Shown here: positions 1 to 64,000 of the stretch, one piece after another
Position numbering within the stretch: position 1 is the first letter of the stretch
How the letters are laid out: every line of letters starts with the position of its first letter
Program-made: the position numbers and the translations under genes
Assembly: GCA_027460525.1 (NCBI GenBank)
Contig: JAPZAS010000024.1
Span: 62,001-126,000, forward strand
Origin: Candidatus Methanoperedens sp.
GTDB taxonomy: Archaea; Halobacteriota; Methanosarcinia; Methanosarcinales; Methanoperedenaceae
Reading direction: 5' to 3'
DNA: 64,000 nucleotides
Notes under the pieces: model-generated
What the model was told of the DNA's origin: nothing
Database searches by the model: none
Seen by the model: only the letters and a program-made list of their open reading frames with translations

Positions 1-511
1 TATAAGAATCATTTGAATTTATCCATTCAATAAATTCCCTCATCAACTCCGGCACTTCCTCAGGCGGCGGCGGCATAAAAATGACTTTACCAGTGATTCT
101 ATTGCCGACATATACCTGAAGTTCCCTGTATCTTCCTTCATGCTCAGGCTTTTCCAGAGTTTCCTTTGTTACATCCTTATGTAATTTCAAAATAATTTTT
201 TCAGTTATTTTACCCTGTTCCTGATATTTTTCTATATTTTCTAAAACCTTCAGATAGTTCAACACTTCCTGCTTTGCTTTTCTTGCAGCCGTGACTTTTC
301 TTCCCTGAGCGAGCTGGCTGACCTCTTCCAGAGTTAGCGGATTTCCTTCTATTGCCGTGGAGGCGTGTGCTGCCCTTATCAGTGCGTCTATCCTTAGCGA
401 TATTTCCCATTTCGGCACGAGATATGAATTAAGAACTGCTTCTCTGGCTGAGGCTATCTCAACGAGGTTATTGACTATTTTGTGGGTGTATTTGAAGTTT
501 GGGTTAAACAA
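1..511 (-). CDS. Fic family protein, N-terminal part (runs off the left edge)
   Basis: An open minus-strand frame covers the left end and encodes the N-terminal region typical of Fic-type AMP-transferases. It opens NPNFKYTHKIVNNL, followed by an inhibitory-helix-like segment STAIEGNPLTLEEV, the S/TxxxE(G/N)N pattern that blocks ATP binding in self-inhibited Fic proteins. The catalytic HPFxxGNG motif would lie beyond the window. No ATG starts the frame. TTG at 509-511 is the best candidate, and the frame is open only to a stop near 555. The 66-aa ATG ORF in the same area is in another frame. Fic domain proteins usually AMPylate other proteins, often in toxin-antitoxin or signalling roles; substrate unknown. 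Confidence 0.7.
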   Translation of the reverse strand, partial: MFNPNFKYTHKIVNNLVEIASAREAVLNSYLVPKWEISLRIDALIRAAHASTAIEGNPLTLEEVSQLAQGRKVTAARKAKQEVLNYLKVLENIEKYQEQGKITEKIILKLHKDVTKETLEKPEHEGRYRELQVYVGNRITGKVIFMPPPPEEVPELMREFIEWINSNDSY

Positions 512-553
512 ATTTCTTTCCCCATTTATGGTTTTAATCCGTGGTTAGAATCA

Positions 554-3500
554 TTATATCCTCTCTATCCCCATCCTCATCTTAACCCCCTCAACATCCC
601 AATCCTTCACAAGCGCGCCCCATACCTCAACGCCAGAGCCCATATCCAGCGATTTCGCCCTTACCTCGCCAGCAATAAAATCCTTTAATTCCAGAACAAG
701 CTCAACCACGCTTGCATCCCTGATTTCCACAACAGCTTTTATTTCCTCCTCAACAGCAAGATCAAGCTCCTTTCTCATATCCTGTATCCTCCGGATAACC
801 TCGCGTGCATACCCTTCTGATTCAATCTCCCGCGTAAGTTCAGTGTCAACATACACGTCCCCTGCTGAAAATTCAGCATGCGCAATTGCTGGCGGGATCA
901 AGTTCCTGAAACTTACCATCTCCTGCGTGATCACACCGGCTTTAAGTTCAAAACTGCCAGTTTCCAGAATTGCTTTCTTTATTTCTCTGGCGTCTCCTTT
1001 TTTTAACCCGGCTATTACCTTGCCTGCATCTTTTTTAAACACAGGACCAAGCGCCGCATGATTAGGCATTACCTCCACGCCGAGTTCTTCCCATACTTCG
1101 CCGACCTTGAGCAGGACAATCTCCTTGGCATTGGTCTGCTCTTTTAATACGGATTCAAGGCTTTCCACTGCTTTTCTGACTTCATCTTCCTTTGGAGCCA
1201 CAACAATTCTTTTCACAGGCCACCGCAGCTTCCGCTTCAGTTTCTGCCTTGCGTTGGAGGAAGCCTCAACGATTTCCCTTATAATATCCATATTTTTTTC
1301 AAGTTCTACATCCACGAATTCTTCGATAGGCGAAACCCAATCGCACATGTGAACGCTTGCGGGCGCATCAGTATTCACGTTTCGCACAAGGTTCTGGTAC
1401 ATTTCCTCGGAGACATGGGGCACAAAAGGCGCTATGAGCTTTGTCACTGTAACAAGTACCTCGTATAATGCATAATATGCTGCCAGCTTGTCAGGGTCGT
1501 TTGCTTCGCGCCATGTTCTCGGTCTTATGAGCTGGACATACCAGCGCGAGAGGTCCTCAAGTATGAACTCTGAAATGGGACGGGTGGCTTTGTGAAGGTT
1601 GTACTCAGACATGGCAGTATCCACCTGTTTTATGAGCGACTGCACTTTTGAGAGAATCCACCTGTCTTCAGGGCGCAGGGGCAGCGATGCAAGATTATCT
1701 TCAATATCAACCGGATTGAAGTTATCAAGAACCATGTAAGGCAGCGGGAAACGATATACATTCCAGAGGATATTCAGCATCCTGTGCATATTCCCTATCT
1801 CATCCCAGCTGAATTTCAGGTCATCCCATGGTGCATTCTGTGAAAGCACATAAAAGCGCAGCGACTCTGCTCCATATTTCGCAACAATTTCCTCAGGCGA
1901 GACCACGTTACCAAGACTCTTTGACATCTTCTTGCCTTCGAGGTCAAGGGTAAAACCGTGCATCAGAACACTCCTGTACGGCGCTTTCCCAAAGGACACC
2001 ATACTGGCGCCAAGCTGCGAATAGAACCATCCTCTTGTCTGGTCATGACCTTCCGTGATAAAATCGGCAGGCCACCATTCTTTAAACGTTTTTTCATCGC
2101 GCGGGTAATTCAGCGTCGCCCATGAAGCCACTGCGGAATCAAACCATACGTCAAAGACATCAGGAACCCTGCTCATCCGGCTGCCGCACTTACTGCATTT
2201 GATATGGATATTATCGACATGAGGTCTGTGAAGGTCAGAAAGCTTTTTCACTCCCGATCTTGATTTAAGCTCGTCCATCGTGCCCATTACCTCGACCTCG
2301 CCGCAGAAATCGCATACCCATACAGGAATGGGGATTCCCCAGTACCTCTGGCGCGATATGCACCAGTCACGTGACCCTGTTACCCAGTCAGCAAAGCGGG
2401 CAGAACCTGCCCATTCAGGGTACCATTTTACCTTCTTGATTTCTTCCAGCATTTTTTCCTTGAGATCGGTAACACGCAGGAACCACTGCTCTGTGGCTAA
2501 ATATATGATCGGGGTCTTGCATCTCCAGCAGTGACCATAGCGGTGCGAAATCTTCCCGCTTGCAAGCAGCAGGTTTTTTTCCGCAAGGTCGCTAAGTATG
2601 ACTTTATTCGCATCCCTGACATGCATACCTTTGTATTCCCCTGCCTCTTCTGTGTACCTGCCATCGGTACCAACGGGACAGAATATCGGAAGGTTGTGTT
2701 TTATCCCCAGTTCAAAGTCGTCAATGCCATGGCCAGGGGCAATATGAACGCATCCTGTGTTCTCAGCCGTGACAAAGTCAGCCATATAAACGTTATGCCT
2801 GAATTCCTTCTGTTTGGGTACTTTGTCGCCAAGAGGAGGCTTGTATTCGATATCCAGTTCCTCGCCAAGGATGGTCTCAAGGACTTCGTAATCTTTATAC
2901 TTCCCCTGTTTCAGGACTTTTTCCTTGAGCTCTAAAGCCATTATGAGTATCTCTTCTTTGCCATCCTTTACTGCCCTGACTTTTGCATACTCAAATGAGG
3001 GATGCACAGCAACTGCGATATTGGCAGGAATTGTCCAGGGCGTGGTTGTCCAGATTACGATGTAGGTATTTTCCTCGTTCGCAAGTGGGAACTTGATGTA
3101 TACCGAGGGGTCGGTCACATCAGCATATTCTACCTCGGAATCCGCTATGGCAGTCTCGCATCTGGGGCACCAGTTCACTACACGCAAGCCCCGCTCAAGG
3201 AGCTTCTTTTCATGCGCCTGCTTCAGTGTCCACCAGGCTGCCTCGATATATTCATCGCGCAAGGTCATATACGGGTCTCTCCAGTTAAGCCAGACTCCCA
3301 GGTTCTTGAACTGGAGCGTCATTTCATCCCTGTGCGTCAATGCAAACTCCTTGCATTTATCTATGAAATTGCCAACGCCGTATTTCTCGATGTCCTTTTT
3401 AGATTTGAACCCAAGCACTCCTTCCACTTTTACCTCGATGGGCAGACCGTGCATATCCCAGCCCGCGCGGTCAAGGATGTGGAAGCCCTTCATGGATTTG

Positions 3501-3709
3501 TAGCGCAGTATGGAATCCTTGATAATCTTATTCCAGGCAGTGCCGAGATGTATCCTGCCCGTAGTATAAGGGGGACCGTCCACGAAAAAGAACTTCTTTC
3601 CGTTTTTCCGCAGTTCCCTTACTTTTGAGTAAGCGTCTATTTCATCCCAGAATGCGCGGATATTCTGTTCTATGGTTGTTGCATCGTACTGCGCTGCCTC
3701 TTTTAACAT
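554..3709 (-). CDS. ileS: Isoleucyl-tRNA synthetase
   Basis: Cytosolic class I aminoacyl-tRNA synthetase that charges tRNA-Ile, about 1051 aa, the usual length. The HIGH-type motif reads HLGT in [14 protein letters not shown] near residue 54 and the KMSKS loop is present near residue 596. The editing (CP1) domain lies between them, with Cys pairs such as CPRCE and CDFCGE. A C-terminal anticodon-binding domain follows. The frame extends 15 codons further upstream, but ATG at 3709 is chosen because GGAG lies about 9 nt before it and the protein then begins MLKEAAQY. It is transcribed alone, divergent from the gene at 3826. Confidence 0.96.
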
Positions 3710-3798
3710 GAAAATAATCTCCAGGGATTGTGGGGTAGTAAGGCGATAATGCAATTAAAACTTATTGTTTAAAAAATCCCTTCCGAGCCTCCAAAAGT

Positions 3799-3810
3799 AT
3801 CTATAAATCA
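3799..3810 (+). promoter_or_regulatory. Probable TATA promoter for the sulfite-oxidase-like gene
   Basis: TATCTATAAATCA lies about 20-27 nt before the ATG at 3826. In archaea this spacing predicts a leaderless or nearly leaderless transcript, and no Shine-Dalgarno sequence is seen before that ATG. Confidence 0.5.
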
Positions 3811-3825
3811 ATAGACAAATTAGAC

Positions 3826-4392
3826 ATGAATTATATGCAGCGCCTCCCACCCAACCAGCGTCAGACTACAAAGTTCCCAGTCCAGCATTTCGGAAAAGTG
3901 CCGGAATTCGATAAAAATACATGGGATTTTCGCGTCGAAGGTCTTGTGGAAAATCCTGTAAGGCTGACATACGACGAATTCCTGGCGCTTGAAAAAACAG
4001 TCGATGTGAGCGACTTCCACTGTGTGATGGGATGGAGCGGGTTTGACAATAAATGGGAGGGAGTGCGTTTCAGCGATATCGCAAAGCTCGTAAAACCCAA
4101 AAGTGGCGCCCGATTTGCAACCATTGAAGCTGACGGCGGATATACCACCAGTTTGCCCATAGCAGAGCTGATGGAGCTCGATGTTCTTTTTGCGTATAAC
4201 TTCGATGACAAGCCGCTTGAGCCCATACACGGCGGACCTCTTCGGCTCGTGGTTCCCAAAAAATATGCATACAAGAGTGCAAAGTGGGTGAGAATTGTAA
4301 AGTTCACCGAGGAGCAGGAATCAGGTTTCTGGGAGCAGCATGGGTACAGCAACAGCGCAGACCCGTGGAAAGAGGAGAGGTATTCGGATTAA
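3826..4392 (+). CDS. Sulfite-oxidase-fold molybdopterin oxidoreductase (YedY/MsrP-like domain)
   Basis: A 188-aa protein made almost entirely of the molybdopterin-binding sulfite oxidase/YedY domain. Cys66 in DFHCVMGWS is at the position of the cysteine that ligates molybdenum. Downstream are the conserved DNKWEGV, the LPIAEL segment, HGGPLRLVVP and YKSAKWVRI signatures. No signal peptide or Tat motif is visible, so unlike YedY it appears cytoplasmic. No membrane partner lies next to it. Physiological substrate unknown. A TATA box about 25 nt upstream suggests a leaderless mRNA. Confidence 0.85.
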   Translation: MNYMQRLPPNQRQTTKFPVQHFGKVPEFDKNTWDFRVEGLVENPVRLTYDEFLALEKTVDVSDFHCVMGWSGFDNKWEGVRFSDIAKLVKPKSGARFATIEADGGYTTSLPIAELMELDVLFAYNFDDKPLEPIHGGPLRLVVPKKYAYKSAKWVRIVKFTEEQESGFWEQHGYSNSADPWKEERYSD

Positions 4393-4470
4393 ATTGTCAG
4401 TTTTACTCATCCGAAATGATTTTAACCTAAAAATGAGATAGTACATCTGTAATAATCTAATGGAGGGTTT

Positions 4471-5619
4471 ATGAACAGATTAATAAAAATAACGGCAGTT
4501 CTGCTTGTAACCGCATTGCTGGCTCTGCCTGTTCTTGGAGAGACGGACAGCATGATGCGTGGAAAAGCAGGGGACATGATGAAAAGAGGACAGGAGATTC
4601 GAGGCGCGGGCGGCATGATGGGAATGGGATTCATGCACAGCGCAGGCAATAGCTACGGCAGATACGTGACCTTTACTGTGGACAACAAAACAGGAGAGAT
4701 CACGGACTACGGCATTGCCGGCATCACTGTTTTTGATAACATAACGGTTGCCAACTTTGATTTCAAAGAATCGCAGACGCTGGGCGCATTGACAAGAATC
4801 ACCAACAAGGACGGCTCCGTAGTATTACAACTGCATGATAATCCTGTGGCTGTGATTAACATCAGGACAAAAATAGCAACGAGTATCACTTTTAAACTTG
4901 CGGTGGGTGTGAAGGCTTCAAAACAAAATAATGTAATAAAAATTGATGCTGATAACCTGACTGCATTTATCACGGGGACCAACGCAACATCCATAAACAT
5001 CGCAGGAGATGAGATTAAAATCGAATCCGGCGCGGGGAATGCTATTTTCAGGGCAGTGCCTGTGAATATGCCTTTTAGCGAGGGACATGAAAAGTTCATG
5101 GAAGAAGTGATGAAAAAAAGGGCAGGGGCAGAGATTGATGTCGGAGATTATGACAAATCTTCGATTGCAAACTATTCGGACGATATGAACGTGATGATAA
5201 GGTCGATGGAAAAAAATCGCATGAGAATGACCGTTAGCTCCACAAACCCGTCCGGGAGATTCTTTATGATGAACATCGACAACAGCTCTCTGAGCTGGAC
5301 TGGAGGACAGAAGATTAACCTCTACATCGACAACAAACCCATGAGGCAGGTCATGAGCGCGGACGATCTGTATAATGCCACCGAATCATCGTTCTGGCTG
5401 ACCATGCAGGGTGGAAACCGCATGCAGGCGTTGATGTATATCGCAAACTTCTCTGAGCACACCGTGGACGTGGTGGTGGAAGAAGGAACGCCTGTACCAA
5501 CAGCAACGCTTACGCCTGCAGCGACACCACCAGGAACGCCAACCCCAAAGATGCCGGGATTCGAGCTGACGGTGGGATTACTGGGCGCAGGACTTGCGTA
5601 TCTCTGGCGGAAACGATGA
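4471..5619 (+). CDS. Secreted surface protein with PGF-CTERM anchor
   Basis: A 382-aa exported protein. Residues 1-23 form a signal peptide (MNRLIKITAVLLVTALLALPVLG). The next stretch is Met- and Gly-rich (MMRGKAGDMMKRG, GGMMGMG), which could bind metal; that is inference. A beta-rich middle contains many N-x-S/T sequons. A Thr/Pro-rich linker then leads to a C-terminal PGF motif, a hydrophobic helix and RKR (residues 361-382). This tripartite tail is the archaeosortase ArtA-type PGF-CTERM signal, which is processed and lipid-anchored in Haloferax. GGAGG stands 7 nt before the ATG. The function of the body is not recognised. Confidence 0.82.
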   Translation: MNRLIKITAVLLVTALLALPVLGETDSMMRGKAGDMMKRGQEIRGAGGMMGMGFMHSAGNSYGRYVTFTVDNKTGEITDYGIAGITVFDNITVANFDFKESQTLGALTRITNKDGSVVLQLHDNPVAVINIRTKIATSITFKLAVGVKASKQNNVIKIDADNLTAFITGTNATSINIAGDEIKIESGAGNAIFRAVPVNMPFSEGHEKFMEEVMKKRAGAEIDVGDYDKSSIANYSDDMNVMIRSMEKNRMRMTVSSTNPSGRFFMMNIDNSSLSWTGGQKINLYIDNKPMRQVMSADDLYNATESSFWLTMQGGNRMQALMYIANFSEHTVDVVVEEGTPVPTATLTPAATPPGTPTPKMPGFELTVGLLGAGLAYLWRKR

Positions 5620-5667
5620 AAAGGGCAGGTCGGTGGTTAACCACCCTGCCTATTTTTAGTAAGACAA

Positions 5668-6192
5668 CTATTTCAGCAATTCACTTATCCTCACAAGCGG
5701 AATGAGTTCAACATTAGCATCAGCAAGGCTCTTGCTTGCTCCTTCCTCGCGGTCAACCACCACTATGACATAACGGATAACCAGCCCCTCGTCCCTTAAT
5801 GTTTTTATGGCTTTCAGGACAGAACCGCCTGTCGTGGCAACATCCTCAACCATCAGGACAAGCTTTCCGCGAATAAAATCGCCTATGATTTGCTCCTTGA
5901 TGCCATAATCTTTTACTTCTTTCCTCAATATTATCAGAGGCAAAACCGTTTCAAGCGAGACGGCAGCAGCAATAGGCACCCCGCCGAGCGCTACGCAGCC
6001 GATATAATCCGCATGGATGGAACGGGACTTTAATGTCTCTGCTATGCGCTGCGCTATTAATTTTAATATCTGTGGATTCGTGCTTGCTTTCTTGATATCA
6101 ACGTAATACCTGCTTTTCTTTCCCGAGGCGAGGGTGAATTCGCCAAACTTAATAGCTCCACATCCCTTAAGGGCATCCGCAAGTGATTTCAT
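5668..6192 (-). CDS. pyrE: Orotate phosphoribosyltransferase
   Basis: A 174-aa type I phosphoribosyltransferase converting orotate and PRPP to OMP in pyrimidine synthesis. The PRPP loop is visible as LVMVEDVATTGGS-type sequence (VLMVEDVATTGGSVLKAI), and the N-terminus has the FTLASGKKSRYYVDIK signature of PyrE. Its ATG overlaps the stop of carS as TAATG, so the two are translationally coupled in a minus-strand operon with the dCMP deaminase gene. Confidence 0.95.
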   Translation of the reverse strand: MKSLADALKGCGAIKFGEFTLASGKKSRYYVDIKKASTNPQILKLIAQRIAETLKSRSIHADYIGCVALGGVPIAAAVSLETVLPLIILRKEVKDYGIKEQIIGDFIRGKLVLMVEDVATTGGSVLKAIKTLRDEGLVIRYVIVVVDREEGASKSLADANVELIPLVRISELLK

Positions 6193-6728
6193 TACCAGGG
6201 CTCCTTTTTTAATTTAATATGAAAACCGATAATATTGGTTAATCTGTGAAGTATCGGTGTCAGGATGAGAACTATAATAATTATCCAGTACGTAAAGTTT
6301 TCAGTAAACCATTGCGGATCAACAATATAGGCAAGAATCCATGCACCTGCCACAAAATCCAGCTGGTCGATCAGCAGCAGTTTTTCCCCGCGCTCGAATC
6401 CAAGCCTTCGTTTAAAAAAACTTTTTACTATATCCCCGAGCAGAGCACCAAATGAAAGAGCTATCACAGCAGTTATTGACGGGATTACAAAGATTTCACC
6501 TGCTGGCGAGACCTGTCTTTGAATAAGACCAATGATAATCCCGCATGCTCCACCTCCTACCAGCCCGCGGAAGGTCTTGCCCTCACCCAGAATTCTTCGC
6601 CCGTCCCGCCATTTCTTCCCAAGGTCAATGGGAGTCCCGCCTCCAAAGATTACAGCCGTGGGGTTCGCGATATACGCGGGCAGCATCAGCCACACCGCTT
6701 TTATAATAATTGCAATTATCGGGAGCAT
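6192..6728 (-). CDS. carS: CDP-archaeol synthase
   Basis: A 178-aa integral membrane enzyme that makes CDP-2,3-bis(geranylgeranyl)glycerol (CDP-archaeol), the activated precursor of archaeal polar lipids. Several hydrophobic segments fill the chain. The family signature is present: AYIANPTAVIFGGGTPID, then GRRILGEGKTFRGL near residues 45-57 and GALLGDIVKSFFKRR. It sits between the dCMP deaminase and pyrE genes with an overlap or a 5-nt gap, so the three form one transcription unit. It marks the sequence as archaeal. Confidence 0.94.
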   Translation of the reverse strand: MLPIIAIIIKAVWLMLPAYIANPTAVIFGGGTPIDLGKKWRDGRRILGEGKTFRGLVGGGACGIIIGLIQRQVSPAGEIFVIPSITAVIALSFGALLGDIVKSFFKRRLGFERGEKLLLIDQLDFVAGAWILAYIVDPQWFTENFTYWIIIIVLILTPILHRLTNIIGFHIKLKKEPW

Positions 6729-6733
6729 ATAAT

Positions 6734-7189
6734 TCAGGGGTTCAAACTTATATTCAGTTGTTCAATCTTAACCCCGGCTTTATCAAAAAAATCCAGTGCT
6801 TCTGTATCAGGATAGACTACCCCGAAAACTACTTTCTCAATCCTGGCATTGATTAACATCTTTGCACATAATATGCATGGCTGGTGGGTGCAGTAAACAG
6901 TGGCGTTCTCGATGCTTACGCCGTGCAGTGCCGCCTGTATGATGGCGTTCTGTTCTGCATGCACAGCGCGGCATAATTCGTGCCGGGTTCCTGACGCGAT
7001 GTTATTCTGCTGCCTTATGCACCCTATATCGAGGCAGTGCGCAAGATTTCGGGGCGCGCCGTTATATCCGGTGGATAGTATCCTTTTATCCCTCACTATC
7101 ACCGCACCCACCTGGTTCCGGAGGCAGGTGGAGCGTTTCGCCACGATGCTCGCTATCTCCATGAAGTATTCGTCTATTGTGGGCCGCAT
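6734..7189 (-). CDS. Deoxycytidylate (dCMP) deaminase family protein
   Basis: A 151-aa zinc-dependent deaminase of the dCMP deaminase/ComEB family, which converts dCMP to dUMP for thymidylate supply. The catalytic HAE motif (HAEQNAII, about residue 77) and the zinc-binding PCILC (TCHQPCILCAKML-like context) are both intact. The N-terminal RPTIDEYFMEIA and GAPRNLAHC are typical of this family. It is first gene of the minus-strand operon with carS and pyrE and is divergent from queC. Confidence 0.9.
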   Translation of the reverse strand: MRPTIDEYFMEIASIVAKRSTCLRNQVGAVIVRDKRILSTGYNGAPRNLAHCLDIGCIRQQNNIASGTRHELCRAVHAEQNAIIQAALHGVSIENATVYCTHQPCILCAKMLINARIEKVVFGVVYPDTEALDFFDKAGVKIEQLNISLNP

Positions 7190-7211
7190 CAGCGATGAAT
7201 ACGCATCAAAC

Positions 7212-7224
7212 GATAAATATTTAC
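7212..7224 (+). promoter_or_regulatory. Probable TATA promoter for queC
   Basis: GATAAATATTTAC lies about 25-30 nt before the queC ATG in the 57-nt divergent intergenic space. A second AT-rich candidate (TTAAAAATAAG) follows it. No strong Shine-Dalgarno is seen, so a leaderless message is plausible. Confidence 0.4.
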
Positions 7225-7246
7225 TGCTTAAAAATAAGTTCGATAT

Positions 7247-7927
7247 ATGAAATCCGTCGTTTTACTTTCATCAGGTCTTGACTCCACGGTTGCGTTCAAG
7301 GAAGCATATAACAGGTGCGATGAAGTGCTGTGTGTGACCTTCGATTACGGACAGCTAGCATCCGAAAAAGAAATAACATTTGCAAAAAAAATATGTGAGC
7401 TTTTCAATGTTTGTCACATCATAATATCCCTTCCATGGTACAGCACCTTTCGCGGCGCGCTCACAGGCGGAGGAGCGCTTCCGAAAATACTGGAAAGCGA
7501 ACTTGATGACAGGGAGATCACGCGGGAAACCGCAGAAAAGGTATGGGTGCCTGCACGCAATGTGGTTTTTCTTTCAATAGGAGCTGCACTTGCTGAGAAC
7601 TATAAATATGACCTTATTGTAACCGGGTTCGATGCCGAGGAAGCCGCAACGTTTCCTGATAACACGCCTGAATTCGTAGAGAGCTTCAATGGGATGCTAA
7701 AATTCGGCACACTTACGCATCCTTCAGTCTATACCCCGCTGATTTCCATGAGTAAAGTCGAAATCGTAAAGCGGGGGCTTGAGATAGATGCTCCGCTTGA
7801 ATGGTCGTGGTCGTGTTATGAGGGCTGGGAAAGACCCTGTGGAGTGTGCGAGTCATGTCTTCGGCGAAAGCGTGCTTTTAATTCTTCGGGAGCGACGGAT
7901 CCCTTGCTGGAACGCCTCGGGATTTGA
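7247..7927 (+). CDS. queC: 7-cyano-7-deazaguanine synthase
   Basis: A 226-aa ATP-dependent enzyme that turns 7-carboxy-7-deazaguanine into preQ0, the precursor of archaeosine in archaeal tRNA. The pyrophosphatase P-loop is seen near the start (LLSSGLDSTVA), and the zinc site near the end as CYEGWERPCGVCESCLRR (four Cys). Length is normal. No other preQ0 gene (queD, queE) or TGT lies nearby, so it stands alone here. Confidence 0.95.
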   Translation: MKSVVLLSSGLDSTVAFKEAYNRCDEVLCVTFDYGQLASEKEITFAKKICELFNVCHIIISLPWYSTFRGALTGGGALPKILESELDDREITRETAEKVWVPARNVVFLSIGAALAENYKYDLIVTGFDAEEAATFPDNTPEFVESFNGMLKFGTLTHPSVYTPLISMSKVEIVKRGLEIDAPLEWSWSCYEGWERPCGVCESCLRRKRAFNSSGATDPLLERLGI

Positions 7928-7932
7928 GACCT

Positions 7933-8361
7933 TTACTCAAGTTCAAACCTGATGGTGCATTCGCCAACAATGCCGGGCTTTTCCACTCCCTTCGTGATGA
8001 CGTTTCTCCCGATTTTCCTGACGGCTGCATATTTGGCAGCCTGCACAATAGGGCAAGCCGTCGGAATGCCTTGCTTTCTCAGTATCTCGTTGCCGTGGCA
8101 GATGGCACATCCTTTGATGTCGAGCGTATAGTTCTTTTCGTCGCAGTTAATTTCCACTTGCTTTGCAAACTCAAGCTGGTTCTTGAGATAATTCTCAAAG
8201 CTCTGTGCAAACTCCGTATTATTATTGAAATTCCCTGCGTTATCCGCCCAGTTATCAGCCATTATCGAACCCACTTTGGCATTTACTTTCTTGGCATCCT
8301 CGCCCAGCGCTTTTATCACGGTGCTGTGATATTGTTTAAAGAAATTCAGGCTCATTGTCAT
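7933..8361 (-). CDS. Uncharacterised Cys-containing protein with a CxxCH motif
   Basis: A 142-aa soluble protein starting at ATG 8361, chosen because GGAG lies 6-7 nt upstream; a longer frame starts 11 codons earlier. No signal peptide or membrane segment is visible. The C-terminal half contains CAICHGNEILRKQGIPTACP, then AAKYAAVRKIGRNV and GECTIRFELE. CAICH matches a c-type heme motif by letter, but without an export signal it more likely binds Zn or Fe-S, or acts as a redox site. It converges on queC with 5 nt between them. Family not recognised. Confidence 0.6.
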   Translation of the reverse strand: MTMSLNFFKQYHSTVIKALGEDAKKVNAKVGSIMADNWADNAGNFNNNTEFAQSFENYLKNQLEFAKQVEINCDEKNYTLDIKGCAICHGNEILRKQGIPTACPIVQAAKYAAVRKIGRNVITKGVEKPGIVGECTIRFELE

Positions 8362-8454
8362 AATTACTCCTATTTTTAGTTTTGTCAAAATCATACATAA
8401 CCGTTATCGGATATAAAGGTTATGGTCATAGTCTGTTAAAAAGAGGATGATATG

Positions 8455-8592
8455 TTATTGTAACAGGCGGGCAAAATCGAAAGGTTCAACCCTTCTTATC
8501 AGGTTGGCTCTTAGTATGGGTTTGTAATTAGGGTCCTTACCCCTGCCTAATGTCTGAAATATTTTTTCTTCCGTAATATCAAGTATGCTCAT
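8455..8592 (-). CDS. Small ORF, 45 aa, downstream half of an amber-separated pair
   Basis: Begins MSILDITEEKIFQTLGRG at ATG 8592 and ends at TAA 8455-8457. The peptide is charged, with no Cys and no membrane segment. It is in the same frame as the ORF at 8605-8751, separated only by TAG and four codons. The two may be one gene broken by, or reading through, an amber codon. The Shine-Dalgarno signal is weak (GGGGAAGCT before the ATG), which favours the single-gene interpretation. Not recognised. Confidence 0.4.
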   Translation of the reverse strand: MSILDITEEKIFQTLGRGKDPNYKPILRANLIRRVEPFDFARLLQ

Positions 8593-8604
8593 AGCTTCCC
8601 CGTT

Positions 8605-8751
8605 CTAGAATCCATCCTTTGAATAAAACCGCATCCCGAAGTGTTCGCACAGCCCGCTTTCACAGTCATCATCGTGTCGCTTTCCACAATGCGAAAGCGT
8701 CAGAAGCCTTATCGCCATATCATGTTTCTCGCAATACGGTGAGACTATCAT
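8605..8751 (-). CDS. Small Cys/His-rich ORF, 48 aa, ending in an in-frame amber codon
   Basis: ATG at 8751 has a strong GGAGG about 6 nt upstream. The peptide begins MIVSPYCEKHDMAIRLL and has four Cys and five His (CEKH, HCGKRH, CESGLCEH), suggesting a metal-binding miniprotein. It stops at TAG 8605-8607 after YSKDGF. The frame stays open beyond the TAG into the 45-aa ORF, giving 97 codons in total. Function unknown. Confidence 0.45.
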   Translation of the reverse strand: MIVSPYCEKHDMAIRLLTLSHCGKRHDDDCESGLCEHFGMRFYSKDGF

Positions 8752-8891
8752 TTTATCCTCCCATGTAACAACAAATATATCTTAATTAATCGTTAAAAAA
8801 CCTATAACCCCCATTGTATATAATATTAACCCGCATATATACAATTATAATTATCATCATAACCATAGATTATGTGATCAACACAGACCGC

Positions 8892-9410
8892 CTACCAAGT
8901 TGCCCCGAACCTTTCACGGAAAACAAGCTCATTAAGGTTTTTCCTTTCAGAAGCCCTTTCTTTTTTAACAGGATGCCCGAGAGCAACTACTGCCATCAAT
9001 TCATAAGAATCCGGCGCTTCAAGGACTTTATTCACCATCTCTTTATTCTTCAGTATCTCGCCAAGCCACACCCCGCCAAGTCCCATGGAGTGAATGACAA
9101 GCAGCATGTTCTGAATGCACGCGCCTATGGATTGCACATCTTTTGTATAATGATACATATGTTCTTTGTCAAGAAAAACCACTATCAGCACAGGGGCATT
9201 ATTTATAGTCGGACCGTAGTTTGTAAGTTTAGAAAGGTTCACTTTCGTTTCCTTATTTCGCACCACTATAAACCGCCATGCCTGGTTATTTAAACCTGAG
9301 GGCGCCCACCTTCCCGCATCGAGGATTTGCACTATCACCTCATCACTCACGCTTTCATACGTAAATCCCCGGACGCTTCGTCGTGATTTTATCGCCTCTA
9401 TCGTTTCCAT
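8892..9410 (-). CDS. Nitroreductase family flavoprotein
   Basis: A 172-aa FMN-dependent oxidoreductase of the nitroreductase superfamily. It opens METIEAIKSRRSVRGF, which carries the Arg residues that bind the FMN phosphate, followed by AGRWAPSGLNNQAWRF and GACIQNMLLVIHSMGLGGVWLG, all family signatures. A longer frame exists, but ATG 9410 has GGTGAT just upstream and matches the family start. It lies 4 nt after the zinc-ribbon gene, so the two are co-transcribed. Electron acceptor not predictable. Confidence 0.88.
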   Translation of the reverse strand: METIEAIKSRRSVRGFTYESVSDEVIVQILDAGRWAPSGLNNQAWRFIVVRNKETKVNLSKLTNYGPTINNAPVLIVVFLDKEHMYHYTKDVQSIGACIQNMLLVIHSMGLGGVWLGEILKNKEMVNKVLEAPDSYELMAVVALGHPVKKERASERKNLNELVFRERFGATW

Positions 9411-9414
9411 AATA

Positions 9415-9750
9415 TCACCCGTACATCTGAGGGTCAGGCGGCTTGGACTGTAAAATCGGGATAAGATTTTCCATGGATAAAGGAAAAACGGCGGCCATTT
9501 CTTCCCCGCAGGCAGGACATTTCTTTGATAACTCAAGCGGGGTTGCGTTGATGGTTTCATCGTAAATGGCTTCGGATATAAAAGGACTGAGAATAGGAGT
9601 GGGCTGACCAATGTTGAACTCACCGCGTGCTAAAAAATCATAATACGTGAGCTTTTCAGAATAACCGCATTTGCATCGAAGTTCAATTTTATTTTTTAAG
9701 AACTTATTGTTCCTGTTTTTCTGCGATAATGCGATGATTGTATCTTTCAT
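9415..9750 (-). CDS. Uncharacterised zinc-ribbon-like protein
   Basis: A 111-aa soluble protein with two Cys pairs spaced as in a zinc ribbon: CKCGY near residue 26 and CPACGEEM near residue 78. The middle (FLARGEFNIGQPTPILSPF) and the Pro-rich tail have no known domain that I recognise. GGAGC precedes the ATG closely. It is the upstream partner of the nitroreductase gene (4-nt gap). Confidence 0.6.
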   Translation of the reverse strand: MKDTIIALSQKNRNNKFLKNKIELRCKCGYSEKLTYYDFLARGEFNIGQPTPILSPFISEAIYDETINATPLELSKKCPACGEEMAAVFPLSMENLIPILQSKPPDPQMYG

Positions 9751-9791
9751 CGCTCCAAGATTGGTTTCCCTGTACTAAATTCCTTCGGCAT

Positions 9792-10997
9792 TTAATTTGA
9801 GAAAACAGCTTTTCTCACAGCTTCTATCGTGGCATCAATTTCTATGGGCTTGGGACATACCGCAAGCACATGCTCGGAATCCTTAAGCAAATGTCCCGTA
9901 GTGACGCACACAACATTTTCATCAATATCTATTACCCCTAAACCCACGAGCTTCCGTAATCCTGCAATCGAAGACGCACTGGCTGGTTCAACCCCTATCC
10001 CTTCAAGACTTGCAAGTTCATGCTGTGCTCTGATTATCTCTTCATCTGATACAGTCTCAGCAGTTCCTCCGGATTCCCTTATTGCAGTCAATGCCTTTAC
10101 TGCATTTACAGGGTTGCCGATGCGGATCGCGGTAGCTACGGTTTCTGGCTTGGCTTCAGGTGTTATTGTAGATTTATTATTCTTGATGGCCGCAACTATG
10201 GGACATGCTCCTTCTGCCTGTATGCCTGTCATTTTCGGGACGCTATCTGTGAGTCCAAGATGCTTTAGCTCCTTGAAACCCTTGTAAATAGCCGTGATGT
10301 TCCCCGCATTTCCAACAGGCAGGATAATTCGATCCGGAGCCTGCCATCCCAGCTGGTCTGCAATCTCAAAAGCGATGGTCTTTTGTCCTTCAAGGCGATA
10401 AGGGTTTACCGAATTTAAGAGATAGAACCCTTCCCTGTCGCAGAGGTCACGCACCAGTTTTAACGCATCATCAAAATTTCCACGGATGCTCAAAACCTTT
10501 GCTCCGTGCATGAGAGCCTGCGCCAATTTCCCCAGTGCTACCTTTCCCGAAGGCAGGAGAACAACAGCAGGAACCCCTGCCCTTGCCCCGTACACTGCCA
10601 GCGAAGCTGATGTGTTCCCGGTGGAGGCGCAGGCGACAGTTTTCATGTTAAGTTCAAGGGCTTTTGTAACTCCGACTGTCATCCCTCTGTCCTTGAATGA
10701 ACCTGTTGGGTTCATGCCTTCGTGCTTGACATAAACCTCTTTCATTCCAACATCTTTTGAGAGCCTTCCGACGCGATAGAGCGGTGTCCCGCCTTCCTTC
10801 AGGGACACAGGCTCCCTGCCCACAGGCAGGAGTGCGCGGTATTTCCAGACCGACAGCGGTCCTTTCAAGTCCTTTTTTGTAATCTTGATATCCGAGTAAT
10901 CATAGACAACATCAAGGAGACCACCGCATGGACAGGTGTAGATAACCTCGGTTTCTGGATACTTCCTGTGACATTCAATGCACTCAAGGTGGTACAT
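9792..10997 (-). CDS. thrC: Threonine synthase
   Basis: A 401-aa PLP enzyme that converts O-phosphohomoserine to threonine. The N-terminus has a small zinc-like Cys cluster (CIECHRKYP then CPCGG) typical of archaeal ThrC. The PLP lysine lies in NPTGSFKDRGM near residue 104. The Ser/Gly-rich ASTGNTSASLA and the PVGNAGNI phosphate-binding loops follow. Length and architecture are normal. Transcribed alone on the minus strand. Confidence 0.93.
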   Translation of the reverse strand: MYHLECIECHRKYPETEVIYTCPCGGLLDVVYDYSDIKITKKDLKGPLSVWKYRALLPVGREPVSLKEGGTPLYRVGRLSKDVGMKEVYVKHEGMNPTGSFKDRGMTVGVTKALELNMKTVACASTGNTSASLAVYGARAGVPAVVLLPSGKVALGKLAQALMHGAKVLSIRGNFDDALKLVRDLCDREGFYLLNSVNPYRLEGQKTIAFEIADQLGWQAPDRIILPVGNAGNITAIYKGFKELKHLGLTDSVPKMTGIQAEGACPIVAAIKNNKSTITPEAKPETVATAIRIGNPVNAVKALTAIRESGGTAETVSDEEIIRAQHELASLEGIGVEPASASSIAGLRKLVGLGVIDIDENVVCVTTGHLLKDSEHVLAVCPKPIEIDATIEAVRKAVFSN

Positions 10998-11109
10998 AAG
11001 ATACTCAATAGAATTTTAAAGCTTATAGATTGCTCTGGTATTTCGATTGTAATACTATCGTGTTATACTTTCATCTATACGAAGAGACAATCAAAACTTG
11101 AAATAAAAA

Positions 11110-11562
11110 ATGACCGAATTTATTGATATTATTTTTGCAAAACCGATTGAATGTTATGTTGAAATAGATTATAAGAAGAAATTACGCTCGATCAGATTTT
11201 TAAAAAGTAAAGAAAATTTAAAAGAGAGAAAAACACTCGACATCAGTTTTGAACTGGAACGCTATTTTAATGGTGAAGAAATTGATTTTTCGTGCGAGTT
11301 AGACATATCGCACCTTTCTCCTTTTGCGCAAAAAGTGCTTGAGGAAACAACAAAAATCGGATACGGTGAAACAATTACATACTCGGAACTTGCACGAAAC
11401 ATAGGCAGCAAAGGAGCGCGAGCAGCAGGAAGGGCGCTTGCAATCAATCCTCTTCCGATTGTTATCCCCTGTCACAGGGTGGTTGCAAAGAACGGTATCG
11501 GCGGGTACTCAGCAGGTGTGGATATAAAAACCAGATTGCTTGAGCTTGAAAAAATCCAATAA
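11110..11562 (+). CDS. ogt: Methylated-DNA--protein-cysteine methyltransferase
   Basis: A 150-aa suicide repair protein that removes methyl groups from O6-methylguanine. The active-site PCHRVV is present (Cys121), preceded by the helix-turn-helix segment GYGETITYSELARNIGSKGARAAGRALAINPLP that holds the Arg finger. The N-terminal ribonuclease-like domain is short and divergent, as in many archaea. It sits just upstream of a tRNA-Arg gene on the same strand. Confidence 0.92.
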   Translation: MTEFIDIIFAKPIECYVEIDYKKKLRSIRFLKSKENLKERKTLDISFELERYFNGEEIDFSCELDISHLSPFAQKVLEETTKIGYGETITYSELARNIGSKGARAAGRALAINPLPIVIPCHRVVAKNGIGGYSAGVDIKTRLLELEKIQ

Positions 11563-11594
11563 CCTTTAATAGGTAAAAATGAATGTTTGCTCGT

Positions 11595-11668
11595 GCCCCG
11601 ATGGGGTAGTCCGGATATCCTTTGAGATTGCGGATCTTAAGACCTGGGTTCAAATCCCAGTCGGGGCG
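11595..11668 (+). tRNA. tRNA-Arg (anticodon GCG)
   Basis: The cloverleaf folds from acceptor GCCCCGA pairing with TCGGGGC, D-stem GGGT/ATCC, anticodon stem TGAGA/TCTTA around loop TTGCGGA, and T-arm CTGGG-TTCAAAT-CCCAG. The anticodon GCG reads CGC/CGU arginine codons. There is one extra base between the D and anticodon stems in this fold. CCA is not encoded. Confidence 0.85.
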
Positions 11669-11792
11669 CTCAAATTTTTGTTAAACGCCTTACTTGGAGA
11701 TTGTCGGATTGACTCCATAATTTCATCAATCCTCACCAAATTATGGGATTTTTTCTTAACACATTGTGCAGGGAGTTGAACAAAAAAAAGGA

Positions 11793-11865
11793 CGTCCGGA
11801 CCGGGATTTGAACCCGGGTCGGAGACTCGACAGGCCTCCATGATAGGCCGCTACACTATCCGGAC
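11793..11865 (-). tRNA. tRNA-Asp (anticodon GTC)
   Basis: On the minus strand the acceptor GTCCGGA pairs with TCCGGAC. The anticodon stem GGAGGC/GTCTCC encloses loop CTGTCGA with anticodon GTC, and the T-arm is ACCCGGG-TTCAAAT-CCCGGT. This matches archaeal tRNA-Asp. No intron and no encoded CCA. It converges on tRNA-Arg and is divergent from aroA. Confidence 0.92.
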
Positions 11866-11944
11866 TTTGAGGGATTCGCATAAACGGTTTTGTTGCATTT
11901 AAGTCTTTTGTTAACGGATTCTTTTTAATCACAATCCAGTATCA

Positions 11945-11955
11945 CTTATAAATAG
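11945..11955 (+). promoter_or_regulatory. Probable TATA promoter for aroA
   Basis: CTTATAAATAG is a near-consensus archaeal TATA box centred about 30 nt before the aroA ATG at 11980, predicting a start site at or just before the codon. Confidence 0.55.
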
Positions 11956-11979
11956 TTGCGTCTTCAATTAGCATGTTCG

Positions 11980-13251
11980 ATGAAGCTGGTTATCCGCAAA
12001 TCCGACATTAAAGGAACCATCAGCGCCCCTCCCTCAAAAAGCTACACACACAGGGCTATTGCAATTGCTGCCCTCTCGAAGAAAGCCACAGTTTACAACC
12101 CGCTCATATCGGAGGACACGAAAGCTACAATAAGAGCCGTGGAAGCTTTTGGTGCTGAGGTAGAATCAAAGAAAGACTCACTCATAATCAAAGGATTCGA
12201 TGGGGAATTAAAAACCCCAGATAATGTTATCGATGTTGCAAATTCAGGCACAACACTTCGCATAATGACAGCAGTGGCTTCGCTTGCAAACGGCGGCACC
12301 GTCCTTACAGGCGATGCCAGTATCAGGACAAGACCGAATACCCCTTTGCTCAATGCACTGAATGACCTCGGGGCTGAGGCATTCTCTACGCGCAATAACG
12401 GAATGGCACCGCTCGTGGTAAGGGGAAAAATGCGGGGAGGGCGCGTGCATATAGACGGCTCGATAAGCTCCCAGTTCGTATCAGCGCTGCTTATCGCCTG
12501 TCCCTTTGCACAGAACACGACCACCGTATTAATTAAAGGAGAGTTGAAATCACGACCCTACGTGGATATCACCATCGCCATGCTAAAAGATGCAGGCGTG
12601 AAAATAACATGCGATGCCCCTAATTCTTTTGCCATCCCGCCGAACCAGGAGTATAACATGAAGTCGTACAGCGTTCCTGGGGATTTTTCTTCCGCTTCAT
12701 ATATGATGGCTGCAGCAGCATTGTGTGGAGAAATTACTATCAAGAACCTTTTCCCTTCGGAGCAGGGCGATTCGGTTTTGATCGAGATGCTTGAAAAAAT
12801 GGGGGCGCAAATCTCATGGGACAAGAAAAAAGGGGAGATTAAGGTAAGCAAAGGCAGTCTAAAAGGCATAATTGTGGATGTGGGCAAGACCCCTGACCTT
12901 GTTCCAACTCTGGCGGTGCTCGGAGCGGCAGCAGAAGGGACTATGGTCATCGAGAATGCGGAGCATGTAAGATACAAGGAAACCGACCGGCTTCATGCGA
13001 TGACAGTTGAACTTAAAAAAATGGGCGTGGACATCGTGGAAGAAAAGGACAGGCTGGTTATCAAAGGCGGGACGATACGCGGGGCAGAGGTACACGGCTG
13101 GGATGACCACAGGATTGTTATGGCTCTGGCTGTGGCAGGGATGGTAGCCGGCGATACGACAATCGATACGATAGAGTCGGTCAGCATCTCGTATCCTGGT
13201 TTCTTTGATGATTTGAAAAAGATCGGTGCTGTTGTTGATAATTTGAACTGA
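11980..13251 (+). CDS. aroA: 3-phosphoshikimate 1-carboxyvinyltransferase (EPSP synthase)
   Basis: A 423-aa shikimate pathway enzyme that joins PEP and shikimate-3-phosphate. It opens MKLVIRKSDIKGTISAPPSKS, which contains the substrate-binding K-S-x-T region, and has the LDVANSGTTLRIM-type and ETDRLHAM signatures plus the closing GWDDHRIVMALA. The frame runs 8 codons further upstream, but ATG 11980 sits about 25-30 nt after a TATA box and gives the normal family start. Transcribed alone. Confidence 0.95.
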   Translation: MKLVIRKSDIKGTISAPPSKSYTHRAIAIAALSKKATVYNPLISEDTKATIRAVEAFGAEVESKKDSLIIKGFDGELKTPDNVIDVANSGTTLRIMTAVASLANGGTVLTGDASIRTRPNTPLLNALNDLGAEAFSTRNNGMAPLVVRGKMRGGRVHIDGSISSQFVSALLIACPFAQNTTTVLIKGELKSRPYVDITIAMLKDAGVKITCDAPNSFAIPPNQEYNMKSYSVPGDFSSASYMMAAAALCGEITIKNLFPSEQGDSVLIEMLEKMGAQISWDKKKGEIKVSKGSLKGIIVDVGKTPDLVPTLAVLGAAAEGTMVIENAEHVRYKETDRLHAMTVELKKMGVDIVEEKDRLVIKGGTIRGAEVHGWDDHRIVMALAVAGMVAGDTTIDTIESVSISYPGFFDDLKKIGAVVDNLN

Positions 13252-13299
13252 TAGAACAAACAACAGACTAACGCAAACCGATTCCATCATCAGAAATAC

Positions 13300-13313
13300 G
13301 ATATATTTTAATA
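13300..13313 (+). promoter_or_regulatory. TATA box for tRNA-Met
   Basis: GATATATTTTAATA is centred about 33 nt before the tRNA 5' end, the usual place for the RNA polymerase TATA element of an archaeal tRNA gene. Confidence 0.5.
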
Positions 13314-13339
13314 CCGCTTTGCATGTATGGAAGGGTTGT

Positions 13340-13447
13340 GCCCAGGTGGCCTAGTTGGTTAGGGCGCCAGACTCATAGGGTAATACACAAGGCGCTTAAG
13401 CTTCCTGAGAAATCTGGAGGTCACGGGTTCGGATCCCGTCCTGGGCA
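13340..13447 (+). tRNA. tRNA-Met (anticodon CAT), elongator type, with 34-nt intron
   Basis: Exons give acceptor GCCCAGG/CCTGGGC, a D-arm with TAGTTGGTTAGGGC, anticodon stem CCAGA/TCTGG and T-arm CACGGG-TTCGGAT-CCCGTC. The anticodon CAT is at 13374-13376. A 34-nt intron (13378-13411) lies between positions 37 and 38, the canonical archaeal site, and would be removed by the splicing endonuclease at a bulge-helix-bulge. The acceptor differs from the archaeal initiator, so I call elongator Met; tRNA-Ile2 with a modified C34 is the alternative. Confidence 0.87.
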
Positions 13448-13682
13448 TCTAACGGTTCCGTCCAATTCCCGTCCTGAAAACAGACAAAGATTGGTGAGAG
13501 AGATTGCTCTTCGGTCAAAGAGCATATTAAGAGAACAGCAACCTGTGAGAGAATAAAGAACTGCTTGCTCGACTTCGCGAGGACTGCCTGGTGGGTTTCA
13601 ATGTACCGAGGATAAGTAAAACACATATTACCACTTTATTGAGGCGCGAATTTTGAGATCGTCCACTTGGAGGGGAGGTTTA

Positions 13683-14993
13683 TTATTCTCCTTCTATCGG
13701 CGAACCTGATTTTTTACTTTTTTTGGATTTAAGTTCTTCCCATTGCAATAGCCATTTCCATAAGGGTATAAACATAATCTGATTTCCATTCACTCTCACT
13801 TCCTCTTCGTCGTCTTTTGTGACAACATAACCCCGGTCAAGAGAGAACTCTTTAAGGAACTTTAATAGACCCTTCAGATCCTTTCTCTGTATGTTGTTCT
13901 TATATTTGGACTCAAGCGGAATAATTGCTCCATCTTCGGTCAGGACACAATCCACCTCAGCAGTCCCCTTTCTCCAGAAAAACTGCGCTTTTGAAGAGTT
14001 TACTACAAGATTTTCAACGACCCTGCCCGGCTCAGGAGCTTCACATAGATGGAATAACAGCGTGGTGCTGGAAAGATAAAGCCTTTTCATCTTCTTTTCG
14101 CTTGTTAACCGGTTCCTTGAGAAGTTGTAGCATTTCTGTAGAATGAAACCTCTCTCCAGATAGAAGATATATTTGGAGAGCGTCTTTCTGCTGATGCCCA
14201 AGTCCGTCGCCAACGCAGAATAATCGGTCATAATTCCCGGGTTTGAGGCTACGACTTTGAGTATCTGCTTGAGCGCGTCTTCATATTCTATGGGGAATAT
14301 CCGCGGCAGGTCTTCATAGATGAGCTTGTTGATTATTGATTCAACGTACATATTAACAAAAGGTTCGTCAGCTGTAACAAGCTCCGGGAACTGCCTTTTA
14401 GCATAAAGGAGCGTCTCTTTTATTAGTGCCTCTTTGAACATTTCTGGTCTGTTAATCAGTTCATCCTCACCTTTAAAGTGGAGGAATTCAATAAAACTCA
14501 ATACAGGAAGATGAAAAAGGAATATCCTGCCAGCAAGGGATTCTTCTGCCTTCTTTCTTAAGAAAAGCGAGGACGAACCTGAAACAAAAAACTTGAGATT
14601 GGGGTAGGTATCATAGTAGTATTTTATCTGGTTCTGCCAGCCTTCAAGCTTCTGGATTTCATCGAGAAACAGATAAAGCCTGCCTGCGCTCTGGATGTCC
14701 ATGCCTATCCTTGACTGAAAATCGCCTACGACATCGTCAAGGGATACCGCTTCCTCGTCAAAGGAAAAGTAGAGTATCCTGTCCCTTTTTGTACCCTGTT
14801 TTATGAGATGGTCTATGAACTGCTTTAAGAGCACCGTCTTACCCGTACGGCGCAGACCGATTATCCCAAGAACCTGCCTTGAGTCCAGATGCCTGGCAAG
14901 CTCATCGAAAAGCTCCCTTTTCTTCTCATATCCATAGTTGAAACCTTCTCTCCAGTGGAGGTTGTATTTCAGGAGGTTTACCATATTTTTCAC
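13683..14993 (-). CDS. AAA+ ATPase with DUF4143 domain
   Basis: A 436-aa ATPase of the archaeal/bacterial AAA_14-DUF4143 class. Walker A is GLRRTGKT (about residues 46-53) and Walker B is LYLFLDEIQKL near residue 110, with a sensor-like FVSGSSSLFL. The C-terminal third (LVVNSSKAQFFWRKGTAEVDCVL) is a nuclease-like DUF4143 fold with the ExD...K pattern. These genes are widespread, often in mobile or accessory regions, and their function is unknown. It is alone on the minus strand next to the methyltransferase remnants. Confidence 0.85.
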   Translation of the reverse strand: MKNMVNLLKYNLHWREGFNYGYEKKRELFDELARHLDSRQVLGIIGLRRTGKTVLLKQFIDHLIKQGTKRDRILYFSFDEEAVSLDDVVGDFQSRIGMDIQSAGRLYLFLDEIQKLEGWQNQIKYYYDTYPNLKFFVSGSSSLFLRKKAEESLAGRIFLFHLPVLSFIEFLHFKGEDELINRPEMFKEALIKETLLYAKRQFPELVTADEPFVNMYVESIINKLIYEDLPRIFPIEYEDALKQILKVVASNPGIMTDYSALATDLGISRKTLSKYIFYLERGFILQKCYNFSRNRLTSEKKMKRLYLSSTTLLFHLCEAPEPGRVVENLVVNSSKAQFFWRKGTAEVDCVLTEDGAIIPLESKYKNNIQRKDLKGLLKFLKEFSLDRGYVVTKDDEEEVRVNGNQIMFIPLWKWLLQWEELKSKKSKKSGSPIEGE

Positions 14994-15067
14994 TTATATG
15001 GGTATCTTGATTCCCATATTATTTAATTTTATGGGTAATATGATTCTCATGTTGCCATTTCAATAGT

Positions 15068-15185
15068 ACCCATGCAGCAACCCGCCCGAAGGGCGGTGCC
15101 GTCCAAGAATAGAATCAACAACGAACTAATACTAACTCGTACGAACTCTGTCTACTCCTGACAGGATAACAGGATTGACAGGATT
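15068..15185 (+). repeat. Intergenic short repeats
   Basis: This gene-free space holds a small hairpin (CCCGCCCGAAGGGCGG near 15079), the inverted form of the AGTTCGTACGAGTTCGTATTAG motif that recurs near 23105, 23643, 25168, 29247 and 35010, and a triple CAGGAT unit (CAGGATAACAGGATTGACAGGAT). No ORF is supported. Confidence 0.6.
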
Positions 15186-15836
15186 AAAAGTAAGAGCCTG
15201 ATATAACGCCTACCACCACTTCATGCTCTCCCTGAACCTCGCCGTCTTCTCCCCCGACTCCGGCTTCCTGAACACGTACAGGTGCTCATGCCCTATCAGG
15301 TAAAAATCGTACTTCTTCCCGAACCACTTCTCCCTTGTGCTCTTCATCTTCCACTGCAGCTTGATGATATCCTCCCTCAGAATGAACCCTGCCTCAAGGA
15401 AGCTCATCAGCACCCGCGGCGTGATGGGCACGAAATGCTTGCTGCGCCTTGTATCACCTATCAGGACGGTGCAGTGCTTTCCGGGCTTGAGCACGCGCAT
15501 GCACTCACTAGCCACACGCCGCATCTCCTGCTCGAACTCGGCGATGTTGTGCACGCTCGACAGGTCGCCCTCGCGGTTGTGCGAGTACGGGATGATGCTG
15601 GCATAGGGAGGATGGGTAGCGATAAGGTCAATGGATTCGCTCTCAATCAGGTCAAGCGACCGCGCATCCCCGACATACGTCTTAATCTCCGGCGCTCGAT
15701 AATCAGCATCCAGAGGCGCATAAGCGAAATCCAGCCTGTTGCGCGCCACCATGACAGCGTCGGGATTGATGTCCACACCCGCGGCGCGCCTGCCCAGAAG
15801 CTTGCATTCCACAAGCGTTGTGCCTGAGCCCACCAT

Positions 15837-15916
15837 CCCGAGTCGCGCCTCGGGAGGGCGCAGACACGTATGCCCCGCAGGCATACGTGGATTCCCGCTC
15901 CCGAAGGGTAATCGGG
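15837..15916. repeat. Composite palindromic module inserted in methyltransferase copy 1
   Basis: Absent from the paralogous copy at 17521, where the flanks join directly. It consists of CCCGAGTCGCGCCTCGGGAG (a hairpin also found, inverted, at 61240), the hairpin CACGTATGCC-loop-GGCATACGTG shared with 24712, 24895, 28899 and 28945, and CCCGCTCCCGAAGGGTAATCGGG. Length 80 bp is not a multiple of three, so it also shifts the frame. Confidence 0.75.
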
Positions 15917-16043
15917 CTGGTCAAGCACAAGTTCTCCCGGCGCCGTATAACGGAGAATGAGGTTGCGCGGGATGTAGGGCGACCAGTTGCCCCTGTAGTT
16001 TCCGATGTGCGTAGCCCAGTCGCCGCGGTCGGGGAAGCTCCAG

Positions 16044-16090
16044 TTTGATGAACCCCTCTAAAATTTTTGAATATCTTTGGGTTCATCAAA
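16044..16090. mobile_element. 47-bp inverted-repeat insertion (MITE-like)
   Basis: Perfect 12-bp terminal inverted repeats TTTGATGAACCC and GGGTTCATCAAA enclose 23 bp of AT-rich sequence. The paralogous methyltransferase copy at 17649 lacks it, with clean flanks, so it is an insertion. An AG stands on both sides and might be a 2-bp target duplication. No other full copy was noticed in the window. Confidence 0.6.
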
Positions 16091-16158
16091 GACCGTGGTG
16101 GTTTCCGGGGTGAAGGTGGAGGGGGCGAAGCGAACGGTATTCTACCTTAACAAGGTTA

Positions 16159-16365
16159 TTATGCCTCTACCTTTAAAGCTTTAGAAACGAACTCCGATAC
16201 CCTTATATCATGTTTTGGAAGTAAGATCTCAATGCCTATTGCTTCTCCCTTTTTATCAACATCGACAATAACATTGTCTGCTAAAGGCTCAGATCTATCT
16301 ACTTTTCCTTTTTTTAAATGGATATACATCGCATTAACTTCTGAATCAAATTCTACTGAAACCAT
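16159..16365 (-). CDS. DUF2283 family protein
   Basis: A 68-aa protein that matches the DUF2283 pattern: VEFDSEVNAMYIHLKKGKVDRSEPL then IVDVDKKGEAIGIEIL. Such proteins are short beta-rich chains often found next to toxin genes in archaea and bacteria, with no defined activity. It lies 12 nt downstream of the RelE-type toxin and is probably co-transcribed with it. Confidence 0.8.
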   Translation of the reverse strand: MVSVEFDSEVNAMYIHLKKGKVDRSEPLADNVIVDVDKKGEAIGIEILLPKHDIRVSEFVSKALKVEA

Positions 16366-16377
16366 GTGTCTATTCGA

Positions 16378-16650
16378 TCATAGCTTTAAGCCTCTATAAG
16401 CGGTCTTTCTCGGCAGAATATCGTATATAATAATTAGTTTGTTCTTTTTATCAACATTATAGATGATTCGCCAATCTCCAAGGCGTATTCTGTAAGTACC
16501 CGTATGACCTTTGAGTTTTATAACGTCCATTCTGATGGGTGCAAAAGAATATTGAAGTTCGCCAAAGACACCTCCACATCTGCTTTGAACATCCTCAGGA
16601 AGTGCAGTAAGGCTTTTCTCGGCTCTTTTTGTTAAAACTATTCTATACAT
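16378..16650 (-). CDS. RelE/ParE-type toxin
   Basis: A 90-aa protein with the RelE superfamily layout: MYRIVLTKRAEKSLTALP at the N-terminus, IKLKGHTGTYRIRLGDWRIIY in the middle and IIYDILPRKTAY at the end. RelE toxins are ribosome-dependent mRNA interferases. The start overlaps the preceding antitoxin-like gene by 8 nt. Basic residues (Arg in YRIRLGDWRI) expected for catalysis are present. Confidence 0.87.
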   Translation of the reverse strand: MYRIVLTKRAEKSLTALPEDVQSRCGGVFGELQYSFAPIRMDVIKLKGHTGTYRIRLGDWRIIYNVDKKNKLIIIYDILPRKTAYRGLKL

Positions 16651-16843
16651 TGGAGCTTTTTCTCGCTTTTAATGCTTTCCAATCTACATATTTACCCGCT
16701 TTGTATTCTTTTTCGCCTTCCCTGATAGCTTCAAGCTCATCTTCTTCCGGCTCAACTTCGGGAACCAGCAGGCTCTTCAAATCTCTTATTTCGGTTCTTA
16801 AAAGCTTGAGTTCTCTGTAAATGCTTTCATTTGTTGCTGCCAT
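16643..16843 (-). CDS. Antitoxin-like partner of the RelE toxin
   Basis: A 66-aa acidic, helix-rich protein (YRELKLLRTEIRDLKSLL, then EVEPEEDELEAIREGEKEYKAGKY). It directly precedes and overlaps the RelE-type gene, the order usual for antitoxin-toxin operons. There is no obvious DNA-binding domain, and the GEKEYKAGKYVDW segment resembles tails of small archaeal antitoxins that wrap the toxin. Confidence 0.75.
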   Translation of the reverse strand: MAATNESIYRELKLLRTEIRDLKSLLVPEVEPEEDELEAIREGEKEYKAGKYVDWKALKARKSSNV

Positions 16844-16894
16844 TTTCTTTAACCTCTGAATATCATGCGTTTGGAATATTTAAACCTGACTTAG

Positions 16895-17795
16895 TTACCA
16901 CCACCTCATACTCTCCCTGAACCTCGCCGTCTTCTCCCCCGCATCCGGCTTCCTGAACACATACAGGTGCTCATGCCCGATGAGATAGAAGTCATACTTT
17001 TTCCCGAACCACTTTTCCCTTGTGCTCTTCATCTTCCACTGCAGCTTGATGATATCCTCGCGCAGGATGAACCCGGCTTCGAGGAAGCTCATCAGCACCC
17101 GCGGCGTGATGGGCACGAAATGCTTGCTGCGCCGTGTATCGCCAATGAGGACGGCGCAGTGCTTTCCGGGCCTGAGGACGCGCATGCACTCACTGGCCAC
17201 ACCGCCGCATCTCCTGCTCGAACTCGGCGATGCTGTGCACGCTTGAGAGGTCGCCCTGGCGGTCGTGGGAATAAGGGATGATGCTGGCGTAGGGCGGATG
17301 GGTAGCGATGAGGTCAATGGATTCATTCTCTATCAGGTCAAGTGAGCGCGCATCTCCCGCGTATGTCCTGATTTCCGGTACTTTATACTCGGCATCCAGC
17401 GGTGTATAGGCGAAATCCAGCCTGTTGCGCGCCACCATGACAGCATCGGGATTGATGTCCACGCCCACGGCGCGCCGTCCCAGGAGCTTGCATTCCACAA
17501 GCGTGGTGCCAGACCCCGCCATCTGGTCGAGCACAAGTTCTCCCGGCGCCGTGTAGCGAAGAATGAGGTTGCGCGGGATGTATGGCGACCAATTGCCCCT
17601 GTAATTCCCTACGTGCGTTGCCCAGTCGCCGCGGTCGGGGAAGCTCCAGACCGTGGTGGTTTCTGGGGTGAAGGTGGAGGGGGCGAATTTTGAGAGCTTC
17701 CACTTCTGCTGGAGTTTTATTGTTGTTTCTCCGATTTCGACTTCCGAATGGGATTGGAGGAATTGTTTGTAGTCGGTCCTTGTGATTTCGCGCAA
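16895..17795 (-). pseudogene. DNA methyltransferase, copy 2 (single-base frameshift)
   Basis: A class of site-specific DNA methyltransferase of about 300 aa. The N-terminal ORF (17190-17795) holds WSFPDRGDWATHVGNYRGNW, MAGSGTTLVECK (motif I) and ATHPPYASIIPYS (motif IV). The C-terminal ORF (16895-17200) starts ASECMRVLRPGKHCAVLIGD. Compared with copy 1, one extra C near 17202 (CCACACC versus CCACAC) breaks the frame after EMRR. Without it the protein is full length, so this could be a true mutation or a sequencing error. High GC compared with the AT-rich block that follows. Confidence 0.82.
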
Positions 17796-17833
17796 GGATC
17801 GAGATTGATCTTATGAGTAATATATAAATATAG

Positions 17834-17872
17834 ATGTAATTAAATTGTAATCAAGTTGTAACTATGTTGTAA
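17834..17872 (+). promoter_or_regulatory. Four phased (A/T)TGTAA repeats upstream of the methyltransferase
   Basis: The hexamer (A/T)TGTAA begins at 17834, 17845, 17856 and 17867, exactly 11 nt apart, so all copies lie on one face of the helix. An AT-rich TATA-like run (TATATAAATATAG) precedes it. It looks like an operator array about 180 nt before the 18044 gene. No regulator is assigned. Confidence 0.45.
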
Positions 17873-18043
17873 TAGACTATGATTCGCAGAATTATTTACA
17901 TCCGAATAAGAAAAACTTATTACAAACATAGTAACTGAAGTCGATGAATTCATAAGGAAACACAATAGTTGAACTTAGAGATTACGGGTGTTATGCAAAA
18001 AGGAGTATCAGTAGAAGATTAGTTGAACTAAAAGGGAGAAGAA

Positions 18044-19879
18044 ATGATGATACACTTTTATTTTAAAATATTCAATAATATAAAAAGTGAACATGAATCT
18101 AAGGATTTTGCTAAATTAGAGATTATTGGATTGTTTGGGGAAGTAACAGAGATTAATAATTTTTCGGATAAACTTTTAGAGGAGCCGCTAAAGACTTTCA
18201 CTTCCGAACCGGTAAGAATCCAAGACATTATAACTGCTGAATTACCTTATGGAAAAATACAGGGATATTATGGAAAAAAATCAAAAGGTACAGATGTTAC
18301 ACATTTAGTTAAACGGCTAGCTTATACACGAGAATTCTTTTTAATAATAGAAAGTAAAGAAGAACCAGAAAAAATATTAGAACTAATTTTCCCTGAAGGA
18401 ACTATAAACAAAAATGTTCAATTTTTTGAAAAAGATGGAAAAAAACTCTTTAGATTTATTACGAATCAATATTTTTTAGAGAAATCAGAGTATATTTCAA
18501 AGTTAAGCAGGAATGAAAGTGAAATTGATAGAAATGTAGAGATTTTATTTTCTCATTTAATAAAAAATATTTATAGAATTCCTGCGTCTTCAACACTGGC
18601 TATAGGGAAAAGATTAGAAGATTATTTTGCGATCCGAGAGGAGACTTCTTTGTACTTAAATCACTATATGCACCCTTACAAAGGAAAATTTCATCCTAAG
18701 ATGGTTAGGGTTTTATTGAATTATATTTGTCCTAAAAATGAGGGTATTGTTTTAGATAATTTTGCAGGAAGTGGCACATTATTGGTTGAGGCAGGTTATT
18801 TAGGTCTCGATAGTCTTGGAGTAGAAATTAACCCACTCTCTGTATTAATGAGTAACGTAAAATGCCATTCTATAACTATACCGTTAGAAAAATTAAGGAG
18901 AGCAGCAGATGACTATTTGAAGATGGTAGATACTGAAATAAATCACTTTATCAGGGTGAACAATAGACAAAAGCTTCTTATTGAAAATAGGTTAACGTCA
19001 GAGAAAATTAAGGAAGAAGCACAAATTGCTATAAAAGAAATTGAAAGAATGGATGGGTTTAGGAATAAAGAACTTGTTGTTCAAAAAATAATAATTGCTA
19101 GAGAATTATTAAAATTCTGTGAAGATGATAAAATTAGAGAATTTTTGCTTTTATCCTTAAGTGGGTCAATAAGTGATATAGCAAGAAGAACACAAAATGA
19201 ATTTGTGGAAGTTTTAAGAGAGAGAATGAATGACTTGTATTTGAGGATTTATTTATTTCACAAATTAAATGAAGTGCTTAAAATTAAAGTTGGTAAAGCT
19301 CATGCCTATGTGGCAGATACAAGGGACATGAAAGTTATTAAAGATAATTCTGCTGATGGGATTGTGAATTCGCCACCATATTCCACCGCTTTAGATTATA
19401 TTAAGAATGATTATCCACAGTTAGTTTTGTTGAAACTTGTCGAATCAATGGAACAATTAGGAAAAAACATGATGGGAAATCCAAGAATCAACTATGATAA
19501 AAAAGAATTATTAAAACTCGTGGAAGATAAAGAAAAAGACCCATTAAGCATGTCTGTTCTTGCTCATAAGTATGTTTCTATGTTGTTAGATAATGGAAGG
19601 CAAGATGCCGGGTTAAGAGTATATAAATTTTTTATAGATATGTTGTTCACTTTACGGGAAATGTACAGAGTGATGAGAATAGGATCAAAGTGTGCAATAA
19701 TAATTGGTAACAATCATTTCATGATCCATAATGAATATGTAGAGATACCTAACGGTGAGGTTATTTTAGAACTTGGTAAAAAAATAGGATTTAAAGAAGA
19801 CATGATCATAAAAAGAGAATTACAAAAAACAAGTGTAGGGAATATTAGAGAAGAGATGGTTATTATTCTTAAGAAGTAA
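18044..19879 (+). CDS. DNA methyltransferase (N4-cytosine/N6-adenine type), large
   Basis: A 611-aa modification enzyme. Motif I is LDNFAGSGTLLVEAGYLG near residue 245, and motif IV is GIVNSPPYSTALDY near residue 448; SPPY is usual for N4-cytosine methylases. About 180 residues with helical content separate them and may hold the target recognition region. The N-terminal 200 residues have no recognised domain. GGGAG precedes the ATG. The gene is AT-rich compared with its neighbours and converges on the 269-aa gene with 14 nt between, suggesting a restriction-modification pair acquired by transfer. Confidence 0.85.
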   Translation: MMIHFYFKIFNNIKSEHESKDFAKLEIIGLFGEVTEINNFSDKLLEEPLKTFTSEPVRIQDIITAELPYGKIQGYYGKKSKGTDVTHLVKRLAYTREFFLIIESKEEPEKILELIFPEGTINKNVQFFEKDGKKLFRFITNQYFLEKSEYISKLSRNESEIDRNVEILFSHLIKNIYRIPASSTLAIGKRLEDYFAIREETSLYLNHYMHPYKGKFHPKMVRVLLNYICPKNEGIVLDNFAGSGTLLVEAGYLGLDSLGVEINPLSVLMSNVKCHSITIPLEKLRRAADDYLKMVDTEINHFIRVNNRQKLLIENRLTSEKIKEEAQIAIKEIERMDGFRNKELVVQKIIIARELLKFCEDDKIREFLLLSLSGSISDIARRTQNEFVEVLRERMNDLYLRIYLFHKLNEVLKIKVGKAHAYVADTRDMKVIKDNSADGIVNSPPYSTALDYIKNDYPQLVLLKLVESMEQLGKNMMGNPRINYDKKELLKLVEDKEKDPLSMSVLAHKYVSMLLDNGRQDAGLRVYKFFIDMLFTLREMYRVMRIGSKCAIIIGNNHFMIHNEYVEIPNGEVILELGKKIGFKEDMIIKRELQKTSVGNIREEMVIILKK

Positions 19880-19893
19880 TCTTTCTTTTCGAC

Positions 19894-20703
19894 TTAATTA
19901 TGGATATATGGTGTTAACCAGTCCATCAATTGTTCATTAGTCGGTGTACATGTCCCTCTAGATTTCGCAAATTGTTGCATAATCTCATAACCCAATCGAA
20001 AATTTATTTCATTCGGATTATTGGTGTTATCTATTATGTTCTTAATAAAAATGGACATCTGAAAAGGTACCCGTATGCAGGTGAGCAATGTGTTAATTCT
20101 ACCAGTCTTGAATTCATGTTTCCCTGAGAATGTGGGTAGATTATTCTCCGTATGATATTTTACATCTTCATTCCAACCTAATATGTCTAAAAAATTCAGA
20201 AGTCCCAACAGTCCTCCATCTGGCAATGCGTTATTAATCTCTTCTTGGATTTGTTCAATACAAACCATTACATTCTCGTTGGGTCTGTACCTTATTTTAC
20301 CTAATTCCTCTTTATGATCTATGTGATGAGCATTTCGATAAATCAAAACCATGACCATCTTGAACAAATCAAAATCTATAGCTGATATTTTCGAAAGATA
20401 CACCCATATATCATCAAATCTTGCATTTTCATAAAAATGGCTAACCTTTGGAGTCATATCGTGTATGTTAGGTATGTCTCTAAACGCTTCTTTCCCTGGC
20501 TTAAGAAAATAAACCTCTATATCATTGGATAATACGTTAACAACATATCTTCTGGGTTCCTCTAAAGATTGACCAGTTTCCCATCGTATGGCTTCTCTGA
20601 TACGCATCTCCCTAGTTTCCTTTAGTCGCTGCCGAGCCTGCCGATCTCTATTAAAAAGTCTTGTAGACAGGATATCTTTCATATCATCGCGTGAAATAGG
20701 CAC
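19894..20703 (-). CDS. Uncharacterised protein, candidate restriction endonuclease
   Basis: A 269-aa soluble protein. It starts with a basic helical region (RLFNRDRQARQRLKETREMRIREAIRWE). The middle contains FYENARFDDIWVYLSKISAIDFD and GGLLGLLNFLDILGWNEDVKYH, and the end SGKHEFKTGRINTLLTCIRVPF. I do not recognise the family. Its position, convergent with the 18044 methyltransferase and next to a winged-helix regulator, and its AT-rich composition suggest the nuclease or accessory part of that system. This is context only. Confidence 0.5.
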   Translation of the reverse strand: MPISRDDMKDILSTRLFNRDRQARQRLKETREMRIREAIRWETGQSLEEPRRYVVNVLSNDIEVYFLKPGKEAFRDIPNIHDMTPKVSHFYENARFDDIWVYLSKISAIDFDLFKMVMVLIYRNAHHIDHKEELGKIRYRPNENVMVCIEQIQEEINNALPDGGLLGLLNFLDILGWNEDVKYHTENNLPTFSGKHEFKTGRINTLLTCIRVPFQMSIFIKNIIDNTNNPNEINFRLGYEIMQQFAKSRGTCTPTNEQLMDWLTPYIHN

Positions 20704-20770
20704 AGCCTGACATCATCAGGAGATCTAAATTGCTTTATTACCAGAAAGATGTCGTAATAATGTAATTTGA

Positions 20771-20784
20771 TTACCAAATGGTAA
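20771..20784. promoter_or_regulatory. Inverted-repeat operator candidate
   Basis: TTACC-AAAT-GGTAA lies about 30-40 nt before the ATG of the winged-helix gene and between it and the divergent 269-aa gene. Placement in the divergent promoter makes it a good candidate binding site for that regulator. Confidence 0.45.
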
Positions 20785-20812
20785 CAATAAATATCCTTCA
20801 GAAAATTATATC

Positions 20813-21085
20813 ATGTGCTCAATGTGGGAACTTCTCTCTTTCATCCAAGGACGAACAAGATGCCTTTGTCTGAAAGAACTTGCGACAGGACCAAAGACTC
20901 CAGGAATGATAGCGAAGTCATCCCAAGTACACTTATCTCACATAAGCCGAGCTTTGCGAGAGCTATCCGAGAAAGGAATAGCAGAATGTGTCACACCGGA
21001 CACAACAAAAAATCGCTTCTATAGAATCACAGATCTGGGAAAAAAATTGCTACAAGAGCTCGATAAAATTGATAAATGTAGCTAA
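20813..21085 (+). CDS. Winged-helix transcriptional regulator
   Basis: A 90-aa single-domain helix-turn-helix protein. LKELATGPKTPGMIAKSSQVHLSHISRALRELSEKGIAECVTPDTTKNRFYRITDLG-type order shows a recognition helix (LSHISRALREL) and a beta wing (KNRFYRIT). It resembles archaeal ArsR/MarR-like regulators. It is flanked by two restriction-modification loci and may control them, as control proteins do in type II systems (inference). The TTACC/GGTAA palindrome upstream suggests autoregulation. Confidence 0.8.
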   Translation: MCSMWELLSFIQGRTRCLCLKELATGPKTPGMIAKSSQVHLSHISRALRELSEKGIAECVTPDTTKNRFYRITDLGKKLLQELDKIDKCS

Positions 21086-21185
21086 CATCAAAATGGTTGT
21101 GTTAATAAATTGGATTGAGAAGTAGTAGTCTTATAAACAGTATATGTAGTTATCTATTTTAAGAATATATTTTAATTTAATTTTT

Positions 21186-22034
21186 TTATTCTTCATTAAG
21201 TGTAAGTTGTGTGGGTTGTGTATGAAAGTTTTTGATTTCATCTCCATTTAGTTTTAACCTGTATCTTTCTTCTATTCTGCCTTTACTCAACCTGTCCAGA
21301 ATCATCTCGTAATACTTTTCATCAATCTCAGCCGAGATATATTGTCTATTAAGTGCCTTACAGACTTCTATCTCAGAACCGCTCCCACCAAAAAGAATTA
21401 AAACAATATCGCTTGGAGGCATTGTGCATGATTTAATTAACATTTCAGAAAGTTTCTGAGGAATTTGGCAAGCATGAAATGTTTTTTCTTTGCTGACGTT
21501 CTTAACTAAATCAAAATAAAACCAATCATATGGCATCCTCCCTTTTGAACCATTCGCTAAATTACTTAAAATTCTCCTGTCGTTAGGATTCTTATAGGGT
21601 ACGGCTACACTATCCTTGAAAAACTTATTATCTTTCGTTTTTCTACAGTGCAAAATACTTCTATGAGCTGTGGTAAACCGATTAGGACTATGACCAACAT
21701 TAGTATTGTATACCCAAACATAATCGGAGACTTCATAGCATATCGTATCTAGATATTTTACTCGCAAGTGGGCATTTTGTTTAGGGTAATTTATCAAAAA
21801 CATGTTGCCATCATCTTTTAAAACCCTTAAAGATTCCCTCGCTAATTCGATATACCACTCAATATATTCGTCAAAAGATTTCGTATATGATTTATCTCCG
21901 TACTCTATACCTACATTATAATCAGGGTCACCATAAACCATATCAACACACTTATCCGGGAGTTCTTTCAAAATATCCATGATATCTTTTAAGAACACTT
22001 TATTTAGGTAAGTTTCAATATTATTCTTAGTCAT
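21186..22034 (-). CDS. DNA methyltransferase (beta-type, N6-adenine/N4-cytosine)
   Basis: A 282-aa modification enzyme starting at ATG 22034, chosen because GGGAGG lies 7 nt upstream; the frame runs 28 codons further but into the previous gene. Motif IV appears early as MVYGDPDYNVGIEYGDKSY, a DPPY variant with Asp for the second position, and motif I late as LILFGGSGSEIEVCKALNR. This order (IV, target region, I) is the beta class. It follows the 22037 gene by 2 nt, so the two make a type II restriction-modification operon. Confidence 0.87.
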   Translation of the reverse strand: MTKNNIETYLNKVFLKDIMDILKELPDKCVDMVYGDPDYNVGIEYGDKSYTKSFDEYIEWYIELARESLRVLKDDGNMFLINYPKQNAHLRVKYLDTICYEVSDYVWVYNTNVGHSPNRFTTAHRSILHCRKTKDNKFFKDSVAVPYKNPNDRRILSNLANGSKGRMPYDWFYFDLVKNVSKEKTFHACQIPQKLSEMLIKSCTMPPSDIVLILFGGSGSEIEVCKALNRQYISAEIDEKYYEMILDRLSKGRIEERYRLKLNGDEIKNFHTQPTQLTLNEE

Positions 22035-22036
22035 AT

Positions 22037-22579
22037 CTATGCCTCCCTTATAGCATTGTATAACATTGCTCGTCCTTTGTAATTCCAATAAACGATATCT
22101 TCCATAATGAACATCCATTTTACTACTTTTAAAAGAACGTCTACTTTCGCACCTGTTTGAAATATCATTTGTAAATCAGGATATTTTTCTAGCAATCGGT
22201 CAACATCATTCTCTGAACAATTGTAGAGGGTAGTGAGAGCTTCTAATAAATCGTTAAATTTTTGTGGATTTTCTTGTTTCTTATTCTTAAAGTCTGATTT
22301 GATTTCATCATGCGTTCCTCTCCCTAATCCAAATTCTTCCAAGACTTCTACTTTAAAATCAAAGTTCCATTTGTTTAAACCTGCTGGTCTGAAAATAAAA
22401 AGTTTCTTGCCAATTGATAAATTCTCCACAGGGTAACGAAATTTTACACCGTGTCCTCTCTGATGACTTTCAGAGTCAATAAATATGTTTACAACTTTTT
22501 TCACAATTTCATGCCGAGCCACAGAACCTTTAATTTCGATGGCTTTTTCTTCAATTGTGGTTGTTTCTTTCTTTTTCAT
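22037..22579 (-). CDS. Probable type II restriction endonuclease partner
   Basis: A 180-aa protein starting at ATG 22579 with GAGGAG just upstream. The family is not recognised by name. It has charged, mixed alpha/beta sequence: EIKGSVARHEIVKKVVNIFIDSE, then SIGKKLFIFRPAGLNKWNFDFKVEV and HDEIKSDF. Its gene is immediately upstream of the beta-type methyltransferase (2-nt gap), the standard place for the cognate nuclease. The E...D-x-K-like residues are compatible with a PD-(D/E)xK nuclease but not proof. Confidence 0.55.
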   Translation of the reverse strand: MKKKETTTIEEKAIEIKGSVARHEIVKKVVNIFIDSESHQRGHGVKFRYPVENLSIGKKLFIFRPAGLNKWNFDFKVEVLEEFGLGRGTHDEIKSDFKNKKQENPQKFNDLLEALTTLYNCSENDVDRLLEKYPDLQMIFQTGAKVDVLLKVVKWMFIMEDIVYWNYKGRAMLYNAIREA

Positions 22580-22803
22580 GTTTTCATCTCCTCTTAAAGC
22601 GACCAATTGCGTATAACGTTTGCGTATATCTGATGTTTTGCGGAGTGTAGTGGAGCAAAATATGGGTCAGGCGACAGCAGGAGCGGCGCTGTACACCTCG
22701 AAGGGCGCAAAGACCGCAAAGCTGAGGCAGCAGAAGGCATTAGGAGAGCATCTGCGTTTATCTGCGTTCATCTGCGGTTTGCGATTTTCAGAACAAACCA
22801 AAA

Positions 22804-23103
22804 ATGGTGCAACCGAGCGGTATCTGGTATATCGACCCCCCCTATCATCCGCTTTCCCCAACTTCCAGCTTCACAAGCTATACAAGCAATTCCTTTGCCG
22901 AAAAAGACCAGATACGATTGGCAGAAGTTTATCGTGAGCTTGACAAAAAAGGATGCATAGTCATGCTGAGTAATAGCTATTCTAAATTTATTTTAGAGAT
23001 GTACAGCGGTTACAGGATTGAGCAGGTGAGCGCAAAAAGGATGATCAACTGCAATGGGAAGAAGAGAGGAGCGATACCCGAGGCTGTGGTTTTGAATTAT
23101 TAG
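22804..23103 (+). pseudogene. Dam-like adenine methyltransferase, C-terminal fragment 1
   Basis: About 99 codons matching the C-terminal third of D12-class adenine methylases: IDPPYHPLSPTSSFTSYT (motif IV), EKDQIRLAEVYRELDKKGC, MLSNSYSKFILEMY and a final KKRGAIPEAVVLNY. The N-terminal part with motif I is missing and replaced by the CTGCG-rich repeat. It is one of four related fragments in the island and cannot be catalytic alone. Confidence 0.8.
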
Positions 23104-23166
23104 AGTTCATACCGAGTTCGTATTAGTTCGCTGTTTATACTGCACGGTTTTTAATGCTGGGAGGTC

Positions 23167-23220
23167 GCATCGGCAACATATCGGCGCCGAGGATTAAATT
23201 TTTAAAAAGTGATAAATGTG
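23167..23220 (+). repeat. 53-bp island element, copy 1
   Basis: GCATCGGCAACATATCGGCG followed by a TTAAATTTTTAAA core and GATAAATGTG. The TCGGCGCCGA palindrome is perfect. It follows Dam fragment 1 and precedes fragment 2. Confidence 0.75.
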
Positions 23221-23345
23221 CGGCGCTTTACACCGCGAAGGGCGCAAAGAACGCAAATCAAAGGCATCAAAAGGCATTAGGAAAAAATCTGCGTTTATCT
23301 GCGTTCATCTGCGGTTTTTAATTTTCAAAAAGCAGAGCCTTCAAA

Positions 23346-23642
23346 GTGCAACCATCTGATTTCTTGAATTTCGACCCTCCCTATCATCCGCTTTCCCCAA
23401 CTTCCAGCTTTACAAGCTATACAAGCGCCTCATTCTCAGAAAAAGACCAGCGCCGATTGGCAGAAGTTTATCGCCGACTCGATAAAAAAGGATGCCTCCT
23501 CATGCTGAGCAACAGCTATTCCGACTTTATTTTAGAGCTGTATGGCGGTTACAGGATTGAGCAGGTGAGCGCCAAGAGGATGATTAACTGCAATGGGAAG
23601 AAAAGAGGGGCAATACCGGAAGCGGTTGTGATGAATTATTAG
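23346..23642 (+). pseudogene. Dam-like adenine methyltransferase, C-terminal fragment 2
   Basis: The cleanest copy of the fragment: NFDPPYHPLSPTSSFTSYTS, SEKDQRRLAEVYRRLDKKGC, MLSNSYSDFILELYGGYRIE and MINCNGKKRGAIPEAVVMNY. It again lacks everything upstream of motif IV. It serves as reference to see the insertions in copies 3 and 4. Confidence 0.8.
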
Positions 23643-23694
23643 AGTTCGTACGAGTTCGGTGTTAATTTTGTGCCGTTTTTAATCTGAAATGGTT

Positions 23695-23751
23695 GCCTCG
23701 GGAACATATCGGCGCCGGAGGTTTAATATTTACACGGTCGTAAATACCATG
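23695..23751 (+). repeat. 53-bp island element, copy 2
   Basis: GCCTCGGGAACATATCGGCG followed by GGTTTAATATTTACA and ATACCATG. It precedes the VapBC-like pair at 23859. Confidence 0.7.
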
Positions 23752-23858
23752 TTTTGCATAGCATTTATAAAAACCGTCATCAATCAAAAACTCAAATATT
23801 TACATTACCTCAGGTTTTTGAGGTTATCTTTATAAATAAATAAATCAACTACATAACT

Positions 23859-24068
23859 ATGAGAACCATGAAACAGGATGAGGAGATTTCAAATCTTCAT
23901 GAGATTGCAGCGGTACAATTAAAGAATAAGGATTTGATAAAACTCTCAGCGAAAGCAAAAGAAAAAAGCATGCTACTATTAGAAGAGCAGGGCATATCTG
24001 CAATAGCGCTTGCTTTATCCAGGACTTTAGTTGATTTTGTCCAGCACCCGGAGAAAATAAAGGCGTGA
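23859..24068 (+). CDS. VapB-like antitoxin
   Basis: A 69-aa acidic helical protein (EEISNLHEIAAVQLKNKDLIKLS, then GISAIALALSRTLVDFVQHPEKIK). Its gene ends 4 nt before a PIN-domain gene, the usual VapBC order. There is no clear ribbon-helix-helix or AbrB motif, so the class is uncertain. A TATA-like run (TTATAAATAAATAAAT) lies about 20-25 nt upstream. Confidence 0.65.
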   Translation: MRTMKQDEEISNLHEIAAVQLKNKDLIKLSAKAKEKSMLLLEEQGISAIALALSRTLVDFVQHPEKIKA

Positions 24069-24072
24069 TTAA

Positions 24073-24504
24073 GTGCGTGCGTATCTGGATACTTCGGCAC
24101 TTGTAGTTTACTGTTTTGGCAGGAAGTTAGAGCCAGAGAGATACAAATCTGTAAAGGCTTTATTTGATAAAATAAATTCGCAGGAGATTACAGGAGTAGT
24201 ATCTTTTTATTCACTTCACGAACTGTTCATTTTTGCAATAGAAAATTTTTCACAAGATATCTCAAGAAGTATCGGTAAAAAAGCGCTTGAAGAGATATTG
24301 AAAAATCGGGTTGAGATTATACCTCTTCTTAATAGGGAGCAAAGGATTCGATATTCCAGTAGTATAAAGCTAAATGATGCTTCGGATATACCGCATGCGA
24401 TATTAGCCCTTATGGAAAAATGTGACTGCATTGTGACTTATGATGCGCATTTTGACGATATAAATACTGTAATTAAAATAAATCAGCCTGAAGAGTTGAT
24501 TTGA
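24073..24504 (+). CDS. PIN-domain toxin (VapC-like)
   Basis: A 143-aa putative ribonuclease starting at GTG 24073. The PIN acidic residues are visible: YLDTSALV (Asp near 6), SLHELFIFAIE (Glu), NDASDIPHAILALMEKCDCIVTYDAHFDDI (two Asp near the C-terminus). VapC toxins cleave tRNA or rRNA. It follows its antitoxin candidate with a 4-nt gap. Confidence 0.82.
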   Translation: MRAYLDTSALVVYCFGRKLEPERYKSVKALFDKINSQEITGVVSFYSLHELFIFAIENFSQDISRSIGKKALEEILKNRVEIIPLLNREQRIRYSSSIKLNDASDIPHAILALMEKCDCIVTYDAHFDDINTVIKINQPEELI

Positions 24505-24611
24505 AACTATCTTCCTTTCCATCCTTTCTCCGGCTTCAAGCAGGATGCCCCTGATAATCGCTGAATTGCTGGAGCGTCTGCCTTACTGTAGCCCGCGATG
24601 AGTAATAAATA

Positions 24612-24790
24612 TGCGGCGCTTTACACCGCGAAGGGCGCAAAAGAACGCAAAGCGAAGGCAGCAGAAGGCATTTGGAAAACATCTGCGTTTATCTGCGTTA
24701 AGCCGTCTTGACACGTATGGCGGAGCCATACGTGAATGCGCCCTCCAGAGGCGCGACTCTGGGCGCCTTCATCTGCGGTTTGTGATTTTC
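24612..24790 (+). repeat. CTGCG-type repeat interrupted by palindromic modules
   Basis: The GGCGCTTTACACCGCGAAGG-type repeat runs into CTGCGTTTATCTGCG but is split by the hairpins ACACGTATGGCGGAGCCATACGTG (24711 onward) and GCGCCCTCCAGAGGCGCGAC... before resuming as TCATCTGCGG. Copy at 23220 lacks the insert. Confidence 0.6.
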
Positions 24791-24810
24791 AGAGCAGACC
24801 ACAAACGGTG

Positions 24811-25166
24811 CATCCGACGGTATCTGGTATTTCGACCCTCCCTATCATCTGCTTTCCCCAACTTCCAGCTTCACAGGCTACATGAAATATTATCCACGTA
24901 TGGCGCAGCCATACGTGTGTGCGACGCCAACTGGCGCAACGGTTGACAAGCGCCTCATTCTCAGAAAAAGACCAGCGCCGATTGGCAGAAGTTTATCGCC
25001 GACTCGATAAAAAAGGATGCCTCCTCATGCTGAGCAACAGCTATTCCGACTTTATTTTAGAGCTTTATGATGGTTACAGGATTGAGCAGGTGAGAGCCAA
25101 GAGGATGATTAACTGCAAGGTCAGAAAAGAGGAGCAATACCTGAGGCTGTAGTTTTGAATTATTAG
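24811..25166 (+). pseudogene. Dam-like fragment 3, with palindromic insertion
   Basis: Same fragment as at 23346, but between the sequence for SFTGY and TSASFSEKDQ about 65 bp are inserted, carrying the hairpin CCACGTATGGCGCAGCCATACGTG-type module and GCGACGCCAACTGGCGCAAC. The downstream end also has a small change (KVRKEEQY). No functional product expected. Confidence 0.75.
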
Positions 25167-25230
25167 AGTTCATCCCGAGTTCGTATTGAGTTCGCTGTTT
25201 ATGCTGCACGGTTTTCAGTGCGAAGTGGCC

Positions 25231-25281
25231 GCATCGGTAACATATCGGCGCGTGGTTTAATATTTGGAGAGTGATAAATAT
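25231..25281 (+). repeat. 53-bp island element, copy 3
   Basis: GCATCGGTAACATATCGGCG, a GTTTAATATTTGGAGAG core and GATAAATATG. It follows Dam fragment 3. Confidence 0.72.
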
Positions 25282-25407
25282 GCGGCGCTATACACCGCAG
25301 AGGGCGCGAAGAACGCAAAGGTAAGTCATCATTTCTTGCGTCAGCGCCTCATTTATCATAAAATGATCAACGCCTCCTTACTGCGGGTGAGTCAAAGAAA
25401 GATTATC

Positions 25408-25476
25408 AACCACCGAGGACACAGAGGGCACAGAGAGTTGTTGTTTTTCTCTGTGTACTCTGTGATCTCTGTGGTT
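25408..25476. repeat. CACAGAG imperfect palindrome 1
   Basis: AACCACCGAGGACACAGAGG and its complement CTCTGTGGTTT enclose a T-rich loop, making a long stem. This sequence family recurs in many unrelated genomes and produces false ORFs of the NHRGHRGHRE type; the recurrence is background knowledge. Confidence 0.65.
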
Positions 25477-25513
25477 TTATCGTGCGCGGCTTTTGATTTG
25501 ATGCGGGGAGGTT

Positions 25514-25566
25514 GCATCGGGAACACATCGGCGCCGGGATTTAATATTTCAAGAGTTATAAATCTG
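25514..25566 (+). repeat. 53-bp island element, copy 4
   Basis: GCATCGGGAACACATCGGCG, ATTTAATATTTCAAGAG core and TTATAAATCTG. No gene pair directly follows; repeats do. Confidence 0.68.
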
Positions 25567-25610
25567 CGACGCCTGCTACCGAAAAACAGCTATGGACTTT
25601 GTGATAGACC

Positions 25611-25680
25611 ACGGAGCGCGCGGATGACGCGGATACGCACGGATTAAGCATCCGTGAAGCTCCGTCTAATCCGTGTCATC
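25611..25680. repeat. CGGATTAA-type imperfect palindrome
   Basis: ACGCACGGATTAAGCATCCG and CTAATCCGTGTCATC form an inverted repeat with GATGACGCGGAT. No ORF is supported. Confidence 0.55.
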
Positions 25681-25782
25681 AGTGTTCGATGTCGGGCGCC
25701 GTACACTGCAAAAAGCTCCAGCGCCTCATTTTCAGAGAAAGACCAGCCGCCGGCTCGCCGAGGGTGAGTCAAAGAAAAGATG

Positions 25783-25852
25783 AACCACAGAGCACACAGA
25801 GATCACAGAGGGTTGTTGTTTTTCTCTGTGTCCTCTGTGCTCTCTGTGGTTT
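25783..25852. repeat. CACAGAG imperfect palindrome 2
   Basis: AACCACAGAGCACACAGAGA pairs with TCTCTGTGTCCTCTGTGCTC-type sequence across a T-rich loop, about 70 bp. Closely related to the one at 25408. Both follow GGTGAGTCAAAGAAA. Confidence 0.65.
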
Positions 25853-25980
25853 TTTATTTTTCGCGGTTTTTGATTTGATGCTGTTGCCGCGGGTATATCG
25901 GCATCGTACACCGCGAAGGACGCAAAAAGGCTCTTGCACTTATTGATGCGCCGGAAGCTCGAAAACTAACGAACCGATAC

Positions 25981-26394
25981 CTACATACTAATCGTCTTTA
26001 TCAACTCTTTTGTTGTATGTACCTCAACTTTATTTTGTTGTTTAAAGTGCCCATCATTGCTCCATATCGGGCAATTCAAATCCAATGCCAGAGCCAAAAA
26101 AGGCGAATCTGTTACATCAATACCCTTTAAAATATCCTCAGCCAGAGCCATCTTCTCATTGTATTTTTCTTTCGGCACTAACCGGATATGCTTCTGTAAA
26201 AGCAAAAGAAGAGCATCAAGTCCTTCCTCATTCATTTTGGATTTCCTCAACAGGAGTTCCTTATGCTTCGTTATCTCGCTAAAAATATATTCAGGCGCAT
26301 GCAGTTCAAATACATCGCTGAGAATTATGTTTCTTGTAGTTGACTTTTTAATCAGAGCCGAAAAAATGATGTTCGAATCCAGTACTAATTTCAT
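25981..26394 (-). CDS. PIN-domain toxin (VapC-like)
   Basis: A 137-aa PIN protein: LVLDSNIIFSALI at the N-terminus (first catalytic Asp), FSEITKHKELLL (Glu), GIDVTDSPFLALALDLNCPIWSNDGHFKQQ (Asp pair) near the end. This subtype resembles archaeal and cyanobacterial PIN toxins that cleave RNA. The start overlaps the antitoxin stop by 4 nt. Confidence 0.82.
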   Translation of the reverse strand: MKLVLDSNIIFSALIKKSTTRNIILSDVFELHAPEYIFSEITKHKELLLRKSKMNEEGLDALLLLLQKHIRLVPKEKYNEKMALAEDILKGIDVTDSPFLALALDLNCPIWSNDGHFKQQNKVEVHTTKELIKTISM

Positions 26395-26609
26395 TCCTCA
26401 GCCTTTATTCTTTTGTATAGAGCACGCTTTATGACATGATCGAGTTCATCGATATCTTTTTCTTTTAACTTGCTCTTTTCTGCAAGCAGGTTTCCAATTT
26501 TTATCTCAGTAAGCCTGTTTATGATAGCAGACTCTACCCATTTCAAACCTTCTTTATTCTTCGCTATCCAATTGAAATCGTTGGGGAGTTTTAAAACAAC
26601 CTCTGCCAT
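26391..26609 (-). CDS. Antitoxin-like partner of PIN toxin
   Basis: A 72-aa mainly helical protein: LKLPNDFNWIAKNKEGLKWVESAI then GNLLAEKSKLKEKDIDELDHVIKRALYKR. It overlaps the PIN gene by ATGA-type 4 nt, so the two are coupled. The N-terminal beta/helix part could be a degenerate DNA-binding region. Upstream (26610-26714) is an AT-rich promoter space. Confidence 0.72.
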   Translation of the reverse strand: MAEVVLKLPNDFNWIAKNKEGLKWVESAIINRLTEIKIGNLLAEKSKLKEKDIDELDHVIKRALYKRIKAEE

Positions 26610-26714
26610 TTTTCACCTTGCAAACTTTTATTTTAATAATCATATTCGCTCAGAAGTTTTTAAGCCTTTTCTTTTTCCTTTGTAACTAATTTTACTGTCA
26701 ACTAGTTTCAAATG

Positions 26715-27103
26715 TTACTCGCCAAAGAATTCAGTTTTTAATAAATCATGCTCCAGCGCCTGATTGTAGAGCATTATGAGAGGCTCGTACGTTCTTACTT
26801 TACAGATTTCTCGGATGTCGCTAAACAAACTGCGCCCGATTTCCCTGTCGAACTTGCTCTTTTTCTCATTCGGTAACACATCAAATAATCTCGTCCGCAG
26901 ACCCGACTTATAAAGGTCATGAAGCCTTCCAAGTCCTTTTGTAACATCCGTGGTATGCTCAACCTCAAAAGCAAATTCACGGACAAGCGCATCAGTATCG
27001 CCTCCAAACCAGAGTACATCGATCAGACCTGCCATATTTACAATCTTCGGATATGAAAAATTGCCAGGATATTCTTTCAGGGTAGCAACTTCTTCAAGAG
27101 GTC
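26715..27103 (-). pseudogene. N-terminally truncated nuclease-like gene
   Basis: The frame encodes ...NMAGLIDVLWF, FAFEVEHTTDVTKGLGRLHDL, LFDVLPNEKKSKFDREIGRS and a terminal KTEFFGE. The E-V-E-H and downstream charged residues are consistent with a PD-(D/E)xK nuclease C-terminus, but the family is uncertain. An ATG at 27035 would give 106 aa, yet the same frame continues upstream to about 27103, where it runs straight into island element copy 5. So the gene appears cut at the repeat boundary. Confidence 0.6.
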
Positions 27104-27119
27104 GGTATGCGAAGTGGCT

Positions 27120-27175
27120 GCATCGGTGACATATCGGCGCCGAGGGTTTAATATCTGGAGAGTGATAAATCTGTG
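27120..27175 (+). repeat. 53-bp island element, copy 5
   Basis: GCATCGGTGACATATCGGCG, GGTTTAATATCTGGAGAG core and GATAAATCTG. The truncated end of the nuclease-like gene abuts its left side; the DUF433/DUF5615 pair follows. Confidence 0.75.
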
Positions 27176-27286
27176 GCGCTTTACACCGCTAAGGACGCAA
27201 AGAACGCAAAGCTGAGGGCTTTCTATGCTCATCGGTATGGATTTTCATACAAAACTATAATAACCTTAATGCCAACTACTATATTG

Positions 27287-27517
27287 ATGGAAGAAAGAAT
27301 AGTTGTAAACCCAAAAATAATGGTTGGGAAACCTATTATTAAAGGCACAAGAATTCCCGTGGATGCCATACTAAGAAGGTTGGCTGACGGGATGAGCATA
27401 AGCGAAATCCTCGAAGAATATCCGAATATCACGGAAGAGGATATCAGGGCAGCACTCAGGTATGTTTCAGAGGTTGTAGCCGGAGAAGAAATAATCCCGA
27501 TGGTGGAAACTGCTTGA
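27287..27517 (+). CDS. DUF433 family antitoxin
   Basis: A 76-aa protein with the DUF433 signature ERIVVNPKIMVGKPIIKGTRIPVD and a winged-helix-like end (ISEILEEYPNITEEDIRAALRYVSE). DUF433 proteins are usually antitoxins paired with DUF5615 PIN-like toxins. The start is set at ATG 27287 because the frame upstream passes through the CTGCG-type repeat; ATG 27269 is also possible. Confidence 0.85.
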   Translation: MEERIVVNPKIMVGKPIIKGTRIPVDAILRRLADGMSISEILEEYPNITEEDIRAALRYVSEVVAGEEIIPMVETA

Positions 27518-27876
27518 AACTCAAATTTCTAATAGATGAGTGCACAGGTAAAAGACTCTCGCTCCTTTTGAAGAATGCGGGATACGATGTTATTTTTGTT
27601 GGAGACTGGAAACCTTCGGCATCCGATGAAAAAGTTCTCCAAAAAGCAAATGACGATGCGAGAATTTTAATAACAGACGATAAAGATTTTGGCGAACTTG
27701 TTTTCAGACTGGAAAAACCATCCAGCGGCGTCATACTGATACGAACTTCAACTACCAATCCTTATACAAGGTTTCATCTGCTTGAGAACCTTTTAAAATC
27801 AACCGATGTTAATGAAAAATTTGTTGTTCTGAAAGATACTGTCATAAAAATAAGGGATACTTACAGAAATACATAG
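27514..27876 (+). CDS. DUF5615 PIN-like toxin
   Basis: A 120-aa protein of the DUF5615 PIN-like family, starting at TTG 27514 and overlapping the DUF433 stop by 4 nt. LKFLIDECTGKRLSLLLKNAGYDVIFV has the first Asp/Glu pair; ARILITDDKDFGELVF holds the central DxD-F motif typical of the group. Probably a ribonuclease neutralised by the DUF433 protein. Confidence 0.85.
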   Translation: MKLKFLIDECTGKRLSLLLKNAGYDVIFVGDWKPSASDEKVLQKANDDARILITDDKDFGELVFRLEKPSSGVILIRTSTTNPYTRFHLLENLLKSTDVNEKFVVLKDTVIKIRDTYRNT

Positions 27877-27924
27877 GCTGAATCTTTTCCATTTGTAGAT
27901 AGTTTAGCTATAGTGCCAGCCGTT

Positions 27925-28033
27925 TTACTTATGCTCCAGCGCCAGAGCGTAGAGCATTATGAGAGGCACGTACGTTCTTACTTTACAGATTTCCCTTATG
28001 TCGCTAAATAGACTGCGCCCAATTTCCATTCGA
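27925..28033 (-). pseudogene. Duplicate 3' end of the nuclease-like gene
   Basis: About 35 codons repeat the sequence of 26715-26840 (MEIGRSLFSDIREICKVRTY on the minus strand, then a stop). As at the first copy, its truncated side abuts an island element (copy 6). It is a duplicated gene end with no coding role. Confidence 0.7.
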
Positions 28034-28041
28034 TAGTAATT

Positions 28042-28094
28042 GCTTCGGTAGCATATCGGCGCCGAGGTTTAATATTTAAAGAGTGATAAATATG
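28042..28094 (+). repeat. 53-bp island element, copy 6
   Basis: GCTTCGGTAGCATATCGGCG, GGTTTAATATTTAAAGAG core and GATAAATATG. A CTGCG-type repeat follows immediately. Confidence 0.75.
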
Positions 28095-28183
28095 TGGCGC
28101 TATACACCGCGAAGGGCGCAAAGGACGCAAAGCGAAGGCAGGAGAAGGCATTTGGAAAAAATCTGCGTTCATCGTTCGGTTTC

Positions 28184-28546
28184 TTACTTCCTGACCGCTA
28201 CTCTCTTCTTAATACCATCGAAGCAGACGATATACTTCCCAAGTATCTCCATGCCTATTAGAATCTCCAGGTCATCCGACATAACAGCTGGAACTTCATG
28301 CATGTCACCAAATATTTCAATCTTAACAGTATCAATAAACGACCACGAAAGTCCTGTAACACTCTGAATTCTAACGGGGTATTGCTGCGATAATCTGAGC
28401 TTCTCCCATAGTTCTCTTGGAATCGCTATGCCATCAGAACCAGTATCAAGAAAAGAAAGGTATTTTTTTGAAACGTTAGAAGCTACGATTTTTATCGGAA
28501 CAACTGGATCAGAGTCCACATAATCATAAGAGATTTCAGGGCTCAA
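28184..28546 (-). CDS. Retropepsin-like aspartic protease domain protein
   Basis: A 120-aa protein with the clan AA aspartyl protease motif YLSFLDTGSDGIAIP (D-T-G near residue 33) and the second conserved segment DLEILIGMEIL near residue 95, giving one retropepsin-like monomer that would act as a dimer. No signal peptide. Its gene begins 3 nt after the 28550 gene ends, so it is part of a two-gene cassette like the toxin-antitoxin pairs around it. Confidence 0.8.
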   Translation of the reverse strand: MSPEISYDYVDSDPVVPIKIVASNVSKKYLSFLDTGSDGIAIPRELWEKLRLSQQYPVRIQSVTGLSWSFIDTVKIEIFGDMHEVPAVMSDDLEILIGMEILGKYIVCFDGIKKRVAVRK

Positions 28547-28549
28547 GTG

Positions 28550-28786
28550 TCACCTGAAACGGTACACAGCTTCCTTGGAGCCTATTTTTCTAAAAGCGAC
28601 AGTATTTTTACCATTTTTGAGTTTTTTAAGCCATTCAGGAATATTTTCCTGTTTTAAAATTCCAACAACTGTCTCTTTTGTAAAGTCAATGGCAACAATG
28701 TCCCCCGTATGTTCTTTCTCCAACTCTGTAGCATGCCTCATATAGATTTCATTAACCTTTGAGTCTATGTTGTTCAAATACTCCAT
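28550..28786 (-). CDS. Small partner of the retropepsin-like protein
   Basis: A 78-aa protein: MEYLNNIDSKVNEIYMRHATELE, EHTGDIVAIDFTKETVVG and a basic end (KIGSKEAVYRFR). No family recognised. The two-gene layout with a possible protease suggests a regulated pair, but toxicity or antitoxin function is only inferred from the neighbourhood. Confidence 0.6.
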   Translation of the reverse strand: MEYLNNIDSKVNEIYMRHATELEKEHTGDIVAIDFTKETVVGILKQENIPEWLKKLKNGKNTVAFRKIGSKEAVYRFR

Positions 28787-28857
28787 ATTGTTCTTATTTT
28801 ATTCTAACTATTATTAAACCCTTTCTTGTGTTTTTTGTAGTTCCTTTGCGTAACACC

Positions 28858-29246
28858 ACTCTCCCGACCTCCTCCTTCGCAGGTTTCGTGAAATATCCAC
28901 GTATAGCGCCAGCTATACGTCATGGGTTGCGCCCCTTGAGAACGCGTCCACGTATGCCAGCGGCATACGTGTGCACGGCGTCAACTGACGTGACGGTTGT
29001 GCGACGCCAACTGGCGCAACGGTTGACATGCGCCTCATTTTCAGAAAAAGACCAGCGCCGATTGTCAGAATTTTATCGCCGACTCGATAAAAAAGGATGC
29101 CTCCTCATGCTGAGCAACAGCTATTCCGACTTTATTTTAGAGCTTTATGATGGTTACAGGATTGAGCAGGTGAGAGCCAAGAGGATGATTAACTGCAAGG
29201 TCAGAAAAGAGGAGCAATACCGGAAGCGGTTGTGATGAATTATTAG
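28858..29246 (+). pseudogene. Dam-like fragment 4, with several palindromic insertions
   Basis: Contains the same 3' region (SEKDQRR..., LDKKGCLLMLSNSYSDF, VRKEEQY) but the DPPY motif is lost. About 155 bp are inserted near the start, made of the hairpins CCACGTATAGCGCCAGCTAT..., CCACGTATGCCAGCGGCATA..., ACGGCGTCAACTGACGTGAC and GCGACGCCAACTGGCGCAAC. More modules here than at fragment 3. Confidence 0.72.
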
Positions 29247-29299
29247 AGTTCGAACCGAGTTCGCTGTTAAATTTGTGCCGTTTTTAATGCGAAGTGGTT

Positions 29300-29351
29300 G
29301 CTTCGGTAACATATCGGCGCCAAGATATAATATTTAAACAGTGATAAATAT
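29300..29351 (+). repeat. 53-bp island element, copy 7
   Basis: GCTTCGGTAACATATCGGCG, ATATAATATTTAAACAG core and GATAAATATA. Precedes the HicBA-like pair at 29421. Confidence 0.72.
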
Positions 29352-29420
29352 AAGGAGCGTTTGCAATGTTCCTGTAAAAAGTTATATTAATGGTAAGCAT
29401 GATTATAAATAAGACACGGC

Positions 29421-29708
29421 ATGATACTCGAATACATAAATGCGGCGCTAGAAAAAGCGAAATATGAAATAATCGAAGACGAAGAACCTTATTACGGGGA
29501 AGTCCCGGGACTGAAGGGAATCTGGGCAACCGGCAAAACCCTTGAAGAGTGCAGAAGAAATCTTGCTGAGACAATCGAAGGATGGATAATCCTGAGATTG
29601 AAAAAAGGGCTTCTTATACCCTCTATTGGACATAAGAAATTTAAAGAACCAAAGGTGATTGGCACTCTTGGCGAAATTAATGCCGCTCTCATGGAAACAG
29701 CTTGTTAA
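29421..29708 (+). CDS. HicB-family antitoxin
   Basis: A 95-aa protein with the HicB fold: AKYEIIEDEEPYYGEVPGLKG, WATGKTLEECRRNLAETIEGWI and a basic C-terminal part. HicB proteins bind HicA and repress their operon. The end overlaps the start of the hicA frame by 29 nt, as in coupled hicBA operons (antitoxin first). Confidence 0.82.
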   Translation: MILEYINAALEKAKYEIIEDEEPYYGEVPGLKGIWATGKTLEECRRNLAETIEGWIILRLKKGLLIPSIGHKKFKEPKVIGTLGEINAALMETAC

Positions 29709-29890
29709 AAAACTCAGGAACTTCGTATTCGAAGGACCTTTCTCAGGCGGGGAGGCATCCTTATATGATAAAGGGCGACCTTGTTTTAACGATACCCAAT
29801 CCGCACAGAAATGAAATCAGTATCGATTTGCTTTCCCGTATACTAAAGCAAGCCGATATAAAAAGGGAGGAATGGCTGAAAAAAGGATGA
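29680..29890 (+). pseudogene. HicA-family toxin, single-base frameshift
   Basis: Starts MPLSWKQLVKKLRNF at ATG 29680, typical for HicA. The catalytic RHPYMIKG segment is in the +1 frame because the G-run at 29749-29752 has one G too many (GGCGGGGAGG). After it, the other frame continues GDLVLTIPNPHRNEISIDLL to a normal end at 29890. With three G the protein would be complete (about 69 aa), so it may be a true inactivation or a homopolymer error. Confidence 0.75.
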
Positions 29891-29914
29891 AGCCGTTTTA
29901 ACAGCAAAGTAGCT

Positions 29915-29966
29915 GTATCGGTAACACATCGGGGCCGAGAATTTAATATTTAAAAATGATGAATCT
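29915..29966 (+). repeat. 53-bp island element, copy 8 (most divergent)
   Basis: GTATCGGTAACACATCGGGG, AATTTAATATTTAAAAATG core and GATGAATCTG. Precedes the decayed second HicBA pair. Confidence 0.62.
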
Positions 29967-30059
29967 GCGCTTTACATTGCGATAGGCATGAAGTTATTCC
30001 ATGAAAATCCGCCTTTCGAGATGGAATATTTGAGTAATAAAAAAAACACTTATACAAAT

Positions 30060-30279
30060 ATGGCAAAAGCAAAGGTACTCACTGTGTATTGCATAAAGAA
30101 GACGATATGTATGTAGCAGAGTGCCCCGAAGTGGGACATTCAGTCAGGGGACTACGATAGGAGAAGCTGTAGATAATCTCAAAGAAGCCACCAAATTGTA
30201 TTTAGAAGAGTTTCCACTGGAGACGAAGATAAAGCCCATCATAACCACTTTTGAGGCGCCTCCAGTTGCCGAAGCTTAG
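30060..30279 (+). pseudogene. HicB-like antitoxin remnant
   Basis: Pieces in different frames spell MAKAKVLTV, LHKEDDMYVAECPEVG and FSQGTTIGEAVDNLKEATKL... to FEAPPVAEA and a stop. At least two single-base shifts (near 30090 and 30145) break it. It is a different HicB lineage from the 29421 gene. Confidence 0.75.
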
Positions 30280-30406
30280 GGAAGTATCAGGTAAAAGTGC
30301 TGTTAAGATTCTCTGCAACAAGTTTGGATTCCAAATAAGCGGGCACTCTGGAAGCCATGTTAGACTTTCAAAAATGACGCCTACTCGTACCCGTTTTTCA
30401 AAATAG
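30266..30406 (+). pseudogene. Truncated HicA-like toxin
   Basis: Starts at TTG 30266, overlapping the hicB remnant end. It reads KLREVSGKSAVKILCNKFGF then QISGHSGSHVRLSKMTP and stops after 46 aa, missing the C-terminal half of HicA. The catalytic His is at the GSHVRL position. Likely inactive. Confidence 0.65.
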
Positions 30407-30563
30407 AAAGACTGTCTACATATCATCCTTTTCTCTTTTCCGTCTGCCTCTCTATCGCCCCCGGAATAGAGGCTATATGAAAGCGCTAATTCGCCAGCCG
30501 ATTCACCAACCGCAAATTCAACACATGAAAAATCAAGCCTGAGATTTTAAAGAAAAATGAGGC

Positions 30564-30576
30564 AAGTATATATTAC
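30564..30576 (+). promoter_or_regulatory. TATA promoter for dmrX
   Basis: AAGTATATATTAC lies about 40 nt before the ATG at 30613. The 200 bp between the island and this gene contain no supported ORF. Confidence 0.5.
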
Positions 30577-30612
30577 ATCATAAAAACAATTGCTCTCACC
30601 TAAGGTCACACT

Positions 30613-31326
30613 ATGAATCTCGCATGGGGCATCACAGGCGCAGGACACTTCCTGCATGAAAGCTTTGAGGTCATAAAAGAGCTAAAGCAAAAAAACCAGG
30701 AGCACAAAGTCACCACTTTCTTATCGCGCGCAGCCGAAGAGGTGGTCAGGATGTACGGGCTGGCAGGCGAGCTTTCAAATATCTCAGGCGGTGGCTACCT
30801 TGAGGAGTGCTTTTACGAACGCGAGCAGGGAACAAGCTTCCCCAAAGCAGGCAGGTTCCTGCTGCAAAGATACGATGCCCTGGTAGTAACCCCAGCCACT
30901 TCCAACACCACAGCCAAGCTTGTTTACGGCATAGCGGATACCCTTGTGACGAATGCTGTGGCGCAGGCGGTGAAAGGAGGCGTGCCGGTCTTTATCGTGC
31001 CCGTGGATATCGCCGGGAAGATTGAATCACAAATGCCGTATTTTATAGACAGGGAGATCTGCATGAGATGCGAACTCTGCCCTCCTGCGTTGCAATGCGA
31101 AAGACATGCGATTACAGACCAGATTGACCTGCTTTTGTGCGATGGGTGCGGTTTATGTGTCAGGCTGTGCAGCTACGGGGCGATAAGGGGTGGAATGGCA
31201 AAGCTCAAAGTCCGCGATGTGGATTCAAAGAATGTCAGAAAATTGCAGAAGCTCAAAGGAATCACGGTACTCAATCATCCCCGCAAAATTCTAAACGTTA
31301 TAGGGCGGAATAATAATTACCAGTGA
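30613..31326 (+). CDS. dmrX: Dihydromethanopterin reductase (acceptor)-like iron-sulfur flavoprotein
   Basis: A 237-aa flavoprotein with an N-terminal FMN-binding domain (WGITGAGHFLHES; PATSNTTAKLVYGIADTLV) and a C-terminal ferredoxin-like part with eight Cys in CMRCELCPPALQC and CDGCGLCVRLC. This matches the archaeal DmrX/archaeoflavoprotein type that reduces dihydromethanopterin to the C1 carrier tetrahydromethanopterin. That supports a methanogen-type C1 metabolism. Electron donor unknown. Followed 64 nt later by the DUF2111 gene. Confidence 0.85.
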   Translation: MNLAWGITGAGHFLHESFEVIKELKQKNQEHKVTTFLSRAAEEVVRMYGLAGELSNISGGGYLEECFYEREQGTSFPKAGRFLLQRYDALVVTPATSNTTAKLVYGIADTLVTNAVAQAVKGGVPVFIVPVDIAGKIESQMPYFIDREICMRCELCPPALQCERHAITDQIDLLLCDGCGLCVRLCSYGAIRGGMAKLKVRDVDSKNVRKLQKLKGITVLNHPRKILNVIGRNNNYQ

Positions 31327-31390
31327 TAGATAAACATCAATAACACAACCCTTAATATCCTTAAAGGATAACATTCAAAAAGAGGAAATT

Positions 31391-31798
31391 ATGGCTTACA
31401 CCAAAATACAGATTTCGGCAGATTCGGGCGCAGAAGAAATTGCCCCGTTCGCCATGGCAGTGCATGAACTCCTGGGGCTTCCCGTGACCATGAGGAGCCT
31501 GAATAAAAAAGGCGTCAGGATAGAAAAAGGGAAAATCCTTGATAATAATTACACCGGTCCTGTTCTAGAGCAGGTTTTAAAGGAGAATAAGACCATACGT
31601 CTCATACCCACAAGCGGTAAGTATACCGGTATTCCTGTGATTGTGGTGCCTATTAGGAACGGGGAAGGATACGGCATCGCTGCCATAGGCGTTGTTGATG
31701 TGGTAGGCACCGTGGATCTGGGGCTTGTCTTTGGCGATTTTCCAGACGTGGTAAAGCAGGTGCATGAGTGCGTAAAGGCGCGCGTGACGGCTCCTTGA
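31391..31798 (+). CDS. DUF2111 family protein
   Basis: A 135-aa protein recognised as the methanogen-restricted DUF2111 family: APFAMAVHELLGLPVTMRSL, LDNNYTGPVLEQVL and a Gly/Val-rich end GIAAIGVVDVVGTVDLG. Function unknown. GAGG precedes the ATG. Its TGA stop is the first base triplet of the palindromic module that starts the tandem array at 31801. Confidence 0.8.
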   Translation: MAYTKIQISADSGAEEIAPFAMAVHELLGLPVTMRSLNKKGVRIEKGKILDNNYTGPVLEQVLKENKTIRLIPTSGKYTGIPVIVVPIRNGEGYGIAAIGVVDVVGTVDLGLVFGDFPDVVKQVHECVKARVTAP

Positions 31799-31800
31799 AA

Positions 31801-32120
31801 AACTTTAAGAAAGTTTTATCAAAACGAAGGGGACGAACTTTAAGAAAGTTTTATCAAAACAAGAAGGACTGAACTTTAAGAAAGTTTTATCAAAACAAGA
31901 AGAACTGAACTTTAAGAAAGTTTTATCAAAACAAGAAGAACTGAACTTTAAGAAAGTTTTATCAAAACAAGAAGGACTGAACTTTAAGAAAGTTTTATCA
32001 AAACAAGAAGGACTGAACTTTAAGAAAGTTTTATCAAAACAAGAAGGACTGAACTTTAAGAGAGTTTTATCAAAACGAGGGGGACTGAACTTTAAGAAAG
32101 TTTTATCAAAAAGAGGGGAA
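31801..32120 (+). repeat. Nine tandem 36-bp units of the AACTTT palindromic module
   Basis: Units begin at 31801, 31836, 31872, 31908, 31944, 31980, 32016, 32052 and 32088; the first is 35 bp, the others 36. Each starts with the hairpin AACTTTAAGAAAGTT followed by TTATCAAAAC and AAGAAGGACTG-like spacer. Read in frame 3 the unit encodes NFKKVLSKQEGL, and the frame continues into the acetyltransferase. Confidence 0.9.
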
Positions 32121-32561
32121 CCGCAGATCTGCCTTGCAAAGAAGGAGGATTTTGACGAGATTTGGAGTCTTGAGGAGATATGTTTTAAAGAGGAAACATT
32201 CAACAAAAAGCAGTTAAGATATCTTTTCTTTAAAGCCAAGTCCACTGTTCTTGTTGCTTTGATGGAAGGCAAGCTCATCGGGTCAGTCATTATTTTATTG
32301 AGAAATCATATCGCCAATGCCAGGATATATTCATTGAACGTGCATCCTGCGTACAGGCGCGCTGGTGTTGGAAGCTTGCTTATGGATACAGCCCTGAAAA
32401 TTTTAGAAGAAAAGGGGTTTAAGAAGATAACCCTTGAGGTGGGGATTAATAACAACGCAGCTCAGAACCTGTACAGGTCGAAAGGCTTTATCATGGATAA
32501 AATTCTCTATAATTATTATAAAAGCGGCGATGATGCGTTCCATCTTGTCAGAAAATTATGA
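31809..32561 (+). CDS. GNAT acetyltransferase with repeat-encoded N-terminus
   Basis: The core (from about 32124) is a RimI-like N-acetyltransferase: ICLAKKEDFDEIWSLEEICF, YSLNVHPAYRRAGVGSLLMDTAL (acetyl-CoA loop RRAGVG) and NAAQNLYRSKGF. The frame has no ATG, GTG or TTG between the stop at 31806 and 32256-32259, although the fold clearly begins earlier. TTG at 31795 would start it in frame if repeat unit 1 had 36 instead of 35 bp. So either the gene is frameshifted in unit 1, or it uses an unusual start. ATG 32259 would remove the first part of the fold. Confidence 0.7.
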   Translation, partial: ESFIKTKGTNFKKVLSKQEGLNFKKVLSKQEELNFKKVLSKQEELNFKKVLSKQEGLNFKKVLSKQEGLNFKKVLSKQEGLNFKRVLSKRGGLNFKKVLSKRGEPQICLAKKEDFDEIWSLEEICFKEETFNKKQLRYLFFKAKSTVLVALMEGKLIGSVIILLRNHIANARIYSLNVHPAYRRAGVGSLLMDTALKILEEKGFKKITLEVGINNNAAQNLYRSKGFIMDKILYNYYKSGDDAFHLVRKL

Positions 32562-33422
32562 CACCAATGCATTGATTATTTTCTCGTAAATGTCCTTATC
32601 CACCGCATCCTCATAGCCCTCGTAAATGCTGGGGTTATCGTTTATCTCGATAACTTTATACCCACCCTCGGTTTCTTTTACATCCAGACCATACAGCCCG
32701 TCGCCAACGCATTTGGATAGTTTTATGCAAATCTCTTTTAATTCAGGAGAAATCGAATCCCTGGATATTGCAATAGTATCTCCCCATACGTTTTTCCCAT
32801 TTATCTTTGATTTTACTTTCCATCCTCCTTTCGGGATGCAATACTTGCATGAATAAAGTACTTCGTTCCGGAGAATTCCCACACGCCAGTCGAAACTGGA
32901 GCGGATGTATTCCTGGAGCACAAGAACCCTGGTTTTCCGCAGCAGACGCTTAGAAATCTTGATAAACTCTTCTTTATTGTCTGCCTTCTCAACATGGGAT
33001 GAGAAGCGCGTATAGGGTGTTTTAATTACCACAGGTAATCCCAGGGTCTTCTTTATATCATCAAAAGTTTCATCTGAATAATCACCTGTAAATAGGAAGG
33101 ACTTTGGAGCAGGCATATTATTTTTCAGGAACATATCATGAAGGATTGCCTTGTTTGAGCATGTCCTAATGGAATGGGGGTCGTCAATCACCTTAAGTCC
33201 GTATTGTTCTGCAAGTCTTGAAACTATGTAGGCAGAATTGCTGGGGTCTGTTATAGCTCTTATGAACAGGGCATCGTAATTCGGGATTTTTGAAATATCA
33301 TCTTTAAAGATAAATTCAAATGTATGCCCCATCAATTCCGCAGTTGATTTAAATTTTGAAAGAGCACTAATCTCGGATTTATCCTTAAAATTATAGGCTT
33401 CGACAAAACAGGCTATTTTCAT
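32556..33422 (-). CDS. RimK-like ATP-grasp ligase
   Basis: A 288-aa ATP-grasp enzyme. ALFIRAITDP and IDDPHSIRTCSNKAILHDMF precede the ATP-binding LPVVIKTPYTRFSSHVEKA; the metal site is VIEINDNPSIYEGYEDAV near the end. Such ligases join amino acids to carboxyl groups (RimK, LysX, MptN, CofF types). It overlaps the 33419 gene by 4 nt. The substrate is unknown. Confidence 0.82.
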   Translation of the reverse strand: MKIACFVEAYNFKDKSEISALSKFKSTAELMGHTFEFIFKDDISKIPNYDALFIRAITDPSNSAYIVSRLAEQYGLKVIDDPHSIRTCSNKAILHDMFLKNNMPAPKSFLFTGDYSDETFDDIKKTLGLPVVIKTPYTRFSSHVEKADNKEEFIKISKRLLRKTRVLVLQEYIRSSFDWRVGILRNEVLYSCKYCIPKGGWKVKSKINGKNVWGDTIAISRDSISPELKEICIKLSKCVGDGLYGLDVKETEGGYKVIEINDNPSIYEGYEDAVDKDIYEKIINALVS

Positions 33423-34072
33423 AACTGCATGCTTTGTTTTATCTGATGCATTTTATCATGAACAATATCCCAGTCCACTTCTTTTTTCACCGCAGGTTCA
33501 CAATGATTCAGGATAATACCATAATCATCCATCTGAACCACCAATTTACATATCGGGATGTTAAATATTTCAAAGAATCCCTTTGTGAACTCTGATGTCT
33601 CTTCGTTTGTGGATTCCCCGAACATCTGTGTTATTTCCAGCACTTCACCAGTGAGAGGATGCAATGAGACTGGAAACCGAGCATCGTAGCTCATTTTCTT
33701 TATCATTCCCGGAAGTTTTTCACTTGAATCAACCACTTTCATTGAGTTGTTGGTGAAAGGATTTACCGCAAATAACATGACCGGCGCGCGCAGACCTCCT
33801 TGCGGTGATGTCACCAGCCTGTAATCCCCGGTAAGCATGCCGTTTCTTTTTGCCTTCTCCATTAAAAGCGGGTTCCTGTATGCATCCATTATTTCTGTAC
33901 AACTTGGTGTGACTTCTACTCCAAAGGTTTCAGCATGCGCAGATACATAATATCCCATCCTTAAATACCTGTAGTCGTGATTGATATTAAGTACGCTGTC
34001 ATGCACTGGTTGCCTTAAAAAAAGGAACGGATTAGAGTCGCTATCGTCTTCGTCTTCACTGACTATAATCAT
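33419..34072 (-). CDS. RimK-associated N-terminal (RLAN-like) domain protein
   Basis: A 217-aa protein resembling the N-terminal RLAN domain that in bacteria is fused to RimK-like ATP-grasp ligases: RYLRMGYYVSAHAETFGVEVTPS and LLMEKAKRNGM. Here it is a separate gene overlapping the ligase by ATGA (4 nt), so the two products probably act as one enzyme. The exact reaction is not known. No membrane segments. Confidence 0.65.
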   Translation of the reverse strand: MIIVSEDEDDSDSNPFLFLRQPVHDSVLNINHDYRYLRMGYYVSAHAETFGVEVTPSCTEIMDAYRNPLLMEKAKRNGMLTGDYRLVTSPQGGLRAPVMLFAVNPFTNNSMKVVDSSEKLPGMIKKMSYDARFPVSLHPLTGEVLEITQMFGESTNEETSEFTKGFFEIFNIPICKLVVQMDDYGIILNHCEPAVKKEVDWDIVHDKMHQIKQSMQL

Positions 34073-34201
34073 TTTAGATATCAGTCCGTTGCTTATTCAT
34101 TATAAGCTGAGTATAAATAAGTAACGAGTGCAAAGGTAGGTTTCCTGTGAACCATTTCAGCGTTCAGGGAAGCCAATAAGCTCTAGCGGAGGGCTACAAT
34201 A

Positions 34202-34882
34202 TCAAATTTTTTGCGCTATAACTGCTGCGTGGTCAGAATGGAAGGGTTCTAAATTTATTAACTCCTTGACTTTGAAAGTATTCTCTAACTTACTTACCTC
34301 GCTGTTTATTACTTCGCTTGTTTTTTTTGTGGAGTCTATACTTCTGGGTTTTATTATCAATACTAAAATACCATCCTTTTTGAGGAACAGCTCTGCATTC
34401 CTTATGGCTATCCTTGCCTGTTCACGCTGGGCTATATCCTGATACAGGAAATCCACCTCTCCTACCATGTTCTTGTATGAGTTAGGATGCAATGCATCCG
34501 CAAGTATGGGGATGAGGTTCAATCGTGGGATGCTGACGCGGATAAGGTCGTGCATAGCGCGGGGAGAGAATTCCACTGCAAAAACCTCGCCGAGAGAAAC
34601 AATATCAGAAACATGGCTTGCAGTGGTTCCATTGGCAGCGCCGAGATAAAGAACGCTATAATCCTTTTTTAACGATACTGAAGAACATTTCATTATCATG
34701 GCGGCAAGCTTGCTGCGATACGGGTCCCAGAGGCGATACTCAACATTCGCCACACATGTGAGCTTTTCACCGTAAACCTGTATTCCCGGGGTGAGGTTTT
34801 TTGTGACAAGCCATTTTGAACCTTCTTCGATTAAAATAAAGGCATTGTCCAACCCTGTTTCGATTATCTTGATATCTTCCAT
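34202..34882 (-). CDS. flpA: Fibrillarin-like rRNA/tRNA 2'-O-methyltransferase
   Basis: A 226-aa SAM-dependent methylase of box C/D RNPs. SVLYLGAANGTTASHVSDIV is motif I, FAVEFSPRAMHDLI motif II and VDFLYQDIAQREQ the catalytic Asp region. The N-terminal domain has WDPYRSKLAAMI. The usual Nop5 partner is not adjacent here. Transcribed alone on the minus strand, with a 398-bp repeat-bearing space upstream. Confidence 0.94.
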   Translation of the reverse strand: MEDIKIIETGLDNAFILIEEGSKWLVTKNLTPGIQVYGEKLTCVANVEYRLWDPYRSKLAAMIMKCSSVSLKKDYSVLYLGAANGTTASHVSDIVSLGEVFAVEFSPRAMHDLIRVSIPRLNLIPILADALHPNSYKNMVGEVDFLYQDIAQREQARIAIRNAELFLKKDGILVLIIKPRSIDSTKKTSEVINSEVSKLENTFKVKELINLEPFHSDHAAVIAQKI

Positions 34883-34998
34883 TCTATTGACTTTATTGCC
34901 AGCAACCTTTTAGAGTTTTTGTCCTTGAATCAAGTTATTTTAAACACCGGAAAGTCGCTATGAACGAAGTTCATGGATAACAATGAAAAACAACAAAA

Positions 34999-35185
34999 TG
35001 AACATTAACAGCGAACTAATACGAACTCGTACGAACTCCGAGGGCGTGAGTTCGTAAAGCGACACCTCGCTTTATGAGATATAGGGTATGCAAAGCATAC
35101 CCCGCGTTTGATGGAACTTTTCCAAAGTTCCTTGATAAACCTTTTTCAAAGGTTTTTGATAAAACTTTCCTAAAGTTTTCAGTTC
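34999..35185 (-). repeat. Palindromic array related to the one at 61.1 kb
   Basis: In the gap before flpA (34883-35279, no ORF supported). Read on the minus strand, 35180 to 35054 gives hairpins AACTTTAGGAAAGTT, ACCTTTGAAAAAGGT, AACTTTGGAAAAGTTCC, GGGTATGCTTTGCATACCC and ATAAAGCGAGGTGTCGCTTTAC. Three of them occur in the same order and orientation at 61103-61172. The side at 34999-35035 is the AGTTCGTACGAGTTCGTATTAG spacer seen in the island. Confidence 0.8.
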
Positions 35186-35279
35186 GTACGAGTTAGTTGT
35201 TGATTTTTTCATACCAGACGCAAAGAACACAAAGTGAAGCATCAACAATCTTTGCGACCTCTGCGCCTCTGCGGTGAGA

Positions 35280-36407
35280 TTAACTCATTTTGATTAATCG
35301 TGCAATGTCATCCCCGACCTCGGAGGTGGTATTTCCGCCGCCCATGTCGTAGGTTTTCACTTCTCCATTGACGATATTCTGCTCAATAGCTTTGACGATT
35401 GCATCCGCAGCCTCTTTTTCGCCTATCTGGGAAAGCAAAAGCGCCCCGGCCCATATCGTTGCAACAGGGTTCACCTTGTTCTGACCCTTGTACTTGGGCG
35501 CGCTTCCGTGTATGGGTTCAAACATGCTCGTTCCTTGCGGGTTTATGTTTCCCCCAGGAGCAAGACCAAGCCCTCCCTGGATCATCGCCCCGAGGTCTGT
35601 AATGATGTCGCCGAACATATTCGGCGTAACCACCACGTCAAACCATTCGGGATTCTTGACAAACCACATTGTTATGGCATCCACAAAATTAAAATCCGTT
35701 TTAATTTGCGGGTACTCAGAAGCAATTGAACTGAACTCCTCCCGCCAGAACCCATAGATATCAGACAACACATTTGCCTTATCAACAGATGAGAGATGTT
35801 TTTTCCTTTCCTCTGCAAGCTCGAAGGCATAGCGGATAACCCTGCGTGTGCCCTCTTTGCTTATAAGACCGAGCTGGTAGCCGATTTCATCGCTGTCTGT
35901 TTCGATGTCGAGTCCGAATTTTACGTTATACAGATTCCGTACCACTTCAAGCGTATTTTTGCTCTTGCCCTTTTTCGCCCGACCTCCTATGCCTATATAG
36001 AAGTCCTCGGTATTCTCCCGCACAACCACAAAATCTATGTCCTGAGCTGTTTTATCCTTGAGAGGAGTCCAGACTCCTTCAAGCAATTTTACCGGTCGAA
36101 GGTTGACATATTCATCGAAATAAAACCGGATAGCCAGGAGAATGCCCTTTTCAAGTATCCCTGGTTTAATCCTTTCATCGCCTATAGCTCCGAAATAAAT
36201 CGCCCTGTATCCGGAAAGCTCTTTTAGCGTATCTTCTGATATCAATTCCCCGGTTTTGAGATAATGGTCTGCGCCATGCGGGTATTCAAGCCATTCGATA
36301 TCAAAACCGAATCTTTCTCCTGCGGCGTCGAGCGCCTTTCGTCCTTCCCTGATTATCTCAGGACCGATTCCATCGCCCGGGATAACCGGTATCGTGTATT
36401 GCGTCAT
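35280..36407 (-). CDS. Isopropylmalate/isocitrate dehydrogenase family protein
   Basis: A 375-aa NAD(P)-dependent beta-decarboxylating dehydrogenase: [64 protein letters not shown] (metal-binding Asp) and [10 protein letters not shown]. It is longer than LeuB at 50830 and less like it, so it may act on another 2-hydroxy acid such as isocitrate, or in the homocitrate chain-extension route of coenzyme B (AksF). Context gives no help; it stands alone. Confidence 0.82.
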
Positions 36408-36469
36408 TATTTTCCTCGCTGTAACAGCCCCAGAATTCCCTTTGAGGTTATTAAATTAACGAAATCCCT

Positions 36470-37911
36470 TCACTTGTGCGTAAAATACGCCACAACCTCA
36501 TCTTCGCCAACACTGTCAATCCTCACGAACCCGAACCTCTCAAACTGCACAACCTTATCCAGTTCCTTCTCAATCCCGCTCTCTCCTATGCCAGTATATT
36601 CACCCTGAGGCGAAAGCACCCTCACCTTTTGCCCATCAGGCGGAACCCAGTGGATAATGCGCGCCTTTTCCTTCTTGACAAGTTCCATATCCGTGCCTAT
36701 GAACTTTGCTTTTAGCGGCGAGATACTTTTTATCTCGATATTGTAAAGATCCTTTAAACGTAATCTCTCCCCCACCCTGAGGGTATCCACATCGTCCCTG
36801 CAAACCAATACCTTCGTGCCCACAGGTATCTCCCGCATTTCCTTTTTTGCCGGATGAAGCGGAGCCTTTGCAGTTCTGGGTTCGCCGCCTTCGATTTCCA
36901 TTTCCACAGGATTCCACACAAAAAAATACCTGTTAGCAACGGGGTCGATGAGCTTGCGATTCTCCGCATACAATGTATCCAGACTAAGGCTGATGTCAGT
37001 TTCACCAAGACCAAGGTCTAACATGAATTTTCGCAGAGCTTCTGGCATAATGCCTCACTCTCAAAATCAAGTAATGGCCAGACGATATACCTGTCCCCTA
37101 CGCGGGGATGTGGCGTCCTGATGACCCGAAAGGCTACCCAGTCCCTGATTGCTGGGTCCTTGTGCTGTATGTCTGTCTTGATGCGCAGCACAGCCTCCTG
37201 TTCCTTATACTCGCCTGAAATCATCCTGTGCCAATATTCAAGGTTTTTTTCAACTCCCTGCTCCCTGTGAGGGCATGCTCTCTTTACATCCTTTAGCGCC
37301 TTGAAAACCTCCTGCTCGCAGAAGCAGACGTAGGCGCCGTCCTTCTGGATAAGCTCTTCTGCAACCTCGTAATATCTGGGGATTCTGTCGGATGCTATTA
37401 TTACTTCATCGGGCTTCGCCCCCAACCATTCGCAGTCCTCAAGGTACCACGTATATGCCTCGAGCATGGGGCGCTTCGTTGCCGGGTCTGTGTCATCGAA
37501 GCGGATAATCAGCTTGCCGTGATATCTTTTGGTGTACTCCGAGTTCACCACGATTCCACGGGCGCTTCCAATCGTGGGAGGACCGTTGGGATTTGGCGCA
37601 AACCTCATCACAAGAGCACCGTTTATTTCAAGCGGGGGCAATCCTTTCTCAGGCTCCTTTTTTTCTTTCAGTTCTGCAATGAGTTCAGGTGCAAGTTTCT
37701 TCAATTCTTCTTCCCATGAACCGGGAGACATCTGGTTTATTTCGCCAAGCGCTTCTTCCATAAGCGTTGTTATTTCTTTAGCCTGTGAGCGAAGCTCAGG
37801 ATTTGCCATGACCTTGCCCATCACTGCGCCTGCCTGAGGCATTTTGTTATATTTAACCGCGTTTTGCAGGGCATATTTCTTGATAAGGAGCTTTATCTCT
37901 TCGGTTTGCAT
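36470..37911 (-). pseudogene. gltX: Glutamyl-tRNA synthetase with internal deletion
   Basis: Archaeal-type GluRS in two frames. The N-terminal part (37018-37911) has FAPNPNGPPTIGSARG (HIGH-equivalent) and ends at YIVWPLLDFES plus 11 unrelated residues. The C-terminal part (36470-37048) starts MPEALRKFMLDLGL and contains the anticodon-binding beta-barrel (ENRKLIDPVANRYFFVW). In intact archaeal enzymes roughly 70-75 residues, including the KMSKS-type loop, lie between these two points. Here they are missing and the join is out of frame near 37050. The enzyme is normally essential. Confidence 0.85.
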
Positions 37912-37963
37912 TGGAGCCTAAATCATCATTTGATGATATTAAACTTCGCAAAACCAATCAATA

Positions 37964-37976
37964 AAGTATATATTAA
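37964..37976 (+). promoter_or_regulatory. TATA promoter for the PRC-barrel/thg1 operon
   Basis: AAGTATATATTAAC lies about 36 nt before the ATG at 38006, and GGTGAT about 6 nt before it serves as ribosome site. Confidence 0.5.
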
Positions 37977-38005
37977 CATCATTCATATTCAGGTAAGGTG
38001 ATACC

Positions 38006-38299
38006 ATGCAGGCTGAGGTTTCAACATTATTTGGTTTAAACATTTACACCGACAGAGGAGTTTATATCGGAAAAGTAGATGACGTGATGCTCGAAGTGAA
38101 CGAGAAAAAAGTACATGGTCTTGCGGTTAAAAAATTAAATCCCGACATGTTTGATACATCTGGCAAGGGAACGATAATTCCTTACAGATTGGTCACAGCA
38201 GTAGCGGATATTGTTCTTATCAGGCATGTCAAAGACACTTTCAAGAAACCTGAAGAAATCCCGGAGGATTATAATATATCCGATGAGGATGAACAGTAG
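38006..38299 (+). CDS. PRC-barrel domain protein
   Basis: A 97-aa protein of the archaeal PRC-barrel family: GLNIYTDRGVYIGKVDDVMLEVNEKKVHGLAVKKLNP-type beta strands and IIPYRLVTAVADIVLIR. Such small proteins are common in methanogens and may bind RNA or membrane-associated partners; role unknown. It ends 3 nt before thg1, so the two are co-transcribed. Confidence 0.85.
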   Translation: MQAEVSTLFGLNIYTDRGVYIGKVDDVMLEVNEKKVHGLAVKKLNPDMFDTSGKGTIIPYRLVTAVADIVLIRHVKDTFKKPEEIPEDYNISDEDEQ

Positions 38300-38302
38300 A
38301 TT

Positions 38303-39052
38303 GTGAGTGATTTTTCAGATAAGGAGATGAAGGAGAGAGAGATCTATTCAGACCTCAAGATATTCCCTCCTTTTGCTGTCAGGATAGACGGGCGCAGCTT
38401 TCGGCGTGCGCTGAAGTTATTAGAGCTAAAAAAACCTTATGATGAAAGATTTGCGCATGCTATGGCGGATTCTGTGGAGTTGTTCTTTAAGGAAAGCGGT
38501 TTAAACCCTTTGTTTGCCTTCACATTTTCAGATGAGATTAACCTCTTTTTCTACGAAATCCCTTATAACAATCGAATTGAGAAAATCAACTCCATCGTAC
38601 CGAGTTTTTTTTCTTCGGCACTTACAATCCAGCTAAACCTGAAAAAACCAGTATCCTTTGACTCAAGGATAGTGCTTCTGGGAAAAGAGGACATCTATAG
38701 ATATCTATTATGGAGGCAGGCTGAAACCTGGAGGAACCATGTCAGCTCCTATGGATATTATACCCTCTTGGGGACTGGACTGACCGAAAACGAAGCCGCA
38801 CAGCGCCTGAAGAACATGAGAGCCAGCGCAATCCACGAGCTTGTATTCCAGCACGGCATCAACCTTGCAGAAACCCCAGCATGGCAGAGATGCGGTATAT
38901 TGATCTACAGGGAATCGCATGAAAAAACAGGATACGACCCCCTTAAAAAAATCGAAGTCGAAACGCAGAGGAAAAAAATAGTACAGCTATGGGACACGCC
39001 GATATTTAAAACTGAGGAAGGGCGGAAGCTTGTAACAAGGCTCATTTCATGA
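38303..39052 (+). CDS. thg1: tRNA(His) guanylyltransferase-like 3'-5' polymerase
   Basis: A 249-aa Thg1 family enzyme starting at GTG 38303. FAVRIDGRSF and FTFSDEINLFF carry the metal-binding Asp residues of the polymerase-like palm; HVSSYGYYTLLG and ASAIHELVFQHGIN follow. Thg1 adds G to the 5' end of tRNA-His, or repairs tRNA 5' ends in archaea where G-1 is encoded. Directly after the PRC-barrel gene. Confidence 0.88.
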   Translation: MSDFSDKEMKEREIYSDLKIFPPFAVRIDGRSFRRALKLLELKKPYDERFAHAMADSVELFFKESGLNPLFAFTFSDEINLFFYEIPYNNRIEKINSIVPSFFSSALTIQLNLKKPVSFDSRIVLLGKEDIYRYLLWRQAETWRNHVSSYGYYTLLGTGLTENEAAQRLKNMRASAIHELVFQHGINLAETPAWQRCGILIYRESHEKTGYDPLKKIEVETQRKKIVQLWDTPIFKTEEGRKLVTRLIS

Positions 39053-39128
39053 TTTTGTGTCAATTTTTGCCTGTATCATTACGTTATATTATCTATAATA
39101 CTTAGTCAGTCAAATTCGGGATATTGAT

Positions 39129-40103
39129 ATGATTATCACATTAACACTAATCGCGGCGCTTGCAGTGGCTCTCTTTATGGGACTGAACATCGGCGGCAAT
39201 AATGCGGCTGCTGCAATGGGTGCGGCTTATGGTGCTAAAGTGCGTACCAAGTACCAGGCAGTTCTGTTAATCGGCGTTTTCGCTGTCATCGGTGCCGTGG
39301 TCAGCGGCGGCGAAGTGATAAAAACGCTTGGAAGCGGAATCCTCCCCTCCGGGACAATATTGATCAAAGGAGCCATTATCGCTGTCGGAGCATCTGCTGT
39401 TACTATTTTTCTGGCAAATATTCTGCGCGTACCGATATCCACCAGCCAGGTTGCGGTCGGGTCTGTGGTGGGAATCGGATTTTTCTACGGTGCATCCAAA
39501 TTAAATACGCTGCTTCTTGGCGAGATTGTAATCTGGTGGGTGGTTACCCCTGTTATTGCATGGCTGCTTGCATATCTTATGGGGAAATACATCTACACAC
39601 GAGTTCTCATCTGGCTTGCCGACCACCACGACTCTGAAGCCTCGATACGGAAATCCTTGAATGTACTTCTGACTTTATCGGGTTGTTATGTGGCATTTTC
39701 TGCCGGAGCCAACCATGCAGGCATCATAGTGGGACCGTTTGTGGGAGCAGGCGTATTTCCATCATCCTACGGCGCTGTTTTTGCAGGTGTTGCGATCAGC
39801 ATCGGCGCTCTTCTTATGGGCGGGAGGATTCTTGATACCGTAGGAAATGAGATATGTGAACTCTGTGTAATCCGGGCGGTGTTCGTGGAGTTCACTGCCG
39901 CCATAATTGTGCATATAGCTTCGATTCTTGGGATTCCGGTATCGCTTGGCGAGATTGTGGCTTCCGGGATCATCGGTATAGGATGCGCCAACAGCGGAAT
40001 GCATATCGTGAGAAGCAATACCGTGAAGAAAATAGCGATAGCGTGGGTCGTCTCGCCTCTGCTTGCAGGAACAGTGGCATTTGTTTTAATAAATATTTTC
40101 TAG
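39129..40103 (+). CDS. pit: Inorganic phosphate transporter, PiT family
   Basis: A 324-aa membrane permease with about ten hydrophobic segments and the duplicated PiT signature: GLNIGGNNAAAAMGAAYGAKV near residue 20 and AFSAGANHAGIIVGP near residue 190. It takes up phosphate by ion symport. No PhoU-like gene adjoins it. Its TAG stop overlaps, on the other strand, the stop of the histidine kinase remnant. Confidence 0.92.
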   Translation: MIITLTLIAALAVALFMGLNIGGNNAAAAMGAAYGAKVRTKYQAVLLIGVFAVIGAVVSGGEVIKTLGSGILPSGTILIKGAIIAVGASAVTIFLANILRVPISTSQVAVGSVVGIGFFYGASKLNTLLLGEIVIWWVVTPVIAWLLAYLMGKYIYTRVLIWLADHHDSEASIRKSLNVLLTLSGCYVAFSAGANHAGIIVGPFVGAGVFPSSYGAVFAGVAISIGALLMGGRILDTVGNEICELCVIRAVFVEFTAAIIVHIASILGIPVSLGEIVASGIIGIGCANSGMHIVRSNTVKKIAIAWVVSPLLAGTVAFVLINIF

Positions 40104-40330
40104 ATCGGGCTCATTCGATGCTCTGATTTTGGGATATCGACAACGAAAATTGTTCGCCTTCCGGATTTATCTTCAATCCATATCCTGCCATTATACAGTC
40201 CCACAATTTTTTTGGCAATTGCAAGACCCAGACCCGAATCTTTGGCGCCCCTCCCATCCTGCGGAATCTCTCAAAAATCCGCCCTTATCTTCATCACTCT
40301 TCTCGCCGTATTCTATGTTTATGTTGTGGA
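40100..40330 (-). pseudogene. Histidine kinase C-terminal remnant
   Basis: On the minus strand, pieces encode RIFERFRRMGG and, after a frame change in the G-run near 40252, AKDSGLGLAIAKKIVGLYNGR and TIFVVDIPKSEH, the ATP-binding (G2 box) end of a sensor kinase. It stops at TAG 40100-40102. The rest of the kinase is replaced by the 3' end of the surface protein gene. Confidence 0.8.
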
Positions 40331-41188
40331 TACTGCCACCGACTGTGCTCCGAGTACCTTCCCGCTGCCATCTTTCAATTGAAGCGTAATCCTGTTATTT
40401 GCAGGGTCGTTGGCGATTGCCACGGTTGGTGTTAGGAACACTGCAAAGGTTGGCTGGTCGCCATGGTTAATGGTCAAACCTGTTGCTTGACCGATGATGG
40501 CTCCGGTTGCTGGATTGGTCAGGTTCACCTGAACTGCCAGTCCTGTTATGTGATCCGGTACGCTCACATTAAGGCTTACACCGGTTGCGTTGGCGCCAAC
40601 ATTCGATGTAGCTACTGCGAAGGCTGTTGGTGTGTTAACCGCCGTATTTACATTAAGGGTTGTGGATATCATAATGACATCCGCCAAGGCTGCACTTGGT
40701 GTTGTTGCTGCCATGGTCAGCGTGTCATCACCAAACGAAGCTGATGCTATATTTGTGCCTGACACGTTGAATGTCAGCGATGAAGTACTATACGCTGATG
40801 TTGCATTGATGGTAAGTACAAAGTTAGCCGTACCGCCTGCAGGTATGTCTACTGGTGTGTTTGGCGAACCTGTGAACGCTGTCCCATTCCATGGAGTATA
40901 GCTTACCGTTACGGGCAGGCTGGATGCCTGTGCTATACTCACATTGGTTGTTGTAAACGGCGCGGTGTTCATCACTGACATGAATATCGTCACCGGTGTA
41001 CCTACCACTGCATTCCTGTAGGTCGGCGTTATTGAAAAAACTAGTATCTCAGGAGGCGTTGGGTAAGTTGGAGTTGGTATGGCGGTTTCCGCGACGCATA
41101 GAGCGACTACCCCACCCATCAGCATCAACGCCGTTATTGCAAAAGCAATCCCGAGGGCACGCCCTCTGCACGTTTTATTCCCGAACAT
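40319..41188 (-). CDS. Secreted surface protein, short paralogue
   Basis: A 289-aa exported protein. The N-terminus CRGRALGIAFAITALMLMGG is a signal peptide close to those of the three large paralogues at 44217-50744. The body has two Ig-like (CARDB-type) repeats: NAVVGTPVTIFMSVMNTAPFT and VNTAVNTPTAFAVATSNVG. It ends DGSGKVLGAQSVAVSTT like its paralogues, without a membrane anchor or sortase tail. It lacks the beta-helix region. Many N-x-S/T sequons are available for AglB glycosylation. Confidence 0.8.
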   Translation of the reverse strand: MFGNKTCRGRALGIAFAITALMLMGGVVALCVAETAIPTPTYPTPPEILVFSITPTYRNAVVGTPVTIFMSVMNTAPFTTTNVSIAQASSLPVTVSYTPWNGTAFTGSPNTPVDIPAGGTANFVLTINATSAYSTSSLTFNVSGTNIASASFGDDTLTMAATTPSAALADVIMISTTLNVNTAVNTPTAFAVATSNVGANATGVSLNVSVPDHITGLAVQVNLTNPATGAIIGQATGLTINHGDQPTFAVFLTPTVAIANDPANNRITLQLKDGSGKVLGAQSVAVSTT

Positions 41189-41582
41189 TCAGTATCACCA
41201 CAACTATGGAATGCCCCCACCGTTTCTGGACAATTCCCGTTAAACCGTTAGAAGAATATCACGGAGGTGATTAAATCTTTCCATGACGACAATTCAAATT
41301 AGTTGGAATTGTCTGGCTGATATATCATTCCCTATCCGTGCTTCTGGCGGTGGGAATAGAGACACAGCTTGAAGCATTGAAAAATGTACCTCGAGGATAT
41401 CCACGCCAAATCCGTTAGAGATGATACGAACAAATACATCGAGGAATTGAAGCCTCGGACAAAGTCCGAGAAGTGGTCACGTGTGCCTCGAAACATAGGA
41501 GAGAAAGAATAACAACAAGGACAAAAAAAATATGTAACGGCACTTGTCCGCAGGCTTAAATCCCGCCATGCGGAGCTGCCCC

Positions 41583-41745
41583 TGCATGAAGAGGGAAGTG
41601 CGGTACTGGGCAGACCGAATGTACTGTTGAACACACCTAAGTCACTTTCAACGTTCGGATCATCAACGGCATCAATAATTGCAATTGTCCCGCTGTCTCC
41701 TGATGGAGGAAGCCTTATAAAGTCAAAACTTTCAGGACTATACAT
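41583..41745 (-). pseudogene. Sedolisin (S53 peptidase) fragment
   Basis: The minus-strand peptide YSPESFDFIRLPPSGDSGTI then AIIDAVDDPNVESDLGVFNS matches the start of the sedolisin/kumamolisin catalytic domain (SGTIAIVDAYDDPNAESDL in the family). It runs on FGLPSTALPSS and then loses similarity. Rest of 41189-41969 holds a small palindrome near 41285 (GACAATTC...GAATTGTC) and no supported gene. Confidence 0.7.
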
Positions 41746-41969
41746 TGGAGAAAAGCTTAGGAAAAAATTAAATACAAAGAATCTTCATCTTTAAATGAGG
41801 AAGTTAAATGGACTCGTTAAACCACATTTAAAAAATCCGAGATGCATCAGGATTTGCCTGAAAAGGTAGCGTGGTGAGTGCATCAATTGAGCGCTAGGGA
41901 GGGCGCAGTGATACAAGGCAGCCATAGGTGAGCCTTGCGAAGTAAATATTCAGAAAAAGGAGGTAAAAT

Positions 41970-43331
41970 ATGAATAAAATAAATAAAATACCTATATTTC
42001 TAATATTGATATTAGGAATAGGAATAGTTGGATTAGTTATTCCATCTAAAGCTGCAATCCAGACACAAAACGATCCTATTGGCACTATAAATATGGGGAG
42101 TGTAGGATCAAAGCTCACGCCAAAAGAAGTACTTGGAAAACAATTGTTTTTTGATAAAGACCTTTCAACGCCACCTGGTCAATCGTGTGCCTTCTGTCAT
42201 TCGTCTGAGGTAGGATGGACCGGTCCAGATGAAAAGATTAATGCCCACGGAGCGGTATATCCTGGTGCTGTACATAATCTCTTCGGAAACCGTAAGCCAC
42301 CTTCTGCCGCATATGGCGGCGACAGCCCTGTTTTGTACTTTGACATTAATAATCAAACGTGGGTTGGTGGCATGTTCTGGGATAGCAGGGCAACTGGTAA
42401 GATTCTGGGGGATCCTCTCGCTGAACAGGCGCAGGGACCTTTCCTAAACCCTCTGGAACAGAACAATGCGAACGCCACGGATGTTTGCATCAAGGTAAGC
42501 GAATCTGAATACGCCGGACTCTTTGAAAAGGTTTGGGGAAAGGGTTCTCTGAATTGCGTAAACAATGTGAGCGGGACATACGAGAGAATTGCCAGATCCA
42601 TCGCAGCATACGAGAGATCAATCGAAGTGAGCCAGTTTGGTTCCACATACGATGAATACCTGAAAACATGCGTTGATAAGCTGGGAATGAGTAAAAAAGA
42701 TGCCTGCTTAATAGGAACTGGTGATAAAAAAACTTTAGATCCAGAAAATAAATTTACACATAAGGAATGGAAGGGGCTTCAACTTTTTATGGCGCCAACC
42801 AGTAATAATGGCATTAAAGAGCCAGGCGAAGGAGGTAATTGCGTTGCATGTCATCCACCACCGTTATTCACAGACTTCACACACGATAACCTGGGAGTGC
42901 CAAAGAACCCGCAGAACCCATTCTATAACATGCCAAGTAAATATAATCCTGATGGCAAGAACTTCATAGACTACGGATTGGGAGGATTCCTCAAGACTTA
43001 CGACCCGACAATGTTTGGACCTGAGTTGGGCAGGCAGAAAGTTCCCACCCTGCGCAATGTGGACAAAAGACCCTATCCGGCTTTCGTGAAGGCTTACTCG
43101 CACAATGGCTACTTCAAGTCTCTTGAAGAAATTGTACATTTCTATAATGCAAGAGATGTACCGGGGGCTGGCTGGAAAGGAGTACCATGGCCTGCACCTG
43201 AAGTACCCGCTACTGTCAATAAACACGAGCTTGGAAATCTTGGACTAACCTCTAAAGATGAGGCGGCCATTGTTGCCTTCATGAAGACGCTCACGGACAG
43301 AACCAAACACGGAAGTGATGAGGACACATAA
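41970..43331 (+). CDS. Di-heme cytochrome c peroxidase (MauG/CCP family)
   Basis: A 453-aa exported c-type cytochrome. Residues 1-30 form a signal peptide ending in AAIQTQ. Two heme motifs are visible: CAFCHSSE (C73, C76, H77) and CVACHPPP (C291, C294, H295). FWDSRATG, the NARDVPGAGWKG segment and GLTSKDEAAIVAFMKTL are typical of the family. It reduces H2O2 or modifies proteins outside the membrane using cytochrome electrons. AGGAGGT lies 7 nt before the ATG. It interrupts the surface-protein cluster on the other strand. Confidence 0.92.
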   Translation: MNKINKIPIFLILILGIGIVGLVIPSKAAIQTQNDPIGTINMGSVGSKLTPKEVLGKQLFFDKDLSTPPGQSCAFCHSSEVGWTGPDEKINAHGAVYPGAVHNLFGNRKPPSAAYGGDSPVLYFDINNQTWVGGMFWDSRATGKILGDPLAEQAQGPFLNPLEQNNANATDVCIKVSESEYAGLFEKVWGKGSLNCVNNVSGTYERIARSIAAYERSIEVSQFGSTYDEYLKTCVDKLGMSKKDACLIGTGDKKTLDPENKFTHKEWKGLQLFMAPTSNNGIKEPGEGGNCVACHPPPLFTDFTHDNLGVPKNPQNPFYNMPSKYNPDGKNFIDYGLGGFLKTYDPTMFGPELGRQKVPTLRNVDKRPYPAFVKAYSHNGYFKSLEEIVHFYNARDVPGAGWKGVPWPAPEVPATVNKHELGNLGLTSKDEAAIVAFMKTLTDRTKHGSDEDT

Positions 43332-43478
43332 CCGACGATATCTCGAGAAGAATTAAATCAAGAAAGAGTGTGAGCGGTTTTTCCGCATACACTTTTTTAA
43401 CTTTTTTATTTTTAAGCTTCTGTTTAGACAAAAATAGAAACTTCAATTTAGGATACAACCTAACCCAATTGCACCTCA

Positions 43479-43502
43479 TATAAAGTCAAAACTTTCAGGA
43501 CT
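43479..43502 (-). repeat. 24-bp direct repeat of the sedolisin fragment start
   Basis: Identical to 41716-41739 and encodes, on the minus strand, SPESFDFI. It is the second remnant of the same gene, on the other side of the peroxidase gene. Confidence 0.65.
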
Positions 43503-43569
43503 CTACAAACCCAGAAAAAAACCGATACCTATATCTTCGAATAGGTGGTTGAAACCGATGGAGGTTAGA

Positions 43570-44085
43570 ATGGTACAATTTAAATCTATCATTCTCATAA
43601 CGGTCATCGGGCTGGCAATTTTATTTTCGGGATGTGTAGGGAAACAGGTAGGTACACCGACATCCACACCAACAATAACACCAACAGCCACATATACGGA
43701 AACAGCCACCCCAACAACAACAGCCACACCAATTGTAATGGTAACAACACCTCAACCAATAGCGACGACCCCAAGCGTACCGTTATACGGCTATCTCTCT
43801 GTGGATGTACGAATGAGGATTTCGAATTTGCTAAATGGCACATCTGAGCTTAGTGTAGTACAAGCCACAATAACAGATTTAACAAACAGTCCTATCTCAC
43901 TAAAAGCACAAATCGTGAGTGAGGGGCAAATTCTTGAAGAACAATCGTTCACAGTCCAGAGTGGAAGTAGTTATAACTATGTAAATAAAGGAAAATATCC
44001 AATCAAAAGTACCAATGTAAGTTTGTGGCTATTTGCGGAAGGTTACCAGCCAACTGAATATAAAATCAATACAATATTTGATTAA
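43570..44085 (+). CDS. Secreted lipoprotein
   Basis: A 171-aa protein starting at ATG 43570, chosen for GGAGG six nt upstream. The signal ends with lipobox LFSGC (Cys22). A Thr/Pro-rich linker of about 40 residues follows and then a beta-rich domain (LSVDVRMRISNLLNGTSEL, EQSFTVQSGSSYNY). Cys-anchored on the outer side of the membrane. The domain is not recognised, but the FxLxW beta sandwich resembles protein-binding domains. Possibly co-expressed with the peroxidase upstream. Confidence 0.75.
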   Translation: MVQFKSIILITVIGLAILFSGCVGKQVGTPTSTPTITPTATYTETATPTTTATPIVMVTTPQPIATTPSVPLYGYLSVDVRMRISNLLNGTSELSVVQATITDLTNSPISLKAQIVSEGQILEEQSFTVQSGSSYNYVNKGKYPIKSTNVSLWLFAEGYQPTEYKINTIFD

Positions 44086-44216
44086 TTGCTTGTCGGTCGA
44101 GATACTTTTTAGCCATAAAAATTACCGCTTCCCATTAAAGCGTATGATGGAAGTTAATAATAAGATTTTCATTTCTGATTGTGTATTTTAACAGCCTCAA
44201 GGCTATCTAATGATTA

Positions 44217-46058
44217 TTACGTTGTGGATACTGCCACCGACTGGGCTCCGAGTACTTTGCCGCTGCCATCCACTAATTGAAGTGTGATCCTGTTCTTTAC
44301 AAGATCCAGCGATATGGGATGCGTTGGTGTCACGAACACTACAAAGGTGGGCTGAGCGCCCGAGTTGATGGTCAATCCAGTAGCTGGACCTATGATGGCT
44401 CCTGTTGCTGGATTGGTCTGGTTTACCTGAACTACCAGCCCACTTATCGAAGACGGTACGATCACATTGAAGCTTACACCAGTTGCATTGGCTCCGCCGA
44501 CATTCGTAGTTGCTACTGCAAATACAGTAGGTGTATTAACTGCTGTACTTACATCCAGCGAGGTTGACATCATGATAATATCAGCAGAGGGCACTGTGCT
44601 TGCTGATATGGTCAATGTGTTTACTCCACTTATCGGAGCAGTTGCTCCATTGGTGCTGGACACATTAAACGTCAATGGCGAGGTATCAAACGCTGATGTT
44701 GCATTGATGCCAACCACAAAGTTGGCTGTGCCGCCTGCTGATATGTTCACCGGTGCATTTAGTGCCTCTATGAACGCAGTGCCGTTCCATTGCCGAAATT
44801 GTGTGTTTACAGGCAAGCTGGATGCCTGTGTTATACTCACGCCAGTCGCAGTTCCTGTTCCGCCGTTGATCACTGACATGAATATCGTCACTGGCGTGCC
44901 TACCTGTGCATTCCTGCTGTTCGGGGTTATGGAAGATACCAGTAATGGCGTCGGTGTTGGTGTTGGAGTCGGTGCCGGAGTGGGTGTGATAGCTGCTTTG
45001 TATGCAAGCGGAAAGTAGTCAGTATTGTTCGCATCAAGGACATAAGGAGAGTCGCATATTCCATCGCCATTGTTATCTGCGCAGGTCTGGCTGAAGCCTG
45101 TGCCGCCTGGGTTTGCCCAGACGTTGCCGCCAAGGTATGCCCCTCCTATGATGTTGGTGCCTATTATTTTGGTGGCGTTCCAGTAGTTAGGAGAATCTGG
45201 AAATGCGTTGCCATAAAAGTATGCGCTGATATAACTGTTATTGGTATTGTAAAAAAAGTTGTTATAAATACTATTGTTGGTGGAACCGCTGAGGTATATT
45301 CCATAGTTGCTGTTCCAGTTTGCGGTGTTGCTAATTAGGGTGTTGTTATTACTGGTAAATGGAGTGCCGATAGCGAAAGCTAAGTCAATGCGGATTCCAA
45401 CGCCGTTCGAGTTTGCGGTGTTATTAGTTAGGGTATTGCTGCTGGAACCGCCGATAGAGATTCCACCGCTATTCGAGTTTGCAGTGTTGCTAGTTAGGAC
45501 GTTGTTGCTGCTAAGATAGAGGTCTATTCCACCGTTATTCGAATTTGCGGTGTTGTTAGTTAAGGTATTGTTGCTGGAGGCGAGGAGGTATATTCCAGAG
45601 TTGCTATTCGAATTTATGGTGTTGTTAGTTAAGGTGTTGTTGCTGGAACTGCGGATGTATATTCCATAGTAGTCCGAGTTTGTGGTGTTGTTAATTATAC
45701 TTCCATTTAGTGCGTTAGTGTAAAATATGCCAGTATCCCATTCAGTTACTATCAAATTTTTAACAGTTACATTTGTGAGGTTATAAACAAAGACGCCGGC
45801 GGTGTCTGCAGCATCCACTCCATCAATAGTATAGCCAGCGCCGTCAAAAATAACGTTACTTGAAGTGATATTAATGCAAGTATTGGTCGTGCTGTTTACT
45901 ATGTCCTGGGTGAGCACATAAGTACCCTGCGAGGAAATCGTAGTGCATGCGTCTATTGGCGTTGCCGCCCCCGCTCCACCCGCCAGCAATAATACCAGCG
46001 CCGTTATCCCAACCGCAATCCTGGGGGCACGCCCTCCGTGTATGCTATTCAATACCAT
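44217..46058 (-). CDS. Secreted NosD-like beta-helix surface protein, paralogue 1
   Basis: A 613-aa exported protein. Signal peptide: GGRAPRIAVGITALVLLLAGG. Residues from about 50 to 290 form a right-handed beta helix of NosD/pectate-lyase type, seen as repeats SSNNTLTNNTANSN and SGIYL. A Cys pair (TCADNNGDGICDSPY) marks the end of the helix. A TPTP linker then leads to two CARDB-like repeats (NAQVGTPVTIFMSVINGG). It ends GAQSVAVSTT without an anchor. GGTGG precedes the ATG. Last gene of a three-gene minus-strand operon (7-nt gap). Confidence 0.85.
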   Translation of the reverse strand: MVLNSIHGGRAPRIAVGITALVLLLAGGAGAATPIDACTTISSQGTYVLTQDIVNSTTNTCINITSSNVIFDGAGYTIDGVDAADTAGVFVYNLTNVTVKNLIVTEWDTGIFYTNALNGSIINNTTNSDYYGIYIRSSSNNTLTNNTINSNSNSGIYLLASSNNTLTNNTANSNNGGIDLYLSSNNVLTSNTANSNSGGISIGGSSSNTLTNNTANSNGVGIRIDLAFAIGTPFTSNNNTLISNTANWNSNYGIYLSGSTNNSIYNNFFYNTNNSYISAYFYGNAFPDSPNYWNATKIIGTNIIGGAYLGGNVWANPGGTGFSQTCADNNGDGICDSPYVLDANNTDYFPLAYKAAITPTPAPTPTPTPTPLLVSSITPNSRNAQVGTPVTIFMSVINGGTGTATGVSITQASSLPVNTQFRQWNGTAFIEALNAPVNISAGGTANFVVGINATSAFDTSPLTFNVSSTNGATAPISGVNTLTISASTVPSADIIMMSTSLDVSTAVNTPTVFAVATTNVGGANATGVSFNVIVPSSISGLVVQVNQTNPATGAIIGPATGLTINSGAQPTFVVFVTPTHPISLDLVKNRITLQLVDGSGKVLGAQSVAVSTT

Positions 46059-46065
46059 TTTCCAC

Positions 46066-48753
46066 CTACGTCGTTGATACCGCCACCGATTGTGCTCCGA
46101 TTATCTTCCCGCTGCCATCTTTCAATTGAAGCGTAATCCTGTTGTTTGCAGGGTCGTTGGCTATCGGCTGCATTGGCGTTACGAACACTGCAAAGGTCGG
46201 AGTAGCGCCCACGTTAATGGTCAAACCTGCTGCTGGACCCTTGATCGTTCCGTTTGCTGGATAGGTTTCATTTACATGATAAGATAATCCGCTTATCGAA
46301 GTCGGCACGCTCAAGACCAAGCTTACACCAGTTGCATTGGCTCCGCCGACATTCGTAGTTGCTACTGCAAATACAGTAGGTGTATTAACTGCTGTACTTA
46401 CATCCAGCGAGGTTGACATCATGATAATATCAGCAGAGGGCACCGTACTTGCTGAGAGGGTCAGCGTATTTACTCCACTTATCGGAGCAGTTGCCTCGTT
46501 GGTGCTGGACACGTTGAATGTCAGTGAAGAACTATTAAACGCTGATGTTGCATTGATGCCAACCACAAAGTTGGCTGTGCCGCCTGCTGATATGTTCACC
46601 GGTGCATTTAGTGCCTCTATGAACGCAGTGCCGTTCCATTGCCGAACTTGTGTTTTTACAGGCAAGCTGGATGCCTGTGTTATGCTCACGTTAGTAGCTG
46701 TTGCCGATCCGCCGTTAATCACTGACATGAATATCGTCACTGGTGTGCCTACCTGTGCATTCCTGCAGTTTGGCGTTATGGAAGTTACCAGTAATGGCAT
46801 AGGTGTGATATTTGAAGGGTATGCAAGCGGCAGGTAGTCGATGTTATTTGCGTCAAGCGTGTATGTTGAATCGCAAATCCCATCGCTATTGCTATCAGCG
46901 CATGTCTGACTGAAGCCTGTACCGTTCGGATAAGCCCAGATGTTGCCGCCTATGTAGGAGCCACCGATGATGTTTATGCCTGGAGTTTTGGTCGTGTTCC
47001 AGTTGTTGCTGCCGCCGCCGACACCAAAATTGTTGGTATTGTTGAAAAAGTTGTTATAAATGATGTTGTTGTTGCTGGAATCGTCCAGCAAGATACCGTG
47101 GCCGTTGTTCGAGGCACTGTTCCCAATAAATGTGTTGCTGTTGGAATTTAACAACCAGAAGCCACTACCAACATAAAAGAAGAATCGCCAGAGGAAGTTT
47201 GAGTTAGCAATGTTTCCGTTTAGCGTGTTATTAATGGAATCATAGAGAGCGATACCGTTGACGTTGTTCGAGGCATCGTTATCACTCAGCCTGTTGTTAG
47301 TGGAAGAGGAAAGAGAGATTCCATCACCATTCGAACTTGCAGTGTTATTGGTTAAAGTGTTGTTGCTGGAAGTAGAAAGATAGATTCCATAGCTGTTCGG
47401 ACTTGCAGTGTTATTGGTTAAAGTGTTGTTGCTGGAATATTTGAGATGGATTCCATAGTAGTTCGAGCTTGCAGTGTTGTTTATAACATTGTTGTTTTCA
47501 GAATATCCCAGCAATAAACCATCCCTATTGTTATTTAAGGTCACATTTTGTATATTTGAGTTGCTGGTATTCCAGAAAAGAACTCCTGGATAATTATTCA
47601 TAAATGTGCTGTCTTTCAGAGTGATGTCATTACAGTTAATGCAGCCAAACCAGCCTGCATTTGTGCTCAGGTCATATGTTACCCCAGAAGCCCCTATTAT
47701 ATAGTAAACAGGTTTTCCATTCACAGTATTCGAAGTATCAATGCTCTGAATGAAATGAGAATCTGTTGATCCATCTATATTGAAATTCAATGGGTTTCCC
47801 TTCATGTTGTTTCCTGAAAGGCTGCTATTGCTGGAAGAGTCAAGCTTGATGCCGTAGTTTCCGTTGTTTGAGGCATTGTTTCCAATCAGTGTGTTATTGC
47901 TGGAAGATGAAAGAATGATACCGGTACCATCATTATCGATGTTGCCTCCTTGGTTTCCGTTGTTCGAGGCATTGTTTCCAATCAGTGTGTTATTGCTGGA
48001 AGATGAAAGAGTAATGCCAGTACCATCATCAGGATGGAATTGGTGGAGGTTGTTCGAGGCAATGTTGCCGTTTAGCATGTTATTATTGGAATTGTAGAGA
48101 CCGATGCCGAAGGGGTTGTTTGAGACATTGTTTCCAATCAATGTGTTGTTGCTGGAAGAGTTAAGATAGATGCCATAAGAGAGATAGATATAATAGCTAT
48201 TGCTCGAAGCAGTGTTGTTGCTCAGCATGTTGCTGCTGGAAAAGTCCAGATAGATGCCATAGCTATTGTTTGAAGCAGTGTTGTTGCTCAGCGTGTTGTT
48301 GCTGGAAGAATACAGCCAGAAGCCGATCAGGTTGTTAGATGCAATGTTGCTTTTGATTATATTATTGTTCGATATTAATTTAATTCCATTATATAAATGG
48401 CTGCCTGTTTTTGCATTAAATCCATCAATTATAACTCCATTAGCAGTTACAGTTATTGCATCCCCAAGTCCTGCAGTATTAATCACAGGCAATCCGCCTC
48501 CGCTATCCTGCCCCTTCAACTCCAATTGTTTGTTTACAGTCACCGTTTCATAATACGTTCCGCTGTAAACAAGAATGGTATCCCCGGCACTCGCCGCATT
48601 TATTGCCTTTTGTATGCTCGTATAATTTGCACCACCGCTGGCATTGACTGTCAGCGTCGCAGCACCAGCGCCACCCGGCAGGAGTAAGACCAGCGCCGTT
48701 ATTCCCACCGCAATCCCGAGAGCACGCCCTCCGTGTATGCTATTCAATACCAT
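46066..48753 (-). CDS. Secreted NosD-like beta-helix surface protein, paralogue 2
   Basis: The longest of the set, 895 aa. After the signal peptide (GGRALGIAVGITALVLLLPGG) comes a pectate-lyase-like opening (GGANYTSIQKAINAASAGDTIL) that the other paralogues lack. About 20 coils with the motif SSNNTLIGNNASNNG follow. Then come the CADSNSDGICDSTY loop and two CARDB-like repeats. Nearly identical 3' domain with paralogue 1 (SADIIMMSTSLDVSTAVNTP), showing recent duplication or gene conversion. 8-nt gap to the upstream gene. Confidence 0.85.
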   Translation of the reverse strand: MVLNSIHGGRALGIAVGITALVLLLPGGAGAATLTVNASGGANYTSIQKAINAASAGDTILVYSGTYYETVTVNKQLELKGQDSGGGLPVINTAGLGDAITVTANGVIIDGFNAKTGSHLYNGIKLISNNNIIKSNIASNNLIGFWLYSSSNNTLSNNTASNNSYGIYLDFSSSNMLSNNTASSNSYYIYLSYGIYLNSSSNNTLIGNNVSNNPFGIGLYNSNNNMLNGNIASNNLHQFHPDDGTGITLSSSSNNTLIGNNASNNGNQGGNIDNDGTGIILSSSSNNTLIGNNASNNGNYGIKLDSSSNSSLSGNNMKGNPLNFNIDGSTDSHFIQSIDTSNTVNGKPVYYIIGASGVTYDLSTNAGWFGCINCNDITLKDSTFMNNYPGVLFWNTSNSNIQNVTLNNNRDGLLLGYSENNNVINNTASSNYYGIHLKYSSNNTLTNNTASPNSYGIYLSTSSNNTLTNNTASSNGDGISLSSSTNNRLSDNDASNNVNGIALYDSINNTLNGNIANSNFLWRFFFYVGSGFWLLNSNSNTFIGNSASNNGHGILLDDSSNNNIIYNNFFNNTNNFGVGGGSNNWNTTKTPGINIIGGSYIGGNIWAYPNGTGFSQTCADSNSDGICDSTYTLDANNIDYLPLAYPSNITPMPLLVTSITPNCRNAQVGTPVTIFMSVINGGSATATNVSITQASSLPVKTQVRQWNGTAFIEALNAPVNISAGGTANFVVGINATSAFNSSSLTFNVSSTNEATAPISGVNTLTLSASTVPSADIIMMSTSLDVSTAVNTPTVFAVATTNVGGANATGVSLVLSVPTSISGLSYHVNETYPANGTIKGPAAGLTINVGATPTFAVFVTPMQPIANDPANNRITLQLKDGSGKIIGAQSVAVSTT

Positions 48754-48761
48754 TTTTCCAC

Positions 48762-50744
48762 CTATGTCGTTGATACCGCCACTGACTGCGCTCCGATTAT
48801 CTTCCCGCTGCCATCCATGAGTTCTAGTATTATCCTGTTGTTTGCTGGATCGAAGGCTATCGGGTGCGTTGGTGTCAGGAACACGGCAAAAGTCGGCTGA
48901 TCGCCAGCGTTGATGGTCAACTCAATTGCCGGACCGATGATTGCTCCGGTTGTTGGATTGGTTTGGTTCACCTGAATTGCCAATCCTGTCATCGAATCCG
49001 GTACGACCACATTAAAGCTTACATTGGTTGCATTTACTGCCCCCACATTTGTAGTAGCCACTGCAAAGGCTGTAGGTGTCTTAACTGGTGTACTCACGTT
49101 CAGTGATGTGGATTCCATCACGACATCGGCATAAGGTGTGACAGTTCCTGAGATTGTCAATGCGTTAACTCCGTTTATAGGCGCAGTTGCCCCGTTGGTG
49201 CTGGAAACGTTGAATGTCATTGGCGAACTTGGAAACAATGCCGTTACATCGATAGTTAATACAAAGTGAACTGTTTCTCCTCCAATTATATTCACTGGCG
49301 TGTCAGGCACACCTGTGAATGTTTTGCTTCCATCCCATGGCTGGTAGTGTATTATTGCAGGCAGATTGGAGGCTTGTGAGATACTCACGTTGGTTGCAGT
49401 TGCTGTTCCGCCATTGATAATTGACAGGTATAAAGTAATAGGCACGCCTATCTGCGCAATTCTACTATTTGGGCTTGTGGCGAAGACTAAGTCCAGGGCA
49501 GGTGCTAGCGGCAGGTAATCAATATTGCTACTATAGAGCGTATATGGCAAATCGCATATCCCATCTCCATCCGCATCGGTGCAGGTCTGGCTAAAGCCTG
49601 TGCCGCTTGGGTTCGCCCAGAAATTGCCGCCGAGGTAGGGGCCACCGACGATGTTTGTACCTGATGTTTTAGTTGTGTTCCATTTGTTTGGAGCGTCGGT
49701 ATAAGCATTATTGTAGTTGTTGAAGATGTTGTTTGAAATGGCATTGTTGGAACCACCCAGATAGATGCCAGCGCGGAAGTTCTGGTTTGCAGTGTTATTG
49801 GTTAGGATGTTGTTGCTGGAATACGCCAGATCAATGCCGTATACGTTCCCGTTAGCAGTGTTGCCGCTCAGAGTGTTGTTGCTGGAATACTCTATACCAA
49901 TGCCATCGCCCCACCACCTCGAGGACTCTACAACGCCGTTTGAGTTTGCAGTGTTATTAATTAGGATATTGTTGCTGGAAGAACTTAGATAGATGCCGGT
50001 GCTGCCGCTCAGGGTATTGTTATTAAAGTAGAAGCTGATGCCATACCTGTTCGAGTTAGCAGTGTTGCCGCTCAGAGTGTTGTTGCTGGAAGAACCCAGA
50101 TAGATGCCGTAATTCTCGTTCGAGTTAGCAGTGTTGCCGCTCAAAGTGTTGTTGCTGGAAGAACCCAGATAAATGCCGTATACGTTGTTCGAGGCACTGT
50201 TGCCGCTAAGCGTGTTGTTGCTGGAATACTCTATATCAATGCCATCGCCCCACCACATCGCGGTCGCGAAGCTTACAATGCCGTTCGAGTTTGCAGTGTT
50301 ATTAATTAGGATAGTGTTGCTGGAAGAATTTAGATAAATGCCGTATATGTTGTTCGAGGCATTGTTGCCGCTCAGCGTGTTGTTGCTGGAAGAGGCCAGA
50401 TAGATGCCGGAGGAAAAGTTCCTGACATTCGTATTCTTTATCGTGACGCCGTTTCTTCCTGAAAGATAAATCCCGTTCCCTGTATAGTTGCTTCCCGCTA
50501 TTGTATGACCATTGCCGTTAAGGGTTATGCCGTCGCTATCTATCTCTATTGTTGCGGTTAAATCAGTTGTCAGCGTGCAGATCTTCGATGCGGCATTCCA
50601 CGTACCAATAGAGGTGCAGTCCCCGCCTGTTGCATTGTCGTTGATGAACCGCGCGCTCGCCCCTCCCGCCAACAGCAACACCAGCGCCGTTATTCCCACC
50701 GAAATCCTGAGGGCACGCCCTCCGCACGTTTTATTCCCAGCCAT
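48762..50744 (-). CDS. Secreted NosD-like beta-helix surface protein, paralogue 3
   Basis: A 660-aa exported protein and first gene of the operon. Signal peptide GGRALRISVGITALVLLLAGG. DSDGITLNGNGHTIAGSNYTGNGIYLSG opens the beta helix, whose coils read SSSNNTLSGNTANSN. The Asp-Gly loop CTDADGDGICDLPY has the same form as in the other two. The CARDB-like repeats are more diverged (NSRIAQIGVPITLYLSIIN). Sequons for N-glycosylation are very frequent. Probably part of the cell envelope or matrix; binding target unknown. Confidence 0.85.
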   Translation of the reverse strand: MAGNKTCGGRALRISVGITALVLLLAGGASARFINDNATGGDCTSIGTWNAASKICTLTTDLTATIEIDSDGITLNGNGHTIAGSNYTGNGIYLSGRNGVTIKNTNVRNFSSGIYLASSSNNTLSGNNASNNIYGIYLNSSSNTILINNTANSNGIVSFATAMWWGDGIDIEYSSNNTLSGNSASNNVYGIYLGSSSNNTLSGNTANSNENYGIYLGSSSNNTLSGNTANSNRYGISFYFNNNTLSGSTGIYLSSSSNNILINNTANSNGVVESSRWWGDGIGIEYSSNNTLSGNTANGNVYGIDLAYSSNNILTNNTANQNFRAGIYLGGSNNAISNNIFNNYNNAYTDAPNKWNTTKTSGTNIVGGPYLGGNFWANPSGTGFSQTCTDADGDGICDLPYTLYSSNIDYLPLAPALDLVFATSPNSRIAQIGVPITLYLSIINGGTATATNVSISQASNLPAIIHYQPWDGSKTFTGVPDTPVNIIGGETVHFVLTIDVTALFPSSPMTFNVSSTNGATAPINGVNALTISGTVTPYADVVMESTSLNVSTPVKTPTAFAVATTNVGAVNATNVSFNVVVPDSMTGLAIQVNQTNPTTGAIIGPAIELTINAGDQPTFAVFLTPTHPIAFDPANNRIILELMDGSGKIIGAQSVAVSTT

Positions 50745-50829
50745 TTTTTATCAACACCCTGCAATGGAATGCCCACCCCTTTTTCGAGCAATTCCATTAA
50801 GTTAATACCCGGGGCTATTAAAAATCTTC

Positions 50830-51819
50830 CTATGCATTTGAAACACATCTTGCGATTGCATCCGCTACGTCCTGTGTTGTATATGTACCTCCAATGTCTG
50901 GCGTCGTAATCCCTTCCTGAAGAACGCTGTTCACCGCTCTCCAGATCGACCCTGCTTCCTTTTCCCATCCAGCCCATTCAAACATCATCTTAACGCTCAG
51001 TATGGCAGCAATCGGGTTGGCAACGCCTTTCCCTGCTATATCCGGGGCACTGCCGTGTATGGGTTCGAACAGTGCGAATCTATCGCCTATGTTAGCACTC
51101 GGGCATAAACCAAGCCCGCCCACAATGGCTGCAGCCACATCGCTCAGGATATCCCCGAAAAGATTCGTGGTCAGTATTACATCGTATTTCTGGGGATGCA
51201 GAATCAAATCATACGCCATGGCATCGACAAGCATTTCATTATAAGAGACGCCATTTTTCTTTACAACACCTATGCAGACATCCCGGAAAAAAGAATCCGA
51301 TTTCAGTACGTTTGCTTTATGGACAATGGTCAGCTCATTTTTCCTGTCTTTCGCAAGCAAACAGGCACGTTCTGCAATCCTTTCACTGCCCTTGCGTGTG
51401 ATAACCCTCGTAGTGTACGCCACGTTCTCATGGATTTCCTCCACGCCCGAATACATGCCCTCGGTATTCTCCCTTACTATAACAAAATCGAATTCTGCGC
51501 CGCATGGTACCTTGACATTTGTGAGAGGTGCAAAGGGTCTTATGTTCGCATATAAGTCAAGTTCCTTGCGCAAGCGCATCAGCACGCTTTTATAACCGGG
51601 ATCAGGCGGGGTGGTGATTGCCCCGAACAGTACGCAATCGCATCCCTTTATGGTGTCCATATCATCATCGCTGAGCGCGCTTCCTGTCCTTTCCCATCTG
51701 CCGTAACCGATGTCCAGAGGAATTTTTTCTATATCTAGACCAAAAGCATCCAGTACGGAGAGAGCCGCAGGTATAACTTCTTTACCGATACCATCACCGG
51801 GAGCAATTGCGAGCTTCAT
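50830..51819 (-). CDS. leuB: 3-isopropylmalate dehydrogenase
   Basis: A 329-aa dehydrogenase of the leucine pathway: LAIAPGDGIGKEVIPAAL, FVIVRENTEGMYSGVEE, VDAMAYDLILHPQKYDVILTTNLFGDILSDVAA and [13 protein letters not shown]. It lies in a cluster with leuD, which supports the leucine role. In methanogens such enzymes may also work in coenzyme B chain extension (AksF). The intervening unknown gene ends 8 nt before it. Confidence 0.88.
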   Translation of the reverse strand: MKLAIAPGDGIGKEVIPAALSVLDAFGLDIEKIPLDIGYGRWERTGSALSDDDMDTIKGCDCVLFGAITTPPDPGYKSVLMRLRKELDLYANIRPFAPLTNVKVPCGAEFDFVIVRENTEGMYSGVEEIHENVAYTTRVITRKGSERIAERACLLAKDRKNELTIVHKANVLKSDSFFRDVCIGVVKKNGVSYNEMLVDAMAYDLILHPQKYDVILTTNLFGDILSDVAAAIVGGLGLCPSANIGDRFALFEPIHGSAPDIAGKGVANPIAAILSVKMMFEWAGWEKEAGSIWRAVNSVLQEGITTPDIGGTYTTQDVADAIARCVSNA

Positions 51820-51827
51820 TTTAAGAA

Positions 51828-52682
51828 TTATTTCCTGTCTTCCTTATTACCTTTTAAAACCTTCACAAGCATCCGGATTGCATCAACAATATCGTATTCC
51901 GATGCTCCCCAGTGCACTACGGCTCCGTCTATACCGTTGATGTTCACCATACCCGATTTCTTGCTCTGGCAGCAGCGTGTGATAAATGGTTTTGTTGGCA
52001 TGTAGAGTTCTGTTTTGAGAGGGCACATGTTGATGTGCCTGTATGAAAGGCTGGGAAACCTGAGTTCAAAAATCTGTTTTGAGATGTCGCATCCAACAAG
52101 TGTGGAATTATCCTCGATATCGGTATCTGTGTCGATATATTTTCCTTTGAGTTCTGAAGCATAGCACGGGAAGACCATTTTTTTGCCCTCAAATTTATGG
52201 AGGTCGATCAGTTTTGTGGTAAATCTTATGTTGAGTTCGCCCAGTATGCCGCTCCTTACAAGCCTCTGTACGGCAAAGGCAAGCCACGGCGGCTCAGGAG
52301 GGGAAATATCTATAACCTCTATCTCCATAACCTCGTGAAGGCTTGGATCCTGCACGAAAGTGATATGCCTGTCCATGCCTTCAAAAATAACGGTGTTTAC
52401 GTTTCCTTTGCACATCAAAATGGCAGATTCAATAAGCCTCGTTCTATCGTGGGAATCAAGTTTTTCCTCGAATTTCTTTATCTCTTTACCTTTTGCCATA
52501 AGCTCAAGTGAAACAAGTTTTTTAAGCAGCCCCTCGCCTTCACTTTTTACACTATAGATTGTAAAGCCCGAAGGAAGGTCTGCAATCAGGTATTCTGTTG
52601 TAAAATATATGGGGCATCCTATACGCTGCGTCGGGTCTGCCCTTGTTACTCCCACGCTTTTATAATCCGCAGGAAATATCAT
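51828..52682 (-). CDS. Uncharacterised protein between leuD and leuB
   Basis: A 284-aa soluble protein. Visible features: [20 protein letters not shown] in the N-terminal third; [21 protein letters not shown] in the middle; [12 protein letters not shown]; and a Cys pair RCCQSKKSG before [21 protein letters not shown]. No family recognised. The start overlaps leuD's stop by 4 nt and the stop is 8 nt from leuB, so it belongs to the leucine operon and may be tied to its metabolism or regulation. Confidence 0.6.
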
Positions 52683-53173
52683 ACGCTACCTTTTTTTCGA
52701 TGTTCCACAAGCCCGCCATCAGCCAATATCTCCCGCAGGAAATCGGGAAGTCGTTGAGCAGGATATGTTTTGTGTTCATGTTCCACAAGCCCTTCTGCAA
52801 GATCTATTTCGATAATATCTCCTTCATGGCAATCTATCGTTGCCTCGATAATCGGCAAGCCCACATTGATGGCATTCCGGAAGAATATTCTTGCGAAGGA
52901 TTCTGCCACGACACATGAAATACCTGCATGCTTTAACGCCAGCACCGCCTGTTCTCTGGATGAGCCGCATCCGAAGTTCCTGCCGGCAACGATTATATCG
53001 CCGATTTCCACTTTTTTTGAGAAAGAAGGGTCGATCCCTTCCATGGCATGAGTTGCGAATACGCTCATATCAGTGGTGCGCAGGTATTTTCCCGGGATGA
53101 TGACATCGGTATCGATGTTATCGCCGAATTTCCATACTCTTCCTGATATTCTTTTGATGGTTTTACCTTTCAT
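52679..53173 (-). CDS. leuD: 3-isopropylmalate dehydratase small subunit
   Basis: A 164-aa swivel-domain subunit of the aconitase family. [21 protein letters not shown] and the substrate-loop [22 protein letters not shown] are typical of the archaeal LeuD/AksE type. It works with LeuC, which is not in this window. First gene of the minus-strand leuD-unknown-leuB operon. Confidence 0.93.
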
Positions 53174-53232
53174 CGCTTGCTTGGTTATTGTTTACGGCAA
53201 GCATAATCATTTTGGTAAAAGGGCAAACAAAT

Positions 53233-53248
53233 CTTTTATACTTATAAG
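53233..53248 (+). promoter_or_regulatory. TATA promoter of the glycosylation operon
   Basis: CTTTTATACTTATAAG is centred about 33 nt before the aglB ATG, in the divergent space after leuD. GCAGGTCACC just before the ATG may be the ribosome site. Confidence 0.5.
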
Positions 53249-53272
53249 ATATTAGACCTTGCAGGTCACCGT

Positions 53273-55588
53273 ATGAATACGCTTTTCGCAGAAAAAAACA
53301 AAAATAAATTCCTGATTTTGATACTGCTTCTTGCTCTGGCTGTCAGGTTGTGGGTTTTTCCGGTTGTTTTTTCCAACGGGGGCGTAACCTTATTGGGAGC
53401 AGATACTTATTATCACGCCCGGCGCATATTAGCCACGGTTGCTAATTTTCCAAGCACCTTATCATTTGATTCGTACATCAACTTCCCTTATGGCGCAAGA
53501 ATTGGCTGGGCGCCGCTATACGACCAGTTTACAGCCCTGATTGCGCTCATGGTAGGAGTCGGCAGCCCGTCATTTTATACAATAGAGGCGACGGCAGCAT
53601 TCATCCCGCTCCTGCTTGGTGTATTAACAGTATACCTCGTATTCTTAATTACACAAAAACTCTTTGACTGGCGTGTGGGTCTCATAAGCGCTGGCATCTT
53701 TGCAATAACCCCTGCTCATGTGTATGTTTCATTTCTTGGATACGCAGACCATCATGTAGCTGAGACGTTAATTTCCACCGCTGACTATCTTTTATTAATT
53801 ATTGCACTGGAACATTTGCAAAAAAACAATATATCCTTTCGCAATTTTAAAACTGACATAATAAAAAATTCATCATATCCAGCACTTACAGGTATTGCAT
53901 TAGCAATCTCACTGTTCACATGGGAGGGGGCATCTATTTTTATTGGACTGATAGGAATATATATTCTTATTCAATTCATAATAGACAGGAGGTTGGAACG
54001 CAGTTCTGATTACCTTATTATAACAGGAGCCACGGCATTTCTTGTTTCCCTGTTGATCATAACACCTGTAGCCGTATCTCAGGGCATGGGATTTGACATT
54101 TTTAATTCTTACTTACCTTCCCTCTTCCATGTCGGATTCCTTGCAGTATTTTTTTTCTTATGCGTGTTGCTCGGTGTAATGCAACGACTGCAGTTCAAAA
54201 AATGGTGGTACAACCTGTTATTATTATTTTTAATACTTATCGCAGCGGTATTTTCCCTTGAAATCCTTTCCCCACAGTTTTATCAGTCATTGACCAACGG
54301 GATACAGTATCTTTTCGGCGGAGGGATACTTGCTACAATAGAGGAGGCACTGCCGCTTTTTAATACTCCCGAAGGCGGATTTACCTTAGATAATGTCTGG
54401 AGAGCCTTTACCCTCAGCTTTTTCATCGCTTTAATTTCTTTCATATATTTTATTTATAAAACCACGAAGGAAAAATATCCCTTCAAGGCGGTATTTTTAA
54501 TCGTCTGGACTTTAATTGTACTGGTGCTTACGATTCTACAGAGGCGGTTTATCTATTTATTTGCTGTAAATGTTGCAATATTTTCAGCATATTTTATCAT
54601 TGCTGCAGCAAAACAATTCGCACATGTAGAGGAGAAAGAGGCAACAACTCCCAAGAAAAAACGAAAAAAGCAGCGGCAATATAATTCAGAAACCAATAAA
54701 GGGCTAATAATTGGTATATCACTGCTTTTTCTTCTCACTGCCCCCAATATCCCCATCATAAAATACTATGCAGAAGGCATAGCTGCGCCTGACCAGGATT
54801 TGCGGGATTCGTTTAAATGGCTGAAGGACAATTCGCCGCCAACGAGTTACTATTATGCCCCCGACAAACCCGCCGAATACGGAGTGATGAGCTGGTGGGA
54901 TTACGGCAACTGGATTTTATATCTCTCGCAGCGACCCGTGGTATCTAATAATTTCCAAACCGGTATCGATGACGCAGCGCACTTTTTAATAACGCCAGAT
55001 GAAAAAGCAGCAGATGACATACTTAACAAAAGGAAAGTCCGTTTTATAGTAACAGATGCCCAGATGCTTAAACTGAAATTCAGCTCGATAGCAATGCTTG
55101 CCGGCAGGGATCCTCTGGATTATTATGGAACTTCAGATGGGGCACCGATACGCAGCGTAAATAATGAAAATGGCAATTTCTTCGCAACGATGTTATCAAG
55201 ACTCCACGTTTTTGACGGGGATGGGTTAAGCCATTATCGCCTGATTTATGAATCGAATACCACTGCCATCAGGAACCCGGATATAAAATATGTAAAAATT
55301 TTTGAGTATGTGCCAGGGGCTACGCTCTCAGGGCGCGCAGGCGATGGGGAGGTTAAAGTAACTCTGAATGTCATGACCAATCAGGGCAGGACGTTCGTCT
55401 ATACCCAGCGGGCGGTTGCAATGAACGGGAACTATGAGATTAAAGTCCCATACTCTACACAGGGAGGCAAATACGGCACTAAACCCTCGGGTGATTATAT
55501 CATCCAGAACGCCAATGTATCAAAAATGGTAGCGGTCAGTGAACAGGACGTGCTGGATGGGAGAAGGCTTCAGGTGGATTTAATTTAA
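53273..55588 (+). CDS. aglB: Oligosaccharyltransferase STT3/AglB
   Basis: A 771-aa membrane enzyme that moves a lipid-linked glycan to Asn in N-x-S/T sequons outside the cell. About 12 hydrophobic helices fill the first 480 residues. The first external loop has LLGADTYYHARR with the catalytic Asp; a second D-H pair is in GYADHHVAETL. The periplasm-like domain has the signature MSWWDYGNWI near residue 545. The sequon-rich surface proteins at 40-51 kb are likely substrates. First gene of the envelope operon. Confidence 0.94.
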   Translation: MNTLFAEKNKNKFLILILLLALAVRLWVFPVVFSNGGVTLLGADTYYHARRILATVANFPSTLSFDSYINFPYGARIGWAPLYDQFTALIALMVGVGSPSFYTIEATAAFIPLLLGVLTVYLVFLITQKLFDWRVGLISAGIFAITPAHVYVSFLGYADHHVAETLISTADYLLLIIALEHLQKNNISFRNFKTDIIKNSSYPALTGIALAISLFTWEGASIFIGLIGIYILIQFIIDRRLERSSDYLIITGATAFLVSLLIITPVAVSQGMGFDIFNSYLPSLFHVGFLAVFFFLCVLLGVMQRLQFKKWWYNLLLLFLILIAAVFSLEILSPQFYQSLTNGIQYLFGGGILATIEEALPLFNTPEGGFTLDNVWRAFTLSFFIALISFIYFIYKTTKEKYPFKAVFLIVWTLIVLVLTILQRRFIYLFAVNVAIFSAYFIIAAAKQFAHVEEKEATTPKKKRKKQRQYNSETNKGLIIGISLLFLLTAPNIPIIKYYAEGIAAPDQDLRDSFKWLKDNSPPTSYYYAPDKPAEYGVMSWWDYGNWILYLSQRPVVSNNFQTGIDDAAHFLITPDEKAADDILNKRKVRFIVTDAQMLKLKFSSIAMLAGRDPLDYYGTSDGAPIRSVNNENGNFFATMLSRLHVFDGDGLSHYRLIYESNTTAIRNPDIKYVKIFEYVPGATLSGRAGDGEVKVTLNVMTNQGRTFVYTQRAVAMNGNYEIKVPYSTQGGKYGTKPSGDYIIQNANVSKMVAVSEQDVLDGRRLQVDLI

Positions 55589-55633
55589 CATAAGAGCGAA
55601 CTGGCAGAAAAGGTTTTTAGACATCATGGCATC

Positions 55634-56770
55634 TTGAGTATCATGAGTCCGGTATCTGTTATAATCCCCTGCATGAACGAGGAAAAAACAATCGGGGCCG
55701 TCATTAGTAAAGCTAAATCGACCTTAATGCAGGAGGGACTGGAAGGGGAAATAATAGTATCAGATAATTCCACAGATAATTCAAGGGATATCGCCAGAAA
55801 GATGGGAGCTAAAATTATAATTCCTCAAAAAAACGGATACGGTAGCGCCTACTTGGAAGGTATCAGGCATGCTAAAGGAACATATCTTATACTGGCTGAT
55901 GCCGACGATACCTACGACCTGAAAGAGATGCCCGGGTTATTAAAACCCCTGCTTTCAGGCGAAGCCGACTTCGTCATGGGCACACGGTTGAAGGGGGAAA
56001 TCAAGAAAAACTCCATGCCCTGGCTGCACAGGTACATCGGGAATCCTTTGTTGACAGGAACCCTGAACTGGCTTTTTAAAACAAAATTGAGCGACGCCCA
56101 TTGCGGTATGCGCGCCATAACAAGAGACGCTTATGAAAAGCTTGATATGAAAAGCGAAGGGATGGAATTTGCAAGCGAAATGATAATTGAAGCTGCAAAG
56201 AAAAAACTTCGAATAACCGAAGTACCTATCACCTATTATCCAAGACAAACACCTTCCAAGCTCCACTCCTGGGGCGATGGATGGCGGCATCTGCGCTTCA
56301 TGATGCTTTATAATCCAACCCCCTTTTTCTACTTTCCGGGTTTATTATTATTCGCACTCGGCGCATTTATGACCCTTGCCCTGCGGCTGCGGGGCAATGT
56401 GGAGATAACCGGACTCCATTCCTTCATTCTGGGCAGCATGCTTGCGATAATAGGAACGCAGATGATAGCTACGGGCAGTTATATGAAAGTTTACGGAATA
56501 ATTCATAATAAAATAGAGAAAGACGGATTGACCGCAAAAATCCTGGATTATCATTCTCTTGAACTCGGGCTTGTGCTCGGGTTATTATTGTTCTTCGCAG
56601 GGATAGTTTTAGGTTCAAATATTCTCTTCAAATGGATCTCCTCAGGATATGGTTCCCTTTCAGAAGTGGGAAATGCAGTAATCTCCATGGTGCTCGCTGC
56701 GCTCGGCATCCAGATAATCTTTTCAGCGCTCATTATCAGCATTTTTATGTTAGAAAAAAAGGATACATGA
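55634..56770 (+). CDS. Glycosyltransferase family 2, dolichol-phosphate-sugar synthase-like
   Basis: A 378-aa protein with an N-terminal GT-A domain: VSVIIPCMNEEKTIGAVI, VSDNSTDNSRDIARKMGAKI and LILADADDTYDL (DxD). SDAHCGMRAITRDAYEKL follows. From residue 240 on it has four hydrophobic helices. It most likely charges dolichol phosphate with a sugar for AglB. Its TGA stop is part of the ATGA that begins the 23-bp palindromic micro-ORF. Confidence 0.88.
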   Translation: MSIMSPVSVIIPCMNEEKTIGAVISKAKSTLMQEGLEGEIIVSDNSTDNSRDIARKMGAKIIIPQKNGYGSAYLEGIRHAKGTYLILADADDTYDLKEMPGLLKPLLSGEADFVMGTRLKGEIKKNSMPWLHRYIGNPLLTGTLNWLFKTKLSDAHCGMRAITRDAYEKLDMKSEGMEFASEMIIEAAKKKLRITEVPITYYPRQTPSKLHSWGDGWRHLRFMMLYNPTPFFYFPGLLLFALGAFMTLALRLRGNVEITGLHSFILGSMLAIIGTQMIATGSYMKVYGIIHNKIEKDGLTAKILDYHSLELGLVLGLLLFFAGIVLGSNILFKWISSGYGSLSEVGNAVISMVLAALGIQIIFSALIISIFMLEKKDT

Positions 56771-56793
56771 AAAACTTTAGGAAAGTTTTATGA
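56767..56793 (+). other. 8-codon micro-ORF formed by a single palindromic module between ATGA overlaps
   Basis: ATGA at 56767 contains the stop of the upstream gene, and ATGA at 56790 the start of the next. Between them is the perfect palindrome AAAACTTTAGGAAAGTTTT (8-bp arms, 3-bp loop). Reading from the first ATG gives MKNFRKVL and a stop at 56791-56793. Removing the 19-bp palindrome and one ATGA restores a plain 4-bp overlap of the two glycosyltransferase genes. Confidence 0.8.
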
Positions 56794-57938
56794 AACTCGC
56801 TTTCGTCTACGATGCTGTTTATCCCTGGGTAAAAGGGGGCGCAGAGAAACGTATATACGAACTTGGAAAAAGGCTTGCAAAAGAGGGTAACGAAGTCCAT
56901 GTTTTTGGGGTTAAGTGGTGGGAAGGCGGCGATATGATAAAGAACGAAGGCATGGTGCTGCACGGCGTTTGCAGGCGGATGGAGCTATACGTTAACGGCA
57001 GGCGCTCAATTCCCGAGGCGGTAATATTCTCATTTAAGCTTTTCCTTCCTCTGATTAGAGAAAAATATGATGTGATTGATGTCAGCGCATTCCCGTATTT
57101 TTCATGTTTTACCGTGAAACTCGTATCGATTCTCAGGAGAACTCCTATGATAACCACGTGGCATGAGGTGTGGGGGGATTACTGGTATGAATATTTAGGG
57201 TGGTGGGGTTTTTTTGGGAAGGTAGTAGAATTTTTTGCATCGAAATTGCCTTATATGTCAATCGCGGTGTCGGCTTTGACGAAAAGGAATCTCAGGTTAC
57301 TCGGGGTCAAGGATGAAAACGTACATATCATACCAAACGGTATCGAATTAAAAAGGATTGCCGAAATAATGCCATCACCCGATGAATGCGATATAATATT
57401 TACAGGGCGGCTTATCAGGGAGAAGAACGTGGATGTATTGCTTCAAGCTGTGGGTTATGTTAAGGAAACTATACCAGATGTTAAATGCCACATCATAGGC
57501 GATGGACCTGAGAACGAAAAGCTTGCCGGGCTTGCTGTGGAGCATGGACTTCTGGGTAACGTCAGGTTCTTTGGGTTCATGGGTTATGAGGAGGTGATAG
57601 CGAGGATCAAGTCCTCAAAAATACTGGTGCTGCCCTCCAGCCGCGAAGGGTTCGGAATGGTGGTAATAGAGGCTTTTGCTTGCGGGGTTCCTGTCATCAC
57701 GGTCAAAGGAGAGCGCAACGCCGCCTCTTCGCTTGTTAGCGAAAAAACCGGCTTGGTGGTGAACCTTGATGCGGAAGAACTTGGCAGTGCTATAAGCACA
57801 TTAATCGGGAATGACGTATTTCGTGAAAAGCTGGCTGCGTCCGCTATGGATGCTGCCCAGGAATATGATTGGGACAGGATAGTCAGACAGGCATCATGCA
57901 TGTACGAAGAACATTTATTAAAATCGATGAGAACATAA
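56790..57938 (+). CDS. Glycosyltransferase family 4
   Basis: A 382-aa GT-B enzyme: MKLAFVYDAVYPWVKGGAEKR opens the N-terminal domain (G-G-A-E loop). The C-terminal domain has IIFTGRLIREKNVDVLL, CHIIGDGPENEKL and SSREGFGMVVIEAFACGVPVI, with the E-x7-E motif that binds the sugar nucleotide. Cytosolic or membrane-associated; it would extend the lipid-linked glycan or O-antigen-like polymer. The acceptor is unknown. Ends 2 nt before the next gene. Confidence 0.9.
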   Translation: MKLAFVYDAVYPWVKGGAEKRIYELGKRLAKEGNEVHVFGVKWWEGGDMIKNEGMVLHGVCRRMELYVNGRRSIPEAVIFSFKLFLPLIREKYDVIDVSAFPYFSCFTVKLVSILRRTPMITTWHEVWGDYWYEYLGWWGFFGKVVEFFASKLPYMSIAVSALTKRNLRLLGVKDENVHIIPNGIELKRIAEIMPSPDECDIIFTGRLIREKNVDVLLQAVGYVKETIPDVKCHIIGDGPENEKLAGLAVEHGLLGNVRFFGFMGYEEVIARIKSSKILVLPSSREGFGMVVIEAFACGVPVITVKGERNAASSLVSEKTGLVVNLDAEELGSAISTLIGNDVFREKLAASAMDAAQEYDWDRIVRQASCMYEEHLLKSMRT

Positions 57939-57940
57939 GA

Positions 57941-59041
57941 ATGATGAAAATCGCAATTTTACATGACTACATCGGAGCAATCGGCGGCGGCGAGAAGCTG
58001 GTGCTTAGCCTTGCCCGCGGGCTTGGTGCGGATGTGATTACCACGGATGTGGATGAGGATGCTATTAATAAGATGGGGTTTGAGGATGTTACCATCATAA
58101 GCCTTGGCAGAACAATCAAAATACCTCAGCTCAAGCAAATCTCTGCATCTTTAAGATTTGCACTGTGCGATTTTTCAAAGGAATATGATTTTTTTATTTT
58201 TTCTGGCAACTGGGCGCATTTTGCTGCGAGAAGGCATAAGCCGAATCTGTACTATTGTCATACGCCGGTGAGGGCTTTTTATGATCTATACGATGTTTTC
58301 CTGGAGAGGCAGTTATTTTTTAATTCTATATTGTTCCAATTCTGGGTGAAATTATATAGGCGGCTGTATGAATATTATATGACCAAGGTTTGTCGGATCG
58401 TAGCTAATTCTATCAGCACTCAAAAACGAATTAAAAAATATCTGAACAGAACTTCGAAGGTAATTTATCCCCCCATCGATGTGTCCAGATTCAGATTTGA
58501 ATATTATGGGGATTTCTGGCTATCTGTAAATCGCCTGTATCCTGAAAAGCGTGTGGAATTACAGATCGAAGCTTTCAGGCAATTATCAGAGGAACGATTG
58601 CTGATTGTAGGTGGATATGCCGAGGCAGATCATGCATCTGCGTACGCAACCAGCCTGCAGAAAAATCTACCTGATAACGTGAAATTGCTTGGCACAGTGC
58701 GGGAGGAAGAATTAATACAACTATATGCGCGTTGCAAAGGATTCATAATTACATCCATTGACGAGGATTTTGGGATGGCGCCTGTTGAGGCTATGGCTTC
58801 TGGAAAACCGGTTGTTTGTATGAAAGAAGGCGGATGTTTAGAAACCATTGTGGACGGCTCAACGGGATTACTTGTCACTCCAGCTGTATCCGAGATTGTT
58901 AACGCCATAAATATCGTCTCCAGAGCACCATTTAAGTATAAAGAAAAATGTATCGAACAATCCAGGAAATTTGATTTAGATATCTTTCTGAATGAGATTA
59001 CAAAAGAAATTGAAGCAGCAATGCCGGTTGCTAAAATATGA
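57941..59041 (+). CDS. Glycosyltransferase family 4
   Basis: About 366 aa. Start at ATG 57941, two nt after the upstream stop; the longer frame upstream is within the previous gene. AILHDYIGAIGGGEKLVLSLA opens, with HTPVRAFYDLYDVF and IRVANSIS-type (RIVANSISTQKRIKKYL) segments, then LSVNRLYPEKRVELQIEAF and SIDEDFGMAPVEAMASGKPVV (donor site E-x7-E). Resembles mannosyltransferases of O-antigen clusters (WbdA/WbaZ kind); specificity inferred only. Confidence 0.88.
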   Translation: MMKIAILHDYIGAIGGGEKLVLSLARGLGADVITTDVDEDAINKMGFEDVTIISLGRTIKIPQLKQISASLRFALCDFSKEYDFFIFSGNWAHFAARRHKPNLYYCHTPVRAFYDLYDVFLERQLFFNSILFQFWVKLYRRLYEYYMTKVCRIVANSISTQKRIKKYLNRTSKVIYPPIDVSRFRFEYYGDFWLSVNRLYPEKRVELQIEAFRQLSEERLLIVGGYAEADHASAYATSLQKNLPDNVKLLGTVREEELIQLYARCKGFIITSIDEDFGMAPVEAMASGKPVVCMKEGGCLETIVDGSTGLLVTPAVSEIVNAINIVSRAPFKYKEKCIEQSRKFDLDIFLNEITKEIEAAMPVAKI

Positions 59042-60024
59042 ACATTCTGGTTTCGGTTATAATAGTCAATTATAATGGCAGGGCATTTTTAGAGAAATGT
59101 CTTTCTTCCCTGCTGGCTCAATCGTATCATGACGTTGAAATTATTCTTGTGGATAATGCATCAAGTGACGACTCCATAGAATATCTAAGGAAAGAATTCC
59201 CATCCGTTAAAATAATTGCTAACAAAGAAAATGCAGGATTTGCAAAAGGGATTAATATCGGGATAAAAGCCGCGAATGGGGAACTGATAGCGACGTTGAA
59301 CAACGATACAGCGGTCTCAGCTCAATGGTTAGAAGAACTGGTAAAAGCTTTAACTTCCAGAGAAAACATAGGGATGTGTGCATCGAAGATGCTTTTTATG
59401 AAGAATCCTGAATTCATAAATTCTACAGGTATCTGCATTTCAAGAAGCGGGGCATGCTGGGATAGAGGTATGTTCGAGCGTGACGTGGGACAATATGAAT
59501 CTGTCGAGGAAGTATTTGGTCCATGCGCAGGCGCTGCTATTTATCGGAAAGCGATGCTTGAAGAAATTGGATTATTTGATGAAGATTTTTATGCATATAT
59601 GGAAGATGCTGACCTGGCATTCAGGGGAAGGCTTGCAGGATGGAAGTGCCTCTATGTCCCACATGCTGTAGTTTATCACATTCATGGTGGAACAGGAGGT
59701 TATGCAAGTAACTATACCATTTATTATGGGAATAGGAACATAATCTGGAACTCTTTTAAAAATTTTCCCACTCAATTGCTGATCACCTCTCTGCCCTGGA
59801 TTATTGGCAGGAACATCGCGGTGATACCATTCTATATTTTAAATGGACATGCTAATATAATCCTGCGATCCAAAATTGATGCCATTCGGGGTATCCCAAA
59901 AATGATAGCCAAGAGATCTAACTACCCGATAAATAAAGATGGGATTAATATATTCGTACAAACATGGGCTAAGATCCATGGTCATCCGGACAGAGTACTT
60001 TTAAATAATAAACTGCTGAATTAG
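59038..60024 (+). CDS. Glycosyltransferase family 2, rhamnosyltransferase-like
   Basis: A 328-aa enzyme overlapping the previous gene by ATGA. VSVIIVNYNGRAFLEKCLSSLL, LVDNASSDDSIEYL and ATLNNDTAVSAQWLEEL form the GT-A donor site. FGPCAGAAIYRKAMLEEIGLFDEDFYAYMEDADLAFR matches the WbbL-like rhamnosyltransferase group, which fits with the dTDP-rhamnose genes that follow. There is a moderately hydrophobic stretch near residue 255. Confidence 0.88.
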   Translation: MNILVSVIIVNYNGRAFLEKCLSSLLAQSYHDVEIILVDNASSDDSIEYLRKEFPSVKIIANKENAGFAKGINIGIKAANGELIATLNNDTAVSAQWLEELVKALTSRENIGMCASKMLFMKNPEFINSTGICISRSGACWDRGMFERDVGQYESVEEVFGPCAGAAIYRKAMLEEIGLFDEDFYAYMEDADLAFRGRLAGWKCLYVPHAVVYHIHGGTGGYASNYTIYYGNRNIIWNSFKNFPTQLLITSLPWIIGRNIAVIPFYILNGHANIILRSKIDAIRGIPKMIAKRSNYPINKDGINIFVQTWAKIHGHPDRVLLNNKLLN

Positions 60025-60034
60025 ACAATTATTT

Positions 60035-61099
60035 ATGAAAGCTTTAATATTAAGCGGCGGCAAAGGAACTCGACTGCGACCTTTAACCTTCACCACAGCG
60101 AAGCAACTTATTCCCGTGGCTAATAAACCTATTCTTGGTTATGTCCTCGACCAAACATCCCAGGCGGGAATAAAGGATACAGGTATAATAATTGCACCTG
60201 AGACAGGTGAATATGTCAAAGACTACGTAAAAGATGGCTCTCCGTGGGGAATAAAAGTTACATATATGCCTCAAGAACCTCTTGGTCTGGCTCATGCTGT
60301 AAAAACTGCGAGAAATTTCCTGGGAAACGAATCATTCGTAATGTGCCTGGGGGATAACCTTCTCGGAAAAGGGATAAATAATCTTGTGGATAAATTTAAC
60401 CTGGAAAAACTGGACGCTTTGATATTACTCAAAGAAGTTGAAAATCCAGGCAGTTTCGGGGTAGCGGTATTAGATAAAAAAGGAAATGTCATCAAACTCA
60501 TAGAAAAACCAAAAGAACCCCCCAGTAATTTAGCATTGGTGGGGGTGTATATATTTTCTCCAAGAATCCACGAAGCTATTGAGAGAATAAAACCTTCATT
60601 GCGCAATGAACTTGAGATTACGGATGCCATACAGGAATTAATCAATATGGGATGCAATGTTAAAAGCGAGATTCTCAACTCCTGGTGGCTTGATACAGGG
60701 AAAAAGGATGATATTTTAACAGCAAACAGTATCGTTCTGGATGAATATGTTAAAAATGAAATAAATGGGAGCCTGGATAATAAAAGTAAAGTTACAGGAA
60801 GGATAAAAATCGACACGGGTACCGTTGTTGTAAACAGCAGAATCCGCGGTCCTGTAGCGATAGGTAAGAACGCTCATATTGAGAACTCCTTCATAGGACC
60901 GTATACCAGTATAGGAGATAATACTAATATTTCCGATTCATCCATTGAACATTGTGTCATTCTCAATAACGTTCAGGTCAAAGGAATAGAGAGGCTGGAG
61001 GACAGTTTACTTGGAAAGGATGCAAAAGTTTTAAAAAACCATACCGGTCATAAAGCACTTAGATTGATGATAGGGGATTATTCGGAGATAGAGGTATGA
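60035..61099 (+). CDS. rmlA: Glucose-1-phosphate thymidylyltransferase, archaeal long form
   Basis: A 354-aa nucleotidyltransferase: LILSGGKGTRLRPLTFTTAKQL (nucleotide loop), FVMCLGDNLLGKG, LVGVYIFSPRIHEAIERIKPS and SWWLDTGKKDDIL. The C-terminal 100 residues form a left-handed beta helix (NSRIRGPVAIGKNAHIENS), as in the long RmlA/RfbA of archaea and actinobacteria. It makes dTDP-glucose, the first step to dTDP-L-rhamnose. Its stop lies in the ATGA at the start of the palindromic bridge. Confidence 0.92.
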   Translation: MKALILSGGKGTRLRPLTFTTAKQLIPVANKPILGYVLDQTSQAGIKDTGIIIAPETGEYVKDYVKDGSPWGIKVTYMPQEPLGLAHAVKTARNFLGNESFVMCLGDNLLGKGINNLVDKFNLEKLDALILLKEVENPGSFGVAVLDKKGNVIKLIEKPKEPPSNLALVGVYIFSPRIHEAIERIKPSLRNELEITDAIQELINMGCNVKSEILNSWWLDTGKKDDILTANSIVLDEYVKNEINGSLDNKSKVTGRIKIDTGTVVVNSRIRGPVAIGKNAHIENSFIGPYTSIGDNTNISDSSIEHCVILNNVQVKGIERLEDSLLGKDAKVLKNHTGHKALRLMIGDYSEIEV

Positions 61100-61311
61100 A
61101 AAACTTTAAGAAAGTTTTATCAAGGAACTTTGGAAAAGTTCCATCAAACGCGGGGTATGCTTTGCATACCCCAACACAGCGTGAACCGATGTTTCGGTTC
61201 TCAAACGACGGGTATGGCACGCCATACCCGAACACGCCCTCCCGAGGCGTGACTCGGGAAGGGGTATGCGCCATACCCCTATACGTCATAAAGGGGCGTA
61301 ACCCTTTATGA
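61096..61311 (+). other. Stop-free array of palindromic modules bridging rmlA and rmlC
   Basis: A 216-bp stretch from the ATGA at 61096 to the ATGA at 61308. It is made of at least seven hairpins in a row: AACTTTAAGAAAGTT, AACTTTGGAAAAGTT, GGGGTATGCTTTGCATACCC, GAACCGATGTTTCGGTTC, GGGTATGGCACGCCATACCC, CCTCCCGAGGCGTGACTCGG, GGGGTATGCGCCATACCCC and CATAAAGG..CCTTTATG. Yet one frame stays open for 71 codons (MKNFKKVLSRNFGKV ...) and overlaps both flanking genes by 4 nt. The peptide has no known domain. I treat it as a repeat that keeps translational coupling, not as a normal gene. Confidence 0.8.
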
Positions 61312-61787
61312 GCAATTTCAAGATTGGTGAGATTAACGGCATAATTATAAAAGACTTAATAAAAAATGTGGATGATAGAGGCTGGCTGATAGAACTTTTC
61401 AGGAAAGATTTGATCGATGAAGAGCTCTTCCCCGAGATGTCTTACATATCGCTTACATATCCAGGTATTGTTAGAGGACCTCACGAGCATTCAGAGCAAA
61501 CGGATTATTTCTGTTTTATGGGGCCTTCGATTTTCAAGCTTGTGCTCTGGGATAATAGAAAAAAGTCTGAAACATATAACAATAAAATGAGCTTGGACGT
61601 AGGTGAGAATAATCCCAAAATAGTAATAGTGCCCCCAGGAATAGTGCATGCTTATAAAAATATTGGCGATAGATCTGGCATTGTAATAAACCTTCCCAAT
61701 AAGCTTTACGCCGGCTGGGGGAAAAAAGAGAAAGTGGATGAAATACGATACGAGGGCAACCCGAGAAGTCCTTTCAGGATGGAATAA
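61308..61787 (+). CDS. rmlC: dTDP-4-dehydrorhamnose 3,5-epimerase-like protein
   Basis: A 159-aa cupin of the RmlC family: GWLIELFRKDLIDEELFPEM, YPGIVRGPHEHSEQTDYF (active-site His), FKLVLWDNRKKSETYN and IVPPGIVHAYKNIG. Shorter than classical RmlC (about 180 aa) and less conserved at the N-terminus, so it may be a related sugar epimerase. Position in the rmlA-C-B-D order supports the rhamnose role. It overlaps rmlB by 1 nt. Confidence 0.85.
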   Translation: MSNFKIGEINGIIIKDLIKNVDDRGWLIELFRKDLIDEELFPEMSYISLTYPGIVRGPHEHSEQTDYFCFMGPSIFKLVLWDNRKKSETYNNKMSLDVGENNPKIVIVPPGIVHAYKNIGDRSGIVINLPNKLYAGWGKKEKVDEIRYEGNPRSPFRME

Positions 61788-62779
61788 TGAAAATTCTTGT
61801 AACGGGCGGATGCGGTTTTATTGGCTCGAACTTCGTTCATTATTTACTGAAGAATACACAGCATGAAATAATAAATCTTGATACGTTAACATATGCAGGA
61901 AATCCCCACAACCTGAAAGATATAGAGAAAAATGACAGATATAGATTTGTCCATGGCAGGATAGAGGATAAAAACCTGGTATCCGATCAGCTTAAGGATG
62001 TGGATTATTTGGTCAATTTCGCTGCCGAAAGCCATGTTGATAGGTCGATACTTGACCCAATGCCTTTTATTACCACAAATATCGAAGGGACAGCAACCCT
62101 TCTTGAAGCGTGCAGGAACAGTAGCATTAAAAAAATTGTGCATATTTCTACCGATGAGGTGTACGGGGAACTTGGTGAGAGCGGCAAGTTCGTTGAGAGT
62201 TTACCCCTGCTTCCCAATTCACCGTATTCGGCTACCAAGGCTTCTGCAGACTTAATAATAAGAGCATATCACGAAACGTATGGTCTGCCTGTAACCACAG
62301 CAAGACCTTCCAACAATTATGGCTATTATCAATATCCAGAGAAGTTTATTCCGCTTACAATAACCAATCTGCTGGAAGATAAACAAATACCTGTGTACGG
62401 CGAAGGGAAAAATGTTAGAGATTGGATTTTTGTTGGGGATTGCTGCGAAGGCATAGCGGCGATATTGGACCGTGGAAAAGCTGGTGAGGTTTACAATCTG
62501 GGTGGCGAGAGCGAAAAAAGGAATATCGATATTGTCAGGATAATCCTGAAATTATTAGGGAAAGATGAAAGTTACATAAAATTCGTTAAGGATAGACCCG
62601 GACATGATTACAGATATGCTCTGGATAACACTAAAATCAGAGATGGGCTTGGCTGGGCGCCGAAGGTAAATTTAGAGGCTGGGCTTGCGAAAACGGCAGA
62701 CTGGTATAGGAACAATCACCCGTGGTGGAGACCGCTTAAGGAGAGGCTTGCCAGGGAGAACAGAGGATTCTGGTCATGA
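61787..62779 (+). CDS. rmlB: dTDP-glucose 4,6-dehydratase
   Basis: A 330-aa extended short-chain dehydrogenase. MKILVTGGCGFIGSNFVHYLL is the NAD loop; FAAESHVDRSI is conserved in RmlB; the catalytic site is ISTDEVYGELG with YSATKASADL (Y-x3-K). RPSNNYGYYQYPEKFIPL binds the substrate. Converts dTDP-glucose to the 4-keto-6-deoxy sugar. Coupled to rmlC and rmlD by overlaps. Confidence 0.95.
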   Translation: MKILVTGGCGFIGSNFVHYLLKNTQHEIINLDTLTYAGNPHNLKDIEKNDRYRFVHGRIEDKNLVSDQLKDVDYLVNFAAESHVDRSILDPMPFITTNIEGTATLLEACRNSSIKKIVHISTDEVYGELGESGKFVESLPLLPNSPYSATKASADLIIRAYHETYGLPVTTARPSNNYGYYQYPEKFIPLTITNLLEDKQIPVYGEGKNVRDWIFVGDCCEGIAAILDRGKAGEVYNLGGESEKRNIDIVRIILKLLGKDESYIKFVKDRPGHDYRYALDNTKIRDGLGWAPKVNLEAGLAKTADWYRNNHPWWRPLKERLARENRGFWS

Positions 62780-63639
62780 AAATTGCCATAATTGGTGCAA
62801 ATGGGCAACTGGGTTCTGATCTTGTAAGGACATTTAATACAGAATATGAGGTAATACCTCTCACCCATGCCGACATCGATGTCGCAGATTTTAGATTATC
62901 TAAAAAAACTTTAAAAAAAGTACATCCTGACGTTGTGCTCAACTGCGCAGCTTATGTCAGGGTGGATGATGCTGAAGACCTTGCTGACATAGCTTTCGCT
63001 GTAAACGCGCTGGGTGCAAGGAATATAGCACTGATATGCAAGGATTTGAATGCAACCTTGGCGCATATCAGCACCGATTATATCTTTGATGGTCTAAAAG
63101 CACACCCCTATACAGAAAATGATATCCCGAATCCATTAAATGTGTATGGAAACAGTAAGCTCGCTGGTGAATATTTTGTCAGAAACACGCTGGAAAAACA
63201 CTATATAATACGATCCTCAAGTCTCTTCGGAATTGCAGGCGCAAGCGGCAAGGGCGGGAACTTTATCGAGACGATGATAAAAAAGGCTCACAACAATGAG
63301 GAGATTAGAGTTGTGGATGATATGGTTATGTCCCCAACGTATACAAGAGATGCGGCTGATATGATAAGGAACATATTGATAAAAAATCTTCCTTTTGGGA
63401 TATATCATGTATCCAATAGCGGCAAATCTTCATGGTATGAGTTCGCAAAAGCAATCTTTGATGCCGCAGGAATGGAAGCCAGTTTATCTCCAACGAAGAC
63501 CGATATCCTGCAATCAAAAGCAAAAAGACCGATGTATTCTCCACTTGTTGGCATCAAGCTCAAAAAATATGGTTTTGAGATGGAGAGCTGGGAATCAGCT
63601 TTGAGAAACTATCTTATTGATAAGGAATACCTTCAATGA
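62776..63639 (+). CDS. rmlD: dTDP-4-dehydrorhamnose reductase
   Basis: A 287-aa NAD(P)H-dependent reductase that finishes dTDP-L-rhamnose. IAIIGANGQLGSDLVRTF is the cofactor loop, and HISTDYIFDGLKAHPYTENDIPNPLNVYGNSKLAGE contains the catalytic Thr/Tyr/Lys (Y-G-x-S-K). Overlaps rmlB by ATGA and the exporter gene by ATGA. Confidence 0.94.
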   Translation: MKIAIIGANGQLGSDLVRTFNTEYEVIPLTHADIDVADFRLSKKTLKKVHPDVVLNCAAYVRVDDAEDLADIAFAVNALGARNIALICKDLNATLAHISTDYIFDGLKAHPYTENDIPNPLNVYGNSKLAGEYFVRNTLEKHYIIRSSSLFGIAGASGKGGNFIETMIKKAHNNEEIRVVDDMVMSPTYTRDAADMIRNILIKNLPFGIYHVSNSGKSSWYEFAKAIFDAAGMEASLSPTKTDILQSKAKRPMYSPLVGIKLKKYGFEMESWESALRNYLIDKEYLQ

Positions 63640-64000
63640 ATATGTACTTGTTCGGATATAAAGAATTGATAAAGAACCTTGTGATTAGCGACCTCAAAGC
63701 AAAATACTCAAGCTCGGTGCTGGGGTTTGCATGGTCGATGCTTAATCCTCTGCTGATGATGCTTGTGTTATATTTTGTGTTCAGCAACATCTTTAAAAGC
63801 CAGGAGAATTTTGTTGTGTATCTGTTGACAGGCATTCTTGCATGGCGCTTTTTCGCTATCGGGACAACAACAGCCATTAGCTCTATTGTCGGGAAATCGA
63901 GCCTTGTTACTAAAATTTATATCCCTAGGGAAATACTGACTCTCAGTACGGCAATATCCAGTTTAATAAGCTCGACACTTGAGTTTTTAGTCCTCATACC
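63636..64000 (+). CDS. Polysaccharide ABC exporter permease, N-terminal part
   Basis: The frame opens MNMYLFGYKELIKNLVISDLK at ATG 63636 (overlapping the rmlD stop) and runs off the window. KAKYSSSVLGFAWSMLNPLLMMLVLYFVFS is the signature of Wzm/RfbD/TagG-type ABC-2 permeases. At least three membrane helices are visible in the 121 codons seen. It would export a rhamnose-containing polysaccharide or lipid-linked glycan; the ATPase partner should follow. Confidence 0.9.
   Translation, partial: MNMYLFGYKELIKNLVISDLKAKYSSSVLGFAWSMLNPLLMMLVLYFVFSNIFKSQENFVVYLLTGILAWRFFAIGTTTAISSIVGKSSLVTKIYIPREILTLSTAISSLISSTLEFLVLI

Follow-up and report, generated by a model that had tools for sequence, protein, structure and literature searches.

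Probable fusion and tandem expansion of a dispersed palindromic element at the N-terminus of an acetyltransferase gene in Candidatus Methanoperedens

A short palindromic sequence that is dispersed through a Candidatus Methanoperedens chromosome has probably been fused, as a single head copy, to the N-terminus of a GNAT acetyltransferase and then expanded to nine units in this species. We base this reading on the copy series found at the same gene junction in related genomes and on the in-frame joins of the inserts to GNAT. The window (the whole 64-kb stretch of DNA analyzed) belongs to the genome here referred to as G000.

Repeat Array Between DUF2111 and GNAT

Tandem Repeats Finder (TRF) reported a period-36 array at 31801-32111 (8.7 copies, 96% matches), and nine tandem units fill 31801-32123 between a DUF2111 gene and a GNAT domain. 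The features of the locus are as follows.

31391..31798, plus strand: DUF2111 gene (PF09884), the upstream partner; its TGA (31796-31798) overlaps TTG 31795-31797
31768..31770, plus strand: GTG, candidate GNAT start, in the same frame as TTG 31795, with AGGTG (31758-31762) just upstream, six to ten bases ahead
31795..31797, plus strand: TTG, candidate GNAT start that forms TTGA together with the DUF2111 stop; insertion junction
31801..31835, plus strand: unit 1, 35 bp, with one base fewer than the other units; reading from either candidate start loses the frame here
31836..32123, plus strand: units 2-9, 36 bp (12 codons) each, consensus NFKKVLSKQEGL, in one frame with GNAT
31869..31872, plus strand: CTGA at the border of units 2 and 3; TGA closes the frameshifted ORF from TTG 31795, CTG lies in the GNAT frame, putative restart
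32124..32561, plus strand: GNAT acetyltransferase domain (PF00583, E 2.7e-20) and stop, intact

A preliminary description of this DNA had noted that eight of the nine units measure exactly 36 bp, that the array begins at the stop of the upstream gene and that it continues the GNAT frame. All three observations were confirmed: unit 1 is the exception in length, the array starts two bases past the DUF2111 TGA (the core also lies at upstream stops at 56.77 and 61.10 kb), and the frame is open from 31809 to 32558 into the PF00583 match. Each unit consists of a 24-base head (AACTTTAAGAAAGTTTTATCAAAA), kept in all nine units with one base different in unit 8, and a 12-base linker that varies among units (CAAGAAGGACTG, CAAGAAGAACTG, CGAGGGGGACTG, AGAGGGGAACCG) and has 11 bases in unit 1. 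The 24-base core matched 14 times in the window at up to 3 mismatches, 9 of them inside the array, whereas 100 shuffled versions of the window yielded none, so the array is not a product of chance. Among 31 genomes of the genus, the 36-base tandem pattern was found in G000 alone, where all 7 matches fall in the array.

Translated in the GNAT frame, units 2-9 read NFKKVLSKQEGL with variants. The repeat tract comprises 104 residues with a computed pI of 10.3 and a charge of about +18, and the predicted product carries a basic, probably disordered extension of about 100 residues. The preliminary description called the tract a tail, but it is an N-terminal extension to the GNAT domain. A single-sequence AlphaFold model gave the array a pLDDT of 25-31, to be read beside a GNAT part that likewise stayed below 75. 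Since the nine open copies are the openness of one unit copied, they should be read with caution and not as nine independent facts.

The array might also, though this is unlikely, serve a regulatory purpose in DNA or RNA, as a set of protein-binding repeats or hairpins, with a coding frame that is incidental. The fixed 36-bp spacing, the palindromic head and a minus-strand frame that is likewise open over the array (31805-32290) would all agree with such a role. However, internal units fold no better than shuffled sequences (z 0.35 and 0.23, the former for the repeated 36-base unit), an Rfam search of the 64-kb window returned tRNAs only, with no match at the array, and the inserts of relatives differ in sequence and number yet remain multiples of 3. 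Unit 1 together with its TTGA flank does tend to fold as a palindrome (z −1.78; 12 of 200 shuffles were equally good), and the head hairpin is weaker within the array owing to the loss of the TTGA flank. This weakening would fit retention of the repeat as coding sequence better than as structure. Comparison with shuffles ruled out an RNA hairpin array for the internal units. The earlier idea of a palindromic module expanded to nine copies is kept as to its source, the dispersed head, and given up as to the palindromic folding of the internal units.

Start Codons at the GNAT Junction

In relatives within the genus, GNAT directly follows DUF2111, and the DUF2111 TGA overlaps an NTG codon in the GNAT frame. 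This overlapping codon is TTG in 19, GTG in 2 and CTG in 4 of the 25 named loci that have DUF2111, and the position nine codons upstream is start-like in all 25 (17 ATG, 7 GTG, 1 TTG). After the overlap codon the GNAT of relatives begins with MKPxIRxAKKED or a similar sequence. Four loci (L160, L162, L163 and L165) carry CTG at the DUF2111 stop and an in-frame ATG upstream, an arrangement which suggests a GNAT start inside DUF2111, perhaps genus-wide. In the window, a ribosome starting from either GTG 31768 or TTG 31795 would enter the array in one and the same frame, and use of the in-frame ATG 32262 would remove the N-terminal part of the GNAT domain. GNAT itself is under purifying selection (dN 0.111, dS 0.571 against G042).

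The insertion point lies just past TTGAAA, within the gene. A normal GNAT start in homologues, combined with a lack of transcription across the array, had been named in advance as telling against an array read into the protein. The first half of this applies, as such starts do occur at this spot, but they lie upstream of the insertion, so that in three relatives the array is inside the gene and not ahead of it.

Copy Number Among Relatives

A close GNAT match was present in 28 genomes of the genus and was not found in G043, G045 and G046. The DUF2111-GNAT junction was, by our reading of the loci, present in 27; G040 (L233), where GNAT has another upstream context, and L143, where no DUF2111 was found, were excluded from the 25- and 27-locus junction counts. 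No repeat is present at 23 of the 27 loci, and across Methanoperedens genomes the junction carries 0, 1, 1.33, 2 or 9 units. The isolate nzgw23 (G041, L141) has one unit, MKNFKNFSSKRGGPKIRPAKKEE, in an insert of 33 nt. In G042, the closest relative (80% identity in GNAT), a single 36-base unit, likewise ending in CTG, is joined by 12 bases belonging to a second one, MKNFTKVLPKRGELNFKKEPQIRPAKRED; this insert measures 51 nt. The isolate STD1_6 (G001, L142) carries two units, MKNFKVLSKRKEKFKNFSSKQGEPQIRHAK, of which the first lacks three bases, in an insert of 63 nt. Both isolate names were assigned through equal sequence and contig positions, and the three insert lengths were counted from translations. 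All three inserts are multiples of 3, stop-free and in frame with GNAT; the in-frame claim concerns these three relatives.

In a tree of DUF2111 and GNAT, the window grouped with G042 (98/98) and the four carriers did not group together. Forced grouping of the carriers was not rejected (p-AU 0.247 with four, 0.315 with three), and a single ancestral insertion in all four would be plausible.

A Dispersed Element at Stop/Start Junctions

The element from which the head derives is a short mosaic of palindromic modules, beginning with the head ATGAAAAACTTTnnnAAAGTTTTATCAAAA and present in several dozen copies in the Methanoperedens chromosome of the window. The head tends to lie precisely on an NTGA in which the stop of one gene and the start of the next overlap. 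The head pattern had 64 matches in G000 at up to 3 mismatches, against 0 for the reversed control. A longer head pattern was patchy in the genus, matching in 19 of 31 genomes, with 23 to 45 matches in seven of them (G000, G001, G006, G010, G016, G041 and G044) and from 0 to 9 in each remaining genome. Three copies in the window outside the array illustrate the range of forms.

56767..56793, plus strand: minimal copy, ORF MKNFRKVL between two glycosyltransferase-like genes (named by eye), with a 4-base overlap with both
61096..61311, plus strand: full element, 71-residue ORF, with a 4-base overlap with the stop of the 60035-61099 gene and with the ATG of the 61308-61787 gene
35052..35177, minus strand: further element, head at 35154-35177, its end module reaching about 35052, without an observed stop/start overlap

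We read 33 head sites in G000, of which 30 were loci elsewhere and 3 lay in the window. In 12 of the 33, the stop codon of an upstream ORF (50 codons or longer) coincides with the NTGA or TAA of the head, and in 19 a stop falls within about 14 bases of the head; as a control, 12 of 103 ATGAAA sites in the window, some of which are themselves element sites, lie at an upstream stop (Fisher p 0.002). With no upstream ORF stop near the head at the remaining 14 sites, the preference for junctions is strong but not a rule.

From a start at the head, a small ORF (MKNFKKVLSK...) runs through the modules, e.g., MKNFRKVLSKTVASVYTAHTYGFAIRGFIKRGVAL, and often ends on a TGA that overlaps the next ATG. The exact −4 overlap with the downstream ATG was found at 11 of 18 sites in G000, with a 6-base gap in 3 more, and at 12 of 14 distinct sites in G001, where 30 of 39 head matches were sampled. 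These denominators, counted by hand, include sites where the head carries a start-like codon (ATG, in one case ATA) and a downstream ATG was found; sites lacking either were excluded, as were head matches that were internal or on the opposite strand. At nearly all of the included sites, both alternative forward frames are closed, at 4 and 14 bases.

Mosaic elements between overlapping genes, with all modules in one open ORF, were observed at L087, L088, L105, L107 and L109 as well as at 56767-56793 and 61096-61311 in the window. Such sites in G000 and G001 show the 4-base overlap downstream and often on both sides. Two loci on contigs C35 and C36 of G000 (L106 and L108) hold two chained elements: the ATGA closing the first is also where the second head begins, which looks as though ATGA might serve as a target.

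Empty ATGA junctions were found in relatives at two element sites other than GNAT. Ahead of a reductase, a ferredoxin-like gene (by eye) ends in relatives in an empty junction reading ...GTTAAATGAAAAA or similar, and a head was flagged in 1 of 29 loci, that of the window genome. At a polyprenyl synthase site (by eye), the sequence ...TTATGATTGAAGAA, or one like it, runs on without interruption in 7 of 28 loci, and several of the remaining loci contain worn-down remnants. ATGA is present once in empty sites and at both element ends at the GGR site, and it may be part of the element itself. Upstream of the polyprenyl synthase gene, L210 and L219-L221 carry short head remnants. In some of these an AGGAGG- or GGGGAGG-like stretch directly precedes the ATG, which might mean that the insert is turning into a ribosome-binding spacer.

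No transposase was identified for the element. Y1_Tnp (PF01797) was considered as its mover and rejected: its matches did not correlate with head number, G016 has 41 heads and no match, and G000 holds one weak, stop-containing PF01797 piece. The exact head was not found in viral contigs, so a viral or Borg-like source was not seen.

The Broken Frame in Unit 1

The insert in the window measures 320 nt; one more base would make it a multiple of 3. With unit 1 one base short, the protein is not readable, as assembled, from either candidate start: reading from GTG 31768 or TTG 31795 leaves the GNAT frame in unit 1 and ends at TGA 31870-31872. The preliminary description had the missing base and the broken frame right, but TTG 31795 is not the only start affected, as GTG 31768 lies in the same frame.

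The frameshift may be real and recent, so that the expanded array disabled GNAT here and is now untranslated DNA, a reading that we regard as possible but fall short of favoring. It accords with the assembled length and with the early stop reached from both starts, as well as with the lack of any ATG, GTG or TTG in the GNAT frame from 31809 to 32258. The missing base, a T flanked by C and G, lies outside any homopolymer. On the other hand, the GNAT frame is otherwise undamaged with a low dN/dS, yet a recent loss would leave an equally low ratio, and all three other carriers have kept the frame. No more and no less tentatively, the base may be missing through an assembly or read error, in which case unit 1 would truly be 36 bp and a protein with about 107 extra residues before GNAT would be made. 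Unit 1 is the sole unit off length, the inserts of relatives are in frame, and nine-unit arrays of near-identical 36-mers are difficult to assemble, but a T lost between C and G is atypical of a homopolymer slip. We give these two readings equal weight.

A third reading would make the frameshift harmless: the short frameshifted ORF would be read to TGA 31870-31872, with reinitiation at CTG 31869. The overlap is exact and in the correct frame, 4 of 25 relatives have CTG as the codon that overlaps their DUF2111 stop, and stop/start overlaps are described as driving termination-reinitiation in archaea (PMC6728339). Those four loci, however, are explained by a better start, an ATG nine codons upstream, and do not show CTG initiation; we no longer count them in favor of CTGA restarts. 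CTG initiates poorly, and since CTGA stands by construction at the end of each unit, the overlap needs no explaining. A restart at CTGA is therefore possible but weak, and we consider it improbable.

The earlier proposal of a mobile palindrome expanded in frame into a protein finds agreement in the capture and expansion at this locus and in the three smaller arrays that are in frame; it does not extend to the window copy as assembled, which is unreadable from either start.

Proposed History of the Array

Fusion of a head copy to the GNAT N-terminus, with later expansion, probably came about as follows. Dispersed copies lie at stop/start junctions with an ORF open between the neighbors, and the element ORFs may keep termination-reinitiation going between them, a process reported for pairs of overlapping Haloferax genes (PMC6728339). 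Where DUF2111 meets GNAT (TTGA), a head copy would have stayed without the far end of the element, either in an ancestor or separately in close relatives. At this one locus the head ORF, lacking the end modules, is fused in frame to GNAT in the three relatives, as a predicted N-terminal extension of 11-21 residues, and the repeat number differs among the carriers, from 1 to 9. In the species of the window, the 24-base head with its 12-base linker was most likely multiplied to nine by unequal recombination or slippage. Multiples of 3 would be tolerated because GNAT stays in frame, and selection on the conserved GNAT may have removed frame-breaking lengths.

A broader proposal, for and against which we would put even weight, is that a family of small mobile elements in Methanoperedens specifically settles on stop/start overlaps. 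The modular ORF of the element would restore both 4-base overlaps, so that coupling survives insertion; after loss of the far end, the ORF would become a new N-terminus expandable in 36-base steps, with GNAT as the case that displays the successive copy numbers. If true, this would be a route for mobile DNA into operons without breaking translation. Several steps of new protein sequence made from such an element would then be preserved at the GNAT junction in living relatives, and the path of insertion, fusion and expansion is testable.

Other Features of the Window

Two similar DNA-methyltransferase-like ORFs (by eye) lie at 15210-15884 and 16895-17795, the second split by a frame change, and look like a duplicated, decaying gene. 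Three large adjacent ORFs with tandem repeats of 66-69 bases occupy 44217-50744, looking by eye like parallel beta-helix surface proteins.

Comparison With Known Systems

Rickettsia palindromic elements (RPE) and other MITE-ORF fusions are described as short dispersed palindromic DNA in frame within protein genes (PMC10969869, PMC2229807). The likeness to RPE, an in-frame insertion in a protein gene, is found in the three relatives and not in the window as assembled. As described, RPE measure about 150 bp and lie within ORFs of unrelated genes, whereas GNAT has the head alone, tandemly expanded, and many of the dispersed copies here lie at gene junctions (stop/start overlaps) with their own ORF between two genes. 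PARCEL, palindrome-containing DNA that encodes protein repeats of variable number, has a unit of 25 residues (75 nt) and is reported as absent from archaea in PMC2996958, compared with 12 residues (36 nt) here. REP elements are characterized as dispersed palindromes outside ORFs (PMC12306157); in contrast, the ORF of the present element is open between its neighbors and overlaps their codons, and no link to a Y1 transposase was seen.

The tandem repeats of Borgs (aaTR) are described as units divisible by three in ORFs, encoding disordered tracts and accompanied by partial flanking repeats (PMC9879509). Methanoperedens is the host genus of Borgs, eight of the nine units here are 36 bp, and G042 carries a 12-base partial second unit. 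The array is not Borg-borne, however, as the window has housekeeping genes and lies on a 131-kb contig of a 99% complete genome. It is thus chromosomal, where PMC9879509 reports tandem repeats to be virtually absent, and its unit comes from a dispersed element, whereas Borg units are given there as virtually all unique.

In-frame palindromic elements, palindrome-coding tandem repeats and Borg tandem protein repeats are already known. Our literature searches, at the level of their listings, returned no paper joining Methanoperedens, palindromic, repeat and intergenic, and none on elements at stop/start overlaps. Within the literature searched, the stop/start-junction element that feeds the array appears to be new, and it is the more novel part of these observations, ahead of the array itself.

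Follow-up and report, generated by a model that had tools for sequence, protein, structure and literature searches.

Hairpin-built mosaic repeats at start codons in Candidatus Methanoperedens carry a putative bridging reading frame

Two glycosyltransferase genes of the methane-oxidising archaeon Candidatus Methanoperedens are separated by two copies of ATGA with a 19-bp hairpin between them. A preliminary description of this junction had proposed that a 19-bp perfect palindrome inserted into a stop-start overlap, duplicated its 4-bp target and remade the junction around a micro-ORF, a behaviour for which it knew no described element. Is the junction an insertion, what was inserted, and what would such an insert do to the translation of its neighbours? 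In the window, by which we mean the whole stretch of 64,000 nt that was analysed, the junction consists of the following features:

55640..56770, + strand: family-2 glycosyltransferase (GT2), AglJ-like, the upstream gene, with its TGA stop inside the 5' ATGA
56767..56770, + strand: 5' ATGA copy, GT2 stop and micro-ORF start; empty orthologous junctions have a single ATGA
56771..56789, + strand: hairpin module AAAACTTT-AGG-AAAGTTTT, from sequence and fold
56767..56793, + strand: micro-ORF MKNFRKVL*, putative bridging ORF between GT2 and GT4, from sequence
56790..56793, + strand: 3' ATGA copy, micro-ORF stop and GT4 start
56790..57938, + strand: GT4 glycosyltransferase, the downstream gene; orthologs in the genus are 54-77% identical and their junction is mostly an empty ATGA

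The sequence at 56767-56793 (ATGAAAAACTTTAGGAAAGTTTTATGA) reads ATGA-AAAACTTTAGGAAAGTTTT-ATGA between the two glycosyltransferase genes, and the hairpin, its two ATGA flanks and the micro-ORF MKNFRKVL* are as first described. The palindrome is not a perfect one: an 8-bp stem (AAAACTTT/AAAGTTTT) encloses a 3-nt AGG loop, with a fold energy of -3.4 kcal/mol. AGGA in the loop forms a weak Shine-Dalgarno (SD)-like site 7 nt before the GT4 ATG (duplex with the anti-SD, -3.9 kcal/mol). The upstream gene scores 184.7 bits against NCBIfam TIGR04182, below the cut-off of 325. The module cannot be a chance occurrence in the window, since it has 15 matches there at up to 3 mismatches against 0.01 expected, and in the source genome AACTTTNNNAAAGTT occurs at 42 sites, its reversed control at 3.

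The 19-bp hairpin is the 5' module of a family of mosaic palindromic repeats that is confined to Candidatus Methanoperedens. A genome catalogue of copies, built from pattern searches and fetched stretches, reveals elements of about 70-400 nt in a regular order: the 5' module ATGAAAAACTTTARGAAAGTTTTATCAA, then one or more other hairpins, among them GGGTATGCTTTGCATACCC, CACGTATGGCTTCGCCATACGTG and CCCTCCCGAGGCGTGACTCGGGA, and finally either CATAAAGCGAGGTGTCGCTTTATGA or CATAAAGGGGCGTAACCCTTTATGA as the terminal hairpin. The core module is present in 16 of the 34 genomes of the taxonomic family, and the terminal module in 15 of the 186 genomes of the order, all 15 belonging to the single genus Methanoperedens. 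When 84,980 species genomes were scanned for exact matches, 104 stretches were returned; those with named records come from Methanoperedens or from unplaced archaeal bins. Two modules searched in IMG/VR for viral carriers had no exact match. A full mosaic element lies 4.3 kb downstream of the GT2/GT4 junction, with a 71-aa bridging ORF and CATAAAGGGGCGTAACCCTTTATGA as its terminal hairpin:

61096..61311, + strand: complete mosaic element at the junction of rmlA and an RmlC-like gene, with ATGA at each end and several hairpin modules

Orthologous junctions identify these elements as insertions. At GT4, empty orthologs keep one ATGA, as in GATAACAA|ATGAAA of genome G015, and the site is filled only in G000 (19 bp), G021 and G029, each with a different insert. 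Among close relatives, G010, G011 and G018 have an empty site and G021 and G029 a filled one, a pattern that requires either precise loss or repeated insertion. The RmlC junction likewise has one ATGA in G001 (GAGATAGAAGT|ATGAG), G010, G012, G017 and G022, and is filled in G000, G003 and G019, with ATGA on both sides and inserts of differing make-up. G001 and G003, close sisters in a three-protein tree, supply the most direct comparison: a single ATGA in the former, 76 bp between two ATGA in the latter. At the aIF2b, ArgH and DUF2073 junctions, empty starts are mostly ATGA and several genomes are filled exactly at the start codon. Insertion at a start codon, in sense orientation and with a 4-nt NTGA on both sides, is thus seen at five junctions. 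The proposal that the GT2/GT4 junction arose by insertion is upheld by the single-ATGA sites in related operons; rather than all carrying the same 19 bp, the relatives have other inserts or none. Seven of 28 genomes have a filled ArgH start, and these filled sites have an unusual 5' sequence, ATGAAAAAACTTTA, in common, so that part of their history is a single old insertion whose inner modules were later exchanged.

What was inserted at GT4 is a separate matter. ATGA-19-bp hairpin-ATGA occurs once among 31 genomes, at 56767-56793 only, and removing from a common 80-nt element the 57 nt between two copies of TTTAT yields exactly this form, in frame. For these two reasons the simplest origin, as judged from sequence, would be an in-frame 57-nt deletion of the 80-nt element through TTTAT microhomology, and the 19-bp unit, taken at first for the inserting entity, looks like a remnant of a longer mosaic element. 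That the palindrome inserted alone, as a minimal mobile unit making a 4-bp target duplication, would account for the clean ATGA-hairpin-ATGA arrangement and for the at least 16 empty orthologs; we consider it unlikely, given its single occurrence in 31 genomes and its exact correspondence to the deleted 80-nt element.

In the short form and in the full elements alike, the 5' ATGA opens a reading frame. We analysed 67 distinct start-associated elements, choosing the 3' end blind to frame. The length from ATGA to ATGA is 2 mod 3 in 53 of them; no stop interrupts frame 0 in 52, against 1 and 6 for the other forward frames, and the first frame-0 stop falls no more than 19 nt from the next start in 63, against 0 and 5. 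The complete -4 nt arrangement, in which the frame of the 5' ATG ends in a TGA overlapping the next ATG, is present in the sequence of 51 elements (48 at offset +1 and three DUF2073 cases whose start had been set one codon late). Fourteen of the 67 are out of frame, and most of these miss the start by 9 or 19 nt, ending before it. Across the five orthologous junctions, the frame is kept by 18 of the 20 inserts that are intact, for lengths from 23 to 266 (p=2.3e-7), and it is kept in 46 of 55 start-associated copies versus 4 of 21 copies elsewhere (Fisher p=2.6e-7; p=0.015 with distinct lengths only), all these p-values being optimistic as copies are related by descent. The contrast between starts and other locations points to selection acting on the bridging frame rather than to a fixed property of the modules; an intrinsic module length can be discarded as the source of frame conservation, copies away from starts not being held at 2 mod 3. 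As read from sequence, both the reading frame and the stop-start overlap are remade by the insert, in line with the preliminary description, and because the small frame ends on the start of the next gene, insertions at start codons probably leave translation unbroken.

Do these elements select stop-start junctions, as had been suggested? Of the 63 copies preceded by ATGA, 35 follow an ORF of 60 codons or more that terminates exactly in the 5' ATGA, and most of the others lie at non-overlapping starts. Occupied start codons without overlap, such as those of ArgH and DUF2073, rule out an exclusive use of stop-start overlaps. The part of the suggestion that holds is the association with start codons: ATGA-flanked copies are nearly all found there, a strong enrichment at ATGA starts. 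Some 5' copies are altered to ATAA, TTAA, TTGA or GTGA with a stop still present, while the 3' copy remains ATGA.

These positions bear on a neutral explanation, in which a selfish repeat inserts at ATGA anywhere and survives only where frame and start are kept, the bridging ORF merely avoiding harm. Consistent with it, the frame is preserved only where it matters, other copies reside within intergenic repeats away from starts, and one ATGA-flanked copy (L055) lies past the end of a gene, away from any start codon, with its frame broken. By a crude gene call, however, only 24 of the 678 ATGA of the window are at start codons against 158 in non-coding sequence, and yet ATGA-flanked copies sit nearly all at starts, so that mere tolerance, or ATGA specificity combined with purging from genes, is insufficient to explain the start bias; nor does a neutral repeat call for the strong SD supplied by the terminal module. 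We regard this explanation as a serious one whose chances are somewhat short of even.

Two further occurrences of the modules in the window illustrate copies outside this arrangement:

31801..32111, + strand: tandem array of 8.7 copies of a 36-bp core hairpin module, directly after an upstream stop (TTGA)
35108..35179, - strand: three hairpin units nested in a distinct palindromic intergenic repeat, CGTACGAAC, with no start codon nearby

The array has one + frame open as 12-aa repeats (NFKKVLSKQEGL) that runs into the downstream coding sequence, and may be coding. The outer repeat of the second locus flanks the nested units as CGTACGAACTG|...|ACGAACTC; relatives have about a dozen parallel nested copies, so the mosaic may be carried along when this outer repeat spreads. 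In several Methanoperedens-type genomes the core module is located inside an ATCCGTG/CACGGAT intergenic repeat (L048, L051, L052, L087, L106). Mosaic elements of this family (L063, L066, L096, L110) also precede a short repeated ORF (MTEPFQDREIAG...), sitting at its start; the ORF seems to exist in multiple copies in one or more Methanoperedens-type genomes. The window further contains long tandem repeats with 66-69 bp units at 45406-50226, of which the part at 49999-50226 belongs to a repeat-rich ORF (48762-50744, - strand), probably a surface protein.

The terminal module adds a second translational signal. In full-length elements, the last hairpin places an SD (GAGGTG or AGGGG) at a distance of 7-11 nt upstream of the start codon. 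Its duplex with the anti-SD, a sequence found in the source genome, has an energy of -10.1 or -6.7 kcal/mol where the start is filled. Median energies at empty starts are about -3 at ArgH, aIF2b and RmlC, -3.8 at GT4 and -8.8 at DUF2073, so a gain in SD strength is not general, empty DUF2073 starts being already good. The same terminal hairpin folds at -14.8 kcal/mol and holds the start codon within its stem. Reinitiation coupling in archaea and bacteria requires overlaps or very short distances, and in archaea and E. coli translational coupling is nearly lost past about 20-40 nt (PMC10666635); an insertion without a bridging ORF should therefore uncouple the genes.

Taken together, we think it likely, on the strength of the sequences, that the Methanoperedens elements are mobile leader cassettes built of hairpins, which insert at a start ATGA and remake translational coupling, the 19-bp form being one short copy. 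As empty and filled orthologs show, a dispersed element inserts in sense orientation at the ATGA of a gene start and leaves ATGA on both sides. In the sequence, the 5' ATGA retains the stop of the upstream gene, where there is an overlap, and opens the bridging ORF, which continues through all hairpin modules to the TGA of the 3' ATGA; translation of this ORF is predicted. The ATG of this 3' copy starts the downstream gene, the bridging ORF thereby restoring a -4 nt overlap. With the start codon held in the terminal stem, de novo initiation is expected to be low, and opening of the hairpin that covers it is expected only during translation of the bridging ORF: a ribosome on this ORF would open the terminal hairpin, then reinitiate at the downstream gene. 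The element would act as a natural mobile bicistronic leader, and since translation would stay continuous across it, uncoupling and polarity would be avoided.

The stable hairpin over the start codon and the occupation of ArgH in 7 of the 28 genomes could also be read as signs of a regulatory leader, in which the string of hairpins and its ORF would have been co-opted to control the genes that follow, perhaps acting as a thermosensor or an attenuator. The neighbours of the elements are functionally unrelated (glycosyltransferases, aIF2b, ArgH, DUF2073, ferredoxin), close relatives differ in composition, many orthologs are empty, and all matches to known RNA families in Rfam fall below the gathering score. 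A regulatory role of this type appears quite improbable.

If the cassettes are mobile, what moves them? A MITE would have terminal inverted repeats and a target duplication. Compared in inverted sense, AAAACTTT.. at one end and ..CGCTTT/..CCCTTT at the other have no more than AAA in common; ATGA flanks are present, but they would look alike whether borne by the element or duplicated from the target. A REP transposase was rejected as the mover, as the distribution of Y1_Tnp (PF01797) does not track the elements: only a stop-containing fragment was found in G000 and none in the element-rich G029, and several such genes are present in element-poor genomes.

Several known systems resemble these elements in part. 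RPEs, the Rickettsia palindromic elements, are palindromic repeats compatible with a reading frame; they are found inside protein-coding genes, whereas the Methanoperedens copies studied lie between genes and form their own ORF. REP/BIME sequences are similarly short palindromic units arranged in mosaics, with many copies per genome and often between genes of one operon. REPs are, however, defined as extragenic (PMC12306157), and start-associated Methanoperedens copies are not, their conserved ORFs overlapping the next start and often the previous stop. Synthetic bicistronic designs (BCD) combine a short leader ORF, an internal SD and a stop-start overlap, by which ribosomes are carried past mRNA structure (PMC12548453, PMC5995908); the leader ORF, SD and overlap are shared, but BCD leaders are engineered and the Methanoperedens elements natural and dispersed through the genus.

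The closest counterparts are the mycobacterial MIRUs. Their target is DTGA, and ATGA, TTGA and GTGA are seen as flanks in Methanoperedens. According to a review (PMC12548453, citing Supply et al. 1997), MIRUs appear to be mobile and to insert at start codons, where an internal ORF is coupled to the gene at -4 nt, so the preliminary claim that no element with this behaviour had been described was wrong. The likeness is one of description and covers short dispersed repeats at start codons with a -4 nt internal ORF; the Methanoperedens elements differ in being archaeal, in their exchangeable hairpin modules that vary at one site, and in the SD of the last hairpin. No description of such repeats in Methanoperedens was found in the literature searched, in which subscription journals are mostly outside coverage. 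What is new is this archaeal, palindromic, hairpin-mosaic variant with an SD-bearing terminal hairpin; the behaviour itself is already known from MIRUs. More tentatively, the elements could form a class of archaeal mobile elements whose insertion is directed to translation starts, a plug-in bicistronic leader with a selected frame and an SD in the terminal hairpin, whose modules are swapped while frame and ends stay; this we offer as a possibility that is easier to doubt than to adopt.

The Methanoperedens elements extend to archaea the start-codon insertions that would rebuild translational coupling, for which mycobacteria are the sole precedent found. Sister species with empty and filled sites are natural experiments on the need for a bridging ORF in coupling, and the same pairs bear on how start-codon hairpins are read and on how archaeal operons tolerate insertions. 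In Methanoperedens genomes, the bridging ORFs are likely annotated as spurious small proteins.

Follow-up and report, generated by a model that had tools for sequence, protein, structure and literature searches.

A palindromic repeat element of Methanoperedenaceae located on gene start codons, with a body that may act as a bridging cistron

The hairpin array between rmlA and rmlC at positions 61096-61311 (forward strand) of the 64,000-nucleotide stretch of Candidatus Methanoperedens DNA analyzed here (the window) belongs, by sequence comparison, to a palindromic repeat family that is dispersed in the Methanoperedenaceae and apparently non-autonomous. Probably the family is one that resembles the Rickettsia palindromic elements (RPEs) but favors start codons and has a body built as a bridging cistron, so that the buried gene would be translated by termination-reinitiation.

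The element is a single ORF from the ATG at 61096 to the TGA at 61311, 216 nt with both ATGA copies counted, encoding 71 amino acids plus a stop (MKNFKKVLSRNFGKV...KGRNPL*). Its left ATGA (61096-61099) combines the stop codon TGA of rmlA with the ATG of the element ORF, and its right ATGA (61308-61311) combines the stop of the element ORF with the start of the rmlC-like gene. The flanking ORFs, also on the forward strand, are rmlA (60035-61099; glucose-1-phosphate thymidylyltransferase type, a name based on the earlier note and on reading of the sequence), which ends on the left ATGA, and the rmlC-like gene (61308-61787), which begins at the right one. Eight hairpins lie end to end in one stop-free frame of 71 codons. 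The left-end hairpin, AAAACTTT-AAG-AAAGTTTT (61100-61118), is the hallmark of the family and codes NFKKVL. It is followed by internal hairpins GGAACTTT/AAAGTTCC (61124-61142), GGGGTATGC/GCATACCCC (61152-61172), GAACCGA/TCGGTTC (61183-61200, read off the sequence), CGGGTATGGC/GCCATACCCG (61209-61230), and TCCCGAG/CTCGGGA with the loop GCGTGA (61240-61259, likewise read off), then by a mid hairpin, AGGGGTATG/CATACCCCT (61260-61280), the counterpart of a covarying middle hairpin in 84-nt versions of the element. The right-end hairpin, TCATAAAGGG-GCGTAA-CCCTTTATGA (61286-61311), is of type B and holds the rmlC start codon within its 3' arm. The stop-free array joining the two genes by ATGA at both ends, as described in the earlier note, is therefore real, and so is the claimed identity of its first hairpin with a module at 56771: a second window copy, reduced to the same left hairpin, lies at a glycosyltransferase site (56767-56793, forward strand) as ATG AAA AAC TTT AGG AAA GTT TTA TGA (MKNFRKVL*), with ATGA on both sides. 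The shuffle that the note had proposed, run with base pairs preserved, left frame 0 free of stops in 2.8% of cases and at least one frame free of them in 6.2%, so that the openness of 61096-61311 taken alone is mildly unusual; the strong evidence sits at the level of the family.

A 271-nt query region matched 69 places in its own genome (2.44 Mb, 37 contigs), and 29 of 60 genomes and 3 of 16 genera overall, although in some genomes the rmlA flank alone was matched. Named carriers of the same element are the Candidatus Methanoperedens MAGs nzgw23, nzgw24, SR-VP, SRVP18, and STD1_6, and the genomes G006, G026, G025, and G016 are all placed in the genus of the window genome. These four also carry it, and G002, G003, G018, G020, and G021 do not. 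The left-hairpin pattern AAAACTTTNNGAAAGTTTTATCA has 28 exact copies in the window genome (G000), 31 in G006 and 29 in G026, and the reversed control pattern does not occur in these three genomes. Typical copies consist of ATGA, the left hairpin, ATCA, internal hairpin modules, and a right hairpin that ends in CTTTATGA and is of type A (CATAAAGCGAGGTGTCGCTTTATGA) or type B (CATAAAGGGGCGTAACCCTTTATGA). Most of these hairpin mosaics measure 84-270 nt, each genome has many of them, and the peptides they encode include MKNFRKVLSKEGYASHTLYLIKRGVAL. The flanking repeats are ATGA (4 nt) or ATGAA (5 nt) at gene starts and about 7-8 nt at ATCCGTG and ACGAACT sites.

Several other arrangements of these modules were seen. 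At window positions 35030-35190, an antisense copy sits within a different long palindromic repeat whose ends are ACGAACT, an arrangement shared by many Methanoperedens loci. One type of internal module, the CACGTATGSC/GSCATACGTG hairpin, also occurs singly at 15865, 24712, 24895, and 28949. Nine tandem left-hairpin units, mostly of 36 nt and with CTG in place of the element ATG, occupy 31799-32113 and read as (LNFKKVLSKQEG)n in a frame open from 31809 onward, which joins an acetyltransferase-like ORF whose end is at 32561. At L190:1361-1605, L255, and L256, two elements stand in series, the ATGA that ends the first being the start of the second.

Among 156 unique left-end hairpins, sampled from sequence stretches around the matches, 78 lie directly on gene starts, all in sense and none in antisense orientation. 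The remainder comprises 13 internal modules, 25 left ends nested in two other repeat types, and 40 others; since roughly half of this sample lies off gene starts, a start codon is not obligatory. The 78 gene-start copies fall on 47 distinct downstream genes, including argH, rtcA, ribosomal protein uL14, and rmlC. Gene calls were ORF-based in genomes that are mostly fragmented MAGs, and the names argH, rtcA, uL14, and glycosyltransferase come from reading of the downstream gene sequences. Roughly half of the gene-start copies share their left ATGA with the end of the upstream gene; the others separate a gene's start codon from its native upstream sequence. Shine-Dalgarno consensus matches of at least 5 bases occur just upstream of the element ATG in 24 of 78 copies, compared with 3.4 expected at random positions. 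Behind some copies (the "gctttcccgtATGA" site, L090), the downstream ORF is short or decayed.

The reading frame was followed in 75 copies with a start codon on the left and a gene on the right. In 62 of them the frame is open to the second ATGA overlap, and open copies are found in all three start phases (54/65, 7/9, and 1/1). Ten further copies are off-frame and stop shortly before the restart ATG, six at 9 nt and four at 19 nt, leaving gaps of 6 and 16 nt. When bodies were swapped among copies, the number open was 49.7 ± 2.0, with a maximum of 58 in 2000 trials, against the 62 observed. The loops follow the phase: TTT-AAG, -AGG, and -GAG are sense after ATGA, whereas after ATGAA the same loops become TAA, TAG, or TGA stops, and such loops are present in 65 of 73 copies with ATGA starts versus 1 of 11 with ATGAA or GTGAA starts. 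The sole shifted-start copy with a stop loop, L120, continues as ATGAAATAG and has no gene behind it; counted by site, stop loops are missing from each of the four genic sites with a shifted start (argH; L328; L244/L294; L231/L263). Body lengths also follow the phase. Three-hairpin genic copies are 76 nt long in phase 1 (29/33) and 77 nt in phase 0, and the two in phase 2 are 76 and 78 nt, the 76-nt copy (L244) stopping 9 nt before the restart; non-genic three-hairpin copies are a mixture of 76, 77, and 79 nt. The Fisher P for the loops is 1.6e-7 and the P for matching of phase and length is 3e-4, values that overstate independence because the copies are related by descent. Where species have a site in common, 20 of the length changes between them preserve the residue modulo 3 and 4 do not, a count that rests on lengths entered by hand and excludes one further break, that of G009 at argH.

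From these loops and body lengths the element frame looks selected, and it is partly inherited together with the modules. An ordinary dispersed palindromic repeat of the MITE or REP kind offers a different account, in which openness is a by-product of GC-rich modules descended from an open founder, and the ATGA ends reflect target duplication and the survival of those insertions that keep both genes. Non-genic copies are built from the same modules, about half of the left ends are non-genic, and a single element is open by chance at 2.8%, all as such a repeat would predict. We nevertheless regard it as unlikely, since stop-making loops are lost according to phase, body lengths match phase, open copies exceed the body-swap null, and gene starts are occupied 78 times in sense and never in antisense, and random intergenic insertion would rarely fall exactly on a start codon; the loop-by-phase test has already weakened this account. 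The family supports the proposal of the earlier note that the open frame behaves as though it has to let ribosomes through, at 47 gene sites and not one. Frame breaks with the flanking genes intact, which, if frequent, the note had expected to count against it, do occur, for example in G025 at rmlA/rmlC, and most of these broken frames stop as close as 9 or 19 nt to the restart codon. One copy (L128:2809-3355) has an altered right end and may be fused to the N terminus of a ketol-acid reductoisomerase-like protein (MKNFRKVLSKEGDILYPLYVLKEEKKEPNMVKIFYDKD...), into which its frame continues.

Relatives provide empty and filled versions of several sites. In six relatives (G006, G007, G015, G017, G019, and G031), rmlA and rmlC have one common ATGA with nothing between, so the element doubles the ATGA. 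The site is filled with 216 nt in the window genome, with an 84-nt element in frame in G024 (MKNFKKVLSKEGVCAIPLYVIKGRNPL*), and with a 157-nt, frame-broken element in G025, whose ORF meets a TAA 9 nt ahead of the ATG of rmlC. G024, which is filled, clusters in the rmlA-rmlC tree with the empty G015 and G031 at full support, and therefore at least two changes are needed. The argH site is filled in seven species, six of them open (147 to 270 nt) and one, G009, broken in the native frame; eleven relatives in the genus are empty, and the argH tree likewise requires at least two changes. At the glycosyltransferase site, open full elements with differing bodies are present in G016 and G001 (189 and 192 nt), and other relatives are empty. 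The G001 copy (L356:1200-1504) has lost its left hairpin and is still open from ATGA to ATGA (MINCCVGL...RGVAL*). Stepwise growth of a module inside the junction, as the earlier note had suggested, was rejected as unsupported: a ready-made 210-nt composite, 92% identical to the window element, is present elsewhere in the same genome (C35:24238), and species carry differing ready-made mosaics at one site, which is better explained if whole elements were inserted, exchanged, or converted.

The hairpins covary. Across 25 distinct 84-nt copies, 99.2% of cells are paired, and there are 52 double changes compared with 15.8 ± 2.7 in shuffles, none of 500 shuffles being as high. In the middle hairpin both sides have changed in six of nine pairs, and the middle codons change with them, giving peptide middles such as GYASHT, GVSQIP, GDVSHP, and GVLKEP; hence structure and openness are kept and the peptide is not. 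The possibility raised earlier that the peptide (MKNFxKVLS...KRGVAL or ...KGRNPL) is functional in itself fares poorly and is very improbable. Its N and C termini and its start and stop are conserved, but the conserved termini coincide with the hairpin ends and the middle varies freely, the argH copies read the same DNA in another frame (MKKLYESFIKRRGM...), and searches of Pfam and NCBIfam with the element peptides gave no match. Rfam at the gathering threshold detected only tRNAs in the window.

At gene starts the element lies in sense on ATGA or ATGAA, with that sequence at both of its ends, and we propose that its ORF has taken over the original start signal, a ribosome-binding site or an overlap with the upstream gene. 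The ribosome would melt and translate the hairpins without meeting a stop and then, at the second ATGA, terminate on TGA and restart on ATG; the downstream gene, here rmlC, would thereby stay coupled. Translation of the element, termination-reinitiation in vivo, mobilization by some enzyme, and any effect on the expression level of the gene behind are inferred. In Haloferax, coupling by termination-reinitiation works only when the two genes overlap or are separated by a very small gap; it is strongly lowered at 13-14 nt and abolished at 22-23 nt (PMC10666635). If an insert of 80-400 nt on a start codon were left untranslated, the downstream gene should accordingly fall silent; an insert that is itself a cistron overlapping its neighbors at both ends would avoid this, and that is the arrangement observed. 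Type A right ends, in 35 of 78 gene-start copies, carry GAGGTG 7 nt before the restart ATG, the motif in the loop and the ATG in the stem, and it matches the 16S-like end CACCTCCT in the window genome; the window copy, being type B, is without the motif. Placement of the ATG in the stem could make restart at type A ends depend on a passing ribosome. This hairpin, the covariation, and the existence of several sites common to species would also suit a regulatory leader, a structured ORF kept for its benefit that attenuates or tunes the downstream gene through ribosome pausing or through a hairpin holding the Shine-Dalgarno sequence and start codon. Such a leader is quite unlikely, because the sites are functionally mixed (argH, rtcA, uL14, rmlC, and others), the body varies from 147 to 270 nt at one site, and close relatives are empty, so that no conserved regulatory need is visible.

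The bridging-cistron element has partial counterparts in known systems. The likeness to RPEs drawn in the earlier note is supported by the frame-keeping behavior at 47 gene sites: RPEs are likewise short, palindromic and dispersed, with a conserved ORF, and are read in frame where they occur in metabolic genes of unrelated kinds (PMC10969869). RPEs, of about 100-150 bp, lie within ORFs and extend the protein, whereas the present element lies on start codons as a separate cistron, complete with start ATG and stop codon, and leaves both proteins unchanged; in-frame insertion inside a gene was seen only as the possible fusion at L128. MITEs, including the ORF-bearing QMITE1, large BOX, and intragenic ERIC, are also small, multicopy, and non-autonomous, with short flanking repeats, and some encode peptides (PMC10969869). 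A clear pair of terminal inverted repeats, as in MITEs, is absent, each element end being its own hairpin and the two ends inverted-alike only in AAA(G)/(C)TTT; unlike MITEs, the element has swappable hairpin modules and half of its sampled copies on gene starts. No transposase partner was found at 12 Y1_Tnp loci. REP/BIME repeats with RAYT (a Y1 transposase) share the clustered hairpin units, but REPs are extragenic, and the two large REP superfamilies outlined in one account carry GTAG or CGTC tags (PMC3733652), in place of which the element is flanked by ATGA or other sequences. Borg tandem repeats occur in the same hosts and keep frame when in ORFs (PMC9879509); they are perfect, tandem, and extrachromosomal and extend proteins, whereas the element forms dispersed hairpin mosaics in Methanoperedens genomes. 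Ordinary ATGA-overlap termination-reinitiation pairs have the same 4-nt overlap (PMC6728339, PMC10666635), found here at both ends in 62 of 75 copies, but in this case a repeat element creates a new overlap pair around itself.

Candidates for a mobilizer were sought among Y1_Tnp (IS200/IS605, RAYT) genes, and these were rejected: of the 12 loci examined, only L349 showed element ends, and it overlaps a copy that had been recorded before. Phage and plasmid collections contained no element match. Three IMG/VR hits and matches in Saprospiraceae, Lactobacillus, and others had the left palindrome only, lacking right-end modules, and were therefore treated as chance. A bolder version of the proposal, in which a still-active mobile element recognizes start codons and serves as a universal bridging cistron, entering a junction or gene start, copying the ATGA, and keeping the gene translated, is possible but on the doubtful side; if it were true, essential gene starts would become safe insertion sites.

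No description of this Methanoperedens element was found in the literature searched. Mobile elements are usually tolerated by avoiding genes. This family does the opposite, sitting on housekeeping gene starts and seemingly spared damage by being translated through. It explains small Methanoperedens ORFs that annotators might call proteins, and a start-codon-seeking enzyme, if one exists, would represent a new target preference. With insertions genome-wide and empty sites as controls, the family offers a natural system in which archaeal termination-reinitiation could be studied.
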